IMG/VR virus record: IMGVR_UViG_3300032053_000102 | Coordinates: 1-53,979 of that record | Source: a virus | Length of the DNA stretch: 53,979 bases | Strand: one strand, 5' to 3' | Shown here: piece by piece, positions 1 to 53,979 of the stretch | Numbering within the stretch: the stretch's first letter is position 1 | Layout of the letters: the number at the start of each line of letters is the position of its first letter | The notes under the pieces: model-generated | Seen by the model: the letters and a program-made list of their open reading frames with translations, nothing else | What the model was told of the DNA's origin: nothing | The model's database searches: none | Translations under genes and position numbers: made by a program

Positions 1-561
1 AGCGAAGAAGAAAAAAATGAATTGCAAAAGAATATTGATGATTTACGATCTTCTCTTTCGACTAAGGAAGAAGTCGCCGCGAAAGAGAAAAAAGCGATGG
101 AGCAACAATATGCCAAAGAACTAGAAGTAAAAGGTAAGGAAGCTGAAACATGGCGAACACGATTTACGACTTCAACAATCGAACGTGCATTGATTGATGC
201 TGCGGTAGAACAGAAGGCTGTTAGACCACAACAACTTGTTGATTTATTATCAGGAAAAACACGTTTGGTTGAACAAGTGGCAGATGGAAAATCAACTGGG
301 GAATTCGTCCCTCAAGTTAAATTTGAGGGTAAAGATAAAGACGGAAAGGCTATATTATTAGACCTTCCTGTCAAGGATGCATTGAAACAGATGAAAGAAG
401 ATGCCGATTCTTACGGAAATCTATTCCTTTCTGACGCGACTGGAGGCACAGGACAAACCCCGACTCCAGGGGGTAATAGAGGCACTGTCAATTTATTGGA
501 TACAGCGACGTACATTGCCCAACGTAAAAAAGGATTGAAACTAGAGCAAGTCAGAGGATGA
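1..561 (+). CDS. Capsid scaffolding-like protein, 5'-truncated
   Basis: The reading frame is open from base 1, so the true N-terminus lies upstream of the window; 186 residues are visible. The first 55 or so are Lys/Glu-rich and look like a coiled coil. A compact segment follows (TIERALIDAAVEQKAV...), then a Gly/Pro/Thr-rich linker near residues 147-165 and a short basic tail. This architecture, and the position 4 nt before the major capsid gene, match phage scaffolding proteins of the GP20/DUF4355 kind, which nucleate procapsid assembly and then leave. The assignment rests on shape and location; no catalytic protease motif is visible. Moderate confidence. Confidence 0.6.
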   Translation, partial: SEEEKNELQKNIDDLRSSLSTKEEVAAKEKKAMEQQYAKELEVKGKEAETWRTRFTTSTIERALIDAAVEQKAVRPQQLVDLLSGKTRLVEQVADGKSTGEFVPQVKFEGKDKDGKAILLDLPVKDALKQMKEDADSYGNLFLSDATGGTGQTPTPGGNRGTVNLLDTATYIAQRKKGLKLEQVRG

Positions 562-565
562 AAAG

Positions 566-1942
566 ATGAAGTTCCAAACGTTCTACGCAAATAGCATTGA
601 TGCCCTTATTCCTGAAATTTGGGCAAATGAATCATTATTGATTCTTGAGGAAGAGATGGTTATGGGTAATTTGGTTCTCCATGATTTTAGTGATGAAGTT
701 GCTAATTTTGGTGAGACAGTTCATACTCGTAAGCCTGGTGAATTTGTTGCTGTTCGCAAGACTAATGCTGACAGTGTTACGAATCAGGATGTTGATGCGA
801 CCGATGTTGAAGTCGTGTTGAATCAGCATGTGCATGTTAGCTTTATTATCAAAGACGGTGAACAATCCAAGGCATTTAAGGATTTGGTGCAACTTTACTT
901 GGCACCTGCTATGCAGGCTAATGCCCGTATGTTGGATCAGGCACTTGCTGGCCAAGTGATGAGGTTCCTTGCTAATACTTGCGGTGCATTAAGTGGTTTA
1001 ACGAACAGCAATGCTCATGATTATTTGATTGATGCCCATGATCTACTGAATCAGAATAAAGCATACACGGAAGGACGTAACTTAGTCTTGACTTCTGCTT
1101 CTGAAGCTCAAATGCTCAAGACTGATCTATTCATTTCTGCTGAGCGAGTTGGTGATGGTGGTCGTGCGTTGCGTGAGGCTTCGCTCGGTCGTAAATTTGG
1201 TTTCAATTGTTTCATGGATTTGAATACTCCTTCGTGCAGCGGTGCAATGACTACAACGACCACGACTAAGTTGGCAACAGTCAAGGGTGCTACTGCTCCT
1301 GGTGATTGCTTGACGGCTGCGGTCGGTGTCGGTACTTATATTACGATTGCTGGTGATATGACCCCGTTGCGTAGCACAACGAATACCACGACTCTAGTTC
1401 CCACGCGAGCAATTCGCGAGGCGACAGCGAGTGGTGCAGTTGTAACCAAGTATCCTACGGCGGCAGTTGATTTGACTGCTAATTACGTTTCGGGTTGGGT
1501 CAAGGCTGTCCATATTGATGGTGGTGCTGTCCCGCATGTTGGACAACTTGTATCTTTTAATGCTGGTGACGGTGCTACTGGTACTGTGCGTACCCCCGAG
1601 TACGTTATTATTCAGGTTGATAATACTGCTGCTTCTGATTATGACATTACATTGGATCGTCCTCTTGAGACTGCTTTAGCAAATGATGATCTTGTTTGTC
1701 TTGGTCCCAATGGTAGTTTCAATTTTGCTTTCCACCGTAATGCTTTGGCTCTTGTTAATCGTCCGTTAGCTCTGCCGATTCCAGGTGCAGGTGCTAAGGC
1801 TGCCGTCGCTGTTTACAATGGTATGGCAATGCGTGTTGTCATGCAGTATGTAAGCGAACTGCAAGGCCATCGTGTTACGATTGATAGTTTGTTCGGTGTC
1901 AAAGAACTTGATACCGCCCTCGGTGCTGTCCTCTTAGGTTAA
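566..1942 (+). CDS. Major capsid protein (P22 coat-like / HK97 fold)
   Basis: This 458-residue protein has the size and style of P22-gp5-type coat proteins: an N-terminal segment (FYANSIDALIPEIW) followed by a region reading VVLNQHVHVSFIIKDGE and then LAPAMQANARMLDQ, typical of that family. The middle (about residues 225-390) holds a Thr/Ala/Gly-rich insert that could be a surface domain, and the C-terminus resumes the core (RVVMQYVSELQGHRVTIDSL). The ATG at 566 follows GAGG in the end of the upstream gene. It lies between the scaffold-like gene and a strong terminator, consistent with a very highly expressed gene. Function inferred from family resemblance and position. Confidence 0.78.
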   Translation: MKFQTFYANSIDALIPEIWANESLLILEEEMVMGNLVLHDFSDEVANFGETVHTRKPGEFVAVRKTNADSVTNQDVDATDVEVVLNQHVHVSFIIKDGEQSKAFKDLVQLYLAPAMQANARMLDQALAGQVMRFLANTCGALSGLTNSNAHDYLIDAHDLLNQNKAYTEGRNLVLTSASEAQMLKTDLFISAERVGDGGRALREASLGRKFGFNCFMDLNTPSCSGAMTTTTTTKLATVKGATAPGDCLTAAVGVGTYITIAGDMTPLRSTTNTTTLVPTRAIREATASGAVVTKYPTAAVDLTANYVSGWVKAVHIDGGAVPHVGQLVSFNAGDGATGTVRTPEYVIIQVDNTAASDYDITLDRPLETALANDDLVCLGPNGSFNFAFHRNALALVNRPLALPIPGAGAKAAVAVYNGMAMRVVMQYVSELQGHRVTIDSLFGVKELDTALGAVLLG

Positions 1943-1950
1943 GGAACACG

Positions 1951-1982
1951 GTGCGGGTGATCGCAAGATCACCCGCACTTTT
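1951..1982 (+). terminator. Rho-independent terminator after capsid gene
   Basis: A perfect 12-bp stem (GTGCGGGTGATC / GATCACCCGCAC) with a GCAA tetraloop is followed directly by TTTT. It sits 8 nt after the capsid stop codon and would cap the scaffold-capsid transcript, setting capsid expression apart from the downstream tail genes. Confidence 0.93.
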
Positions 1983-1988
1983 CCTACT

Positions 1989-2243
1989 ATGGACAACTGC
2001 AAAGACTCACAACGTGAATTCTGTGACTACAGATTTAGTAGTCAAGATAGAAAATTAGATAATTTAGATAAAAAATTAGATACGTTGATTGATGTAATCA
2101 AAGGTAATGGTAAATTAGGAATGGTTCTTAGAGTAGATAGATTGGAACAAGCACGCAAGCGACAAGTTAAATTGATCTGGGTAATTATAAGTGGTATTTT
2201 TGCATTACTTTGCAACACAGCAGCCGGACTATTAGGATTCTAA
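1989..2243 (+). CDS. Small coiled-coil protein with C-terminal membrane anchor
   Basis: 84 residues. The N-terminal half is charged with a heptad-like pattern (KLDNLDKKLDTLIDVIK), and residues about 62-83 form one hydrophobic segment (LIWVIISGIFALLCNTAAGLL). Such small coil-plus-single-TM proteins in phages include XhlA/hemolysin-type lysis accessories and holin partners. No endolysin lies next to it, so the lysis role is only a possibility. It begins just after the capsid terminator, so it needs its own promoter or read-through. Function unknown. Confidence 0.6.
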   Translation: MDNCKDSQREFCDYRFSSQDRKLDNLDKKLDTLIDVIKGNGKLGMVLRVDRLEQARKRQVKLIWVIISGIFALLCNTAAGLLGF

Positions 2244-2244
2244 A

Positions 2245-2649
2245 ATGGGAAGAACCTCAAGACTCATGTATAGATTATGGCGCTCTTGGGGTGTTCCTGT
2301 CGCCCTATATCGCGTAACAGATAGTGTAGTTGATCGTAAAACAGGAAAAATAGAATTAGTTACAGAAAAAATTAAAATTAGACATGGTGTGAAAACACCA
2401 GTTGATGAAAAATACTTTAAGGGAGTAAAGATTGGTGATATAGGACTAATCGTTGCATTGAATGAAACACCAGGACGAGAAGACTATTTTGTGATTGATG
2501 GATTTAGATATAGCGTGGTTTCGCATCAAACAGTTGACGAAGGTATCTACTTCCATTTACGCAAAGTACAAAAACAAATACCTCATCAAGAGTTGGAAGG
2601 TGTAAGGAAAGATCATTTAGAATTAGGAGACAATAATGCCAGTAATTGA
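2245..2649 (+). CDS. Head-tail connector-like protein
   Basis: 134 residues, beginning 1 nt after the preceding stop and overlapping the next gene by 14 nt. It reads like a small beta-rich head-completion or adaptor protein (IGDIGLIVALNETPGREDYFVIDGFRYSVV...), a class found between capsid and tail-tube genes. No specific family is recognised; the role is inferred from position only. Confidence 0.55.
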   Translation: MGRTSRLMYRLWRSWGVPVALYRVTDSVVDRKTGKIELVTEKIKIRHGVKTPVDEKYFKGVKIGDIGLIVALNETPGREDYFVIDGFRYSVVSHQTVDEGIYFHLRKVQKQIPHQELEGVRKDHLELGDNNASN

Positions 2650-3178
2650 CCTGAAAAAGGCCACAATACATATAATAGATGGCGTGGACAATGAAATTGA
2701 AATACGCATTGGTGAAGGTAATTTAATTTGGAAAGAAACTAGAAACAGGCAATATATCTTAGATCGTGGTAGATTATATGCTGTCAGGGAAAGTGATGAG
2801 ACAGCAATTGATGTATCTTTCGCATTTACTTGGGATTGGTTGCGTTCGGATGATTCTGTTACAATAGAGGAAGCACTCAAACAAGTAGGTGCTGCTGAAC
2901 ATTGGGTTACATCTGGTTCAGACATTTGTGAACCATATGCTGTCGATATTCAAATTGAAAATAATAATGGATGCGATGAAATTTTAGATGAAAGGATTAC
3001 ATTATCAGAATTTCGGTACGAGAGTCTTGACCATGACCTTAAAGCCGGTACAGTTTCAGTCAACGGTAAGTGCAATAGAGTTGCACCTACAGTTGTGCGA
3101 ATAGAGTTAAGTTTGTGGGATGTATTTAGTTGGAGCGAATGGGATGTATTTAGTTGGGAAGGATGGGACGAACTATGA
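2636..3178 (+). CDS. Tail-tube-like protein, copy 1 (with W-rich tail)
   Basis: 180 residues, starting at an ATG behind TTAGGAGAC. The first 158 or so residues are clearly paralogous to the protein at 3630-4112, roughly two thirds identical by eye, sharing MPVIDLK, RNRQYILDRG, AFTW.WLRS, CEPYAVDI and SEFRYESLDHDLK. Position just before the chaperone and tape-measure genes suggests a major tail tube or tube-like protein. Unlike copy 2 it ends in a Trp/acidic repeat, WDVFSWSEWDVFSWEGWDEL. The tube role is inference; a minor tube or collar variant is equally possible. Confidence 0.6.
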   Translation: MPVIDLKKATIHIIDGVDNEIEIRIGEGNLIWKETRNRQYILDRGRLYAVRESDETAIDVSFAFTWDWLRSDDSVTIEEALKQVGAAEHWVTSGSDICEPYAVDIQIENNNGCDEILDERITLSEFRYESLDHDLKAGTVSVNGKCNRVAPTVVRIELSLWDVFSWSEWDVFSWEGWDEL

Positions 3179-3630
3179 ATCAGAATTGGAATAGATGGAT
3201 TGAAGCTTCATGCACAGATTATTTTGAAACCAATAAAGGTGAGTATAATTTTTGTACCGAAGGTGATCGTGTAGACAAGAACAAATTTGATTTATGGTGC
3301 GACTTTTATTTCATTGGGCCAAAAATCCAAGAATTAAGTCGCAACTTTTATCGTCTTGATTGCACAATCCAACTGGTATTAACTGAAGTACCGAATGATC
3401 AAGACGCATATAGATTACAGCAAATGGTTGGATATTTTGCTGCACTTTACGGCATGATTCCAGTGTATAGGTATGGATTAACAGCAGATGATATGGAGAA
3501 TGATCAAACACTATTAGGTTGCTTGCAGCTTAATGGTCCAGTTGATACGAATGTTGTAGGTGAAGAAACTAAATTGATGCAAGCGACAGTTCGTGCGGAT
3601 TTCCGAATGTACCTTGAAGGAGACGACTAA
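3175..3630 (+). CDS. Tail terminator/completion-like protein
   Basis: 151 residues from the ATG at 3175, which overlaps the previous stop as ATGA. An in-frame start further upstream exists, but the ATGA junction is the pattern used throughout this module. The protein has a YRLDCTIQLVLTEVP core and ends RADFRMYLEGDD. It sits between the two paralogous tube-like genes, and its size fits a tail terminator that docks the tube to the head. No diagnostic motif is visible, so this is a positional inference. Confidence 0.5.
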   Translation: MNQNWNRWIEASCTDYFETNKGEYNFCTEGDRVDKNKFDLWCDFYFIGPKIQELSRNFYRLDCTIQLVLTEVPNDQDAYRLQQMVGYFAALYGMIPVYRYGLTADDMENDQTLLGCLQLNGPVDTNVVGEETKLMQATVRADFRMYLEGDD

Positions 3631-4112
3631 TGCCTGTAATTGACCTCAAAAATACTACGATTAAGATTCAAGATGGTGATAGTAATGAGATTGAAGTACG
3701 TGTTGGTGAAGGTAATATTACTTGGAAAGAAACCAAGAATCGGCAATATATTTTGGATCGTGGTGAACTTGATGCGGTGCGTGACGGTGATGAAGCACCT
3801 GTTGATTTGACACTGGCTTTCACATGGGAATGGCTCAGGTCCAATGGAGCTGAGGCTGTTACGGTGGAAGAGGCACTCAAGAAGGAAGGTGCTGCATCAG
3901 CATGGGAAACTTCTGGTGCTGATGCTTGTGAACCATATGCAGTCGATATTATTGTTGAAAATGAAGGTGGTTGTGGTGCTGTTCTTGATGAATTGATTAC
4001 TTTTTCTGAATTTCGTTACGAAAGTCTTGACCATGATCTTAAATCTGGGACTGTTACAGTCAGCGGTAAGTGTAATGAAGTTGCACCGACTATCATTCGG
4101 ACTGCTTTATAA
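3630..4112 (+). CDS. Tail-tube-like protein, copy 2
   Basis: 160 residues; the ATG shares its A with the preceding TAA stop. It is a paralogue of the protein at 2636-3178, alignable end to end except that it lacks the C-terminal Trp/acidic repeat. It sits immediately before the tail chaperone pair, the usual position of the major tail tube gene, so this shorter copy is the more likely main tube subunit and copy 1 a decorated variant. Family not identified beyond the internal paralogy. Confidence 0.62.
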   Translation: MPVIDLKNTTIKIQDGDSNEIEVRVGEGNITWKETKNRQYILDRGELDAVRDGDEAPVDLTLAFTWEWLRSNGAEAVTVEEALKKEGAASAWETSGADACEPYAVDIIVENEGGCGAVLDELITFSEFRYESLDHDLKSGTVTVSGKCNEVAPTIIRTAL

Positions 4113-4133
4113 CCTAACACCAGGAGCACTTCT

Positions 4134-4604
4134 ATGAAAATCGGCGGAAAAGCGTTATCGGCTCCCAAGCCAGAGATTATAGTTATCCCTCGTGATGAGG
4201 ATGCAATCGTATTCCATGCACAGGCGATACTAGATGATTCTGAATTTGATAATCTTTGTCCAACACCTTTACCACCTATTATTACGAAGAGGGGTGGCTC
4301 GCAATTTAAGGATGTGGAGGATCGTAAGTTTCTTGATAAATTAGCCCAACATTCACGTAAACGGTTTGCTTGGTTGATCCTCAAATCATTATCAGCAACT
4401 CCGGGTCTTGAATGGGAGAAGGTTGATCTCAAGAATCCAGATACTTGGTTACTTTATGACGAAGAATTAAAGGCAACTGGATTCGTTCAGGCTGAAATAA
4501 ATCGGATTATTCAAGGTGTTATGGATGCTAATGCAATGAATGATGAAAAGGTCAAACAGGCAAAGGACCGTTTTTTACTTTCGCAAGCGGGGGAGTTGCC
4601 CTAA
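4134..4604 (+). CDS. Tail assembly chaperone, zero-frame product (G-like)
   Basis: 156 residues behind a CAGGAGCACTTCT ribosome site. It has a charged N-terminal half and an alpha-helical C-terminal half (TGFVQAEINRIIQGVMDANAM), typical of lambda-gpG-like chaperones that coat the tape measure during tail assembly. Near its end lies an exact slippery heptamer, and the -1 frame is open for a further 68 codons, so the gene makes two products: this short one and a frameshifted fusion. It lies between the tube and tape-measure genes as expected. Confidence 0.8.
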   Translation: MKIGGKALSAPKPEIIVIPRDEDAIVFHAQAILDDSEFDNLCPTPLPPIITKRGGSQFKDVEDRKFLDKLAQHSRKRFAWLILKSLSATPGLEWEKVDLKNPDTWLLYDEELKATGFVQAEINRIIQGVMDANAMNDEKVKQAKDRFLLSQAGELP

Positions 4605-4613
4605 AACTCCCTC
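4571..4613 (+). promoter_or_regulatory. Programmed -1 ribosomal frameshift signal
   Basis: The zero-frame codons CGT TTT TTA contain the classic X XXY YYZ heptamer T TTT TTA at 4571-4577. Eleven nt later a 9-bp stem (4589-4597 with 4605-4613, one G-U pair, loop GCCCTAA) could pause the ribosome. The zero-frame stop falls inside the loop. Both elements are directly visible and are the standard layout in long-tailed phages. Confidence 0.88.
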
Positions 4614-4783
4614 CGGGGAGAACAGTTGACTATCAAATCTGGCACGCTTGCGAGCGTTTTAATATATTACCGCCAGAAGTTAAAAATAAATGGGACGAGA
4701 ATGATTGGTGGACACAATTGTGTTTACTTGAATATGACTTTGGGAGAACGACCGAGGACGTGAAAATGCAGGGCTTGCTATGA
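4577..4783 (+). CDS. Tail assembly chaperone, -1 frame extension (T domain)
   Basis: After the -1 slip, translation continues TFASGGVALKLPPGRTV... for 68 codons to TGA at 4781-4783, giving a fusion of 216 residues with the upstream 148. The T-like part is Trp-rich and acidic (WDENDWWTQLCLLEYDFG), as expected for the domain that recruits tail-tube subunits. It has no start codon of its own in a good context. Its stop overlaps the next gene's start as ATGA, which independently supports this reading frame. Confidence 0.85.
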   Translation, partial: TFASGGVALKLPPGRTVDYQIWHACERFNILPPEVKNKWDENDWWTQLCLLEYDFGRTTEDVKMQGLL

Positions 4784-5340
4784 TAACCGTAAAAAGTGGC
4801 CTCAAGAAGATGAAGTTCAATAGTATCAAATTGCAAAAGGACATGGCAATTACTTTAGAACAAATCTTCACTGAGGCCATACATGCCTTTATGGTTGAGT
4901 TAATAAATCATGTTCCAGTACAAACTGGCATGGCCCGTGCTTCTATTCAACCACTTGCTGAGTGGTTGTCACGTCAAGTTGGCAGAAAATTTCTAAAGGG
5001 CGTTGGACCGGTGACGGTTCCAATTGATCCTAAGCGAACTGGACCCTGGGCTCGTCAGAGACGAGCCAAGGGTCCCTCTTTAGGTAAGCAAGAGCCATTC
5101 CTTAGTAAACAGGGTAGTAATCAATATCTCCAGAATCTTGTATTTACGTGGGATACAAAAGTTCCACATTGGTCTTATTTGGAAGATGATTCGCATCCCA
5201 AAGTAAAGAGTGCCCCGTGGCACGCTACTGAATACGCTAGTAATGATTTCTGGACTATAATTTCTAATGCAATAACATATCGGATGCCACAATTGGCAAA
5301 TTATATTATACTCTCAGAAAGGACCGTGGAATATGAGTGA
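4780..5340 (+). CDS. HK97-gp10-like minor tail / head-tail protein
   Basis: 186 residues starting at the ATG that overlaps the frameshift product's stop. It contains VPVQTGMARASI near residue 46, the hallmark sequence style of the HK97 gp10-like family (NH.PV.TG.LR.S), followed by a basic region (RRAKGPSLGKQEPF). Members join head to tail or complete the tail. Its position between chaperone and tape measure is a little later than usual. Moderate confidence. Confidence 0.6.
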   Translation: MITVKSGLKKMKFNSIKLQKDMAITLEQIFTEAIHAFMVELINHVPVQTGMARASIQPLAEWLSRQVGRKFLKGVGPVTVPIDPKRTGPWARQRRAKGPSLGKQEPFLSKQGSNQYLQNLVFTWDTKVPHWSYLEDDSHPKVKSAPWHATEYASNDFWTIISNAITYRMPQLANYIILSERTVEYE

Positions 5341-8300
5341 ACAACGACAAGTAATGGTTTGGGATGTTGGTCAACCTGTACGAGCTATGAATTCAGTGAC
5401 AAGGTCACTAGAAAAAGTTAATAGTACACTTGACGCATCAACAAAATATTATAAAACAGTTGATGAAAAAGGTAAGACATTAGTTGTTACATGGGAAAAA
5501 CAATTAGATATTGGTACAAAATTAACTGGCACATTGAGACTTCAAGGTGCTGTATGGCACAAGGTTGGAGAATCTGTAGAATATACGACTAAAGCTGTCG
5601 ATAAATTAACTGCAGCAGAATTGCGGCATATGAAGGTTGTTGATTCAGTTAATGCCAAACGAGAAGCAGCTCGTTTTAGAAAATTACCAGCAGCTCAACA
5701 AAAATCTTACGTTGATCCTTTTAGTCTTAATGCTGATATTGAAGGGGAGCGACTACAATCTTTAAATCAATCACTTGCTAAAGACAAACGAAATTATGGT
5801 GTTGGATCAATCTTTGAGGAGGCAAAGGCACATGAAAAAACCGCAACGAGAATTGCTAAGGCTTCTACTGATAAGGCCGATGCCTATGTAAAAAATAATG
5901 AACGTATTGCATTATCTTGGCAGGGTATAATACGAATCATTGAAGCTCAATTATTATTTCGTGTAATTGCACAAGTTGTGCAGCAATTAAGTGAAGCAAC
6001 TAGAACTGCTGAACAGTTCAGCATTAGATTAGCTGAAATTCAAACTATTAGTCAAAAAGCGGGAACTAGTAATAAGCAATTAAGTAATGAAATATATGAA
6101 TTGTCTAATGCTTTCGGTTTGCCTGTTCTACAGGTAGCTGAAGGTTATTATCAAGCAATTAGTAATCAGACTGTTACTGCGGCTAATGCTACTGCCTTTA
6201 TGCGTGAAGAAGCTAAATTGGCAACAGTTGCTGTATCAACACTTGATGAAGCAGTTAATTCTACTACATCTATACTTAATGCTTTTGGGATGAATATATC
6301 AGAGGCTGCTAGAGTTAATGCAATATTATTTAAGGGTGTTGATTTAGGTCGTATGCGCCTTGATGAATTAGCTAATTCATTAGGTCGTGTATCTCTATTT
6401 TCTAAGCAATTAGGTATTACTTTTGAAGAACAGACTGCTGTATTAACTACCTTGACGGTTAAAGGTATTCAACTTCATGTTGCTGAAACTTTATTAGCAA
6501 ACGTCCAAAAGCATTTGATGCAACCTACTAAAGAGATGAATGCACTCTTTAGGGAATGGGGTGTTACTTCTGGTAAAGTTGCCATTGATACATTTGGTTT
6601 TATTGGTGTCTTAAGAAAGATGGCAAAGGCAGCAGAAGAATCTGGTGATGCTGCATCATATATGGCAGGTTTGTGGCAAGATATACGTGCAACAGTTGGT
6701 GGTATCGGTTTGACACAGTCGCTTGATACATTTGAAACACATATAGCAAAGATGCTAACTGAAGCATCAGGAGAATACGAAAAGGCAGTTGATATTGTTA
6801 TGTCTGCACCTGGTAAGAAGATGCAGATAGAACTTGCAAAAATGAAGAATTATTTCACTAAAGAGTGGGGTGATTCAATATTAAAATTCTTGATTGGTTT
6901 GGCTGATAGATTCGGTGGTCTTGATAAAGCTGCTGCGACATTGATGAATCGTGTATTACCATTTTTAGCGACTTTAATTGCTATCAAGGGTGTTATTCCT
7001 GGTACAGTCGCTGGTTTTAATTTCATGCGTCTTGCTTTGAATACTCTTAGTGTTTCAGTAGGTATTGTTGATAAAGGAACCAAGGCACTTACACTTTCTA
7101 CAACTGCATTGGCATCAGCCCAGACATTTGGTCTATCAATAGCTATCTATGCTCTTGTCGAAGCGTGGCAATATGCTTCAAAAGCAGAAGAACGCTATCT
7201 TGAAGGATTAAAAAAGGTTATTGATTCGAATAATGAAATTTTAGATAAGGCTGCTGAGGAAGAAACTAAGAAGTTAAGTGAAACGAATAAAAAATGGGAT
7301 GATGCTTTCAAAGAAAGATATAGAATTTTTCATCTTTTTATTGCAGCTATCCGACAAGTAAATACTCGAATGATTGATGAATTAACAGAAAGTATGAAAC
7401 AATATACTAAAGTCATTAATGCTGAATATAAGATTTTGATTGATGGTCTTGAAGCAGGTATCAAAAAGATTAAAGATCAAGCTAGTGCTGCAAAGGCAGA
7501 AGCTGAAAAAGCACAAGCATTTTTAGATAGATTAAAACAGAGAGGTGATGAATTTGCTTTTGAAGCAAGACTAAAAGGTAAAACACCTGAAGAACAACAA
7601 ACGATATTATTAGACGAGGCTAAGAGACAAAGACTTGTTGGTTTGGGTGCTAAAGATACAAAGAGTGCAGAACATGCATGGAATAAATTTGAAAAGATAA
7701 TGGCCAGGTACCACGATGTATCATTAAAGATGATAGAGGATGAAGCGAGTGAGAATGTAAGAGTTCAAGTAACAGAAGAAAAGAATTTAGAAAGATCATT
7801 AAATAAAAAGAAAAAAGCACAAGAGGCTTATTTTAATAGTGTTCAACGTATTCGTAGGCGTACTTTTGGTTCGCGTTATCAACAACGTATTGGACGCAAT
7901 CAGCAACGTATGGCAGACGCTGCAATACGTTATCAGCAACGTATGGCAGACGCTGGAGTCGAGGGTGTTGATCCTACACGCAAGCAATTGGTTAATGAAG
8001 AATTCCAACGTCTCCAGAAAAAGGAAGAGTCTGCTAAAAAAGTACAATTAATCGAACTTGCCACAGAACAAACACGATTAGAATTTGAAAAGAAATCAGA
8101 AGAAAGACTGAAAGCAAAGAGAAAAGAAGAAGAGGAAGAAGGCAAAAAAGCATTAGCACGAGAAATGTATTTAATTCGATTCAAAGAAAAGATGAAAGAA
8201 TTAGAAGCATATAAATTTGATCCTAAGAAGGGCGGTAAATCAGTAGAAGCAGAACAACTGATTAATGAGGCAAAATGGGCAGCTATTCTTGCTGGTGTTG

Positions 8301-9400
8301 AAAAAGAACAGTTGAATACATATTTTGGGCAAATTGAAGCCAGGCAAAAAGTATTGCGAACATTAGAAGGTCAACAACTAATTTCAGAAAATTTATTAAA
8401 ACTTCAAAAAGTAGCAAATGATAATGAAAAAGAACAAATAGCAAATAAAGACGCATTAGCTAAGGCAACAGGAGAGAGAAATGCTGCTGAGCTTGATTAT
8501 AAAAAAGTATGGTTTGATAATTTACTACTAATTGATGCAGAAATAAGCAAACGAAAGTCTACAGCTTTTGGTTGGGCTGAATTGGGGAATAAGAAAGAAT
8601 ATGAACGATTCCAAGATTTACAAGAAATCCAAAAATTATTAACTATACTTGAGTATACGGATCAAACAGACGAATCAAATAAAACTCCTTATTTTTATCA
8701 AAGGAAAATAGAATCATTACAAATGCTTAGCAAAATGATGAAAGAGGCTAGTCTATATGGGAAAGGAATGAGCATTTTGACTGATAAGAATACATATACA
8801 GATCAAGCAGTGATAATAGAAAATATGACTAAATCAACTGAGAAATTAGCAAAAGCAAAAAAAGAATTTAATGAAGTAGAAAGCAAAAAAGGTCAGTTAG
8901 AGGAAGATTTAGCAGCACTTGATGCTGCATTGGCATTAATTCCACCAGAATATCGTGCTCAAATTGAAGCAATGAAAGAAGCTGCTAAAGCAGAAGTCGA
9001 TACAATCCAGACACGAAGAGATGCAATAAGATTATTAGCAATAGATTTAGTTCGGTTGGCTGAGTTGTATCCGACAATCTTCCAGACTCCAATCAAACCG
9101 AATCCTGTAGGACAGAATCAAGCAACTGGTGGTTTTGTTCGTAGATTTGCATCAGGTGGTCCAGTTGGGACAGATACTATACCTGCATGGCTATCACCGG
9201 GTGAATATATCTGGAACGCACGTACAACGAGACAATACTATCCTTTAATCAATGCTCTAAATCGTTCAACTGGAAATACAACAAATGTGGGAGATATTAA
9301 CGTCACAGTCAAGGGTGGTGATACATCACAAATGACTGTTCGTAATATTGGGCAGGCTTTGAGGCGTGAAATTCGGCGTGGAACTGTCAAACTGAATTAG
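5333..9400 (+). CDS. Tail tape-measure protein
   Basis: 1355 residues, the longest gene of the window. Residues about 222-400 match the TP901-type tape-measure core (TAEQFSIRLAEIQTISQKAG, then KQLGITFEEQTAVLTTL). Two hydrophobic stretches near 540-562 and 586-613 could insert in the host membrane during DNA injection. Residues about 620-1230 are long charged coiled coil. The C-terminus carries GGFVRRFASGGPVGTDTIP and WLSPGEYIW, a recurrent tape-measure ending. It sets tail length. An 11-residue internal duplication (QQRMADA) occurs near residues 855-875. The ATG at 5333 follows AAAGGACCG. Confidence 0.93.
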   Translation: MSEQRQVMVWDVGQPVRAMNSVTRSLEKVNSTLDASTKYYKTVDEKGKTLVVTWEKQLDIGTKLTGTLRLQGAVWHKVGESVEYTTKAVDKLTAAELRHMKVVDSVNAKREAARFRKLPAAQQKSYVDPFSLNADIEGERLQSLNQSLAKDKRNYGVGSIFEEAKAHEKTATRIAKASTDKADAYVKNNERIALSWQGIIRIIEAQLLFRVIAQVVQQLSEATRTAEQFSIRLAEIQTISQKAGTSNKQLSNEIYELSNAFGLPVLQVAEGYYQAISNQTVTAANATAFMREEAKLATVAVSTLDEAVNSTTSILNAFGMNISEAARVNAILFKGVDLGRMRLDELANSLGRVSLFSKQLGITFEEQTAVLTTLTVKGIQLHVAETLLANVQKHLMQPTKEMNALFREWGVTSGKVAIDTFGFIGVLRKMAKAAEESGDAASYMAGLWQDIRATVGGIGLTQSLDTFETHIAKMLTEASGEYEKAVDIVMSAPGKKMQIELAKMKNYFTKEWGDSILKFLIGLADRFGGLDKAAATLMNRVLPFLATLIAIKGVIPGTVAGFNFMRLALNTLSVSVGIVDKGTKALTLSTTALASAQTFGLSIAIYALVEAWQYASKAEERYLEGLKKVIDSNNEILDKAAEEETKKLSETNKKWDDAFKERYRIFHLFIAAIRQVNTRMIDELTESMKQYTKVINAEYKILIDGLEAGIKKIKDQASAAKAEAEKAQAFLDRLKQRGDEFAFEARLKGKTPEEQQTILLDEAKRQRLVGLGAKDTKSAEHAWNKFEKIMARYHDVSLKMIEDEASENVRVQVTEEKNLERSLNKKKKAQEAYFNSVQRIRRRTFGSRYQQRIGRNQQRMADAAIRYQQRMADAGVEGVDPTRKQLVNEEFQRLQKKEESAKKVQLIELATEQTRLEFEKKSEERLKAKRKEEEEEGKKALAREMYLIRFKEKMKELEAYKFDPKKGGKSVEAEQLINEAKWAAILAGVEKEQLNTYFGQIEARQKVLRTLEGQQLISENLLKLQKVANDNEKEQIANKDALAKATGERNAAELDYKKVWFDNLLLIDAEISKRKSTAFGWAELGNKKEYERFQDLQEIQKLLTILEYTDQTDESNKTPYFYQRKIESLQMLSKMMKEASLYGKGMSILTDKNTYTDQAVIIENMTKSTEKLAKAKKEFNEVESKKGQLEEDLAALDAALALIPPEYRAQIEAMKEAAKAEVDTIQTRRDAIRLLAIDLVRLAELYPTIFQTPIKPNPVGQNQATGGFVRRFASGGPVGTDTIPAWLSPGEYIWNARTTRQYYPLINALNRSTGNTTNVGDINVTVKGGDTSQMTVRNIGQALRREIRRGTVKLN
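7900..7955 (+). repeat. 33-bp-period duplication inside the tape measure
   Basis: The 23-mer beginning TCAGCAACGTATGG occurs at 7900-7922 and again exactly 33 bp later at 7933-7955; a weaker third copy precedes them (TATCAACAACGTATTGG). It encodes 11-residue steps sharing QQRMADA, so unit gain or loss would change tail length in fixed steps. Confidence 0.85.
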
Positions 9401-9409
9401 GAGTCAGAA

Positions 9410-9904
9410 ATGGAAAATTTGCAATTAAAAGGTATAATCAAGGTAGAATTGATACGAGATGGTAAAGTTATTAAATCAATGGAATCAAAGAATCTTTTTA
9501 CTATATTAGGTCGTAATCATATACTTGATGTTGTGTTTGGTAATAGTTCTCCTGTTACTCAAGTAAACCCTTGGTATATTGGTCTCATTGATAATGATCC
9601 AGTTCCTACGCCTCATCCTGCTGATACGTTGGCATCTCATACAGGTTGGGATGAGGCAACTGGATATACTGGTAATCGGAAGGCGTGGCCAGACGCCAAT
9701 GCAGATGACGGTACAAAGGAATCATCTAGTGTTGCTACATTCGCAATGACTGATACTGCAGAAATCTATGGTATTTTTATCTGTGCGGCAGCGAGTGGTA
9801 CATCTGGTGTATTGATGTCAGAAGGTGCCTTCACTGATCCTATTGCTGTAGTCAATGGGGACGATTTTAAGGTTAGTTACACTATTATAGCTACCTCAGC
9901 ATAA
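9410..9904 (+). CDS. Tail-associated virion protein
   Basis: 164 residues with a Shine-Dalgarno GGAGTCAG. It begins ELIRDGKVIKSMESKNLFT, then a Gly/Asp-rich middle (NRKAWPDANADDG) and an alternating beta-strand C-terminal half. Proteins of this style occur directly after the tape measure in many phages as tail or decoration components. I do not recognise a defined family; the assignment is positional. Confidence 0.5.
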   Translation: MENLQLKGIIKVELIRDGKVIKSMESKNLFTILGRNHILDVVFGNSSPVTQVNPWYIGLIDNDPVPTPHPADTLASHTGWDEATGYTGNRKAWPDANADDGTKESSSVATFAMTDTAEIYGIFICAAASGTSGVLMSEGAFTDPIAVVNGDDFKVSYTIIATSA

Positions 9905-9915
9905 GGAGACATCAA

Positions 9916-10320
9916 ATGTATGCCTGGGAGAGTGAGTTAGGTACATTATCAGGATTATCAGATCAAGCGGCATCTGATGCGATAAATGATATGACTATAG
10001 TAGTGCCAATTGTGCCTAGATATAAGATTAAGAGTTATCTCTATAGTCAAGGTTGTTATGCCAAGATGCTAGAATCTTTGGATTCGGCTGATGTACCAAC
10101 TAAAGGTTTGATTCAAACAGTTTTAGCTTTTTTGATTGATCCTGATTTCGAGAATCTTGATTTGTCACTTCCCGATGTTAGAATTATACTTAATTCATTA
10201 AAAACAGCAGGTATTTTGACAGAAAAGCAACATACTGATATATTTATGATGCAGACGACACAACTAAAATACATGCCAAGAGCTACTGATCATCAAGTTG
10301 CAGAAGTAAGGAGTAAATAA
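9916..10320 (+). CDS. Hypothetical tail-region protein
   Basis: 134 residues behind AAGGAGACATCAA. Mostly helical composition, no recognised motif, no signal peptide or membrane segment. It overlaps the next gene's ATG by its stop (TAATG), so the two are probably translationally coupled. Its place among virion genes suggests a structural or assembly role, but nothing in the sequence shows one. Confidence 0.5.
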   Translation: MYAWESELGTLSGLSDQAASDAINDMTIVVPIVPRYKIKSYLYSQGCYAKMLESLDSADVPTKGLIQTVLAFLIDPDFENLDLSLPDVRIILNSLKTAGILTEKQHTDIFMMQTTQLKYMPRATDHQVAEVRSK

Positions 10321-10826
10321 TGAGTACACAAGCAGTTTATGAAAAACGCGGTACTTCTATTGTATTTAAAGATACAGCTGGTGATAAATTAATTGATTTA
10401 TCAGGATTAGCTCAAGTTGCAGGTCGATTATCTGCATTTTATGACCGTGGTGCTAATGCTGCACCTGCTGAGTATGAAGTCCGTGCATATTGTAAGTGGG
10501 AAGCAACAGTCACACTTAATGAGATGATGCATGTCTATTTATGTCAATCTGATGGTACTCATACTGATGCTGGTCTTACTTTCCATGAAACTAATGATGC
10601 TGCATTAACACTAGCACAATGCAGTAACCTCAAATTTGTTGGTGTTGTTAATGCTGATACAGCAGATACAAATGAACATGGTTCTACATTTATAGTCAAG
10701 ATAACAAGTCGGTATTTTGCTATTGGTATTTATAACGATTCCGCTGCCAAGGACTTATTAGATTCAGCTGGTGCTTCAGCAATTGTAGTTACACCAATCT
10801 ACTTTGATATACAAGCTTTGGCATAA
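10320..10826 (+). CDS. Hypothetical virion protein
   Basis: 168 residues, start coupled to the preceding stop. The sequence alternates short hydrophobic strands with polar turns (MMHVYLCQSDGTHTDAGLTF; STFIVKITSRYFAIGIYND), which looks like a beta-sandwich virion protein. No family recognised. It directly precedes the LamG-bearing gene and could form part of the same distal tail structure. Confidence 0.5.
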   Translation: MSTQAVYEKRGTSIVFKDTAGDKLIDLSGLAQVAGRLSAFYDRGANAAPAEYEVRAYCKWEATVTLNEMMHVYLCQSDGTHTDAGLTFHETNDAALTLAQCSNLKFVGVVNADTADTNEHGSTFIVKITSRYFAIGIYNDSAAKDLLDSAGASAIVVTPIYFDIQALA

Positions 10827-10828
10827 CC

Positions 10829-12604
10829 ATGAGCAAATATAGTTCTATTACTGAAAGACCACCCGAGTTTGACTTGAATTTAGATTGTAATTTTGTTAGG
10901 GGTCTTGCATTTGCAGGTTTGGGTAGATTCTCTAAAACACTTAGATTTCACGATTCCTCGCCCTATGGCAATCACGGCACGCTGACCAATATGGCCGTGC
11001 CTGCAACGGCCACGAGCGGTTGGGCGTGGGACAACTACTTGAGAAGATGGACGTGCAGGTTCGATGGCAGTAATGAGATTCGCAGTGTTATCCCTATTCG
11101 TAATTATCCTACTAATTCTAATAGTCCTGGTACGTTTGTTGCTTTAATCAAACCCACAAGTATTACAGGTAGTCAAGGATTGTTGAGTCGTGGTGAAGTG
11201 GTTGATAATAATTATACGCAGACATTTGGTTTGTTCGGCAATAAAGTGTCCGTTGGTTATGATGGCTACCTTACTGCAATAACTTCTGCTACATCAGTAG
11301 TTGTAGATGAGTGGGCGGTTATAGGGGTTATTGTTGATGCAACTAATGTTGTTTTCTGCGTTAATCGTACACTAGAATCTGCTAAAGCACATGGTTTAGG
11401 TGCGGGAGTAATCACAGCTACTAATCCAGCATGGCAATTAGGAAAATCCTCTAGGATTAACGATTCCATTCATTACCATTATTCGGGGTTAATTTCGGAT
11501 TGCTTCTATTGGCCGTTTGCTACGAGTCCAGGTTTTCTGCTAAGTGCTTGCTCCGCGCTTGCCGACCCGTCGGATGTGATGCTGTCGGGGCTGATCAAGC
11601 CACCGAGGCGAATATTTTTTGAAGTTCCATTTATACGCCGAACAGTTATTGCACCAACTGTAATAAATAGATTGAATCTAGGTGGTCCGGGAACAAGTAT
11701 CTTGCCAAAAATGCAAGATGGATTAGGATTAGATACTATAGTAAAAGGTATATTACCAAAGAGACTAGATTCATTAGAATTAGATGGAAGAATCATAAGT
11801 CCAATACATCATAGAACTATTGATGCATTGACTCTCACAGAGACAATAAGACCTAGTACTCAGATCAATGAACAGTATGCTAGTTTTGAACTCTCAGAAA
11901 CTATTGATACTTCTGAATCAGTATTGGCAAATCCAGAGACAAGAGTTGATGAGTTAATATTAGAAGAAGTAATTAGTTATAATCGTAATGCAACACGATT
12001 GATCACAGAATCTTTGGTACTTGTAGATTATCTATTTGGTTATATCGAATTAGATGGTAATATTATTATTCGATTCTTCGATTGGAATCATTTCAGTTGG
12101 GATGATTGGGATACTTTTGATTGGGATGATTGGAACAGTGATGATGAGTATACTGTTAAACGCGAACATATATACGCACCAATACTATCAGAAGGTTCTC
12201 GGTTTATACGAACATATTATGGATTAACATCAACTGGTGAAATTACATTAAGTTATGGTCCTTTGTCGGTGACTCTTAGAGCACCTACATTTAATAATAC
12301 ACAGTCTTTGAATCAAACACGCATACAGCGAGAATCTATTAATGGTAAAATGAAAATATATCGAGACCCTATTTGGCCTCAGATTGAAACTTTTAGTTGG
12401 AGTTTTGAGGGTTTAACCGAAGAACAAAAAGATGAGTTTCTTGATTTCATATACTCAACCTTGGGTCTTGAAGTCAATATCCTTGATTATGAAGGTCGCG
12501 ATTGGATAGGTGTTATCTCGAATCCACAAGTAGAAACTAGCGAAGAATTACGAGAATGTGGATATAAAGTCAACTTAGAATTTGAAGGAGAAATAAATGA
12601 TTGA
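10829..12604 (+). CDS. LamG/concanavalin-like tail protein with Trp-Asp repeat
   Basis: 591 residues in three parts. Residues about 10-270 are a LamG/concanavalin-A-like jelly roll (FHDSSPYGNHGTLTN near 39-53; ISDCFYWPFATSPGFL), a fold that binds glycans. Residues about 270-415 are a low-complexity Leu/Glu linker. Residues about 417-439 are a Trp/Asp repeat (FSWDDWDTFDWDDWN). The last 150 residues (IETFSWSFEGLTEEQKDEFL...) resemble the small protein that follows, suggesting a tail-attachment domain. It is a candidate host-surface binding protein. Two stretches in the LamG part (about 10961-11080 and 11505-11615) are visibly richer in G+C than the rest. Confidence 0.68.
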   Translation: MSKYSSITERPPEFDLNLDCNFVRGLAFAGLGRFSKTLRFHDSSPYGNHGTLTNMAVPATATSGWAWDNYLRRWTCRFDGSNEIRSVIPIRNYPTNSNSPGTFVALIKPTSITGSQGLLSRGEVVDNNYTQTFGLFGNKVSVGYDGYLTAITSATSVVVDEWAVIGVIVDATNVVFCVNRTLESAKAHGLGAGVITATNPAWQLGKSSRINDSIHYHYSGLISDCFYWPFATSPGFLLSACSALADPSDVMLSGLIKPPRRIFFEVPFIRRTVIAPTVINRLNLGGPGTSILPKMQDGLGLDTIVKGILPKRLDSLELDGRIISPIHHRTIDALTLTETIRPSTQINEQYASFELSETIDTSESVLANPETRVDELILEEVISYNRNATRLITESLVLVDYLFGYIELDGNIIIRFFDWNHFSWDDWDTFDWDDWNSDDEYTVKREHIYAPILSEGSRFIRTYYGLTSTGEITLSYGPLSVTLRAPTFNNTQSLNQTRIQRESINGKMKIYRDPIWPQIETFSWSFEGLTEEQKDEFLDFIYSTLGLEVNILDYEGRDWIGVISNPQVETSEELRECGYKVNLEFEGEIND

Positions 12605-12971
12605 ATTAAAAGCGATAGATTGCATTTGTGTTTTACCAAACCCGCAATGGGGTGATGTACAACATTTAGATGCATCGGTTCTAATTAAGCGATCAATGAA
12701 TGGTGTACGATATACTTATGTTCAAAGAAAAGAACAGAGGCAGACATTTATTTATAATATGGTCGTTTTAAGGTTAAAGGCACTTGAATTTCTTGATTTT
12801 GTGCGTACTTATGGTGGAGAAGAAATAATAGTAGTGGATCATAAGGGTCGAGAAATTAAGGGCTATATTACTACGAATCCAAACACTTTGACTATGACCA
12901 ATAGATCAATTGCAGCAGGTAGCGTGGAGCAAGTGTCATTCAATTTTGAAGTCCAGGGGATTGTCCAATGA
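12597..12971 (+). CDS. Small tail protein, related to the preceding C-terminal domain
   Basis: 124 residues, overlapping the previous gene by 8 nt with its ribosome site (GGAGAA) inside it. Motifs such as LKALEFLDFVRTYGGEEIIVVDHKGREIKGYITTNP parallel the end of the previous protein (EFLDFIYSTLGLEVNILDYEGRDWIGVISNP), so the two may share a fold used to dock onto the tail tip. Similar short proteins precede the baseplate or hub gene in related phages. Function inferred from this relationship and position. Confidence 0.6.
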   Translation: MIELKAIDCICVLPNPQWGDVQHLDASVLIKRSMNGVRYTYVQRKEQRQTFIYNMVVLRLKALEFLDFVRTYGGEEIIVVDHKGREIKGYITTNPNTLTMTNRSIAAGSVEQVSFNFEVQGIVQ

Positions 12972-15880
12972 GAGCATTAACACTTACCGCACAAGCACAA
13001 ATTGCACAAAGATTAGGTAATGAAGCAAATATCTATATTACGGTCACTTGGCCAAATCAGACACCTGTTGTATATCAAGCTGATCGTATCTTGCAAATAA
13101 GTGCAGTTAATTCGATTGCTGCACAAGATGGTAGAGCAAGTCAGAGTGTAAGTATAACATTGGATGATATAGAGGGTGATTTTAAATCTAAAATTGATTC
13201 TTTTGATGTACATAATATACCCTGCAGTATCTATCAGACCGTCGAAAGTGAATCATTCTTACTATTTAAAGGTTGCATCTATACACCATTAACTTGGAGC
13301 GAGGGTGATAGAACAGTTACATTTGATGTAACGACAAGATTAGTAGATAAAGAGGCAGGATATACTGATATTTATAATCAAGATTGGCCGTTGTGTTTTG
13401 GAAGTGTTAGATATGTACCAGCGGCTAAAATTAAATCTGCTAAGACTGCTAAGTTGGATGATATACTCTGTGTCCCTGATTTCAGTATCGAATATAAAAA
13501 GAGTTTGTTAAAGAAAGCATTTCAAGATCAACAAATGATCGCTAATTTCTATCGTTTGATTGTAACAGGTTCTAATGCTCTTGCACCACCTGTTACAACT
13601 CTAATCCTCATCTATTGTGATCTAATTCGAGTACATAGACAATTGATGGCAGAAGTTGATGCAATAGCAAGAGAAATTGATAAACAGAATGAAATTATTG
13701 CTAAAGTAGAAGCAGGTGAAGGCGGGAATGGAGTTAGAATAGACAGAGCAAATAATGAAATTGAAAGATTAGAGAAACGTAGAGAAAAGATACTAGGTTC
13801 AGAGAAGAGTGAAGAACAACTAAAAACAGAAGCTATGGCTCGTTTGATCCGAGGGGAAGGACCAGAAGAACAAGAAATTCCAGAATTAAATTTCATTGGA
13901 ATAATGAAGTTAGAGTGCGAAAGATTGATTGCTTTAGCCTATGAACGATATTTGATTAAGAAACAAGCAAATGCAAAAGTTGTTGCTTGCCACACTCAGA
14001 TGAAACAAATTGCAGATAAATACAAGCAATTCGAAGTCGAACAATGCGAACAAAATAAATGTGCCAAGAGACGGGTGCATTTAATAATGAATGAAGATAT
14101 TCCTTTGACTGGTACTAGATTTAATATTGGTGGTTTGCTTTGGACCGGAACTATTGACGGCGAATACCTTGATTTAAATCAACCAATTGCTTTATACAAA
14201 GATGTAGGTGTTACTCGTTGGTCTAAACCAGCAGAAGAATGTGAGAGTAGTGGTTGGTCTAATTTCTGGATTGATGATGCAACAAAACGATTAAGTGGTA
14301 TGTACTGTTTGGTCAAGAGTTATCGTGATGGATCGAAACATATCATTAAAGTAGGGGAACAAGATGGTACAAAATGCACCTATGATTTAATAGCATATAG
14401 TTCAAGTGGTAGTGGAGGTAACTTAATACAGACCCCAATACCATTTACTAATTATAATGTACCATTTGGACCTTCTCCAGGTGTAAATGTACTAATTCCA
14501 GGCACTTATAGTAATTCTCCTGAGATTAGATTAAGTGCTGCTATAATGAGTCGATTGAATTATGTTCCTCTTAGTCCAGAAGAATTCTTAGCTCTTGCAT
14601 ATTTACAGCAAATTGAACCACAAGATCATTCAAACGATGTTGTAGCAATCCAGTTGCCAGAACCTACGGATATTTATACAATACTTGGGTGGGAAGTGTC
14701 AGAGATTTTAGAAGTGGCAGCTATACCACTAGCTTCCTGGTTTGATGGGACAATTAATGTAGCAGAGATACCTGATAAATTATTTTGGCAAGTTCCGCAA
14801 GGTGAAACAGTCTGTCAGGAAGATTCATTTCACGAAGTCTATGTTGCAAATATATTACCATCGAAGATTAAGTCAATTAAGGCATACTATACACATGATA
14901 ATCTAAGAGTCTTAACAGAAGTTCCTGATGTCTACTATAGTACAAATGAAAATGAAGATGTAGGACCATTTAATGTAACATCTATTCGTTTTAAGACACC
15001 ATTAAATATGATTGGTAGTGGACAATGGGATGATACGATCTATGTCACATTAGTTTCATCCGTGGGACTAAATGTTGTTGATATACTCGAATATTTGATT
15101 TCTACATACACAGACAAGACTTATGATCCTGTATCCTTTGATGCTGTTGAAATTCTACAAAAGAATTATCCGGCTGATTTCGCTTTACTTAGTCCCAAGA
15201 ATATTTTCACTTTATTATCAGAGATTGCATGGCAAGCACGTTGTGCTATTTATGAAATTGATGATGTCTATTACTTAAAATATCTATCGCGTTGTATCGC
15301 TGAAGATAAAACTGATGTGGTGATCACAGAATCCGATATTGAACTTTCTACGTTAGAATTAACATGTAGTTCGACAGAAGATGTAATTACTAAATTGGTT
15401 GCTATATGGAAACCTGACTATCTTGATACTACTAAAGAACATTATCTTACATTGAAATTTAATACAAATATCTTCGGTGAGAATGAAGAAAAATTTGATT
15501 TCTTCATCTACAAACATGAGGCATTGGTACAAAAATCAGCTACATTCTGGCTAATACGACTAGCAAATGTCTGGAAAGAAATATCATTTGGTACTTTTCT
15601 AACACATAGCGAGTTAGAAATTTATGATATAGTTACTTTCACATCCGATCATCTTTCTACTTCGTCTGTATCGGCAGAAATTAAAGAAATTAGTTACGAC
15701 CAAGAGTCAAAGACAATAAGATTAAAACTGTGGTTGCCTGTTCGTTTTGGAGAAATGACAGCATATCCATTAGCTTGGCCTGCTGCAATTGATGAAAATA
15801 CTCTATTTCCAACTGTAATTGACATAGAAAAAAATTATGTTCCTATAACACAGACAGTATTGGAGGTACAAGGTCAATGA
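12968..15880 (+). CDS. Tail hub / tip protein
   Basis: 970 residues. The N-terminus (ITVTWPNQTPVVYQADRIL, then SVSITLDDIEGDFKS) reads like phage hub domains that cap the tail tube. A charged coiled-coil insertion follows at about residues 215-300 (IDRANNEIERLEKRREKIL) with a Cys-rich stretch after it. The rest is beta-rich with a C-terminal region (SELEIYDIVTFTSD) found in central tail proteins. Size and place after the tape measure fit the tail tip or hub scaffold to which receptor-binding proteins attach. No peptidase motif was noticed. The ATG overlaps the preceding stop. Confidence 0.65.
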   Translation: MRALTLTAQAQIAQRLGNEANIYITVTWPNQTPVVYQADRILQISAVNSIAAQDGRASQSVSITLDDIEGDFKSKIDSFDVHNIPCSIYQTVESESFLLFKGCIYTPLTWSEGDRTVTFDVTTRLVDKEAGYTDIYNQDWPLCFGSVRYVPAAKIKSAKTAKLDDILCVPDFSIEYKKSLLKKAFQDQQMIANFYRLIVTGSNALAPPVTTLILIYCDLIRVHRQLMAEVDAIAREIDKQNEIIAKVEAGEGGNGVRIDRANNEIERLEKRREKILGSEKSEEQLKTEAMARLIRGEGPEEQEIPELNFIGIMKLECERLIALAYERYLIKKQANAKVVACHTQMKQIADKYKQFEVEQCEQNKCAKRRVHLIMNEDIPLTGTRFNIGGLLWTGTIDGEYLDLNQPIALYKDVGVTRWSKPAEECESSGWSNFWIDDATKRLSGMYCLVKSYRDGSKHIIKVGEQDGTKCTYDLIAYSSSGSGGNLIQTPIPFTNYNVPFGPSPGVNVLIPGTYSNSPEIRLSAAIMSRLNYVPLSPEEFLALAYLQQIEPQDHSNDVVAIQLPEPTDIYTILGWEVSEILEVAAIPLASWFDGTINVAEIPDKLFWQVPQGETVCQEDSFHEVYVANILPSKIKSIKAYYTHDNLRVLTEVPDVYYSTNENEDVGPFNVTSIRFKTPLNMIGSGQWDDTIYVTLVSSVGLNVVDILEYLISTYTDKTYDPVSFDAVEILQKNYPADFALLSPKNIFTLLSEIAWQARCAIYEIDDVYYLKYLSRCIAEDKTDVVITESDIELSTLELTCSSTEDVITKLVAIWKPDYLDTTKEHYLTLKFNTNIFGENEEKFDFFIYKHEALVQKSATFWLIRLANVWKEISFGTFLTHSELEIYDIVTFTSDHLSTSSVSAEIKEISYDQESKTIRLKLWLPVRFGEMTAYPLAWPAAIDENTLFPTVIDIEKNYVPITQTVLEVQGQ

Positions 15881-16923
15881 GTTATGATACAACACCTAGT
15901 GATGTGGGTGATACAAAACCAGTAGATGCGACTGCAACATTGGAACAATCATTGCAGGAATATTATAAAAGTAAAAATATATCATTACCTAAATTAGATG
16001 ATTTTGATCCTCAATTAGAAGTAAAACCTCCTGCTATTATAGAACGCGAAGTATTGCCGGGTCTTATTATTAAAATACAATCACAAGAGAATACGACAAT
16101 AACAGTAAAAGTATTATTACAAGATGGTCGTGTTGTGACTGCATATTTATATGCAATATTAGAGGGACAAACTATAAAAAAGAATGACCCTTGTATTATT
16201 GTACGCGGTAAAACAGATAATGAATGGTATTGTTTCGCTCAAAAATATGAAGAGACTAAAAGATTAGAACTATATCAACTTGTTGATCTTCCGATTCTTG
16301 ATGGTACAGGCGAGACAAGAAACTGGTGGTGTCATGGTAAAAAATTGATATATGATAGTGAAACTGAAGAATGGGATGCGGAAGATGAAGCAATCAGATT
16401 ACAATTCCCTATGTGGTGGAGTCCTGATGTAGGACCAGGGATTGTTGGTGCTAGAGTATGGGTTTGGGGATCAAAATATATCATTACGCATCCGGAAGGC
16501 TTGTGGCGATTTGAATTGAAAGGAGAATTGGTAACTAGCGAAAGTGCAGAAGCTTATTTAGTAAAACCTGATGGTACAACTGATGAAACAGTTACATTCA
16601 CTGTATATGATTTATTGGGTAATTATGAAGGGGTTATTGGCGATAAAGGTTATTGCAAATACTTAACGGATAGTCAGAAATTTGAAGTCATAAGTATAAA
16701 ATCACTTGGTGTTGATGGCGGTAATTGTTGGGTTGGATTAAATAATGATTATGAGTTAATTCATTTAACACCTATGTCTAGTTCTACTCCAGCAAACTGT
16801 GTGACTATACATGAGGTGTTTTCTCCTTGTGGTCTCTATTTTGATGATGCTGGCCACTTAATAGGCTATCTTGATTACGCAAGTAATTGGGTTAGTCCTT
16901 GGGGTATAGTTGATCCACGATGA
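15877..16923 (+). CDS. Distal tail virion protein
   Basis: 348 residues, ATGA-coupled to the hub gene. An acidic N-terminal tail is followed by what looks like an OB-like segment (IIKIQSQENTTITVKVLLQDGRVVTAYL) and a Trp-rich beta domain (FPMWWSPDVGPGIVGARVWVWG). This is consistent with a tail-tip or fibre-base component. No recognised family; function inferred from its position between the hub and a glycosyltransferase-like gene. Confidence 0.5.
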   Translation: MSYDTTPSDVGDTKPVDATATLEQSLQEYYKSKNISLPKLDDFDPQLEVKPPAIIEREVLPGLIIKIQSQENTTITVKVLLQDGRVVTAYLYAILEGQTIKKNDPCIIVRGKTDNEWYCFAQKYEETKRLELYQLVDLPILDGTGETRNWWCHGKKLIYDSETEEWDAEDEAIRLQFPMWWSPDVGPGIVGARVWVWGSKYIITHPEGLWRFELKGELVTSESAEAYLVKPDGTTDETVTFTVYDLLGNYEGVIGDKGYCKYLTDSQKFEVISIKSLGVDGGNCWVGLNNDYELIHLTPMSSSTPANCVTIHEVFSPCGLYFDDAGHLIGYLDYASNWVSPWGIVDPR

Positions 16924-17492
16924 ACTTCAAAGAAATACAAGTAGTGGTTATGTCATCAGGAGCACCTGTAAATAGATTACTCGGTTTATGGTTGATGAAA
17001 CATCAATTGGATTATTGTTATGGATCACCTGAAAATTTAGCTGGTGTTGATGTAGCACGTAATCAAACTATAACTCGATTTTTAAGAGAAGATGTACCAA
17101 AAGGTAAAAAGTATTTATTGGGTTTTGACCATGACATGATTCCTCTTGAGTCAACACGACATATTTTGACGGAACCCGGTGAATTGATTTATTGTGGTTA
17201 TGCCGGACGACATGGAAGTAAAGGACATTATGGTAATGATGATTTTGGCATGTCTTGTTTCCGAACGTCAGTCGATGTGTTAGTCAGGATGCAATATCCT
17301 TGGTGCCAGAATACTATGTTAAATGGTGCAAAAATAAATTGTGAATGTAATTTTTTTCATCAAAAAGTATTAGGCTTGGGAATCAAACCTAAAATGGTTG
17401 GGATTATTGGACACGAACAAACTTGTATTTTGATTCCAAGCAAAACAGAATTAGGTTGGTCTCTACTTTGGTCAGAGGATATAAAATTATGA
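16920..17492 (+). CDS. Glycosyltransferase-like protein (GT-A, DHD motif)
   Basis: 190 residues, ATGA-coupled. The order VDVARNQTITRFLRED, then YLLGFDHDMIPLE, then YCGYAGRHGS matches a GT-A fold in which DHD (about residues 77-79) would bind the metal and sugar nucleotide. Phages often carry such short enzymes next to tail genes. It could glycosylate virion proteins or host glycans. The acceptor cannot be inferred. Length is short for a complete GT2, so a minimal or accessory enzyme is possible. Confidence 0.55.
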   Translation: MNFKEIQVVVMSSGAPVNRLLGLWLMKHQLDYCYGSPENLAGVDVARNQTITRFLREDVPKGKKYLLGFDHDMIPLESTRHILTEPGELIYCGYAGRHGSKGHYGNDDFGMSCFRTSVDVLVRMQYPWCQNTMLNGAKINCECNFFHQKVLGLGIKPKMVGIIGHEQTCILIPSKTELGWSLLWSEDIKL

Positions 17493-17755
17493 ATCAATCA
17501 CTTCCATTCAAAATAGTTAGATTTACTGCTGCATTGGCAAAATTTATAATTAAAGGTAAAGGTAAGTTCTTATCAGAAAGTAAAATGCAAGTAAGATTAG
17601 AAATATGTAAAATTTGTGCAAATTTCACAGGTAATTATTGTAAAGCATGTGGATGCAAATGTGGTAATAAAAGGAAATTTATGAATAAGTTAGTATATCC
17701 TACTGAAGATTGCCCCGAAGGGAGATGGTCAAGTGAACTACCTACGCGCGCGTAA
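17489..17755 (+). CDS. Cys-rich zinc-binding small protein
   Basis: 88 residues from the ATG at 17489, which overlaps the previous stop; a longer in-frame start would overlap the upstream gene by 70 nt and is less likely. The C-terminal half has CKICANF, then CKACGCKC and a final CPEGRW, enough cysteines for one or two zinc sites. This Cys pattern is familiar from small phage proteins found beside glycosyltransferases. Function unknown. Confidence 0.65.
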   Translation: MNQSLPFKIVRFTAALAKFIIKGKGKFLSESKMQVRLEICKICANFTGNYCKACGCKCGNKRKFMNKLVYPTEDCPEGRWSSELPTRA

Positions 17756-18311
17756 TCATATAAAAACTGGAGATTTGTTGTGTTGTGCTGGTCCTTGGAA
17801 TTTTTCCAGACTTATTAGATTAGTTACAAAAAGTGATATTAGTCATGTGGGATTGGCTTGTTGGATACAATTTAATACAGGGCAGAAACGACTTTGCATG
17901 TTTGAAGCGGTTGAAGGGAGTGATGTCAGAATTGTACCATTACATCATTATTTGAAAACTGTATTTTGGCCAAATAGTGGCAAGATGTGGTGGCAACCAT
18001 TGCAAAATGAAACAATCAATGGTTCAGGGTTAATGGATTATTGTCTGCAACAATGGGGACAAGGATATGTTGGTTCTTATCAATTTATCGTAGGTATGCT
18101 TCCTTTATTGCAACGAATCCGTAAATGGATTGGTAAGCCAATGGATATAGATAAAAATAGATTCCATTGTTCTGAGCTTGTTACTACAGCTCTGATACAA
18201 CAAGGTTATCAACACACTAAGGAACCTGTATTTACAACTCCAGGTGAAGTTAGTAAATTTGGATGTTGGGGAAGTCGAGTATTATTGGAGAACAATGATG
18301 AAATGGACTAA
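17733..18311 (+). CDS. YiiX/NlpC-P60-like cysteine hydrolase
   Basis: 192 residues from a GTG at 17733 preceded by GGGAGATGG. GDLLCCAG opens the domain, SDISHVGLACW supplies a conserved His (about residue 38), and FHCSELVTTALIQQGY supplies the Cys (about residue 145). His-before-Cys order fits the permuted NlpC/P60 (YiiX/YebB-like) papain-fold family. In phages such enzymes may cleave peptidoglycan peptides or process virion proteins. Located among late genes, it is a candidate for wall penetration or lysis, and no other endolysin candidate is seen in the window. Confidence 0.65.
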   Translation: MNYLRARNHIKTGDLLCCAGPWNFSRLIRLVTKSDISHVGLACWIQFNTGQKRLCMFEAVEGSDVRIVPLHHYLKTVFWPNSGKMWWQPLQNETINGSGLMDYCLQQWGQGYVGSYQFIVGMLPLLQRIRKWIGKPMDIDKNRFHCSELVTTALIQQGYQHTKEPVFTTPGEVSKFGCWGSRVLLENNDEMD

Positions 18312-19545
18312 GGAAGATATAGAAAAATTAAAAGAGTTACGCAATCAAAAAACTGAAACTAAAATAATAGCATCGGTGTTAAATAGGACAGTGTGTAGTG
18401 TAAATAGTAAATTAAAAAAACTTGGATTAATGAATTCTGATGTAGGTAAATCAACTGAAAAGTTTGATCCAACAGACGCAAGAGTTAGAGCACTCGAATC
18501 AAAGGTCAAAGCACAAAGTAATGAATTAGTAAATCAAAAATTAGAACTTAATTTTTATCGCGAACGTGCAGCATTATTTGACGCTATCTCAGAAACAATT
18601 GGACAAGAAATCAAACCGTATAAAGCATTGCCAAGGACATTACCTATTGATTCTAAGAAACAAAAGCATGTAGAAGATGTAGTAATGCATCAGAGTGATG
18701 AACACATGGCTGATGTAGTTGATCCTAAATCTGTTCAAGGACTAGAAAATTACAATTTTTCTGTGGCTTGTTGCCGTGCAGAAAAATATGTAAATACAGT
18801 ATTAGAAATAACACAAAAGACACTAACTGGTTATAGATTTCCAAATCTCTGGATTCTTAGATATGGCGATCATTCAAGTGGTGAGATTCATAATGCTGTA
18901 TTACAAAGTGAATTCAAAAATCAATTCAAGAATTCGTTTGCAATAGCACAAGTCCATGCTTTAATGGTACGTGATTTGGCACCATATTTTGAAAATGTAT
19001 TTGTAATTTGCTTATCAGGTAATCATGGACGACGTAGTAAAAAGAAAGATTATAACAATCCACATGATAATTGGGATTACGCAATCAATAAGATGGCTGC
19101 AATGCTCAATAGAGATATATCTAATGTATCATATTTAATCCCAAATGCTTTTAGTACAGTGTTGAACATACAAGGTTTCAATTTTGCAATTGAACATGGT
19201 GATGATGTTAAATTATGGAATTCAATACCATATTATGGATTGGAACGAAAAACACGCAGACTACTAGCATTGAATTCGACACGCGGGACTAAGATTGATT
19301 ATTTTGTTTTCGGTCATTTTCACCAACTAAGTGCTTTAAATCAACTTGGATCAGTTGAAACAATGATTAATGGAACATGGAAAGCGACTGATCCTTTTAC
19401 TTTGGGCTCTTTAAGTGGTTATGTGGAACCAAGTCAATGGTTACATGGTGTACATCCAGAACACGGTATCACATGGAGATTTAGAATCAAACTGAAAGAT
19501 GAGAATGAGTTGCGGGGTCCACAGAGATACAAAGTGGAGGTCTGA
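18295..19545 (+). CDS. Calcineurin-like metallophosphoesterase with N-terminal HTH
   Basis: 416 residues from the ATG at 18295, behind GGAG and overlapping the previous gene by 17 nt; an earlier in-frame start is unsupported. Residues about 4-45 form a Myb/SANT-like helix-turn-helix (WTKEDIEKLKELRNQK). The phosphoesterase signatures follow in order: HQSDEH (about 131), YGDHSSGEIH (about 188), SGNHGRR (about 241), EHGDD (about 300) and FGHFHQ (about 339). Substrate could be nucleic acid ends or nucleotides. The HTH suggests DNA binding. Confidence 0.78.
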   Translation: MMKWTKEDIEKLKELRNQKTETKIIASVLNRTVCSVNSKLKKLGLMNSDVGKSTEKFDPTDARVRALESKVKAQSNELVNQKLELNFYRERAALFDAISETIGQEIKPYKALPRTLPIDSKKQKHVEDVVMHQSDEHMADVVDPKSVQGLENYNFSVACCRAEKYVNTVLEITQKTLTGYRFPNLWILRYGDHSSGEIHNAVLQSEFKNQFKNSFAIAQVHALMVRDLAPYFENVFVICLSGNHGRRSKKKDYNNPHDNWDYAINKMAAMLNRDISNVSYLIPNAFSTVLNIQGFNFAIEHGDDVKLWNSIPYYGLERKTRRLLALNSTRGTKIDYFVFGHFHQLSALNQLGSVETMINGTWKATDPFTLGSLSGYVEPSQWLHGVHPEHGITWRFRIKLKDENELRGPQRYKVEV

Positions 19546-19658
19546 TGCCATTTCGATCAGAAAAGCAACGCCGTTATCTTTGGGTCAAACACCCTATCAT
19601 CGCAAAGAAGTGGACGAAGAAATATGGTTCTAAAATCAGGAAGAAACGTAAGAAATAA
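19545..19658 (+). CDS. Small basic protein (FRSEKQRRYLW family)
   Basis: 37 residues, starting at an ATG that overlaps the previous stop (TGATG) behind GGAGG. The sequence MPFRSEKQRRYLWVKHPIIA followed by KKWTKKYG and a Lys/Arg tail is a mini-protein type I have seen repeatedly in phage genomes. It is strongly basic and probably binds nucleic acid, but its role is not known. It is the last gene before the bidirectional terminator. Confidence 0.75.
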   Translation: MPFRSEKQRRYLWVKHPIIAKKWTKKYGSKIRKKRKK

Positions 19659-19697
19659 AAAAGGCCAGGTATCCATTTTGGGATACCTGGCCTTTTT
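19658..19697. terminator. Bidirectional terminator between convergent operons
   Basis: A perfect 12-bp stem (GGCCAGGTATCC / GGATACCTGGCC, 19663-19674 and 19681-19692) with a 6-nt loop is flanked by A-tract and T-tract on opposite sides, so it can stop transcription from both the plus-strand late operon and the minus-strand replication operon. Confidence 0.93.
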
Positions 19698-19706
19698 GCA
19701 TTTAGC

Positions 19707-20324
19707 CTATTGAATATTGAACCACTCAGGTGCATGTTGTATGATTTTTACTCCTGCTGTAGAGAAAAGCCAACGTGACCGTTCGTGATAATCTGGAACA
19801 TCAAGACAATAGACTCGAACAATTCCAGCTTGGATGATTGCATCGGCACATTGTAAACAGGGAACTCCGCACCAGCAGAACATATAGCAACCATAACAAT
19901 TTTGTGCTGCATTGGTAATGGCATGTCGTTCTGCATGACCACAGGAGCAAAGTTCAGATCGTTGTCCTGATTTTGCACCTACTATGCGTCTTGGACATAT
20001 AGATTTACCTTGATACTTTAGAATAAATAATTCACATAAAGAACTATCACTTACACCAGTTTGTAATTCTTTAGTTGATAACAATGATAATTTAAGACTT
20101 GATTTTTCATCATCAGTTAATTGTGGCCAGAAGTATTCTCTCAAAAATTCCAGTGATTCGGGATGTGGTGTACCTGATGGTGGTCCATTATAACCTGTAC
20201 CAATAATTCGATTTGCCATAGGTTCAACAATGATAGCACCAATATGTCGTGAATGGCAAGGATTTTGATCTTCTCCAATTAACCTTGCAACTCGCATCCA
20301 TTTTTTAACGAATTTATCTTTCAT
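19707..20324 (-). CDS. dCMP deaminase-like zinc enzyme
   Basis: 205 residues from the ATG at 20324, which forms an ATGA junction with the exonuclease gene; a longer frame upstream would overlap that gene. The zinc and catalytic motif HAERHA (about residue 129) and PCLQCADAII (about 152-161) are the dCMP deaminase signature, and NRIIGTGYNGPPSG near residue 55 is the usual substrate loop. The enzyme makes dUMP for thymidylate synthesis, feeding the ThyX encoded at 34504. A roughly 30-residue insert (FLREYFWPQLTDDEKSSL) lies between the two halves. Confidence 0.87.
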   Translation of the reverse strand: MKDKFVKKWMRVARLIGEDQNPCHSRHIGAIIVEPMANRIIGTGYNGPPSGTPHPESLEFLREYFWPQLTDDEKSSLKLSLLSTKELQTGVSDSSLCELFILKYQGKSICPRRIVGAKSGQRSELCSCGHAERHAITNAAQNCYGCYMFCWCGVPCLQCADAIIQAGIVRVYCLDVPDYHERSRWLFSTAGVKIIQHAPEWFNIQ

Positions 20325-20932
20325 AGAATTCCAATTCTCATTCTGAGCATCTCTCGGTAACAGGCAGCAGTTAAAGCACAATCGTAGACTGCATCGTGAC
20401 AAAAATCAGCTTCAAATGGAACTTTTAAGCAACGAGCTACATATTGTAGATTTACTTTTGGGAATGGATACTGTTCTGTTTCAACGTCAGCTTTGTCATC
20501 CCAAAAGAGGGCACAACACATAGTATCACGATAGCGACCGTCGAAGTGATAATTGAAATTTTCAAAACCAAGCCACTCTGTAATAAAGGCACTATCAAAA
20601 GCCCAATTATGAGCTAGAGGCATGATACGTTTGCCTTCGGGCAAATGTAATTGTAAAAACCATTCGTTAAAGAGATCGGCCGCGACGTAAGGATCAATAC
20701 CAGTTAGAACAAGATTAGCTAATTTTAATTTATTGATATGCAAAGCATCTATATCTATATCTTCTAATCTAGCAGGTGCTATCTTTAAATCAAAGGGGTG
20801 TAATACTTTTGATGGTTTGCAATCCGAATCGAGTGGCATTACACAAATTTGAATGATGTCGTGTATACCAACTCTCAATCCTGTAGTTTCAACATCAACT
20901 GCACAGAGTAGGTGGCCGTTTAAATGCCTCAT
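20321..20932 (-). CDS. DEDDh 3'-5' exonuclease (DnaQ-like)
   Basis: 203 residues. All three exonuclease motifs are visible: DVETTG (residues 13-18), HNWAFD (108-113) and HDAVYD (179-184), placing it in the DEDDh group with two-metal catalysis. It may proofread or trim 3' ends during phage replication. Both ends use ATGA junctions with neighbours (methylase upstream, deaminase downstream), indicating a translationally coupled operon. Confidence 0.88.
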   Translation of the reverse strand: MRHLNGHLLCAVDVETTGLRVGIHDIIQICVMPLDSDCKPSKVLHPFDLKIAPARLEDIDIDALHINKLKLANLVLTGIDPYVAADLFNEWFLQLHLPEGKRIMPLAHNWAFDSAFITEWLGFENFNYHFDGRYRDTMCCALFWDDKADVETEQYPFPKVNLQYVARCLKVPFEADFCHDAVYDCALTAACYREMLRMRIGIL

Positions 20933-21816
20933 GATTTAGATTCCTTAATCCAAAGACACTCTGTAGTTCGATGTTGTTGGCATAATACATCTTCAAATCC
21001 TTTATCTTTATGATGATTCTCAGATGTAAAAGCTTGAACTCTGGTTGATGTCCAGGATTCCCATTCATAACGCTGATCCCAAGGAAATGATTCATATAGA
21101 GTAGAAGGGAAACCAGAAAGTGCAACAAAACCAGATAAACCGAAGATTGCTGTTAATAGATTCTTATGATCTTGTTCATTGAATGTATGTGCATAGGAAC
21201 CATGATCAGTGTGCATATATGGTGGATCACAGTAAAATACTGCATCAGAATCATCAAAGTCACGAAAACATTGTGTCCAATCAAGATTCTCTACTATAAT
21301 GTGCTTAAAGCGTTCATGTACAGGCCAAAAAGATTGTAATGTACTTGTGATATTGGGACTAAATGCTGCTTTGGTTGCTCTCGCAAATGCATCACCTTTA
21401 TTGATAACTGAAACATCTATCATGTAAAACCAGCGTGCTGCACGTTCCACATCATCTTGGCAATTAGGCCAAGTTTCTTTGCACCAAAGAAATTCTTCCC
21501 TTGAATGAACGGTAAGTTGCAGACGTTCGATAAGTCTAGCAACTAATGTCGGATCTCTTAATACACGATAGAAAGCAACAACACCCGAATAACGATCATT
21601 ATAGACTTCAAGAGGTGAAGGTTGACGATTGATTGTAACAACACCGGACCCACCAAAGACATCAATCCATTTTTTACGATACGGTAAATGTGGTAGTATT
21701 TCTGAAAGTGATCTACTCTTTCCGCCGGGATAACCAAATGGTGCTCGTTGATAAGTATTTCGTTTTTCTGTTGCGTCATTCAAACTATTGAACATAGCCA
21801 AGAGATCAGAACTCAT
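20929..21816 (-). CDS. D12-class N6-adenine DNA methyltransferase
   Basis: 295 residues with APFGYPGGKSRSL (about 25-37), the SAM-binding FGGSG (54-58) and catalytic DPPY (197-200) in the order of the alpha/D12 (Dam-like) class. It would methylate adenine in a short target, probably to evade host restriction. The target cannot be read from the sequence. GATC sites are present throughout the window, so a Dam-like GATC target is possible but not shown. No partner restriction endonuclease is adjacent. Confidence 0.87.
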   Translation of the reverse strand: MSSDLLAMFNSLNDATEKRNTYQRAPFGYPGGKSRSLSEILPHLPYRKKWIDVFGGSGVVTINRQPSPLEVYNDRYSGVVAFYRVLRDPTLVARLIERLQLTVHSREEFLWCKETWPNCQDDVERAARWFYMIDVSVINKGDAFARATKAAFSPNITSTLQSFWPVHERFKHIIVENLDWTQCFRDFDDSDAVFYCDPPYMHTDHGSYAHTFNEQDHKNLLTAIFGLSGFVALSGFPSTLYESFPWDQRYEWESWTSTRVQAFTSENHHKDKGFEDVLCQQHRTTECLWIKESKS

Positions 21817-22224
21817 TTATTTACCTCTCACAAGTAAGGCACCTAGATTCGTTGGCTCTAAAAATGGTGGTATATCATACAAACTCTCCGGTAACAAACC
21901 TTCTTCAATCCTTTTAATCGTATCTAAGCAACATAATAGATTCCAACATGCCGCTTCAAGATGTGGTTCATCCCGCATACCCATTAAAAATTGACAAATA
22001 TGTCGGAGACCAGAGTCTATGAAACTATGCAATGGAATACCTTTTTCCCAATTACGATCTTCATATTTTCTAGCACCTTCTTCAAAGTGTCTTGATAATG
22101 CAATCAAAGCACGACATGGTAATAAATCCATGCGACCTTTATCTAATTGAATATCACGTTGACCACCGGTTTCAAATACTCGTCTTTCACCCGAATCCTT
22201 GATTTCTGGCTTTAGCATTATCAT
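21817..22224 (-). CDS. dATP/dGTP diphosphohydrolase-type protein (DUF5664-like)
   Basis: 135 residues. DSGERRVFETGGQRDIQLDK and ALIALSRHFEEGARKYEDRN followed by GLRHICQFLMG match the phage family annotated as dATP/dGTP diphosphohydrolase (DUF5664, MazG-like helical bundle). Such enzymes trim purine dNTP pools. Two starts are possible, ATG at 22224 or at 22218; the GGAAG site is better spaced for the second. The stop abuts the methylase start. Family membership is fairly clear, the exact substrate is not. Confidence 0.72.
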   Translation of the reverse strand: MIMLKPEIKDSGERRVFETGGQRDIQLDKGRMDLLPCRALIALSRHFEEGARKYEDRNWEKGIPLHSFIDSGLRHICQFLMGMRDEPHLEAACWNLLCCLDTIKRIEEGLLPESLYDIPPFLEPTNLGALLVRGK

Positions 22225-22480
22225 AGGCTTCCGTTACTTCTTGTGTGGTATGACCTGTACGATGTACGATATACGCAAGGACGGTAAAAGCATCTAAATC
22301 AGGATTCTCTTTTAATTGATGTGTTACCATCGAGTAAATTATATTTTCAAATTCCTCAATAGTCATTTTTACTTTCTTATATTGATAATATCCGCATTTT
22401 CTACATTTAGCGACTACACTAGGATCATCACTTCTAATTTGATGTAATGTCGGTTGGTTGCATTGTGGACATTTAGCCAT
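22187..22480 (-). CDS. Small zinc-ribbon protein
   Basis: 97 residues. The N-terminus has CPQCNQ and, 17 residues later, CRKCGYYQ, a treble-clef or ribbon zinc site. The C-terminal part is helical (IEEFENIIYSMVTHQLKENP). It overlaps both neighbours in the minus-strand operon. Function unknown; a nucleic-acid-binding adaptor is plausible given the operon of replication genes. Confidence 0.65.
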   Translation of the reverse strand: MAKCPQCNQPTLHQIRSDDPSVVAKCRKCGYYQYKKVKMTIEEFENIIYSMVTHQLKENPDLDAFTVLAYIVHRTGHTTQEVTEAYDNAKARNQGFG

Positions 22481-22697
22481 TATTACATACCACTGAATCT
22501 ATTACTTTACCATTTTCAATCAATTCTACTTTATATTGAGTCTGTAAGTTTGACCTATCGAAGAACAAATTGGGATCGTCACGTATAGAATCTAAGTCAA
22601 CTAATAATATGGCATGTGGATCATTAACAGGATAATTTTCAGGATTAATTTCGGTCTCAAATGTCTGTATACGAGTGTATCTAAATCTCATGAACAA
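22473..22697 (-). CDS. Hypothetical small acidic protein
   Basis: 74 residues if read from TTG at 22697, or 72 from ATG at 22691. AAGGAG lies 6 nt before the TTG and 12 nt before the ATG, so the TTG is better placed. The protein is acidic (INPENYPVNDPHAILLVDLD) with no recognised motif. It overlaps the primase stop and the zinc-ribbon start, so it is clearly part of the operon. Confidence 0.55.
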   Translation of the reverse strand: MFMRFRYTRIQTFETEINPENYPVNDPHAILLVDLDSIRDDPNLFFDRSNLQTQYKVELIENGKVIDSVVCNNG

Positions 22698-25362
22698 GTT
22701 TGTCTCCTTTTAGTATGAGTTTGGTTTTGCTTGATGATTCATCTACGAAACTTATGTTACCAAACATCCATTGTGCATTGTGTAGACTTCTACCTTTTGG
22801 GAACTTAGTTGGCATAGATCGACCTACTTTAATTTTACTCCAATCATAACGATCATTAGGTTCCAACCATTTAACAAACTCGTCATAAAAATCAGAAAAA
22901 TAGATGCTTTCACCTTCTACATAGAAACATTTTTCAGTAATAAATGTTTCCAATAGTGTTTGATTAGCTTGAGTTGCACTTGTCTTGTCAGAAGTTTCTA
23001 AAACTGGTACATTGAGACGATCATTTGATTTTGGTAATTCTAATCTAAGAATCTCCGCCAAAAAATCAGGTGCTTCTTTTTCGAGAAGGGCAAAGATTTC
23101 TCGTTTGGGTATTTGTTCTTTTAATTCATCAACAAATACCATAGTTATTCTTGTATCACCTGGAAACACTGGACAAGCTGATCTATCATTGGCACTTTGG
23201 CACCAATGACTTGTGTTATTAACTGAATAAAGATTAAGGAATAATTTACGAATAGGCAATTGTATAGATGTCACCCAATCTTTGATTCGATTGTATGCTT
23301 GTTTGTTATGCTTGAGATCGGTTTCTTCGACAATACAAAGTATTGCATTTTCGAGTTCTGCGTTGAAACCAGAATTACTGGTTAATGCGTGATCTGCTCT
23401 GACACAACCATTAGTGACTAAGAGACTAAGTGCTTCGTGAAAAATTGATTTACCACTTCCTTGTGGACCGTAAAGGAACAAGTAAGGAAGTGGCTCATTA
23501 GGATGTTGGAATAATGAAGCGATCCAACATTTAAGATAATCGGCACCAGTAGTTAATCCATTAAGTTGTGCCCATTTATTTTCTGCAATTGATTGATCAA
23601 GAGAAGTACCAATATGATTCAAAATCTTTAGCCATGTTGGATAACTTAATGTATCTTTTGATGTATTAGGTACAAATCTAAATTGTGATGTATTTCTGTT
23701 CCATTGACGATTACCTGGGTACTCTGGTTGAAAGGGTTTATTAACCAACTTCCAAGGTTTGAAAACACAACCACCAATTATTGCTTTGATTTCTCCTGTT
23801 TTAATGCCCAATGATTCTAAAGCTGTTTTTACATGGGTCAATGGTTCATCGTGCCATGCTTCATCAGATTTGATTACCCATCCGCAATCGGTATCATCAT
23901 TTGCGATTAGATGGCGAATTAAATCATCGTAACTATCAACATCGGGTTCTGCCGTTGCAGTTTTTTGCGTATTCAAGATTCTACGCCATTTATTTCCAGT
24001 AACAGGCAACCATTCTTTTAAATCATCTTGTGAGTCGTGTGGTTCACGCTCTAATTCAACTATAAGACGTTTTCCGTCTTTATGTTGTTTTATGATCGTC
24101 TTACGACCTTGGTACTTTGCCGGAACATTGATGTCTGCACCAAGAGAAAGAACTGCGGCTTGTGCCTCACTAGCATAGCGAAATACAAATTTACAACCAT
24201 CATCCTCAAGACCTTCATTTGCTCTAGCTGCGATGCGTAAATCAGGTTCTTGATTCAAGTAACAACGAGTCCAACCATTATTATCCTGGTCCCAAGAATT
24301 ATCTTCTGTGATTCCTGGTGTAAATCGTCTTACAACCCAAGCACCACGTCTAAGAGGAAACATATACGAATTGTAATCACTTCCATGCTCTCTACCAGTT
24401 GATACTGTCTTAAAGATGCCACGCATACCCAATGATTCGTGTGCTTGCATCAAATCCCAAGTATGTGTTACAAGCATATAATGATCTTGCGACCACCAGA
24501 ATGATGCACCGGAATCATCTAAGAATTTGATGAGTGCTTGATGTTCAGCATCTAATTTAACTCGCGTTCTTTGTCCGGCTATTTCTTCAAATTTCAACTC
24601 TTTTGATTCTTCAATAAATGATGGCAGAATCTTCCTTCTTTTACCAGAAATCACAGAGATATGATCTCGCCAATTTACAGGTACTTCATTTAACAGAGTG
24701 CCTGATTTAATGATCTCTAATCCATTAGTCCCAGACATCTTACGATGCCATACCCACATATTGCCGCCGCAAACATCAACACGACTAGCAAAGTCAAAAT
24801 TGGCAGTAGCAGCCATAAAACCAAGAATAGAACGAGCAAGAGCAGCATGTTCATTATGATTAATGGTATGCACAGGATCAAGTAAAACGTAAAAGTGCAA
24901 ACCTTTGCCACTTGTCGAACGACGTATCGTAATCCACGGTATAGAAAATGCAGCATCTTGAATCTCCTCTAATTGTTCTTTTGTTAATTTATTTGGATTC
25001 TTATCTGAGTGACCAGTTATTGCATCAAAATCAAAAGCTACCCATTTTGATACCTTATTCTTCCAATCCCAACCTGTCATACCTATACCTTCGGCATGAC
25101 CGGAAAGATCAAATGATATAACACGATCTTCATATTCTGGATTACTATTTGCATGATAAGGTATGCGAAATGATTTCCAAATCTGAATACCATCCGTCCA
25201 ACCGTGCCATTGTCGGCCATGATAATCACCCTCGATACGCTCACCATTATCTTGTGCAACATTAACCTGACATTCCATTTCTAAATTATACAATGATGCT
25301 AAATCAGGTAGTGTCTTAGCATTGAGAAATGATTTAATAGCCTGTGTTTTTGTTACATCAAT
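22681..25362 (-). CDS. Primase-polymerase / SF3 helicase
   Basis: About 893 residues if started at ATT 25362, or 870 from TTG 25293. An archaeo-eukaryotic primase-like region includes WVAFDFD (about 105-111, metal-binding DxD) and RSTSGKGLHFYV (about 142-153). The C-terminal third has Walker A FLYGPQGSGKS (about 625-635), Walker B ILCIVEETD and an SF3/D5-type ending. It would both prime and unwind phage DNA. Upstream of TTG 25293 the frame stays open for 23 codons (KSFLNAKTLPDLASLYNLEM), and AAGGAG sits 9 nt before an in-frame ATT; no ATG, GTG or other TTG is available there. It is the first gene of the minus-strand operon. Confidence 0.85.
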   Translation of the reverse strand: MDVTKTQAIKSFLNAKTLPDLASLYNLEMECQVNVAQDNGERIEGDYHGRQWHGWTDGIQIWKSFRIPYHANSNPEYEDRVISFDLSGHAEGIGMTGWDWKNKVSKWVAFDFDAITGHSDKNPNKLTKEQLEEIQDAAFSIPWITIRRSTSGKGLHFYVLLDPVHTINHNEHAALARSILGFMAATANFDFASRVDVCGGNMWVWHRKMSGTNGLEIIKSGTLLNEVPVNWRDHISVISGKRRKILPSFIEESKELKFEEIAGQRTRVKLDAEHQALIKFLDDSGASFWWSQDHYMLVTHTWDLMQAHESLGMRGIFKTVSTGREHGSDYNSYMFPLRRGAWVVRRFTPGITEDNSWDQDNNGWTRCYLNQEPDLRIAARANEGLEDDGCKFVFRYASEAQAAVLSLGADINVPAKYQGRKTIIKQHKDGKRLIVELEREPHDSQDDLKEWLPVTGNKWRRILNTQKTATAEPDVDSYDDLIRHLIANDDTDCGWVIKSDEAWHDEPLTHVKTALESLGIKTGEIKAIIGGCVFKPWKLVNKPFQPEYPGNRQWNRNTSQFRFVPNTSKDTLSYPTWLKILNHIGTSLDQSIAENKWAQLNGLTTGADYLKCWIASLFQHPNEPLPYLFLYGPQGSGKSIFHEALSLLVTNGCVRADHALTSNSGFNAELENAILCIVEETDLKHNKQAYNRIKDWVTSIQLPIRKLFLNLYSVNNTSHWCQSANDRSACPVFPGDTRITMVFVDELKEQIPKREIFALLEKEAPDFLAEILRLELPKSNDRLNVPVLETSDKTSATQANQTLLETFITEKCFYVEGESIYFSDFYDEFVKWLEPNDRYDWSKIKVGRSMPTKFPKGRSLHNAQWMFGNISFVDESSSKTKLILKGDKLVHEI

Positions 25363-25737
25363 CTGTCAGTTCTCCTTTTGATGTGACATCAATCGTGTCT
25401 CAAATCAAATCATTTTTGGGAAATAATAAATAGCTCAATTCCCGTCTATTATGTTGCCATTGTCCATTATTTTGTAATTACGGGTTTCCTGGTTTCACTG
25501 CTCTCCCTATTCCCTCTATATATACACTACTACTACTACTACTACTACATTAGGAGATATTACACCAAACAGTAAGTAGAGATTCCAGTTCTCAAATCAA
25601 ATCAATTTCAGAGATCAATGGGTGCAAAATAATCGGGAATGACAACATACTATAGCCTACAGGGAACCTCTTATTGCATCTAAAATTGATTTGATTCGAG
25701 GTTCTGATTTCACATCACCGTTACAGGAGTCATCCGA
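25363..25737. promoter_or_regulatory. Divergent intergenic control region with repeated CAAATCAAATCA motifs
   Basis: 375 bp without genes between the divergent primase and ParB-like genes. It contains CTCAAATCAAATCA at 25399-25412, CTCAAATCAAATCAATTT at 25591-25608 and its near-perfect inverse AAATTGATTTGATTCGAG at 25683-25700 (17 of 18 matching). Both operon promoters must lie here; TACTAT near 25648 is a weak -10 candidate. The motif arrangement next to a ParB-like gene suggests operator or parS-like sites; that is inference. Confidence 0.55.
25526..25548. repeat. (ACT)7 microsatellite
   Basis: Seven perfect ACT units plus AC, directly after an alternating TATATATA tract, within the divergent intergenic region. 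A length-variable spacer between promoter elements is possible but unproven. Confidence 0.9.
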
Positions 25738-26721
25738 ATGACCGAGATTGTGCCTGAAGATCGTGTTCCTTTTGTTGTTGGTGTCATCAATATCGCTTTG
25801 ATTCGTGAATCAGAAGTTGCATTACGAGCTGTTAATCGTACATCTGAAAAATATTTGATGTTAGTGGAATCAATCCGCCGTCAAGGTGTTTTGAATCCTG
25901 TCGTTGTTCGCGAGGTTAAAGACCCCAGTAGTGGCAAGATTGTCTACGGATTGGTTGATGGTTTGCATAGATTCACGGCTGCCAAGGATGCTGGCTTGCT
26001 TGAGATTCCCGCCCGTGTTACAACTCTTGATGATCGTGAATTACTTGAAGCTCAAATCATTGCGAACATCCATAAGATTGAAACGAAACCAGTCGAGTAC
26101 ACCAAGCAGATGATGCGTATTCTTGCCGGTAATCCTCTTATGACCAAGCGTGAGTTAGCTGGTCGCTTGGCTCAAACTGAACCTTGGATTAGTCAGCGGT
26201 TGAATCTGTTGAAACTTGATCCGAAAATCCAAGAGTTGGTTGATGCAGAGAAGGTTGTTCTCTCTAATGCGTATGCTTTGGCGAAGTTGCCACTTGAGGA
26301 ACAAATTGATTTTGTTGATCGTGCCATGACGGACACCCCGCAGGTGTTTGTTCCTTCCATCTATAATCGTGTCAAGGAGATTAAGGACGCGAAGTCGAAG
26401 GGTAAGGACGCTTCTCCGGCTGAGTTCACGCCGACGATTCATTTGCAGAAGTTAAGTGATGTCAAGAAGATGTATGAGACTCCTGGTGAGATGCCAGGAA
26501 TGATTTGCAAGGCGCAAAATGCCAGCACAAATATTGAAGGTTTCATGGCCGCCATCACTTGGTGCTTGCATCTGGATGATCTGAGCATCAGGAGTGCAAA
26601 GGTTGATTATGAGGCACGCAAGACAAAGCGTGAGGAGGAAGTTGCTCGTCGAAAGGCTGAACGTGAGGAGAAAAAGCGTAACGAAGCGGCTGCTAAGGCT
26701 GCTGACATTTCTCAACTCTAA
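25738..26721 (+). CDS. ParB-like DNA-binding protein
   Basis: 327 residues behind CAGGAGTCATCCGA. A ParB/Srx-type N-terminal domain (IRRQGVLNPVVVREV; GLVDGLHRFTAAK about 71-83) is followed by a helix-turn-helix (MTKRELAGRLAQTEPWISQR, about 134-153) and a long charged C-terminal helix (about 280-320). This is the plasmid/phage ParB layout, acting in partition or as a transcription regulator. No ParA ATPase is seen in the window. It faces repeated motifs in its own upstream region, suggesting autoregulation. Its DNA is noticeably more G+C-rich than its neighbours. Confidence 0.8.
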   Translation: MTEIVPEDRVPFVVGVINIALIRESEVALRAVNRTSEKYLMLVESIRRQGVLNPVVVREVKDPSSGKIVYGLVDGLHRFTAAKDAGLLEIPARVTTLDDRELLEAQIIANIHKIETKPVEYTKQMMRILAGNPLMTKRELAGRLAQTEPWISQRLNLLKLDPKIQELVDAEKVVLSNAYALAKLPLEEQIDFVDRAMTDTPQVFVPSIYNRVKEIKDAKSKGKDASPAEFTPTIHLQKLSDVKKMYETPGEMPGMICKAQNASTNIEGFMAAITWCLHLDDLSIRSAKVDYEARKTKREEEVARRKAEREEKKRNEAAAKAADISQL

Positions 26722-26731
26722 GAGGTAACAT

Positions 26732-27385
26732 TTGAGTAACGAACTAGCAACACTTCAAGAACTTCCATTAGTTGAAGGTAAATACTCAACACCACAAGCA
26801 CTTACGACACTTACAAGTGCAGCATACTTGCCGCGTATCCAAGTGATGGGTGGCAATAATGATATTGTAAAAGAAGGTAAGTTTCCCATTGGTCATTTTG
26901 CTTTGGTCACTGGCAAGTCAATGGATGATTTGACAGCAGAATTTAATGCTGTCATTTTGTCATGGCGTCCGAAAGCCATGCAGTTCCAACCAGATGTTGT
27001 ATCATACTATGATCCAAATTCCGAAGGATTCAAAAAGCTTCAAGAACGGGCTGATAGTGAACCTCAATCAGGTTGTGGTTATGGACCAGAGTATCTACTT
27101 TGGTTGCCTGATTATGAGAAGTTTGCAACTTTATTTTGTTCAAACAAGACAACTCGTAATGAAGCTCCAAATATTCATACATTCATGCGTAAAGCGTGTA
27201 CTTTTATAATTGAATTAATCAAGAGTAAAAAATATACGTGGCATGGCTTGCGTGTTGGTAAGTGTGATTTGGAAGTCAAGTTATCCCCTCAGGAAGTAAT
27301 GATGGGAATTGTCGATAAATTTAATAGTCCTCCTGAAACTGAAACTGAAATCGTAGAACCAGAATCAGAATCACGGGAGCGTTGA
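26732..27385 (+). CDS. Conserved-looking phage protein, possibly DNA-associated
   Basis: 217 residues from a TTG start at 26732 behind AAGAGGT; no better start is visible. It has a mixed alpha/beta body (GHFALVTGKSMDDLTAEFNA; SGCGYGPEYLLWLPDYEKFA) and an acidic, Glu/Pro/Thr-rich tail (ETETEIVEPESES) like the C-termini of single-stranded DNA-binding proteins. The acidic tail and its place after ParB suggest a replication or recombination accessory, but I do not recognise the family. Confidence 0.55.
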   Translation: MSNELATLQELPLVEGKYSTPQALTTLTSAAYLPRIQVMGGNNDIVKEGKFPIGHFALVTGKSMDDLTAEFNAVILSWRPKAMQFQPDVVSYYDPNSEGFKKLQERADSEPQSGCGYGPEYLLWLPDYEKFATLFCSNKTTRNEAPNIHTFMRKACTFIIELIKSKKYTWHGLRVGKCDLEVKLSPQEVMMGIVDKFNSPPETETEIVEPESESRER

Positions 27386-27396
27386 ACTAAGCCACT

Positions 27397-27441
27397 GGTG
27401 TATTGGCCTCAAAGGGTAAGAATATAAAGCCCTAATACACC
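27397..27441 (+). promoter_or_regulatory. Structured RNA segment downstream of 26732-27385
   Basis: GGTGTATT (27397-27404) pairs perfectly with AATACACC (27434-27441), enclosing an AGGGT...GCCCT pair. It lies just before a terminator-like hairpin and the poly-Asp mini-gene, so it could be a leader or 3' processing element. Role unknown. Confidence 0.45.
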
Positions 27442-27447
27442 ACCGCC

Positions 27448-27479
27448 GGCAGACCGGGAATAATAGTCTGCCATCTTTT
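27448..27479 (+). terminator. Terminator-like hairpin
   Basis: A 7-bp stem GGCAGAC / GTCTGCC with an 11-nt loop is followed by ATCTTTT. It could terminate or attenuate the ParB operon before the poly-Asp gene and the glycan island. Confidence 0.65.
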
Positions 27480-27498
27480 AACACAAAGGAGAGTGAAC

Positions 27499-27572
<74 letters not shown>

Positions 27573-27576
<4 letters not shown>

Positions 27577-28250
27577 TTATAGGTATTATCCATGTTTCTC
27601 GTCAACCTGATTACATAGGATTAAGTATCTCTAATTTATTGGAAGAGTTCCCAGGAGTCGAGATTCATGTTTTTGCAGAACCAGGAGGCGAATGGTTTGC
27701 AGGAATGAGTAAAGTAGTGGTCCATAAGAATGAAGTACTTTATGGTCCACTATTTAATTGGTTGCATGGTTTGGAAACACTATCTCGCACATCAACGGAA
27801 GATTGGATATTGATGTGCGAAGATGATATTCAATGGGGTAAAGATCAAGGTAAAATATTCCATGATTATTTGAAAGGATGTTCAAATCAAATAGGTATGG
27901 TTTCAGGTTATTGTTCAAAACCAAATGCCAATCCTAAAAAATTAGGTTTTGCAAATGCAAAGATTTCACCTTACGGTTGGTGTGGTGCTTTAGCAATAGC
28001 AATACCTAGACATTTAGTACCTATGATTCTTGCAAGTAAATTTATAATTGCAGAATGGAAAGGCAAACATCTTGATTATGTAGTAGGTAAAACCGTTCGA
28101 TGGATGGGTAAGGATATTATTGTGCATACACCTACATTAGTATATCATTTAGGTGCAACTACAAGTACACTACTACCATCAGGACACAAGAATCTTTTTG
28201 GCTATGTGAGACAGGCGTATGATAATCCCAATCAGTTACCCGGTCTTTAA
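27573..28250 (+). CDS. Glycosyltransferase-like protein
   Basis: 225 residues. The N-terminus reads IIGIIHVSRQPDYIGLSISN with WILMCEDDIQWG near residues 85-96, whose EDD is the expected metal-binding DxD-like triad of a GT-A enzyme, then SGYCSKPNAN and SPYGWCGALAIAIPRH. It opens a run of glycan-related genes. Sugar and acceptor are unknown. Start coupled to the poly-Asp mini-gene by ATGA. Confidence 0.6.
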
Positions 28251-28716
28251 CGAAGCGGGGATTGTTAAAGTAGCCAAAGAGACTTTGGATAAGAGTATTA
28301 GTAGTACATTTGATGGACAGATCAAACCACTTGTATTACTATCTCGTTTTTTTAATGGTGATAATGAACTGCAAGGAGTAAGAGAAGCCGGAGCATTATT
28401 GCGACATTTATTTTATGGTTTTTTTATTATAGATACAAGCGATACAATAACAAAATTGATTGCAGAATCCAGTTGTTCTTTCAAAGTGATGGATACAATA
28501 CGAGTTGATATGCAAGTATTACTGATCACTGGCACAATGCAACAATGGTGTGAAAGTCTAATAAATTGTCTTAGTCCTTCTGTATCGTATGAAGTTAGAG
28601 TTGTAATGAATGAAATTATGAATTATTTTGATTCAATAGGATTGCAACATATCTTTGCTTATTATAGGAGACGGAAACTAACTGACACAACCTATGTACT
28701 AGAGGACAAACGATGA
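28219..28716 (+). CDS. Hypothetical protein in glycan island
   Basis: 165 residues, overlapping the preceding gene by 32 nt and joined to the next by ATGA. No signal peptide and no recognised motif; the composition is ordinary for a soluble alpha/beta protein (LVLLSRFFNGDNELQGVREA). Its placement suggests a role linked to the neighbouring glycosyltransferases. Function unknown. Confidence 0.5.
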   Translation: MIIPISYPVFNEAGIVKVAKETLDKSISSTFDGQIKPLVLLSRFFNGDNELQGVREAGALLRHLFYGFFIIDTSDTITKLIAESSCSFKVMDTIRVDMQVLLITGTMQQWCESLINCLSPSVSYEVRVVMNEIMNYFDSIGLQHIFAYYRRRKLTDTTYVLEDKR

Positions 28717-28928
28717 AGATTCTGATTGTGACTTTTGCTTTGATTCTTTGTTCCACCATTTGCGACGCCCGCCCTATTCGTCGAACCGTGACTATTACAC
28801 GGACACCTTGTGCCAATGGTGTGTGTAATTTGGGTCGCAAGGTCGAGAAGAAGGTTGAAATCAAACGTCCGAATACAACGATTGAGAAGAAGATTACTGT
28901 AGATATTGAGGCACCGAAGCCTCTATGA
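28713..28928 (+). CDS. Small secreted basic protein
   Basis: 71 residues. Residues 1-19 are a typical signal peptide (MKILIVTFALILCSTICDA) with a likely cleavage near CDA-RP. The mature part is basic and has a PCANGVCNLG motif with a possible disulphide, then Lys/Val/Glu repeats (KVEKKVEIKRP). The CANGVC style is one I associate with planctomycete exported proteins. Export by a phage gene suggests an envelope-directed role such as superinfection exclusion or lysis; that is inference. Confidence 0.65.
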   Translation: MKILIVTFALILCSTICDARPIRRTVTITRTPCANGVCNLGRKVEKKVEIKRPNTTIEKKITVDIEAPKPL

Positions 28929-29302
28929 ATTCAATCTTTTTAATCTTGATTCTTGTTTCTGCACAACCTGATTTATATCCTTGTGAGAAAGATATATTTG
29001 AAAGGGTCAACGCAGAACGAATAAGTAGAAAATTAATGCCATTGGTATTAGATCAAAGTCTCTTGCTTTCTGCTAGGAGTCATTGTACTTGGATGGTGAC
29101 ATCAAGACGAATGGTGCATTCTGGCGGACCAGTAGCCGAAAATATTGCTATGGGTTATCCAAATTCCGAACAGGCAATGCTCGGATGGATGCGTTCATCA
29201 GGCCATAGGGCGAACATATTGAATCCAAGATACAGGAGTATTGGTATTGCGGGATTTATGTCGTCCAATGGCACTTGCTACTGGTGTCAACAATTTAAGT
29301 GA
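28925..29302 (+). CDS. Secreted CAP-domain (SCP/YkwD-like) protein
   Basis: 125 residues. A short signal peptide (MNSIFLILILVSAQPD) is followed by a CAP domain: RVNAERISRKLMPLVLDQSL, an active-site-region His in ARSHCTWM, MVHSGGPVAENIAMGY (His and Glu), then WMRSSGHRANILNPRYRSIGI. These are the usual CAP cavity residues. Bacterial CAP proteins are exported and may act on the cell wall or on lipids. CAP proteins are unusual phage cargo. ATGA-coupled to the preceding secreted protein and followed by a terminator. Confidence 0.82.
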   Translation: MNSIFLILILVSAQPDLYPCEKDIFERVNAERISRKLMPLVLDQSLLLSARSHCTWMVTSRRMVHSGGPVAENIAMGYPNSEQAMLGWMRSSGHRANILNPRYRSIGIAGFMSSNGTCYWCQQFK

Positions 29303-29308
29303 ATCCAT

Positions 29309-29343
29309 GCCTCTCGTAACTTGGAGTTACGAGAGGCTTTCTT
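29309..29343 (+). terminator. Rho-independent terminator
   Basis: Perfect 12-bp stem GCCTCTCGTAAC / GTTACGAGAGGC with a TTGGA loop, followed by TTTCTT. It ends the secreted-protein gene pair. Confidence 0.9.
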
Positions 29344-29360
29344 CGTGTCAAAGGAGAAAA

Positions 29361-29516
29361 ATGAACCTAAAAATCACAATTCGATTGAACAATATGCGGG
29401 ATGATACGGATGTTTGTGTTGTTAATTACATATTGAAACAACAGATTATGGAACATCTTGATTTAGAACAACATCCACAAGATATGCGTATTCATGTACA
29501 GGAGATTGAAGAATGA
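29361..29516 (+). CDS. Small hypothetical protein
   Basis: 51 residues from the ATG at 29361 with AAAGGAGAAAA just upstream; a longer in-frame reading would run through the terminator and is rejected. The protein (MNLKITIRLNNMRDDTDV...) has no recognised motif. It is ATGA-coupled to the following glycosyltransferase, for which it may serve as a translation leader. Confidence 0.6.
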   Translation: MNLKITIRLNNMRDDTDVCVVNYILKQQIMEHLDLEQHPQDMRIHVQEIEE

Positions 29517-30229
29517 TCTCAATATGTATTGCAGTCAGAAATCAAGGTCACTTGATTGATAAGACATTAGATTCCATATTCAGACAGTATTTGCCAAATC
29601 TAGAGGTAATAGTAACAGATGATGGCAGTACAGATAATACTGCTGAGGTAGTTAAATCATATCCAGTACAATATTTGTATCTCGATAATGATGAATATCA
29701 TAATGGTGTCTTTGCCAAGAATTCTAGTCTCAAACATGCACATGGTGATATTATCATTCAACAAAGTGCTGATGTAATACATACATACCTCAATACAATA
29801 CAGCAATTAGTACATGCACTCAGACCAGGAAACATTACTCTTGCCACAATTTATAATTCTAAAGATGGCAAGAGAGATGAATTTCAATATACTGGACCAA
29901 AGAATTGTAGACCTTTCTTTTTTCTGGGTGCATGTTGGCGTTCTGATATTTGTACCATAGGTGGTTATGATCCTGATTTTGGCCATGTATGTTGGTTTGA
30001 TGATAATTGGCACGCAGACTGCTTGATTAATACTTGTGGCATTAAACCGATATATTTAGATGTAATTGGATTACATCAAGATCATTCACGTCCAAAATAT
30101 GATACTGAACAAGCTAGAAAAATCTATAATCAAAAGAAATACGATGCAATACAAGGTAAGATACCGTATATTTCATCGACTGGTCCTTGGCCTTATGAAC
30201 AAGGAGTTTCAGTATGCGAATTGCAATAG
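29513..30229 (+). CDS. Family 2 glycosyltransferase
   Basis: 238 residues. ISICIAVRNQGHLIDKTLDS, LEVIVTDDGSTDNT (about residues 31-44) and FAKNSSLKHAHGDIIIQQSAD are the standard GT2 landmarks, though the second acidic motif is QSAD in place of DxD. GACWRSDICTIGGYD and FDDNWHADCL follow in the usual acceptor half. Cytosolic enzyme; sugar and acceptor unknown. Part of the 27573-32539 island. Confidence 0.83.
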   Translation: MISICIAVRNQGHLIDKTLDSIFRQYLPNLEVIVTDDGSTDNTAEVVKSYPVQYLYLDNDEYHNGVFAKNSSLKHAHGDIIIQQSADVIHTYLNTIQQLVHALRPGNITLATIYNSKDGKRDEFQYTGPKNCRPFFFLGACWRSDICTIGGYDPDFGHVCWFDDNWHADCLINTCGIKPIYLDVIGLHQDHSRPKYDTEQARKIYNQKKYDAIQGKIPYISSTGPWPYEQGVSVCELQ

Positions 30230-30972
30230 TTACATTGGGCATAGGTGATTATTGGAAAGCATGTAGAACATTATTTTATAGTTTGGAAAAATATGGTATG
30301 CTGCCAGATACAGTAGAAAGAATTATGTTATATGATTCTATTAAGCCCCCTGAAGGATTAGATTTTGCACGACCCGTACAAATTATGGAACATTATACTG
30401 ATCTACCTTGTATAAAACGATTTATCAATTCATTCAAACGTATTTTTGCATTTACATTGCCCTATGATCGTATAATCTATTTAGATGCTGACATGCTTTG
30501 TATTGGGGATGCATCATTATTGTGGTCCGAAAAAATTGGTAAGTTGCCATTTTATGCTTGTCGAGATACGGCAGCATTCAAATATTATCCCGATAAATTA
30601 GCAGCGGGAGCAATCGACCCACAATTAGTTTTTAATGGTGGACTTGAAATTTATCATCCTGGCCTATTGCCAGAGTTCCATGATGATTTATTGCTTAGAT
30701 TAAGATCGGGTACTCTTAGTATGTATGATGGTGCAGACCAAGGTGCTTTGAATTCATATTTTCAATTTAAGAATATTGAAGTTGGATTATTACCTCAAGG
30801 CTTAAATTACATACTTGATCCTTTTTGCCCTAAATTACCAGAATGGGAACAAAGAATAATTCATTTCACGAACTCAGGAGCTAATCCATTTAAGTCACCG
30901 GGACGCAATGATCCAGAGACGAGGAAATATTATGAACTTTGGGAAGAGGCATGGAAGGAATGTGTCAAATGA
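30214..30972 (+). CDS. Family 8-like glycosyltransferase
   Basis: 252 residues. IIYLDADMLCIGD (about residues 87-99) supplies the DxD, FNGGLEIYHP and DGADQGALNSYF are the expected central motifs, and IIHFTNSGANPF fits the C-terminal HF element. This is the glycogenin/LgtC-type GT8 layout, retaining sugar transfer with Mn. It overlaps the preceding gene by 16 nt. Confidence 0.8.
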   Translation: MRIAIVTLGIGDYWKACRTLFYSLEKYGMLPDTVERIMLYDSIKPPEGLDFARPVQIMEHYTDLPCIKRFINSFKRIFAFTLPYDRIIYLDADMLCIGDASLLWSEKIGKLPFYACRDTAAFKYYPDKLAAGAIDPQLVFNGGLEIYHPGLLPEFHDDLLLRLRSGTLSMYDGADQGALNSYFQFKNIEVGLLPQGLNYILDPFCPKLPEWEQRIIHFTNSGANPFKSPGRNDPETRKYYELWEEAWKECVK

Positions 30973-31883
30973 TTGAAGTACCAGAAATTTTCAGATCACC
31001 TACGACTTGGGAATACCCTAAGTATAATCCAGTAACCTTTGAAGAATATTTTTGCAAATACTATGACTACAATGATATAGATACAGAACGTGAATACTTA
31101 CCAATATTTTGGTCTTGTTTTTATTATCAACGACGATATAGAAGTAAAGGAACTTTGGATTTACAAAAGTTTCTCAATTCGTTAGATAGAAAGAAAAAAT
31201 ATTTTACGGTTGTTGTCTATGATGGCGGTATCCATGAATCAGTTGCACATTTAGATTTAAAGGTTTTTAGTGCAGTTGGTGATTCTTTATCTGTACCGAA
31301 AGGTTATAAAGGTACATTAGGTGATGTTGCAATCCCAATTATTTGTCGTCCAGCACCAAATATACAGAGAAATCGAGAACGTGATATATTAGCGGGATTC
31401 ATTGGTGCTAAAACACATTCTATACGTGAAATATTATGGGATACATTAGGAGGGAAACCAGGATTTGTATTAGGTCAATCACCTGTTTATGCTTGTACTG
31501 CTTTTCAACCAGAAGATTGGGCAAGAGTTAATTATGAACGATTTAAGGATTTGATGGAACGTAGTATCTTTGCACTTTGTCCGCGCGGTAGTTCTACAAC
31601 ATCATTTCGTGTTTGTGAAAGTTTGCAATATGGTTGTGTGCCTGTTTATATTAGTGATAAATTCTGGTATCCTTGGTCTAATCCTAAAGATGAAAATGAT
31701 CATGGCGTCTTTGATGATATTGGTCTTACTTGTTTGCCAGAAAATATTAAAGATTTGCCATCACGCTTAGAATCAATGCCACAAGAAATAATCAAAATCT
31801 ATTTAGATAATGGACAACAGATATATGAAAAATACTTTAGTTTTGAGGGTTGTGCAGACCGTATTGTGGAGCAAGCAGTATGA
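30969..31883 (+). CDS. Exostosin-like glycosyltransferase (GT47-like)
   Basis: 304 residues from the ATG at 30969 (ATGA overlap); a start 30 nt upstream is possible but would overlap the GT8 gene more. The C-terminal half has RSIFALCPRGSSTTSFRVCE then LQYGCVPVYISDKFWYPW, the exostosin-domain signature that holds the nucleotide sugar. Exostosin-type enzymes are rare in phages. Likely extends the same glycan as the neighbouring GT2 and GT8 enzymes. Confidence 0.75.
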   Translation: MIEVPEIFRSPTTWEYPKYNPVTFEEYFCKYYDYNDIDTEREYLPIFWSCFYYQRRYRSKGTLDLQKFLNSLDRKKKYFTVVVYDGGIHESVAHLDLKVFSAVGDSLSVPKGYKGTLGDVAIPIICRPAPNIQRNRERDILAGFIGAKTHSIREILWDTLGGKPGFVLGQSPVYACTAFQPEDWARVNYERFKDLMERSIFALCPRGSSTTSFRVCESLQYGCVPVYISDKFWYPWSNPKDENDHGVFDDIGLTCLPENIKDLPSRLESMPQEIIKIYLDNGQQIYEKYFSFEGCADRIVEQAV

Positions 31884-32539
31884 TACACATGACAATTTGG
31901 GTAACATCAAGATGTAATTTACGTTGCCCAAAATGTAATCAACAGAATTTACTTGGCGATTATGATATGCCGAAAGAAGAATTTTTAGATTTCGTTTTAT
32001 CAAGTCGAAGTCGTAAAATACATTATGATACAATAGAATTAACTGGTGGCGAACCAACACTTTGGCCTCATTTTAAATCAGCATTACAACTATTACAGTC
32101 TACGAGTATAGCTGATTGGAACACATTTGTGACTAATGGTCGTGATGCAGTTCATGTAGCGAGTATAGCAAAGACATTTGCACCTGTATATGGTGTATCT
32201 GCTACACAAGCAACTAAAATGCAGTTAGATATACATAGAACAATTAATCCAGAAATTTTTATAAATGAATCGCCGCATAGATGGACTCCAGAATGTGAAC
32301 TACCAAATACACATCCTACTGTTTGTATTATAGAAAATAATAGACAAGGAAGAAAAGTTCTACCTTTGGGTTATTATAACAGGAGGATATACCATTGCTG
32401 TGTAGCTAGAGTATTAAGTGGTGATGAACACTCAGTACCATTTGAATCTGATTTCATATCATACTATAATCAGAAACCAAGAGACCAAGAAATGTGTGGA
32501 CGTTGTCTCTGTAATTTTTTAGTTTGGGATCAAGTATGA
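31880..32539 (+). CDS. Radical SAM protein
   Basis: 219 residues from the ATG at 31880 (ATGA overlap). WVTSRCNLRCPKCNQQ gives the CxxxCxxC [4Fe-4S] motif (about residues 11-18), ELTGGEPTLWP the SAM-binding GGE motif. C-terminal cysteines (CCVARVL; CGRCLCNF) could bind an auxiliary cluster, as in peptide-modifying or SPASM/twitch enzymes. Substrate unknown; the neighbouring glycosyltransferases suggest sugar or peptide modification. Confidence 0.82.
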   Translation: MIHMTIWVTSRCNLRCPKCNQQNLLGDYDMPKEEFLDFVLSSRSRKIHYDTIELTGGEPTLWPHFKSALQLLQSTSIADWNTFVTNGRDAVHVASIAKTFAPVYGVSATQATKMQLDIHRTINPEIFINESPHRWTPECELPNTHPTVCIIENNRQGRKVLPLGYYNRRIYHCCVARVLSGDEHSVPFESDFISYYNQKPRDQEMCGRCLCNFLVWDQV

Positions 32540-32549
32540 AACAAAAAAC

Positions 32550-34517
32550 ATGATGGAAAAAGTCAAACTACGAAGTGGCAATCTAAGAGTACCAGTTGAT
32601 CTAGAATACTCGGGTTCACGCATCTTTCTTCATTTTAATTACTCTAAAGGACTGATCGATGAAATCAAGACAGCATTTGAGGGTCGTAAGTGGCATGGTT
32701 ATGATGAACCGCCACGGAAGATTTGGTCAGTCCCAATTACACCAAGGAACTTGTTTCAGTTAGAGTATTTAAAAGGTAATAATCCGTATGTTAGATGGGA
32801 AATTGATTTAACAGAATCAGAGGAAAAGGTGTGTGAGTATTGTAGTAAATGGGAACGTCCATTGTATAATCATCAGATTGAATCAGTTGCTCATGGTCTT
32901 ATAACTCATTATTTTATCTGGGCGGAGGAGATGGGACTTGGTAAGACATTAGCAGCCATCGTATTGATGGAAATGTCAGGATTACATGATTGGATGTGGG
33001 TTGGTCCCAAATCTGCTTTGCGTGCTGTAATACTCGATATGCGTAAGTGGCGAGCACAAATAGTACCTAAATTTTATACATACGAGGGTTTGAAGAAAGT
33101 AGTAAAAGAGTGGAAAGCAGGAGAACCTGCACCAGATGGCATTATATTTGATGAAGCGTCCAAATTAAAAACACCAACAGCACAGAGAACTGTCGCTGCG
33201 AAACATATTGCTGATAGTATTAGGAAGGATCACGAAACTGGGTTCGTTGGATTGATGTCTGGAACTCCAGCACCTAAATCACCGGCTGATTGGTGGTCTT
33301 TATGTGAAATTGCTGCTCCAGGATTCTTACGGGAACGTGATATATTTACTTTCCGTAATAGATTGGGAGTGATTGAGCAACGTGAACAAATAGCTGGTGG
33401 GGGTATGTATCCGCATCTAGTTGCTTGGCGTGATTCAGAAGATAGATGTGGAATCTGTGGGCAAGAAAAGAATCATGTAAATCATGCCTATAATTTTGAT
33501 AAGCCAGAAGTTGTACATACTTTTGTGCCAGGAATCAATGAAGTAGCTAAATTACATAGACGTATGCAAGGATTAGTGCTAGTTAAATTCAAGAAGGATT
33601 GCCTCGATTTACCAGAAAAGATTTATGAAATTGTACGAGTCGAACCAAGTCCAGATACATTGCGTGCAGCTAGTCTTATTGTAAAGACCAGTAGGCGTGC
33701 AATAGAAGCTCTAACCAGATTGAGGGAACTAAGTGATGGCTTCCAATACCAAGAAATCCAAGAAGGCGAAGAAATCTGCCCGTTGTGCAAAGGCACAAGA
33801 CGATGCACCGAATGGTACGATACCGAATTTCCCAACTTGCCCGCCGATCCCGACCTCATCCAACAGGGAATTCGTTTCGAGTACAATGATGACTATGAAA
33901 AAATCGGTGAGCATCCATGTACCTACTCCTCTCGGGACGTTGAGTGTACAAATTGTGGAGGAGCCGGTGTTGTACCAAAGTATTTGCGAAGTGTAATAGA
34001 AGTACCCTGTCCCAAAGATGAAGTAGTAAAGGAGCAACTAGACTTACATGATGATGTCGGACGACTTAATATCTACGCCGGTTTCACGGGTAGTGTTGAT
34101 CGTGTCTGTAGTATTGTTCGTAATTTTGGTTGGGGTTTTATTCGTGCGGACGGCCGGGGATGGTTAGGTATTACTAATAAAGGTGAAGCATTACCTAACG
34201 ATAAGTTATTAGATATTTACGCCGAAGGCGTCAATGATTATGATCGTCTTGCTTTTATCGGGCAGCCTGGTGCAGCAGGTATGGGTTTGACCCTAACAGC
34301 TTCACCAACTACATTATTCTTTTCAAATGATTTTAATGGTGAATCACGGATTCAAGCAGAAGATCGTGGACACCGTATTGGTATGGATAAAGAAAGAGGA
34401 GGAAGGATCGTTGATATAATTCATTTACCAACTGATGAATTTGTATTAGCAAACTTGCAGAAGAAAAAGGACTTGCAAACTATGTCCATGACTGGAGTTC
34501 AACATGTTTTTGATTAA
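32550..34517 (+). CDS. SNF2-family / SF2 DNA helicase-translocase
   Basis: 655 residues. The N-terminus (FEGRKWHGYDEPPRKIWSVP) resembles the HARP-type domain of SMARCAL1-like annealing helicases. Walker A is AEEMGLGKT (about 125-133), motif II is DEAS (about 202), motif III LMSGTPAPKSP, and the C-terminal lobe ends AAGMGLTLTAS and QAEDRGHRIG (about 602-611). A Cys cluster (CPLCKGTRRC ... CTNCGGAG) at about 413-475 could hold zinc. It probably remodels replication forks or anneals strands. Two adjacent ATGs (32550, 32553) are possible starts with no strong ribosome site. Confidence 0.85.
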   Translation: MMEKVKLRSGNLRVPVDLEYSGSRIFLHFNYSKGLIDEIKTAFEGRKWHGYDEPPRKIWSVPITPRNLFQLEYLKGNNPYVRWEIDLTESEEKVCEYCSKWERPLYNHQIESVAHGLITHYFIWAEEMGLGKTLAAIVLMEMSGLHDWMWVGPKSALRAVILDMRKWRAQIVPKFYTYEGLKKVVKEWKAGEPAPDGIIFDEASKLKTPTAQRTVAAKHIADSIRKDHETGFVGLMSGTPAPKSPADWWSLCEIAAPGFLRERDIFTFRNRLGVIEQREQIAGGGMYPHLVAWRDSEDRCGICGQEKNHVNHAYNFDKPEVVHTFVPGINEVAKLHRRMQGLVLVKFKKDCLDLPEKIYEIVRVEPSPDTLRAASLIVKTSRRAIEALTRLRELSDGFQYQEIQEGEEICPLCKGTRRCTEWYDTEFPNLPADPDLIQQGIRFEYNDDYEKIGEHPCTYSSRDVECTNCGGAGVVPKYLRSVIEVPCPKDEVVKEQLDLHDDVGRLNIYAGFTGSVDRVCSIVRNFGWGFIRADGRGWLGITNKGEALPNDKLLDIYAEGVNDYDRLAFIGQPGAAGMGLTLTASPTTLFFSNDFNGESRIQAEDRGHRIGMDKERGGRIVDIIHLPTDEFVLANLQKKKDLQTMSMTGVQHVFD

Positions 34518-35175
34518 GCCAAGCTACAAGATAGAATCACCTATAAGCAGGAAATTAGTATTGGATGCTATTATGCAGGCCGGAGCCACTTGTTATAAAT
34601 CAGAACCAAAGGATGCTAGTGCTTTTGTAAAAAAGATAATGAAACTAGGACATGAATCAGTAATTGAACACTCTAGCATTAGTGTGAGATTCATAATTGA
34701 TCGTGGTGTTTCACATGAATTAGTACGTCATAGATTATGTAGTTTTTCACAAGAGAGTACGAGATACTGCTCGTACAAAGATCAAGTTACCTTTATCATA
34801 CCACCTTGGATCAACCTGCCAGAAGGTGAATGTGATTTTCTAGTGCAAGAAGGTAGATTATATTATGGCGCTAATAGAATTGGCATCGTACCATTAGATA
34901 CTGCCATCTATACTTGGCTTTTAGCAATTTCCAGAAGTTCTGATTCGTACCATACTCTTTTGGAACATGGTTGGACTCCACAACAAGCACGTTCTGTGCT
35001 ACCTAATAGTCTTAAAACTGAAATCGTAGTGACAGCCAATCTACGCGAGTGGCGTCATATATTGAAACTTCGTACATCGAAACAAGCACATCCTCAGATG
35101 CAAGAAATTATGATTCCTTTGTCTCAAGAACTACACACTCAACTACCGGAAGTATTTGATGCATATTCTCCTTGA
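34504..35175 (+). CDS. thyX: FAD-dependent thymidylate synthase ThyX
   Basis: 223 residues. The ThyX signature RHRLCSFSQESTRYC (about residues 75-89) is complete, with HESVIEHSSISVRF before it and LREWRHILKLRTSKQAHPQM after it (FAD and dUMP binding). It converts dUMP to dTMP with flavin and folate. The upstream dCMP deaminase supplies dUMP. Overlaps the helicase gene by 14 nt. Confidence 0.94.
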   Translation: MFLIKPSYKIESPISRKLVLDAIMQAGATCYKSEPKDASAFVKKIMKLGHESVIEHSSISVRFIIDRGVSHELVRHRLCSFSQESTRYCSYKDQVTFIIPPWINLPEGECDFLVQEGRLYYGANRIGIVPLDTAIYTWLLAISRSSDSYHTLLEHGWTPQQARSVLPNSLKTEIVVTANLREWRHILKLRTSKQAHPQMQEIMIPLSQELHTQLPEVFDAYSP

Positions 35176-35701
35176 TATGGATGGTGTTTTGACTAATTTT
35201 CATTTAGCTGCTCTGCGTACTTTTAATGCAGAAAGGCTTCTTGAATCTTGGCCTATTGGTGAATGGTCGATTCCAAAGGTACTTGGTATATCAGAAGATG
35301 ATTTCTGGGGTGTAATTAATCAAGTTCCTGATTTCTGGTTTCGTATTGAACCATATCCTTGGTTGCATGAACTAATAGATTTGACCCAATCAATAGGTGA
35401 TTATACTATATCTACATCTCCTTCATTTGATCCTGATTGTGCGGCACAAAAAATTCGATGGTTACAAAAGCATATTGATACTAAATTTCATAATTATATG
35501 ATTGGTCATCAAAAGTATTTGATGGCGAATAAAAATACAGTATTGATTGATGATAATGAGAATAATGTAGAACAATTTCAATTAGCTGGTGGTCATAAGA
35601 TTTTATTTCCGATGCGAACTAATAAAAATTATTGGTTGATTGGTCAGAAATTCGAATATTTGAAACAAACACTGGAAAGGATTCACAAATGCTCGTTTTA
35701 A
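35159..35701 (+). CDS. 5'(3')-deoxyribonucleotidase-like HAD protein
   Basis: 180 residues from the ATG at 35159, within the end of thyX. HILLDMDGVLTNF at the N-terminus is HAD motif I (Asp6, Asp8), YTISTSPSFDP motif II, and HQKYLMANKNTVLIDDNENN motifs III-IV. This is the NT5C-like family, which dephosphorylates dNMPs and balances pools. Next to thyX it fits a nucleotide-metabolism cassette. Confidence 0.82.
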   Translation: MHILLDMDGVLTNFHLAALRTFNAERLLESWPIGEWSIPKVLGISEDDFWGVINQVPDFWFRIEPYPWLHELIDLTQSIGDYTISTSPSFDPDCAAQKIRWLQKHIDTKFHNYMIGHQKYLMANKNTVLIDDNENNVEQFQLAGGHKILFPMRTNKNYWLIGQKFEYLKQTLERIHKCSF

Positions 35702-35850
35702 CACGCAAAGAGAACCAAAAGATATACATCAATGGTGAAGAAATAGTTATAACTATTTGCAGGATAATATCAGATAAAGTTAGGATCGGAATTGATGCAC
35801 CTAAAAACATAACCATTGAACGCGAGGAACTCCGTGCAAGATCAAAATGA
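35689..35850 (+). CDS. csrA: CsrA-like RNA-binding translational regulator
   Basis: 53 residues from the ATG at 35689 (AAAGGATTCACAA upstream); a longer in-frame reading has no ribosome site. MLVLTRKENQKIYING, then VRIGIDAPKNITIEREEL, is the CsrA/RsmA fold almost word for word, including the N-terminal LTR and the IEREEL segment whose Arg contacts RNA. CsrA dimers bind GGA in hairpin loops and usually block ribosome sites. Two GGA triplets lie in its own leader (CTGGAAAGGATT), suggesting autoregulation. It overlaps the next gene by 17 nt. Confidence 0.94.
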   Translation: MLVLTRKENQKIYINGEEIVITICRIISDKVRIGIDAPKNITIEREELRARSK

Positions 35851-37588
35851 ACAAGTTCATTATTTATCGGTAAATAAGATATTTGCCAACCCAATCTTCA
35901 ATTGTTTTAGTGGTGATGTCAAATTTATTACATCGTCTGGGGCAAAAACATTCAAAGAAATGGAAGGGCATCAAGTTTTTGTCTTAAATATTGATGGTAA
36001 TTGGGAATCGGCAATCGTTAAGAGCTATGGCAAGCAACAATTACAAAAAATAACATTCAGACCTAGATATTGTAATGGTACTAAAATCCCATCAAAAGTA
36101 GAATACACTACGTTAGCAACAATGAATCATCGTTGGATTCTTGCAGACCAATCTGAAACAACAGATTTAGAAGTTGGTTGCAATATACGAATTATTAGAA
36201 ATCGAGTTAATGTAGGTCGTGATAGTGATTATTTTGATGGTTTCGCACATGGATTAATTTTTGGTGACGGTTCTGCTGAAACAAAACAAGGTGGAAGATT
36301 TAGAATTAGATTATGTAAGGATGAAAATAATCATTTAGCTAATTTGTTGATTGATTCTTCATTTTTTAATACAATCTATCGGCCTAAGTCTTGTGGTGGT
36401 GATTTCTTGGTTATGCTAGAATCATTGGAGGATGATTTAAAAGCATTACCTGAAAATAAATCATGGATGTATTTGAATGGATTTATTGAAGGTTGGCTCG
36501 AAGCGGATAGTCGTATTACTTATGGTTCGTATGAATTATATTCTATAAATAAAAAAGCAATTGATTGGATTATAGATAATTGTGCAATAGCCGGGTATGC
36601 CGTAACAGGTATCCATCTTAATACCAAACCTTCTAATTTTGGACCAAGAAAACCGCTGCATAGTGTGCTTTTGAATCCAGAATCAATAATTTATCAAGTA
36701 GTAAATATTGAAGTCACAGATCAAATTGAAACCGTGTATTGTGTAGAGACAGAATCATCTGGTACTTTTACTTTGGCTGGTGGATTACTTACTGGAAATT
36801 GTAGGGGAAATATCAGTCCTTTAGATGTAGTTGACCTTGCCAAGAGTATTGAGAAATCGGGATTGTTACAACCTATTATTGTACGTCCACGTCTTGAATC
36901 AACGCCTTCTGGTTTTGATTATGAAGTTGTTGCTGGTCACCGTAGGCATAAAGCTTGTCAAGTAAATAATATGGAAATGGTATCTTGTTTGATAAAATTA
37001 AATATAAATGATTTTGAAGCACGAACGATCAATGCTGTTGAAAATATCAAACGTAAAGCTCTTAACATGTTACAAGAAGCTAATACTGTACGTCATTATT
37101 ATGAAGCTGGTTGGAATAGAAGTGATATTGCAAAGGAACTTGATGTTTCTCCTGGTTGGGTACAAGTTCGTTGTATGATTTTAGAATTACCTCTTGATAT
37201 TCAAGAAGCTATTGCAGCAGGAATCTTTACTCAAACTCAAATCCGCGATTTACATGGTTTGAAGAATAAAGATCATCAGTATCTTGCCGCACGTAAGATT
37301 AAAGAGGCAAGAGAACGTGGCGATCATTTAACTGTAGAATCAAAGTTACGAGTCGCTAAGAATCCTAATGCCAAACGTGCTAGAAAACGTAATGAGTTGT
37401 TCTTAATGCAAGACGAGATTTATAAAGCTATTGGTAATAATCTTGCAACTAGAGCATTGGGATGGGCTGCTGGAGAAGTTTCAGATATGGATTTCTATTG
37501 TTCACTCAAAGAGTATTGTGATGATCACGATATGCCCTATTCCATTCCTGAATTTGATTTTGACAAAGAATTGCAAATTAGCACCTAA
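35834..37588 (+). CDS. ParB-like protein interrupted by an intein
   Basis: 584 residues from GTG 35834, preceded by GCGAGGAAC; a TTG at 35816 is the alternative. Extein part 1 is 23 residues ending KIFANPIFN; the intein then runs from Cys24 for 299 residues; extein part 2 resumes CRGNISPLDVVDLAKSIEKS, i.e. the intein splits ParB box I. Further ParB features are VVAGHRRHKAC and a helix-turn-helix (NRSDIAKELDVSPGWVQVR). The spliced protein would be about 285 residues. It is the second ParB-like protein of the window, coupled to csrA by overlap. Role could be partition, transcription control or nuclease activity. Confidence 0.88.
   Translation: MQDQNEQVHYLSVNKIFANPIFNCFSGDVKFITSSGAKTFKEMEGHQVFVLNIDGNWESAIVKSYGKQQLQKITFRPRYCNGTKIPSKVEYTTLATMNHRWILADQSETTDLEVGCNIRIIRNRVNVGRDSDYFDGFAHGLIFGDGSAETKQGGRFRIRLCKDENNHLANLLIDSSFFNTIYRPKSCGGDFLVMLESLEDDLKALPENKSWMYLNGFIEGWLEADSRITYGSYELYSINKKAIDWIIDNCAIAGYAVTGIHLNTKPSNFGPRKPLHSVLLNPESIIYQVVNIEVTDQIETVYCVETESSGTFTLAGGLLTGNCRGNISPLDVVDLAKSIEKSGLLQPIIVRPRLESTPSGFDYEVVAGHRRHKACQVNNMEMVSCLIKLNINDFEARTINAVENIKRKALNMLQEANTVRHYYEAGWNRSDIAKELDVSPGWVQVRCMILELPLDIQEAIAAGIFTQTQIRDLHGLKNKDHQYLAARKIKEARERGDHLTVESKLRVAKNPNAKRARKRNELFLMQDEIYKAIGNNLATRALGWAAGEVSDMDFYCSLKEYCDDHDMPYSIPEFDFDKELQIST
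35903..36799 (+). other. Intein with LAGLIDADG homing endonuclease
   Basis: In-frame insertion of 299 codons. Block A begins CFSGDVKFITSSGAKTF (Cys1); the block B His is in TMNHRWIL; LAGLIDADG-type motifs are HGLIFGDGSAE and GFIEGWLEADS; the C-terminal block reads VYCVETESSGTFTLAGG followed by LLTGN, with Asn last and Cys as the +1 extein residue. The penultimate residue is Gly where His is usual. All splicing residues needed for a class 1 intein are otherwise present, so it should be active. Confidence 0.92.
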
Positions 37589-37597
37589 GGAGGTTTC

Positions 37598-37930
37598 ATG
37601 TTGACATTGGAGCAAGTCAAAAGAGCAAGGGAATTACTTGGTACTGGATTAAGTCATAGGGAAATTGCTATAAGAATAGGCATCTCACGCCAAAGTATAG
37701 CTCAGATAGTGAAAGGTTTGATGCCTTGTGAATTAGCAAAAGATGTAGAGCCAGGTAATTGTGAATTATGCGGTAAAGAATTGCCTTGCATTACTTGTGC
37801 GAAAGAATTGGCACAAAAGAATCCAAATAGAGGTGAATTACCGGAAGATGAAGTAGAAATAATCCTTGGGGGTACAAATTTAATGAATAAATATTACACT
37901 ATAGGTGGAAGAGATGCCAGAGTCTATTAG
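37598..37930 (+). CDS. HTH and zinc-ribbon regulator-like protein
   Basis: 110 residues behind AAGGAGGTTTC. Residues about 1-43 are a helix-turn-helix (LSHREIAIRIGISRQSIAQI), followed by CELCGKELPCITC, a compact zinc site. The C-terminus is acidic then variable. This looks like a small DNA-binding regulator; the target is unknown. It lies between the intein-ParB gene and DNA polymerase. Confidence 0.65.
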   Translation: MLTLEQVKRARELLGTGLSHREIAIRIGISRQSIAQIVKGLMPCELAKDVEPGNCELCGKELPCITCAKELAQKNPNRGELPEDEVEIILGGTNLMNKYYTIGGRDARVY

Positions 37931-37961
37931 TCCAATACCTTAGCTGATTGGAGACAATAAA

Positions 37962-40292
37962 ATGATATACCTTGACACAGAAACAGTAGGTCTCTGCGGA
38001 CCAGCAGTTTTGATACAATGGGCTAAAGATGATGGCCCTGTATCATTGCATTCTGTTTGGACATCATCTATTGCTGATACTCTAGTATTGATTGAAGAGT
38101 TCTGTAAAAACACGATTGTTGGCTTTAATCTTGCATTTGATTGGTTTCATCTTTGTCAATTATACACAACATTATTGTTACTTGCAGATAAAGTAGGTTA
38201 TGATGCAATACCAGCAGATCATATCGAACTATATGCTTCTTTGGAACCGGAAGCACGCGATGGTCCTTGTTTGAAACCTGTTTCTGCTTGTGACTTAATG
38301 TTACATGCGAGAAAAGGTCCATATCAATCGACAATGAATCGTAAGGATGTGAGAATCAAACGAGTACCATCTATTCTAGCTGGTCCCTTGGCCGCTGAAT
38401 TAGAAAAACGGATAAAATTAAAAGATATTTATTTTGCACGACGTAAAGATAAAAATGCACCTAAATGGACTGTTGAACAGTCCGGTGATTTTGCTGATCT
38501 AGTTCTTAAATTCAAACCATCATCTGCTCTAAAAACCTTAGCTGTTGATGCATTAGGGTTGGATCCGGAGAATGTATTATTATACAAATATGTAGAAGTT
38601 GACCCGCGATTCCGACCAATGGAACTCGGTTGGGCACCTTTTGCTCTCGCAGTCTCTAATCCAGAGAAAAACTGGCAAGCGACATTTACAACTGGGAAGG
38701 AAAAGCGTTCTGGTTATGCTTGGCCAGGTGTAATAGGGATGCATATTACACACTGGGGTTATAATACATTAGCCAGGGAATATGCTGAACGTGACGTTAC
38801 CCTCACACGCGATTTGTATAAGCATTTTGGGTCGCCTGAACCTGGTGATGATGATTCCTTACTTGCATGTATGGTAGGTGTGGTACGTTGGAGGGGATAC
38901 AAAATTGATGAATTAGGGATTCGAAAGCTGAGAATAAAAGCAGTAGAAAAATCTAATGCAGCACCAAAGGCACCAGCAAAAGTAAAAGAATTTGTATTTA
39001 CATTATTATCGAAAACAGAGCGTGTTGGACTGATTAAAGAGGATGGCAAAGAATCAACTGGGCGTGTTGTATTAGAAGAAATAGCTCGTTGGACAGATCA
39101 CCCTGCAGCCGAAGCTGCCACAAAATGCCTAGAAGCTCGTAAAGCCACAAAGGAAATAGAACTATATGACAAACTGCTCCAAGCAGGACGTTTTCATGCT
39201 TCTTTTAAGGTTATTGGAACTTTATCAACAAGAATGTCAGGGACTGATGGACTCAATCCACAGGGCATCAAACATGACAAATATGTTCGGTCCCAATTCC
39301 CCCTTGCTTTTGAACCACTTGAACTCTGTGGAGGGGACTTTAGCGGATTTGAGGTCTCAATTGCAGACGCTGTCTACAATGATCCAGAACTCAGAAAACA
39401 ACTCTGTACCTGTAGTAAATGTGGATACATCTGTACTTTAGATGAGTATGCGTCCTCCGACGATTGCGTAAAATGTAACGCTAAAGATTCCAGATATAAA
39501 ATTCATGGATTATTTGGCGAAGCATTACACCCTGAATTATCGTATGATCAAATTTTAAGAACTAAAGGTACAGCAAATGATCTTTATGATAAAGGTAAAA
39601 AGGGTGTCTTTGCCGAATTTTACGGCGGAAATTATAATACACTTGTGAATCGCGGATTAGTTGAAACTGAAGAACAGGCAAGAGAAGCCGAAGAACGATT
39701 CATGAGTAGGTTCAAAGGCGCCGATGAATTCAGAGCAAAAATCAATGATCAATTCTGTAGTATGAGGCAGCCTAAAGGTATTGGAACGAAGGTCGAGTGG
39801 CATGAACCTTGTGACTACATAGAGACAGTGTTAGGATTTAGAAGATATTTTACATTGGAAAATTCTATTTGTAAAGCATTATTCACTCTAGCTAATAAGC
39901 CACCACCACAATGGAAAGGTTTGAAGATCAAATGCGTAAGACGAGATCGTGAGCAAATGGTAGGTGGTGCTTTGATGTCTGCACTTTATGCAGCAGCTTT
40001 TAATATTCAGTCAAAGAATCTACGTGCAGCAGCAAATCACGTCATCCAATCGACTGGTGCGTCGATAACAAAGAAATTGCAAACTAGATTATGGAAACTA
40101 CAACCTAGTGGTATTGGGGACTGGATAATACAGCCCATGAATATACATGACGAGATCATGTGTCCGTGCTTGCCAAGTATAAAACAGCAGATCAACACTA
40201 TAGTCAAAGAATTGGTAACAGATATGCGACCAATTATACCTTTGATCAAAATAGATTGGTCTGAACACATGAAAACTTGGGCTGAGAAATGA
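37962..40292 (+). CDS. DNA polymerase I (family A) with zinc-finger insertion
   Basis: 776 residues. N-terminal 3'-5' exonuclease: YLDTETVG (DxE, residues 5-7) and VGFNLAFDWFH. Polymerase motif A is GGDFSGFEVSIADA (about 458-471), motif B KGTANDLYDKGKKGVFAEFY (about 534-553), motif C NIHDEIMC (about 727-734). Between A and B (about 480-505) lies a Cys cluster CTCSKCGYIC...CVKC that looks like an inserted zinc ribbon, unusual for this family. Replicates the phage genome. Starts behind GGAGACAATAAA; the stop overlaps the next ATG. Confidence 0.9.
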   Translation: MIYLDTETVGLCGPAVLIQWAKDDGPVSLHSVWTSSIADTLVLIEEFCKNTIVGFNLAFDWFHLCQLYTTLLLLADKVGYDAIPADHIELYASLEPEARDGPCLKPVSACDLMLHARKGPYQSTMNRKDVRIKRVPSILAGPLAAELEKRIKLKDIYFARRKDKNAPKWTVEQSGDFADLVLKFKPSSALKTLAVDALGLDPENVLLYKYVEVDPRFRPMELGWAPFALAVSNPEKNWQATFTTGKEKRSGYAWPGVIGMHITHWGYNTLAREYAERDVTLTRDLYKHFGSPEPGDDDSLLACMVGVVRWRGYKIDELGIRKLRIKAVEKSNAAPKAPAKVKEFVFTLLSKTERVGLIKEDGKESTGRVVLEEIARWTDHPAAEAATKCLEARKATKEIELYDKLLQAGRFHASFKVIGTLSTRMSGTDGLNPQGIKHDKYVRSQFPLAFEPLELCGGDFSGFEVSIADAVYNDPELRKQLCTCSKCGYICTLDEYASSDDCVKCNAKDSRYKIHGLFGEALHPELSYDQILRTKGTANDLYDKGKKGVFAEFYGGNYNTLVNRGLVETEEQAREAEERFMSRFKGADEFRAKINDQFCSMRQPKGIGTKVEWHEPCDYIETVLGFRRYFTLENSICKALFTLANKPPPQWKGLKIKCVRRDREQMVGGALMSALYAAAFNIQSKNLRAAANHVIQSTGASITKKLQTRLWKLQPSGIGDWIIQPMNIHDEIMCPCLPSIKQQINTIVKELVTDMRPIIPLIKIDWSEHMKTWAEK

Positions 40293-40648
40293 TAAAAGAG
40301 ATCAGAAATGCGACGTCTTTTATAACTAACGATGCCAGAGCGATACAACGATACATAGATAGCGATGATTTTGAAGAATTAACTAATGTAAGTGATTTAA
40401 TAGATGAATTGTATGTTGCATTAAATAAGATCACTTTTGCTGAAGTCAAGAAGTTGATCTATATGATGCAAAATATAAATTATGAATTTCTTTCATTACG
40501 TCGATTGCGATTACTTGCTAAATCACTAGGTATAAAATACTATTCTATGAAAACCAAAGACGAACTTCTAACCGACATAGGAGGAGTCTATGAAAAGTAT
40601 CATACCATTTCAAAGAGAAAGGAGGTAATAGATGCTCGACCAGATTAA
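40289..40648 (+). CDS. SAP-like small DNA-binding protein
   Basis: 119 residues, ATGA-coupled to the polymerase. Residues about 68-99 (LSLRRLRLLAKSLGIKYYSM then KTKDELLTDI) have the helix-extended loop-helix pattern of SAP domains, which bind AT-rich DNA. The N-terminal half is helical and acidic. Could be a polymerase accessory. Moderate confidence for the SAP-like reading. Confidence 0.55.
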   Translation: MIKEIRNATSFITNDARAIQRYIDSDDFEELTNVSDLIDELYVALNKITFAEVKKLIYMMQNINYEFLSLRRLRLLAKSLGIKYYSMKTKDELLTDIGGVYEKYHTISKRKEVIDARPD

Positions 40649-41054
40649 AGAGATACATGATGAAATTATTGCATTATTGGTAAGGATGAAGAAACCAATA
40701 CTTGGTATGAATAGATTAATCAGTAATCTTGAAAAGAAATCAAAAGAAGAAGTAGAAAGACTATTTAATTTTTTCGATTCATTATACAAGAATGAATTCA
40801 AACGATTAAAAGATGTCTGGACACTACCGCATATCAACGATGATATGTGGCATGGGTATAGAATGTTGAGAATTAGAGATTTACCCGAGCAAAAATCACT
40901 GCATGATGCTTGGGAAGCTTACCATGATCGAGTAGCCGCTTTCAAAAAGGAACGTAAAAGTGAAAGTCAACATCAAACAGATTCGCAAAGAATTCGCAAA
41001 CAGTCTCTCCGTCGTCGGCGTACAGAGGCTAAAGCTAGTCGCCGAAGCAGATAA
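40632..41054 (+). CDS. Hypothetical helical protein with basic tail
   Basis: 140 residues, starting at ATG 40632 behind AAAGGAGGTAATAG. Mostly helical (LEKKSKEEVERLFNFFDSLY) with WTLPHINDDMWHGYRM in the middle. The last 30 or so residues are Arg/Lys/Ser-rich (RIRKQSLRRRRTEAKASRRS) and coincide with a second gene read in another frame. Function unknown. Confidence 0.6.
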   Translation: MLDQIKEIHDEIIALLVRMKKPILGMNRLISNLEKKSKEEVERLFNFFDSLYKNEFKRLKDVWTLPHINDDMWHGYRMLRIRDLPEQKSLHDAWEAYHDRVAAFKKERKSESQHQTDSQRIRKQSLRRRRTEAKASRRSR

Positions 41055-41175
41055 TTTTGATTATTTTATCGCTAGAGCCAAAGAGGCTTTGACAATGGAA
41101 GAAGATATTGATTTAGCTATCCTCTTACTTATGTTAGCTAAAATCAAAAATGAATCCACTGAAGATAAAAGCTAA
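40960..41175 (+). CDS. Small hypothetical protein overlapping the preceding gene
   Basis: 71 residues from GTG 40960, preceded by AAGGAACGTAAAA, overlapping the preceding gene by 95 nt in another frame. The sequence (KVNIKQIRKEFANSLSVVGV) has normal protein composition and its C-terminus overlaps the VRR-NUC start. An overlap of this length is unusual in this genome. One of the two C- or N-terminal parts may be dispensable. Confidence 0.55.
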   Translation: MKVNIKQIRKEFANSLSVVGVQRLKLVAEADNFDYFIARAKEALTMEEDIDLAILLLMLAKIKNESTEDKS

Positions 41176-41488
41176 AACTGGACCAGAACGTAAAATACAA
41201 GATGCTATAATTGATTTCTTGCTTATAAGAGGCTGGTACGTCCTCCAAACTCATGGATCGATGTATCAATCTGGATTCCCTGATCTCTATGCAACACACT
41301 CCAAGTACGGGGCACGTTGGATTGAGGTTAAGAATCCTTTGGCTTATCATTTTACACCGGCTCAACTAGAGTGTTTTCCAAAAATGTCAGCTAATGGAAC
41401 TCGAATCTGGATACTAACAGCAGCAACCGAATCAGAATACCAAAAACTGTTTGGTCCAGCAAACTGGTACACTTACTTAAAACTATGA
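41150..41488 (+). CDS. VRR-NUC domain nuclease
   Basis: 112 residues. PERKIQDAIIDFLLIRGWYV opens the fold; SGFPDLYA (about 41-48) and WIEVKNPLAY (about 57-66) give the catalytic PD...ExK, and FTPAQLECF the conserved Gln. These stand-alone VRR-NUC proteins of phages are Holliday-junction or structure-specific endonucleases. Follows the polymerase cluster, consistent with replication or recombination intermediates. Confidence 0.88.
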   Translation: MNPLKIKAKTGPERKIQDAIIDFLLIRGWYVLQTHGSMYQSGFPDLYATHSKYGARWIEVKNPLAYHFTPAQLECFPKMSANGTRIWILTAATESEYQKLFGPANWYTYLKL

Positions 41489-41495
41489 GGAACCA

Positions 41496-41612
41496 ATGAG
41501 AATCTTGATTCTTTGCTTAGTTCTTGGGTTCTTGGGTTGTGAAGTCAAGAAACCAAAACCAATTCCAAAGAAACCAGTACCTTGTGATCAAAAGGAATGT
41601 CCATGCAGGTAG
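41496..41612 (+). CDS. 38-residue proline-rich lipoprotein
   Basis: ATG at 41496 behind GAGGAACCA. MRILILCLVLGFLGC is a lipoprotein signal peptide with lipobox LGFLGC and Cys15 as the likely lipidated residue; the mature part is Lys/Pro-rich (EVKKPKPIPKKPVPC) and ends with further cysteines (CDQKECPCR). Size and proline content recall o-spanins (Rz1) and superinfection-exclusion lipoproteins, but no partner i-spanin is adjacent. It overlaps the reductase start by 10 nt. Confidence 0.68.
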   Translation: MRILILCLVLGFLGCEVKKPKPIPKKPVPCDQKECPCR

Positions 41613-43570
41613 ATAATGTGTATCTGGAACCTAGATTCAAACTTGATACTGGTACTATAATCCTGTTAAGAACTATGATACCGCAATTTGGTTATAGTAA
41701 ATTTGGAGAATTCATTTTCTATAGTCATTATAGCCGACAAATAGATGGGAGGCAGGAATCTTGGGTTGATGTCGTAATCCGTGTAATAGAAGGTACATTC
41801 TCTATACGCAAAGATTGGTATAATAGGAATCATATTGCATGGGATGAATTATCTTGGCAGCGTTATGCTAGAGATATGGCAATTAGTATGTTTCGTATGG
41901 AGTGGTTGCCACCCGGTCGTGGTTTGTGGGCGATGGGCACCCCGTTAATAATGAAACGTGGTTCTATGGCTTTATTCAATTGCGCCTTTACTTCCATCGG
42001 ATCAGATTGGATAGATGATCTTTGTTGGTTAATGGATTCTCTGATGCATGGCGTAGGTGTAGGTTTTGAACCAATTAGACAAAACCTGGAACTTTTTTCA
42101 CCAGTGAGTGAAGTTGAATATGTAATACCTGATACTCGGGAAGGTTGGGTTGATTCAATACGAGTATTATTGAATGCTTTCGCACAACCTAATGGCATGT
42201 TGCCAGTTTTCGATTATGACTTTCTAAGACCAGAAGGCTCGAAATTAGTTACATTTGGTGGTACATCATCTGGACCACAACCGCTTAAAGATTTACATGA
42301 AGATATAGTAGAACTTTGTTATTCGTATTTGGAACAAGGTGATCCAATCGAATTCAAAACTGATCTTGCAAATCTAATTGGAGTATGTGTTGTCACAGGC
42401 AATGTGCGACGTAGTGCTGAATTAGCATTATGTAGCGTCTCTGATCCTATATTCTTCGACCTCAAAGATTATTCAAAACATCCTCGTCGTAAAAAATGGG
42501 GTTGGATGAGTAACAATTCTGTAAAATTAGAAACAAGCGAGGACTTTGGATTGCTTAGTTTGCTTGTACATCATAATATAGAAAGTCATGATATTGGTTT
42601 TGTTAATATGATCAATTTGAAAACAGGTCGTATAGGTAAGCGTGATAAATTAAAAGAAGATCAAGCAACAGGTTTGAATCCTTGTGGGGAGATTCCTCTT
42701 GAATCACGCGAAGTCTGTAACGTAGCAGAGACACTACCTACACGCTGTTATAATCATGAAGCTTGGCTTAATGCTTGTGAATATGCCTCATTTTATACCA
42801 GTACAGTAAATCTATTGGCTACACATCAACCGAGCACCAATGCGGTTATATTAAGAAATCGTAGGATTGGAGTATCTATAGTTGATTTCAGTGGCTGGAA
42901 ACATCAAGTAGGTGTAACTAGACTAACCAGATACTTGAGAGAAGGATACAATCGGATACGTCAAGTTAATAAATTACTTGCACAAGAGGCAGGGATTCCT
43001 GAATCAATTCGAGTGACAACTGTAAAGCCAGGAGGAACTGTGCCTAAAATGGCAGGTCGTCAGGCTGGTATGTCACATCCTAATTTCACATATATGATAC
43101 GAAGAGTAAGGATTCAAGTTAATACTGAATTAGAAAGAATACTAAAAGAAGCAAAGATACCAAATGAACCTGATTACTACTCGAAACAAACAACTGTATT
43201 TGAATTCCCTATATTCTCAGGTCATGTAAAACCTGCTGATCAAATTAGTATTTGGGAACAAGCTATGAATTTGATTCTTTTACAACGCGAATGGGCTGAT
43301 AATGCCATTTCCAATACATTACTTTTTAGCGATAATGAGGTTGATGAATTAGAAGCTGTACTTGGTGCTATTGCACCATTAACTAAATCTGTAAGCCTGA
43401 TGCGACATACAAAAGAAGGAATCTATAGACAGATGCCAGAAGAACATTTAACAAAAGAACAATATGAAACAAGATGCACAGCGATTAAAGAAATAGATTG
43501 GAGCCGATACCGTGGTGATGGACAAGATGAGAAATTTTGTACATCAGACAGATGTGAGGTACTAGCATGA
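41603..43570 (+). CDS. nrdJ: Adenosylcobalamin-dependent ribonucleotide reductase (class II, RTPR-like)
   Basis: 655 residues from ATG 41603; AAAGGA is well spaced for it and too close for the ATG at 41597. WLPPGRGLWAMGT is the RTPR signature. Redox Cys in NCAFTS (about 127); NPCGEIPLESREVC gives thiyl Cys361, Glu363 and Cys372, the same 11-residue spacing as in the Lactobacillus enzyme; KPGGTVPKMAG binds the substrate; the C-terminal CTSDRC pair is the swinging redox arm. It makes dNTPs from NTPs in one gene without oxygen, but needs host B12. Confidence 0.92.
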   Translation: MQVDNVYLEPRFKLDTGTIILLRTMIPQFGYSKFGEFIFYSHYSRQIDGRQESWVDVVIRVIEGTFSIRKDWYNRNHIAWDELSWQRYARDMAISMFRMEWLPPGRGLWAMGTPLIMKRGSMALFNCAFTSIGSDWIDDLCWLMDSLMHGVGVGFEPIRQNLELFSPVSEVEYVIPDTREGWVDSIRVLLNAFAQPNGMLPVFDYDFLRPEGSKLVTFGGTSSGPQPLKDLHEDIVELCYSYLEQGDPIEFKTDLANLIGVCVVTGNVRRSAELALCSVSDPIFFDLKDYSKHPRRKKWGWMSNNSVKLETSEDFGLLSLLVHHNIESHDIGFVNMINLKTGRIGKRDKLKEDQATGLNPCGEIPLESREVCNVAETLPTRCYNHEAWLNACEYASFYTSTVNLLATHQPSTNAVILRNRRIGVSIVDFSGWKHQVGVTRLTRYLREGYNRIRQVNKLLAQEAGIPESIRVTTVKPGGTVPKMAGRQAGMSHPNFTYMIRRVRIQVNTELERILKEAKIPNEPDYYSKQTTVFEFPIFSGHVKPADQISIWEQAMNLILLQREWADNAISNTLLFSDNEVDELEAVLGAIAPLTKSVSLMRHTKEGIYRQMPEEHLTKEQYETRCTAIKEIDWSRYRGDGQDEKFCTSDRCEVLA

Positions 43571-43935
43571 ATCTACTTATTGTTGACACATTTGATTTGT
43601 ACCATCACTCAAATAAACGCAAAATTGATTATGTAACTACATTTGAAGGTTCATTTGGAAAAAAAATTGCATACGTATCTGATCATAAAAATAATGAAAT
43701 TTTCTGCAAGTATCTACAGCACGCCGGATTCCACGTAAAAATAAGTAATGATCCAATAATTGAAATTGTAATTCTAGCTATGTTGGCTGATACGGTTACG
43801 ATTGGTGGTTGTGATGATAGATTATTGCCATTGGTTCAAGTATTAAGAAGCAGAATAACAATAATTGGATTCAAAGTACCACTGATCTTTGGCAACTACT
43901 GCGAAATCAAGGAGTTAGAAGGTGACAAAGAATAA
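43567..43935 (+). CDS. NYN/PIN-like small protein
   Basis: 122 residues, ATGA-coupled to the reductase. The pattern NLLIVDTFDLYHH, then ILAMLADTVTIGGCDDRLLP and RITIIGFKVP resembles the NYN (LabA-like) PIN-fold nuclease layout with an N-terminal Asp and a central GxxDD. Key acidic residues are only partly matched, so RNase activity is a guess. Function uncertain. Confidence 0.5.
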   Translation: MNLLIVDTFDLYHHSNKRKIDYVTTFEGSFGKKIAYVSDHKNNEIFCKYLQHAGFHVKISNDPIIEIVILAMLADTVTIGGCDDRLLPLVQVLRSRITIIGFKVPLIFGNYCEIKELEGDKE

Positions 43936-44131
43936 AGAAAACGAGAGAGAAGAAGAGATTAGAATATCTGAATATCAGAAAGGTATGATTGCGGCATACA
44001 ATTCATTATTAGTCAAAATCACTACTCGTATGGCTCAGGTATTCTTAAATGGTAATGATTTTGAAGCTATTGTCTTACGCAATATCTCTAGGTTAATTAA
44101 CAAGGAGAAAGAACAACATGAAACCGCGTGA
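43922..44131 (+). CDS. Small hypothetical protein
   Basis: 69 residues from GTG 43922 with AGAAGG upstream, overlapping both neighbours. Charged N-terminus (KNKENEREEEIRISEY) followed by a helical stretch (IAAYNSLLVKITTRMAQVFL). No recognised motif. Confidence 0.55.
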   Translation: MTKNKENEREEEIRISEYQKGMIAAYNSLLVKITTRMAQVFLNGNDFEAIVLRNISRLINKEKEQHETA

Positions 44132-44300
44132 AGTTAATTTCTGGTATTTTGTTGTAAGACTCTTGCCAAAGAAATTGATTTATTTCTGTACTGCTTGGCT
44201 CATAGGACAAGTGACTACTGGTAAGTATTCAAGAACTGAAGTGCTAAGAATAACTGCATTAGAAGCACTCCGTCGGTATGGGGATGATAATGGGATTTAA
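44118..44300 (+). CDS. Small protein with possible membrane segment
   Basis: 60 residues behind AAGGAGAAAGAACAAC. Residues about 10-31 are hydrophobic (FVVRLLPKKLIYFCTAWLIG) though interrupted by two lysines, so membrane insertion is uncertain. The remainder is soluble helix. Function unknown. Confidence 0.55.
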   Translation: MKPREVNFWYFVVRLLPKKLIYFCTAWLIGQVTTGKYSRTEVLRITALEALRRYGDDNGI

Positions 44301-44811
44301 GATGCAATATCAACCTGATGTATGGTCGTGTGTGGCAACGGCATTTTCCATGTGCTTTGATGTTCCCGTCCGTAAATTGATAGGTATGGTGGGACATGAT
44401 GGTTCTGAGATTCTTTGGCCAAGAATCCCAGAGCCACATAATAGACGCGGATTCCATTTGCAAGAAATGGTTGATGTTGGTTTTCTACTTGGATTTGCAG
44501 TATTGATTATCGAATCGGAAATAACATTATATAGTAATGACCCAATAGATATAAGAAATGTGAAGTCAAGATTAAGCATCTCTGATTATCTGGAAAAATG
44601 TGAAGGCGTGATTTTAGGTGTCTGGCCTAATGGGTTACGTCATGCTGTAGCATACTCTAGGGGTGTGTGTTTCGATCCTTCAGGTGACATATATGAACTC
44701 ACGGATGATGTCACGATCAGAGTTTTCTGTCCTGTCTTGAAATCAAATCATTTCTCCATCGTAAAAGATTCTTTGCGAATTGGGGTTGACGGGGTTTCGG
44801 AGAAAATGTAA
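44278..44811 (+). CDS. Papain-like (C39-like) cysteine peptidase
   Basis: 177 residues from the first of three in-frame ATGs; the start is ambiguous (44278, 44290 or 44302). YQPDVWSCVATAFSM holds the oxyanion Gln and nucleophile Cys18; LRHAVAYSRGVCFDPSGDIY supplies the His (about 122) and Asp. This is the compact peptidase_C39-like fold seen in phage proteins. It may process a phage or host protein; no substrate is evident. Confidence 0.65.
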   Translation: MGMIMGFKMQYQPDVWSCVATAFSMCFDVPVRKLIGMVGHDGSEILWPRIPEPHNRRGFHLQEMVDVGFLLGFAVLIIESEITLYSNDPIDIRNVKSRLSISDYLEKCEGVILGVWPNGLRHAVAYSRGVCFDPSGDIYELTDDVTIRVFCPVLKSNHFSIVKDSLRIGVDGVSEKM

Positions 44812-44903
44812 AATACATTTTGCCGAGAGAAGATAGCGAGGAACCCTGGAATCAAATCATTTCTAGAAATCAACATGATTTCTACATCAAACACAGGAGA
44901 GCC

Positions 44904-45512
44904 ATGTATATAAAATGCGATGCTCGAATCGACTTCAAGCATCACAGATTACCGCCACCTATCACGGCTGATAGACTACAAGAATGTATGAAAAGGATCG
45001 AAGAATCAAAAGATGAGATCATTGAAGGTCATTTACGACTTGCCATGAATCTAGTATCGAAGTTTGCAAAGTGCAAGGAATCAAATGATTTAGTCGGTGT
45101 TGCTTTCCTAGCCTTAGTCGAAGCAGTTAATAGACTGAAGCCAAACATGAACGCCGGGGCATACATCAATAAGTCTATCACTTGGGCCTTACGGAAACAT
45201 AGGTTTGACAACCATGCACTTCATGCGTCAGTCAGTACATATTATCGGCATGGCCCAAAGAGTCGAGACGCAATATCAATACATCAAAATGAGTATGAGA
45301 TTGCGATAGTTGGGCGTGAGAGTGTTGGATATGAGTTATTTGACATCTTAGGGCATATCGCTGCTACGCCATTGGAAAAAGAGATACTAGAACTACGAAG
45401 TCTTGGATACTGTGATCGTGATGTTGCAACACAGTTAGGATACAGTACATCACGAATCGCACAGATAAGACAAATGTTGTATGCACGTTTCCTTTTGAAA
45501 TGGGATGTCTAA
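44904..45512 (+). CDS. Sigma-70-like transcription factor
   Basis: 202 residues from ATG 44904 behind CAGGAGAGCC; an in-frame TTG at 44820 lacks a ribosome site. Region 2-like helices are at about 40-90 (LRLAMNLVSKFAK; DLVGVAFLALVEAVNRL), and region 4 near 157-190 (LEKEILELRSLGYCDRDVAT, then SRIAQIR) is a helix-turn-helix for -35 recognition. Domain order fits a small phage sigma factor that would redirect host polymerase to late promoters, although none could be identified here. Confidence 0.75.
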   Translation: MYIKCDARIDFKHHRLPPPITADRLQECMKRIEESKDEIIEGHLRLAMNLVSKFAKCKESNDLVGVAFLALVEAVNRLKPNMNAGAYINKSITWALRKHRFDNHALHASVSTYYRHGPKSRDAISIHQNEYEIAIVGRESVGYELFDILGHIAATPLEKEILELRSLGYCDRDVATQLGYSTSRIAQIRQMLYARFLLKWDV

Positions 45513-45514
45513 TC

Positions 45515-45847
45515 ATGATTGACTATACGGAAGAAACAGCTAAGTATGAGAAATACTTGGCGGATCAAGATGCTTATTTAACCGCATTAGAAGCAGTTGA
45601 AGTAACCGAAAGGGTAGAGGTTGCTAAAACTGTAAGGGTTCGAGTGAGTCAATACATTTGCAAGATGTGTTTTGTTGATATTGGGTATGATGATCATGGT
45701 ACATGCCGTCGATGTCGGGCCAAGTTGGGACGACAAGCAGCGTTGAAAACAGCTCAACTAGCTTTAATTCGGTTTGGGATGAAAACAACTGGATCAAAAG
45801 AAGTTGATAACGCGATCAGAAGAAATGTTGGTGGTTTTCACTATTAA
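45515..45847 (+). CDS. Small zinc-binding protein
   Basis: 110 residues from ATG 45515, just after the sigma gene; an upstream in-frame ATG would overlap it. A coiled N-terminus (EKYLADQDAYLTALEAVEVT) is followed by ICKMCFVDIGYDDHGTCRRC, two CxxC pairs forming a zinc ribbon. Function unknown. Confidence 0.62.
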   Translation: MIDYTEETAKYEKYLADQDAYLTALEAVEVTERVEVAKTVRVRVSQYICKMCFVDIGYDDHGTCRRCRAKLGRQAALKTAQLALIRFGMKTTGSKEVDNAIRRNVGGFHY

Positions 45848-45861
45848 AGGAGGACTGAAAC

Positions 45862-45975
45862 ATGGCGTATGTTGATCCAGACTACAAAAGTAAAAAAGAG
45901 TTCAAGGGAGCTGTGATGGCAGGTGTTAAGCACAAACCGTATAACCCAAGTGACATATTTGCTGAACCACAGTGA
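45862..45975 (+). CDS. 37-residue mini-protein
   Basis: ATG 45862 behind a very strong AAAGGAGGACTGAAA site. Sequence begins MAYVDPDYKSKKEFKGAVMA and ends NPSDIFAEPQ. The strong ribosome site and the overlapping start of the next mini-gene support translation. No family recognised. Confidence 0.6.
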   Translation: MAYVDPDYKSKKEFKGAVMAGVKHKPYNPSDIFAEPQ

Positions 45976-46061
45976 TAGAGGGTCCACATTACCCGAAACC
46001 ACATAGATGGTATGCTCAAGTGCGTGTCGAAAATGGAATTGTAACTAAGGTCCTTGGTTAG
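45972..46061 (+). CDS. 29-residue mini-protein (GPHYPKPHRWYAQV)
   Basis: GTG 45972 overlaps the previous stop (GTGA). The product starts MIEGPHYPKPHRWYAQVRVE; this aromatic GPHYPxPHRWYA motif recurs in small phage proteins I have seen. Function unknown. Its end provides TTAGGAGAAAG, the ribosome site of the next gene. Confidence 0.55.
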   Translation: MIEGPHYPKPHRWYAQVRVENGIVTKVLG

Positions 46062-46071
46062 GAGAAAGAAC

Positions 46072-46602
46072 ATGAAGCTCAAAGACATTTTGCCTCTTGA
46101 AATTGATGCCAAGGCGCTGGCTAAAGAGACTGGTTTGTCTTCACGACAAATCAGGAAACTACGTGCAGGGGGCAGAGAGGTACCTAATCATGATTTTAGT
46201 CCTGAACAAGTGACTAAAATGCTTGAAACTAAAAAGAATCGTACTGCACAAAGTGATGCACGCGATGCATGGTATTTAGCAGAAAAGAAACTGCTAGATA
46301 CATTAAGAGAATTGGATCATCAAGCTCAAGCAGCAATGATTTTAGGACATGACCATCCTAAAGAATTACATGAGTTGCTTACTCAGTTCGATGTAGAAAT
46401 CCAAGAAGCTTTGAAGATGAGAGGTGCGGCAACACGCGAAGCACACAAGCTTGGCGTAAAGGCCATCTGGCTTGCAGATGTTAAGGCCATAGACAAGTTG
46501 TTGATGGCACACAACCGAAGGTTACAAGATGTTACCAACGCATTAGAGAAACCTTCGGAATCAATGCGGCGTCGTATCATTACCAAATTGGCTGTTACTT
46601 AA
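46072..46602 (+). CDS. HTH-containing helical protein
   Basis: 176 residues from ATG 46072 behind TAGGAGAAAGAAC; an earlier in-frame start has no ribosome site. Residues about 10-33 (DAKALAKETGLSSRQIRKLR) look like a helix-turn-helix. The rest is a long helical bundle (DAWYLAEKKLLDTLRELDHQ). Might be a DNA-binding terminase-small-subunit-like or regulatory protein; family not recognised. Confidence 0.58.
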   Translation: MKLKDILPLEIDAKALAKETGLSSRQIRKLRAGGREVPNHDFSPEQVTKMLETKKNRTAQSDARDAWYLAEKKLLDTLRELDHQAQAAMILGHDHPKELHELLTQFDVEIQEALKMRGAATREAHKLGVKAIWLADVKAIDKLLMAHNRRLQDVTNALEKPSESMRRRIITKLAVT

Positions 46603-46612
46603 GGAGAAAATG

Positions 46613-46816
46613 ATGGGAAAAGGATGTCTCAGGTGTGGAAAAGAATTCAAATCACTCAGTCTATTCAATCGGTTATGTCCTCAATGTAATCGAGCGAATC
46701 TGGGCTTGTCTAAGTTTGAACAGACCACGCCGTATAAGTCTGACTTGATAATACCAGTGAACCCTGATGCTGGTCGCTTTAGACGACGATCACTGAAACC
46801 TATAGGTCTAAGATAA
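46613..46816 (+). CDS. Small zinc-ribbon basic protein
   Basis: 67 residues from ATG 46613 (ATG 46610 also possible) behind AAGGAGAAA. GCLRCGKEFKSLSLFNRLC followed by PQC gives CxxC...CxxC. The C-terminus is basic (RFRRRSLKPIGLR). A nucleic-acid-binding mini-protein is plausible. Confidence 0.68.
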   Translation: MGKGCLRCGKEFKSLSLFNRLCPQCNRANLGLSKFEQTTPYKSDLIIPVNPDAGRFRRRSLKPIGLR

Positions 46817-46828
46817 GGAGGAAGAATC

Positions 46829-47137
46829 ATGATACAAAAAGCTAGTCTCATAACTGTGCAGACACTCAAAAAGTCACATGCATCTCAAATTAGAATTGCA
46901 CCCGATGGGACTGAATTATTCCTCAAGATATATGGGGAATTGGTGCTAGGGCAAATTAGACCCATTGGTTGGGTGTCTGGCGAAATGCTTGATGGCATAC
47001 CCGATATGCGGGAAGCCTGGCTTGTTGAGTACATGGACAATCTGTATTGGGTGCAAGCACCTAATAACCGGCTAGGACATGGACGCGAATGGATGCGAGA
47101 ATCTTGGATCGTTAACTTACCCCAAATCTTTATTTAA
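46829..47137 (+). CDS. Small hypothetical protein
   Basis: 102 residues behind AAGGAGGAAGAATC. Beta-rich composition with several Trp (GWVSGEMLDGIPDMREAWLV). No motif recognised. Well-formed ribosome site and neighbour spacing support it. Confidence 0.6.
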   Translation: MIQKASLITVQTLKKSHASQIRIAPDGTELFLKIYGELVLGQIRPIGWVSGEMLDGIPDMREAWLVEYMDNLYWVQAPNNRLGHGREWMRESWIVNLPQIFI

Positions 47138-47147
47138 GGAGAAAACA

Positions 47148-47333
47148 ATGACGTACCGTACATTAATGATCGAACTTGCCAAACTCACTGATCATCAACT
47201 TGACCTAGAAGTGATAGTTGAAGGTGGTGCGTGGGGCTGTGAAGCAGATGAATGGGAACTTTGTGAACTCGGAATTTGTGGCCCTGACCATGCAACATTA
47301 TGTGATGGACAACCAACAATCATCATTGTATAG
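47148..47333 (+). CDS. Small acidic hypothetical protein
   Basis: 61 residues from ATG 47148 behind AAGGAGAAAACA; a longer in-frame reading overlaps the previous gene and has no site. LMIELAKLTDHQLDLEVIVE then a Cys/Gly/Asp-rich end. Function unknown. Confidence 0.62.
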   Translation: MTYRTLMIELAKLTDHQLDLEVIVEGGAWGCEADEWELCELGICGPDHATLCDGQPTIIIV

Positions 47334-47344
47334 GAGGACTTAGC

Positions 47345-47515
47345 ATGTATGAAATTGCAGTACCTGTAACTGGTTGGATAATCTATCAAGTTGAAGCCAA
47401 GAATGAAGAAGATGCAAAGGGGCAATTGAAAAAGTTTCCTTGCTCTTTTGTCTCGGCTGAATACGACGTAGATCGTGACATGGACCCTTCAAAATGGGAG
47501 GTACAAAAAATATGA
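47345..47515 (+). CDS. Small protein, paralogue 1 of a tandem pair
   Basis: 56 residues from ATG 47345 behind AGGAGGACTTAGC. IAVPVTGWIIYQVEAKNEED and a closing DMDPSKWEVQ align with the next gene (IDVPIASGYLSHKVEAESKE; DLDTNKWEV). Beta-alpha-beta style mini-fold. Stop overlaps the next start as ATGA. Function unknown. Confidence 0.68.
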   Translation: MYEIAVPVTGWIIYQVEAKNEEDAKGQLKKFPCSFVSAEYDVDRDMDPSKWEVQKI

Positions 47516-47691
47516 CTTTTACAATTGATGTTCCTATTGCCTCTGGTTACTTGAGTCATAAAGTGGAAGCCGAATCAAAAGAAGAAGCTATAGAAAAACT
47601 TCTTGCTTATGAACCCGTTTTTGAAGAACCAGAGTATTCAGTTGTCCTTGATCTTGACACTAACAAATGGGAGGTATCTTCTGATGAGTGA
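47512..47691 (+). CDS. Small protein, paralogue 2 of a tandem pair
   Basis: 59 residues from ATG 47512 (ATGA overlap, GGGAGG upstream). Shares the VP...G...VEA..EEA and KWEV landmarks with the preceding gene, so the pair arose by duplication. Its end overlaps the start of the cement-like gene. Function unknown. Confidence 0.68.
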   Translation: MTFTIDVPIASGYLSHKVEAESKEEAIEKLLAYEPVFEEPEYSVVLDLDTNKWEVSSDE

Positions 47692-48121
47692 CAAAATGCG
47701 ATGGCGATATGGTGATACAAACCCGGTGGTGGCGGCAGTAAACGCTGACATAGTGATTGAGATTGGCGATCTGGTATGGCAGGACATTAATAATGCCAAA
47801 TCGGCTTCTTTCTGTTCCAGTCAAGCAGCGTTTTGTAACAATTTCTTGGGTGTGGCCATGCAGCGAAGTCGCTATGGTGAAACCACACCGATTCGTGTAG
47901 CCACTACCGGCGTGTTCGAGTTCGACTGCCCGCTGGTCGCATGCGAATTGGGCGACCTGACTGGTCCGGACCATGTCAACAATGTCCTGATGAATCAGCA
48001 AGTAATGATGGTCACTGCACCCTGGTACGCAATTGGCCGCGTGGCCAAACGTCAACCAGAAGTTGTTCGTAGTGTATTGGTTGACATCCGTTCCACACTT
48101 ATGACAGGAGGTATAAGATGA
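47684..48121 (+). CDS. Capsid decoration/cement-like protein
   Basis: 145 residues from ATG 47684; GGGAGGTATCTTCTG lies upstream. MRWRYGDTNPVVAAVNADIV, then IEIGDLVWQD, FLGVAMQRSRYGETTPIRVA and TTGVFEFDC resemble phage capsid cement or DUF2190-like decoration proteins, small beta-rich proteins that stabilise heads. If so, it is encoded about 46 kb from the capsid gene, among early mini-genes. The DNA is distinctly richer in G+C (about 47880-48060) than its neighbours, as expected for a highly expressed virion gene or a recent import. Confidence 0.58.
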   Translation: MSDKMRWRYGDTNPVVAAVNADIVIEIGDLVWQDINNAKSASFCSSQAAFCNNFLGVAMQRSRYGETTPIRVATTGVFEFDCPLVACELGDLTGPDHVNNVLMNQQVMMVTAPWYAIGRVAKRQPEVVRSVLVDIRSTLMTGGIR

Positions 48122-48270
48122 TAGATATGATTGCAGTTTGTGATCGTGACGACAATACAGGCTTTTGTAAAGCCTGTGGCAAAGAAGTATCAGGTGTAGA
48201 ACCTGATGCACGTAACTATGAATGTGATGCTTGCGGTAAGCATCAAGTGTTTGGGCTGCGGAACTTTTGA
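48118..48270 (+). CDS. Small double-CxxC zinc protein
   Basis: 50 residues from ATG 48118 behind CAGGAGGTATAAG; ATGA overlap with the previous stop. GFCKACGKEVSGV and YECDACGKHQVFG form a rubredoxin-like or ribbon zinc site. This mini-protein style is common in phages; function unknown. Confidence 0.72.
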   Translation: MIDMIAVCDRDDNTGFCKACGKEVSGVEPDARNYECDACGKHQVFGLRNF

Positions 48271-48286
48271 TAGAAGGAGTTTCATA

Positions 48287-48829
48287 ATGCAAATGCAAAT
48301 TGAAGAGTTTGCTTGTTCTGAGATGGCTGATGCCACAGAAGAACAAAATCAAGAAGTTCTCGAATTAGTCGAAAAACTTGGATTGGATGGTCAATCCAAG
48401 TTGAAGACTGGAATCATGCCTTATCCTGAAGTGACAGGAGAGCAAAAGTTTGTTCTTGATGTCTTAACTCCAACTCGCGTAAACGTGAAGCAGTATTCCA
48501 GGACTGCTATCCCGCTTCGTGTTCTGCAAATTGCAGCACACGCAACTGAAATTGGATTTTTTGAGGAAATCCAAGTGTGGGACACAAAGGGTGTGGAGAA
48601 AGACCCCGTCCTTGTTGGTAAGAAAAGTTACACTTACTACTTACTAGCACGTTGGGGTGAACATCTTGACAACTGGACCATGATGGCCATGAAAGCGACT
48701 AAGATGGCAAAAATGGAAATGATCGGAAAGCTCAACACTTTACGTTCCGATCTTGATACCCGACTTGCACGTCTTGGTTCTGACACATTTTGTCAAGAGG
48801 ATTTGACTAAGACAGGGTTCTATGTGTAA
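48287..48829 (+). CDS. Hypothetical protein
   Basis: 180 residues from ATG 48287 behind AAGGAGTTTCATA; the frame is open further upstream but overlaps the zinc protein without a site. Alpha/beta composition (RVNVKQYSRTAIPLRVLQIA; SYTYYLLARWGEHLDNWTMM). No motif recognised. Last protein gene before the RNA cluster. Confidence 0.62.
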   Translation: MQMQIEEFACSEMADATEEQNQEVLELVEKLGLDGQSKLKTGIMPYPEVTGEQKFVLDVLTPTRVNVKQYSRTAIPLRVLQIAAHATEIGFFEEIQVWDTKGVEKDPVLVGKKSYTYYLLARWGEHLDNWTMMAMKATKMAKMEMIGKLNTLRSDLDTRLARLGSDTFCQEDLTKTGFYV

Positions 48830-48838
48830 GAAGTGGTT

Positions 48839-48888
48839 TCCTTGGGATCACAAGGAGATCAAAGCAGGTTCGAGTCCCGCCCAAGGAA
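48839..48888 (+). ncRNA. Three-armed tRNA-like RNA (unit A), possible tRNA relic
   Basis: A perfect 7-bp acceptor-like stem (TCCTTGG / CCAAGGA) encloses GATC-ACAAGGA-GATC, a 4-bp stem with a 7-nt loop, then AAA, then a T-arm GCAGG-TTCGAGT-CCCGC with one A-C mismatch and the universal TTCGA loop. At 50 nt it lacks one whole arm and the 8-9 linker, so it is no standard tRNA. ACAAGGA in the loop also matches the core of CsrA-binding sites. Could be a degenerate tRNA or a repurposed RNA. Confidence 0.6.
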
Positions 48889-48890
48889 CT

Positions 48891-48968
48891 AGAGTATGTA
48901 GAATAGGTTTGACAATGGCCGAACACATATTTGGCATGGGGATGACAAATATGCTTTCTACATACTCT
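48891..48968 (+). ncRNA. Structured RNA unit B with 13-bp closing stem
   Basis: The ends pair perfectly over 13 bp (48891-48903 with 48956-48968). Inside, CATATTTG and CAAATATG form an 8-bp hairpin with a 12-nt loop containing GGGGATGA. An alternative GCCGAA/TTTGGC hairpin competes. tRNA-sized but without a T-arm. Its 5' end TATGTAGAATAG is nearly the same as unit C. Confidence 0.5.
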
Positions 48969-48974
48969 TTAATT

Positions 48975-49051
48975 ATATGTAGGATAGTGGACTGAAGACC
49001 ACGACAAGTAGTTTCTAAATTTTGCCTCCCTAGAGACTATTTCCTACATAT
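48975..49051 (+). ncRNA. Structured RNA unit C with 10-bp closing stem
   Basis: The ends pair perfectly (ATATGTAGGA / TCCTACATAT). Inside are GTGG-ACTGAAGA-CCAC, a D-arm-like 4-bp hairpin, and a 9-bp hairpin TAGTTTCTA/TAGAGACTA. The closing stem differs from unit B at a position where both strands change together (GAA/TTC versus GGA/TCC), i.e. covariation between two copies. Function unknown; located 4 nt before tRNA-Leu. Confidence 0.5.
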
Positions 49052-49054
49052 TAA

Positions 49055-49138
49055 GCCCAGGTGATGGAATTGGTATTCATATCGGATTTAAAATCCGAGG
49101 TCCATTTGGACATGCGGGTTCGAGTCCCGCCCTGGGTA
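49055..49138 (+). tRNA. tRNA-Leu (anticodon TAA)
   Basis: 84 nt. Acceptor GCCCAGG pairs with CCTGGGT (one G-U). Anticodon stem TCGGA/TCCGA with loop TTTAAAA gives anticodon TAA, reading UUA. A long variable arm (GTCC-ATTT-GGAC) makes it class II, as required for Leu. T-arm GCGGG-TTCGAGT-CCCGC is perfect; discriminator A. Its UUA codon is frequent in these AT-rich genes, so it would help translation. Confidence 0.93.
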
Positions 49139-49151
49139 CTGAAAGGAAGGT

Positions 49152-49340
49152 ATGACAAACATAGTAAAATTTTTGATGGACAAAGGTATGAAACTAATTG
49201 ACATTGAATCATTTTTAGACGAAAAGGAGAACATTATGGGTCTTGAAGTTATGCAAGAAGCTATAAAATTAATGGAAGCAGAAGGTATGAAACCATCTAC
49301 ACTTTCTTTCATGGGCAAGAGTCAAGATATTAAATCCTGA
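49152..49340 (+). CDS. Small hypothetical protein
   Basis: 62 residues from ATG 49152 (AAGGAAGG 1 nt upstream). An internal ATG at 49236 has a better-placed AAGGAGAACATT, which would give 34 residues. Helical (MGLEVMQEAIKLMEAEGM). Ends at TCC TGA; a different frame downstream carries a KOW-like sequence (next entry). Confidence 0.5.
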   Translation: MTNIVKFLMDKGMKLIDIESFLDEKENIMGLEVMQEAIKLMEAEGMKPSTLSFMGKSQDIKS

Positions 49341-49353
49341 TTATCATGGTAAA

Positions 49354-49461
49354 TTGGGCAAAGTGCTTCATACGGAAATTAACATGTTTGGCCTTCCACT
49401 GGTTGTTGAGAAGGGTAGGGACATTTGTTTCTATCCCTCGGAATTAGCAGAGGAGAATTAA
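49354..49461 (+). CDS. Small KOW-like ORF without a clear start
   Basis: From TTG 49354 the frame reads MGKVLHTEINMFGLPLVVEK and ends CFYPSELAEEN. The same frame is open upstream through VKILNPDYHGKLGKVL, which looks like the conserved beginning of a small KOW-type protein, but no ATG or GTG exists there. A one-base change near 49315 would join it to ATG 49311. It may be a broken gene, use TTG, or be reached by frameshift. Confidence 0.4.
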   Translation: MGKVLHTEINMFGLPLVVEKGRDICFYPSELAEEN

Positions 49462-49668
49462 ATGAACAAAGCCAAGATGATTCGAGAAACATTCGATCAA
49501 CTTGGCTGGGATACAAAAACGAAAGATATTAAGGAAACACTAAAACAGAAAGGAGTTGACACTACATCCCAGCAAGTATCGAATATACGGGCAGAATGCA
49601 AGGTGATTACAATTAAAATAAACCGAAGAATGGAGGTACGAATCTATGCAACTAGGGATAATTTATAG
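49462..49668 (+). CDS. Small HTH-like protein
   Basis: 68 residues behind GAGGAGAATTAA. MIRETFDQLGWDTKTKDIKE followed by TSQQVSNIRAECKV resembles a small winged or plain helix-turn-helix that reads DNA. Basic C-terminus. Probable regulator; target unknown. Confidence 0.58.
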   Translation: MNKAKMIRETFDQLGWDTKTKDIKETLKQKGVDTTSQQVSNIRAECKVITIKINRRMEVRIYATRDNL

Positions 49669-49698
49669 TCAGCATGTGAAAATCCTGGACCCCCCATT

Positions 49699-49714
49699 TT
49701 GATCTAGAGATCAA
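49699..49714. promoter_or_regulatory. 16-bp palindrome TTGATCTAGAGATCAA
   Basis: Two 7-bp arms separated by AG, in a mostly non-coding stretch (49669-49732). Flanking AATCC and GGATT extend the dyad loosely. Could be an operator for the upstream HTH-like protein or a weak hairpin. Confidence 0.45.
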
Positions 49715-49732
49715 GGATTCAGGTGGCAAGAT

Positions 49733-49801
49733 GTGAAGATCACTTGTCCTATGTGTTTGAAAATCGGCAAAAATACCTTTAACGGAGGATTTGCTATATG
49801 A
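49733..49801 (+). CDS. 22-residue CxxC mini-ORF
   Basis: GTG 49733 after CAGGTGGCAAGAT opens MKITCPMCLKIGKNTFNGGF plus two residues. It stops at an ATGA junction with the next gene, and AACGGAGGATTTG inside it is that gene's ribosome site. It may act only as a translational leader. Confidence 0.38.
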   Translation: MKITCPMCLKIGKNTFNGGFAI

Positions 49802-49965
49802 GCTTAAAAGAAAGCATCAAGTTACTATGGAGAAATGGTGGGATAATTAAATTCTTTTGTCCCTTGCAAAAGATAGATGGACAATGGATGATTATGCTGC
49901 CATATTTTCGGTGGTATAATGAAACTTGGCATTTTTCAATGAGGTCTATTAACAGGAGAAAATAG
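49798..49965 (+). CDS. Small Trp-rich basic protein
   Basis: 55 residues from ATG 49798 with GGAGG 9 nt upstream. MSLKESIKLLWRNGGIIKFF then IDGQWMIMLPYFRWYNETWH. Several aromatic and basic residues. Its stop region supplies CAGGAGAAAATAG, the ligase ribosome site. No family recognised. Confidence 0.58.
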   Translation: MSLKESIKLLWRNGGIIKFFCPLQKIDGQWMIMLPYFRWYNETWHFSMRSINRRK

Positions 49966-49967
49966 AT

Positions 49968-50882
49968 ATGAGAGAATTTGTAATGCTTGCAAAAGTGTAT
50001 GAAAATCAAGATGTCCGGGGCTGGTACATGAGTGAAAAGATGGATGGTATGCGTGCCTGGTGGGATGGGGGTATCACACGCGGACGTGATACACGCGAGA
50101 TACCTTGGGCAAATAATCAGAAATCAAGTGGAATATCTACGGGTCTCTGGTCTAGATATGGGAAGGTAATACATGCACCTTTTGAATGGGTGGATCAGTT
50201 GCCAAAGATACCACTAGATGGTGAACTCTGGCTGGGACGTGGTAATTTCCAAGAGACCATGAGTGTGTGCCGCCAAAAGGTGGGAGACGCAAGATGGAAG
50301 AGCGTGAAGTACAAGGTGTTTGATCTACCGTCATATGACGTTGTGTTTATGACGGGTGACATACGGAATCCAAATATAAGTATTAAGTTGGATACTTGCC
50401 TTGATTTCATTGGTAGGGACAAGATCAAGGCACCTTTGCCTTTTTATCTTGTTGTTGATATGTTTGGTAGTGTGACTTGGCCCGACAACTGTGAACCGGT
50501 GACTCAGTATAAGATTTCTGATGTTTCCGATCTAACTGATTACTTGGAAGTAGTGGTCAAACTAGGTGGTGAAGGTTTGATGATCAGACATCCTGGTTCT
50601 TATTGGGTGCCTTCACGTTCTCAGTTCCTACTCAAATACAAACCCTATATCGACGATATGGGATTGGTGGTCGGTTGGGAGCCTGGCAAGGGGAAATACG
50701 AAGGCATGGTAGGTTCCCTAGTGATAGAGTGGTGTGGTCGTCGATTCCAGCTCTCTGGATTCTCGGATCAAGAAAGAAAGATTGGACACTTTAAGATTGG
50801 CGAAAGAGTAGAGTTTCGCTATCGAGAATTATCTGATGGTGGACTACCCAAAGAAGCAAGGTATCAAAGGAGGGAAACATGA
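49968..50882 (+). CDS. ATP-dependent DNA ligase
   Basis: 304 residues. Motif I SEKMDGMRAWW (Lys24 is the adenylated residue), motif III PLDGELWLGRG (about 81-91), motif IV GGEGLMIRHP (about 199-208), motif V LLKYKPYID (about 221-229), then a short OB domain (MVGSLVIEWCGRRFQLSGF). A minimal two-domain ligase that seals nicks in phage DNA. ATGA-coupled to the pentapeptide gene. Confidence 0.93.
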   Translation: MREFVMLAKVYENQDVRGWYMSEKMDGMRAWWDGGITRGRDTREIPWANNQKSSGISTGLWSRYGKVIHAPFEWVDQLPKIPLDGELWLGRGNFQETMSVCRQKVGDARWKSVKYKVFDLPSYDVVFMTGDIRNPNISIKLDTCLDFIGRDKIKAPLPFYLVVDMFGSVTWPDNCEPVTQYKISDVSDLTDYLEVVVKLGGEGLMIRHPGSYWVPSRSQFLLKYKPYIDDMGLVVGWEPGKGKYEGMVGSLVIEWCGRRFQLSGFSDQERKIGHFKIGERVEFRYRELSDGGLPKEARYQRRET

Positions 50883-51325
50883 AATTAGTAAGTCTTACAG
50901 GTGTTTTGCTTTTTGAAGATGATTCTTCAACAATCCTGGAAACTTTGCATTTTGCAATGAAAGGAGGAGCCGACCTACAGGGAGCCGACCTACTGGAAAC
51001 TAACCTACTGGGAGCCAACCTACTGGGAGCCGACCTACGAGGAGCCAACCTACTGGAAACTAACCTACGAGGAGCCAAAGATGGTGATAAAGAAATCCTG
51101 AATATAATACAATGTTCAGGTATTGGAAGTAGAAGAAGAATGACAACTGCTGTGATCTTAAAGGATGAGATCAAAATATATTGTAGTTGTTTCACTGGGA
51201 GCATAACAGAGTTTGATGATCGGATCAAAGTAGTATATGCTAATAGTCCTAAGCATTTGATGGAATACCAAGCTACGATTGCTTGGATTCTAGCAAATGC
51301 TGAAATAGAAAGGAGGGAAGCATGA
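50879..51325 (+). CDS. Pentapeptide-repeat protein
   Basis: 148 residues. Residues about 29-67 are A(D/N)L-type pentapeptides (ADLQGADLLETNLLGANLLG), about eight units, folding as a short quadrilateral beta helix. The C-terminal part (VILKDEIKIYCSCFTGSITE) is a separate domain often fused to such repeats in phages. The DNA shows a 15-bp repeat based on GGAGCCAACCTACTG. Some pentapeptide proteins mimic DNA and bind gyrase, but this one is too short to claim that. Confidence 0.82.
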   Translation: MKLVSLTGVLLFEDDSSTILETLHFAMKGGADLQGADLLETNLLGANLLGADLRGANLLETNLRGAKDGDKEILNIIQCSGIGSRRRMTTAVILKDEIKIYCSCFTGSITEFDDRIKVVYANSPKHLMEYQATIAWILANAEIERREA

Positions 51326-51408
51326 ACATTATTGTGGATAGAAAGGACTTGGCTTTTGGAGAAGATTACAGGATCAAAGAATCCTGGACCAAAAATTTGG
51401 AACCCTAG
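51322..51408 (+). CDS. 28-residue mini-protein
   Basis: ATG 51322 behind AAAGGAGGGAAGC, ATGA-coupled. MNIIVDRKDLAFGEDYRIKE then SWTKNLEP. No family recognised; the strong site is the main support. Confidence 0.5.
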   Translation: MNIIVDRKDLAFGEDYRIKESWTKNLEP

Positions 51409-51426
51409 AATAAGGAGGTACATGCT

Positions 51427-51567
51427 ATGCAAGTGATTTTGATGCAAGTGATTTTGATGCTTGGTGCTGTCACTGATTTTCAGGTGGAACCAATAAAATT
51501 GAATGGAATCATTCAATTTAGTTACGTGGTGCAGGTCGATGAACTTACAAAGAATGACGCATACTAA
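51427..51567 (+). CDS. 46-residue mini-protein with duplicated start
   Basis: ATG 51427 behind AAGGAGGTACATGCT. The first 30 nt are two identical 15-mers (ATGCAAGTGATTTTG), so the protein begins MQVILMQVILMLGAV and either ATG could initiate. A short hydrophobic N-terminus precedes a soluble end. Function unknown. Confidence 0.5.
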   Translation: MQVILMQVILMLGAVTDFQVEPIKLNGIIQFSYVVQVDELTKNDAY

Positions 51568-51637
51568 AACGGTTACATTGAAACAAGCTCTTGTGTTTAA
51601 GTGGAAAATTCATCAAATAAAGAAGGAGGGTGAATAA
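51539..51637 (+). CDS. 32-residue basic mini-protein
   Basis: ATG 51539 with CAGGTCG just upstream (ATG 51554 is an alternative). MNLQRMTHTKTVTLKQALVF then KWKIHQIKKEGE. Its last codons contain AAGGAGGG, the site of the next gene, so coupling is likely. No family recognised. Confidence 0.48.
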   Translation: MNLQRMTHTKTVTLKQALVFKWKIHQIKKEGE

Positions 51638-51868
51638 ATGGACGTAGTAGTGACTAAAGCGACTGAAGCACCTGATGCCTTGCCTTTTAGCGACCTGGAT
51701 GTGGGTGCCATATTCCGGTTGGATACTGGGAAAGCGGTGTATATGAAGGTGCGACTACGGCATGAAGAAGGGTACAAGATGGTGGAATTGATGACTGGTC
51801 ATGCGTATCCACCATCTAGATCGTTGTGTTTGGAACTAGAGGCAGAAGTAAGAGTTAAGGACTGGTGA
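51638..51868 (+). CDS. Small hypothetical protein
   Basis: 76 residues behind GAAGGAGGGTGAATAA. LPFSDLDVGAIFRLDTGKAV and YMKVRLRHEEGYKMVELMTG look like a small beta-barrel protein common in phages of this type; function unknown. Confidence 0.62.
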   Translation: MDVVVTKATEAPDALPFSDLDVGAIFRLDTGKAVYMKVRLRHEEGYKMVELMTGHAYPPSRSLCLELEAEVRVKDW

Positions 51869-51893
51869 TTTAAAACCAGGAAAAGGAGACTGA

Positions 51894-52805
51894 ATGATCA
51901 AGTATCTTAGTCCAACAAGTCTGCAAGCCTGGCGTAAAGATAAAACTGAGTTTTATCTCAGGTATTTAGCGGAGGATAGAGTACCACGTTTCCCACAAAC
52001 CAAACACATGGCTGTTGGTTCAGCTTTTGATGCTTATGTCAAAAGCGAGTTGGGAAGAATGATTGGAGTTGAGGTGGATTTTGAAGAATTATTTGAGAAA
52101 CAAGTGGAATCGGAGAATAGGGAAATAGCGAGAATTGATGGGAAGATCGTAATGGAAAGGTATAAGGGCCTCGGGTGCCTTGCTGATTTAGTAACAATGA
52201 TTCAAGGATGTGCTCGATTTGAATTTACTGTAATGACAGAAGCAAAAGGGAAGGAGGTAGGGGAAGATGGAGGTCTTACTTTACTTGGCAGACCAGACGC
52301 TTACTTCACTGATCGTTATGGCAATGATATTATACTTGATTGGAAAGTTAATGGCTTTTATAGTAAGAGCCGTTTATCGCCAATGAAGGGGTATATGAAG
52401 TTGAGACCTGGTGGGGAATGTCACCGGGATGCGATAGTAATGGATCATCGGGGAGTGCAATGCAATATAAGTTACGGGTTAGAAGTATGTAACGAGGTTT
52501 GGGCGTTACAACTTGCTACATACTCTTGGCTGACTGGTCAGCAGATTGGTTCCGATTTTATCGCGGCCATTGATCAAATTGTTGGCCCTGACTTGCGAGT
52601 GGCAGAGTATCGTGGAGTAATAGGAGCAGAGTATCAATGGAAGTTGTATGAAGAATATACAGAATTGTGGGAGATTGTGAAATCAGGTTGGATATTTCGT
52701 GAGATGTCGGAGGGTTCATCGAGGGAGAGGCAAGAGATTTTAGACAAACAAGCACAAGGATTACGGGAAGGAGGCGAATGGTTTTCGAGTGTCACACGCG
52801 GTTGA
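51894..52805 (+). CDS. PD-(D/E)XK nuclease (RecB/Cas4-like)
   Basis: 303 residues behind AAGGAGACTGA. KYLSPTSLQAWRKDKTEFYL is the usual opening of the PDDEXK_1 family, GSAFDAYVKSELG follows, GRPDAYFTDR and DIILDWKVNGF (about 132-155) give the catalytic D...DxK, and WALQLATYSWLTG the conserved Gln-Tyr helix. It probably acts as an exonuclease in recombination or DNA processing. No Cas proteins or repeats are near. Confidence 0.87.
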   Translation: MIKYLSPTSLQAWRKDKTEFYLRYLAEDRVPRFPQTKHMAVGSAFDAYVKSELGRMIGVEVDFEELFEKQVESENREIARIDGKIVMERYKGLGCLADLVTMIQGCARFEFTVMTEAKGKEVGEDGGLTLLGRPDAYFTDRYGNDIILDWKVNGFYSKSRLSPMKGYMKLRPGGECHRDAIVMDHRGVQCNISYGLEVCNEVWALQLATYSWLTGQQIGSDFIAAIDQIVGPDLRVAEYRGVIGAEYQWKLYEEYTELWEIVKSGWIFREMSEGSSRERQEILDKQAQGLREGGEWFSSVTRG

Positions 52806-52863
52806 CTGGATTCCTGGCCAGATTCAGTTGATCTTTTAATCACGGCTTAATAAGGAGACGACA

Positions 52864-53118
52864 ATGACGAGTGTTGATCTATTGAGACAGATCGAAAGAT
52901 TTGTAGGTAAGGTTAATGAGGACGATCTGGAAGATATGGTTTTCAAGATCCGAACGACTCTTGGTGTACAGGAAGTTGATTGTGTTGTCGGTGATTGTGA
53001 CATTACTTTCTCAGATTATGATGATGCTACGATCACAGTAGAATTGGATGATATTGTTGGTGCTCGTTGGGTTGCGTCCGGTACGATTAGCGATGGTACT
53101 TTGGGTGGAACTTACTAA
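52864..53118 (+). CDS. Small acidic hypothetical protein
   Basis: 84 residues behind AAGGAGACGACA. Acidic beta-rich sequence (VVGDCDITFSDYDDATITVE). No motif recognised. Paired with the next gene. Confidence 0.58.
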   Translation: MTSVDLLRQIERFVGKVNEDDLEDMVFKIRTTLGVQEVDCVVGDCDITFSDYDDATITVELDDIVGARWVASGTISDGTLGGTY

Positions 53119-53124
53119 GGAGAA

Positions 53125-53352
53125 ATGATGGCTAAGCCACGCTTTCATGTTTCATCTTTTAACAATACAGTCACAGTGCAAATGAATGAAGATTTTGCCT
53201 GTGAGTTATTTGATTTAATTAGGATGAAGCCAGGTATAAGTCCTACTTTATTTGCTTTGAGTGAGAAAATCGAGAATCAATTTTACTTCATGGGGAAATT
53301 GACAAAGCGGCCTGATAGAATACCCCTGGAGTCGGAGGAATCGGTGGCATAA
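53125..53352 (+). CDS. Small hypothetical protein
   Basis: 75 residues from ATG 53125 or 53128 behind AAGGAGAA. PRFHVSSFNNTVTVQMNEDF then a helical middle and basic-acidic tail. Last gene before a terminator. Confidence 0.58.
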   Translation: MMAKPRFHVSSFNNTVTVQMNEDFACELFDLIRMKPGISPTLFALSEKIENQFYFMGKLTKRPDRIPLESEESVA

Positions 53353-53357
53353 GTGTA

Positions 53358-53397
53358 GACCAGCACACCTTTTTGGTGTGCTGGTCTTTTTCTTTTT
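53358..53397 (+). terminator. Rho-independent terminator at end of early block
   Basis: Perfect 12-bp stem GACCAGCACACC / GGTGTGCTGGTC with a TTTTT loop, followed by TTTTTCTTTTT. It closes the long plus-strand block before the repeat-rich non-coding end. Confidence 0.94.
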
Positions 53398-53704
53398 AGA
53401 TCAAATCTGGTCTAGGCTAGGAAGCGTAATAGGGCGACGGGGAGAGGATGGTCCAGATATAGCTGAGTGCCTAGAATCGGCTCCAGTGACGATGCTATGG
53501 GCCTAGAATCGGGTACAGTGGGCTTTGGGTCTAATGGGCTTTGGGTTACTGGACTTACTAACTAAGACCCTATTCTATACTCTACTATTCTCTCTCTCTC
53601 TCTCTCTCTCTCTAATATAGTATATAAGGAACTTAGGAAGTAGTTATTGACACACCTAAACGGGTGGTCTGTAGTCAAATTGACTATAGACCAGATTTGA
53701 TCTA
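53397..53704. repeat. 18-bp perfect inverted repeat pair
   Basis: TAGATCAAATCTGGTCTA at 53397-53414 is repeated in inverse as TAGACCAGATTTGATCTA at 53687-53704, bounding 272 bp. Between them lie two copies of a GCCTAGAATCGG...CAGTG repeat (53469, 53501), two of TGGGCTTTGGGT (53519, 53535) and a (TC)n tract. No open gene is visible in this stretch. Confidence 0.85.
53589..53613. repeat. (TC)12 tract
   Basis: Uninterrupted TC repeat followed by the AT-rich TAATATAGTATATAAGG. Polypyrimidine runs beside AT-rich DNA are common in melting or origin regions. Confidence 0.9.
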
Positions 53705-53858
53705 ATAAATAATTGGGGTATTGTTGATCAACAATAAGGTGTACAATAAGGTGTAGTCAATTTGACTACAGGTGTATGATAAGGTGTAGTCAATTTGACT
53801 ACAGGTGTATGATAAGGTGTAGTCAATTTGACTACAGTCTTAATACACCTGTAGTCAA
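53670..53858. repeat. Iteron-like array of 19-bp palindromes (33-bp period)
   Basis: TGTAGTCAATTTGACTACA occurs at 53752-53770, 53785-53803 and 53818-53836, exactly 33 bp apart; a variant (TGTAGTCAAATTGACTATA) is at 53670-53688 and a half site at 53850-53858. Between them are the palindrome TTGTTGATCAACAA (53721-53734) and tandem ACAATAAGGTGTA. A TTGACA at 53647-53652 with TGTAGT 17 bp later would put a promoter under the first palindrome. Candidate origin, partition site or repressor operator. Confidence 0.8.
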
Positions 53859-53863
53859 CAGGT

Positions 53864-53979
53864 TTCGTGCTTCGTGCTTTGTGCTTCGTGCTTCGTGCTT
53901 CGTGCTTCGTGCTTCGTGCTTCGTGCTTCGTGCTTCGTGCTTCGTGCTTCGTGCTTCGTGCTTCGTGCTTCGTGCTTCG
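53864..53979. repeat. Heptanucleotide tandem array (TTCGTGC)n
   Basis: Sixteen full units of TTCGTGC plus four bases, with a single variant (TTTGTGC, third unit), running to the last base of the window. The true copy number is unknown because the array is cut by the window edge. Confidence 0.95.

Follow-up and report, generated by a model that had tools for sequence, protein, structure and literature searches.

The non-coding right end of a tailed-phage genome fragment carries a cluster of 19-bp palindromes belonging to a site class that recurs in several structurally unrelated phages, and whose independently varying half-sites point to a dimeric DNA-binding protein. We tentatively favor reading the cluster as origin iterons, a docking array for a lambda-type replication initiator, at somewhat less than an even chance and ahead of a reading as a transcriptional operator. 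The fragment, hereafter the window, is the whole stretch of DNA analyzed, a linear IMG/VR virus record of 53,979 bp. It encodes a major capsid protein, tail genes, a primase-like protein, a DNA polymerase, a helicase, a ribonucleotide reductase, a ligase, and two ParB-like proteins. Its left end falls inside a gene; a 4,750-bp contig (L014), matching with one mismatch in 2,553 bases, adds the next 2.2 kb leftward, into the portal gene.

The last listed gene of the window stops at position 53352, and no open reading frame of at least 50 aa is listed in 53353-53979. Between this gene and a terminal heptamer array lie a terminator-like hairpin, a CT run, an 18-bp palindrome, and the palindrome cluster (Table 1). 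The heptamer array begins 27 bp past the cluster, and the window breaks within it, 143 bp after the last full palindrome copy. A preliminary description of this DNA had placed the cluster in a gene-free end with other palindromes; the listed reading frames agree on the lack of genes, but because the linear fragment breaks inside the heptamer repeat, this end is in part an assembly edge. The gene upstream of this non-coding hub, which gave no Pfam or PHROG matches, is also the conserved upstream neighbor of the hub in two relatives (G001 and G004).

Table 1. Coordinates of the palindromes, repeats, and genes of the window discussed in the text.
Feature	Position	Strand	Remark
Perfect 19-bp palindrome TGTAGTCAATTTGACTACA, copy 1	53752-53770	.	
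Perfect 19-bp palindrome TGTAGTCAATTTGACTACA, copy 2	53785-53803	.	
Perfect 19-bp palindrome TGTAGTCAATTTGACTACA, copy 3	53818-53836	.	
Variant palindrome TGTAGTCAAATTGACTATA, 1 mismatch	53670-53688	.	Core of 27-bp near-palindrome 53666-53692
Isolated half-site TGTAGTCAA	53850-53858	+	Missed by the preliminary description
33-bp tandem unit, 3.1 copies, 97% match	53737-53837	+	Holds the three perfect palindromes
Second, unrelated 18-bp perfect palindrome TATTGTTGATCAACAATA	53719-53736	.	Missed by the preliminary description
Tandem array (TTCGTGC)16.6	53864-53979	+	Contig stops inside array (assembly edge); missed by the preliminary description
Intrinsic-terminator-like hairpin, strong	53357-53387	+	After last listed gene; non-coding hub starts here
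Gene upstream of hub	51894-52805	+	Homologues in 12 viral loci; nuclease-like by eye
ParB-like protein 1 (ParB1; ParB_N + HTH_ParB)	25738-26721	+	Disfavored as binder
ParB-like protein 2 (ParB2; ParB_N + HTH_ParB/KorB), probable intein	35816-37588	+	Disfavored as binder

The three perfect 19-bp palindromes on a 33-bp period and the fourth variant that had been reported are real: with at most three mismatches allowed there are four matches, where 0.01 would be expected and shuffled sequences never give four, and no copy at this threshold lies elsewhere in the window. The architecture is TGTAGTCAA-N-TTGACTACA, in one near-perfect and three perfect copies plus the half-site; start-to-start distances of the perfect copies are 33 and 33 bp, and 53843-53858 is an inverted 16-bp copy of the tandem-unit junction. 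It had been argued that this period, close to three helical turns, would align bound dimers on one DNA face. The arithmetic holds in the window, but copies in other phages are spaced 20, 22, 23, 24, 26, 31, 32, 33, 41, 43, and 44 bp apart, so the near-integral phase is not general.

We scanned 2.9 million viral contigs and found the exact palindrome at nine loci. Five of these loci (G001, G003, G004, G005, and G006) come from the window's own phage family, here family A; “family A” and “family B” are working labels, and gene calls in the relatives are mechanical open reading frames. Membership of these five follows from capsid homology, mostly accompanied by portal, primase, or ParB homology, with roughly 35-50% protein identity. 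The flanks of the site do not align in these five, so the 19 bp themselves have been kept. The site is present in a minority of the family, as 46 other family contigs hold no copy with at most two mismatches. A relaxed-centre pattern (TGTAGTCA-N3-TGACTACA) matched 45 loci, several with arrays including degenerate copies, against a chance estimate of about ten that is rough and indicative only, the size of the collection in bases not being stated; an explicit array pattern matched ten loci where the same rough estimate gives well under one. The class can be written TGTMRTCA-N3-TGAYKACA with an A+T-rich centre. Its dyads occur in 12 family-A members, in the structurally unrelated family B (G061, G073, G087, G091, L269, and L270), and in further phages, and Markov controls contain almost none. 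Several relatives carry one copy only. Among cultured phages and plasmids the palindrome has no match, and the window capsid has only distant relatives among cultured phages. A search for a protein family common to all site-bearing phages found none.

What is conserved in these dyads is the half-site. Across 48 dyads TGTAGTCA accounts for 76 of the 96 halves, the others being TGTCGTCA or TGTCATCA. A+T makes up 91% of the three central positions, a bias that is informative in that most dyads came from centre-free searches, although the first scan fixed part of the centre. In 18 of the 48 the halves are non-complementary, each half being kept, so hairpin pairing is not the conserved feature. We accordingly rejected a hairpin or RNA function for the cluster, which folds strongly; an Rfam search of the cluster returned only chance miRNA-type matches far below gathering scores. 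Independent variation of the half-sites points instead to a dimeric DNA-binding protein, and we suggest that the dyads serve as binding sites for a winged-helix or helix-turn-helix dimer in a non-coding control hub that separates the replication module from the packaging module. The preliminary description had offered iterons, a parS-like site, or a cooperative operator; the recurrent dyad, independent halves, A+T-rich centre, and association with initiator genes fit dimer sites of the iteron or operator type, and the parS-like option is not supported, as detailed below.

Nearly all class sites fall in non-coding DNA. In 11 of 12 family-A members the site is non-coding, follows the end of the replication module and precedes the packaging module, 5-21 kb upstream of the terminase where measured; the exception is G003, whose site occupies the gap between leftward primase/HNH genes and a rightward ParB gene. 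The family-B sites precede the large-terminase gene by about 3-4 kb where measurable.

The preference for origin iterons stems from two phages outside family A, in which the dyads lie within or directly after an initiator gene. One (L227) has three tandem dyads, TATAGTCAATATGACTATA and two near-identical copies of TGTAGTCAATATGACTAC, at spacings of 24 and 23 bp. All three fall within the 3' part of a gene whose product is a lambda-O-like initiator (PF04492, E 4e-17; PHROG 678, 1e-18), where they directly follow the winged-helix domain and encode a linker. In the other (L213) a DnaD/O-like HTH_36 initiator gene ends just 2 bp before an array of up to five copies. This is reminiscent of the lambda origin, whose iterons within gene O are four inverted repeats of roughly 19 bp, each recognized by a protein dimer: the window likewise has several clustered inverted repeats of 18-19 bp, the same in number and size, and the L227 dyads share the placement inside an O-like gene after its winged-helix domain. 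The window differs from lambda in that its array lies in a non-coding hub, an O-like gene was not detected, the spacing is larger, and a marked A+T-rich element is not apparent; DNA around sites in the hub is 60-67% A+T, against a window mean near 62%.

From the sites, their recurrence, position, half-site variation, and initiator association, we infer a role in initiation in which initiator dimers would fill the one to five iterons, the DNA between iterons would be wrapped or bent, adjacent DNA would melt, and the phage primase-helicase would then be loaded. Counting against an origin, the hub shows no strongly A+T-rich element, the site is nearer packaging than replication genes in families A and B, and several relatives have single-copy sites. 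In G001, a near-complete relative, the GC skew changes direction in the primase/ParB gap (60-63 kb) and not at the site (1.36 kb), a profile confounded by gene direction. Neither an O/DnaD-like nor a Rep_3 initiator was found in the searched site-carrying family-A records, including the window, which is cut at the right; a candidate initiator could lie in the missing sequence beyond the contig end. PF01051, the initiator domain of a Rep_3-type iteron plasmid origin, was absent in 23 records.

A cooperative operator is a close rival, though less likely: a phage transcription regulator would occupy the dyads and control packaging or late-operon promoters, or divergent promoters as in G003, where the site separates genes that run apart. 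Consistent with this, in family B and in 10 members of family A the site is non-coding, follows a strong terminator, and precedes the packaging module. The TTGAC half-sites are also similar to -35 boxes, and the 33-bp period of the window sets TTGACT 17 bp before the next TGTAGT. This promoter-like spacing does not hold in relatives, however, a promoter scan found no more than shuffles did, a regulator gene common to site-bearing phages was not found, and the two phages with arrays in or right after an initiator gene fit poorly. Operators and stoperators of mycobacteriophage L5 are 13-bp, asymmetric, genome-wide sites (PMC9283540). Like the cluster of the window, they consist of a short and highly specific phage DNA site present several times, but the window sites are symmetric and their full-length copies are confined to one right-end cluster.

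Recognition of the dyads by the small terminase subunit, as at a cos- or pac-like packaging site, we consider improbable. Two unrelated families do have the site upstream of their terminase, and many contigs end within 1.4 kb of it. The terminase is nevertheless 3-21 kb away, a Cys/His protein encoded before the terminase is found also in relatives that lack the site, and a dyad array occurs inside an O-like gene. Tandem repeats, present at the right end of the window, the start of G064, the end of G094, and both ends of G001, explain the contig ends at least in these four, which are best read as assembly breakage. Diverse tandem repeats lie next to the hub, and repeat-rich DNA seems to be a habitual neighbor of the site.

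A slimmer chance still goes to a host DNA-binding protein whose site is used by phages sharing hosts. Such a protein would account for a site common to structurally unrelated phages, some of which share accessory genes that suggest common hosts, and for the lack of a phage protein family common to all carriers. Against it, scanning 84,980 genomes of bacteria and archaea for the exact palindrome gave only eight matches, about chance level by our own estimate, most of them terminator-like or in coding sequence, and no host regulon was visible. One of these eight (L023:521-539) lies just before a Nudix-type, possibly NrtR-like gene in an Erysipelotrichaceae MAG, followed by genes that look by eye like nicotinamidase and nicotinate phosphoribosyltransferase. 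We set aside the host NAD regulator NrtR as a candidate reader, this single case being near chance level; the papers searched gave no decisive motif.

Least probable, and very unlikely, is a parS-like centromere to which ParB1 or ParB2 would bind. Both proteins carry ParB_N and HTH_ParB domains, clustered palindromes are a usual centromere layout, and the odd-centred palindromes of the window recall KorB sites, which are odd-centred too. Against it, ParA (PF13614) was not found in 12 records, whereas the control was detected in each of 14 genomes. Phages with an identical dyad also differ in the recognition helices of both ParB proteins, a lack of covariation on which we rejected both as binders. 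In addition, where relatives share a ParB type their palindromes are different ones and dispersed, and an unsystematic look at several site carriers outside the family found no ParB gene. ParB2 has an apparent intein at about residues 29-325 (Pfam Intein_splicing only E 0.023), and its homologues in relatives have none. Large genes near the site in G001, G004, and G007 that looked ParB-like were also discarded: their Pfam and PHROG matches were unconvincing, and they are mutually non-homologous.

The dispersed palindromes form a system separate from the cluster of the window. TGATTTNNNAAATCA is scattered genome-wide 60 times in G027, 50 times in G010 (L050-L053), and 13 times in G017 (L186-L188), with at most one copy in each other relative tested and zero matches to a reversed control pattern; these three genomes share the ParB1 helix LS(V/I)S..WL..RLGLVKL. 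Another dispersed dyad, AGTTANTAACT, occurs 58 times in G045 (L182-L185). Dispersed copies occur in coding as well as non-coding sequence and, in the genomes that have most of them, are roughly 1 kb apart. Their sequence follows ParB1 type, a correlation in few genomes, and they are candidates for a many-site ParB/parS-like system that would operate without ParA. The 9-mers TTGATTTGA/TCAAATCAA, which correspond to a half-site of the G010 dispersed palindromes, occur seven times in the window against about 1.2 expected in its whole length, and four of the seven lie at 25400-25696, in the divergent primase/ParB1 gap, a possible ParB1 site.

Returning to origin iterons and the class as a whole, several unrelated phage lineages may have one 19-bp dyad class in common as a control element, which initiators of different families or one widely exchanged phage protein would read, a proposal we hold as doubtful. 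If true, the class would mark origins in uncultured phages that have no recognized initiator. The uncultured tailed-phage group concerned is sizeable, a relative of the window capsid being encoded by at least 519 loci, and encodes a primase-helicase-like protein but no recognized origin-binding protein. A simple DNA pattern would then locate a control region, perhaps the replication origin, in some of these phages, and origin use would become directly testable. The dyad is shared by lineages that differ in their replication genes, and this prompts the question of which protein reads it.

Palindromes also turned up in two other settings. In another phage group (L006:1550, L012:7744, and L013:144) the palindrome has a tRNA-like sequence on one side and an integrase-like gene on the other, accompanied by further GTAGTCAA half-sites, perhaps integrase arm sites; we set these loci aside. 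In G056 (53228-53464; L149:11250-11486) the gene that precedes the hub in the window is immediately followed by five copies of another palindrome, with core ATGATAAATTTATCAT (for example, CCATGATAAATTTATCATGG), so palindrome arrays at the hub position differ in sequence from one relative to another.
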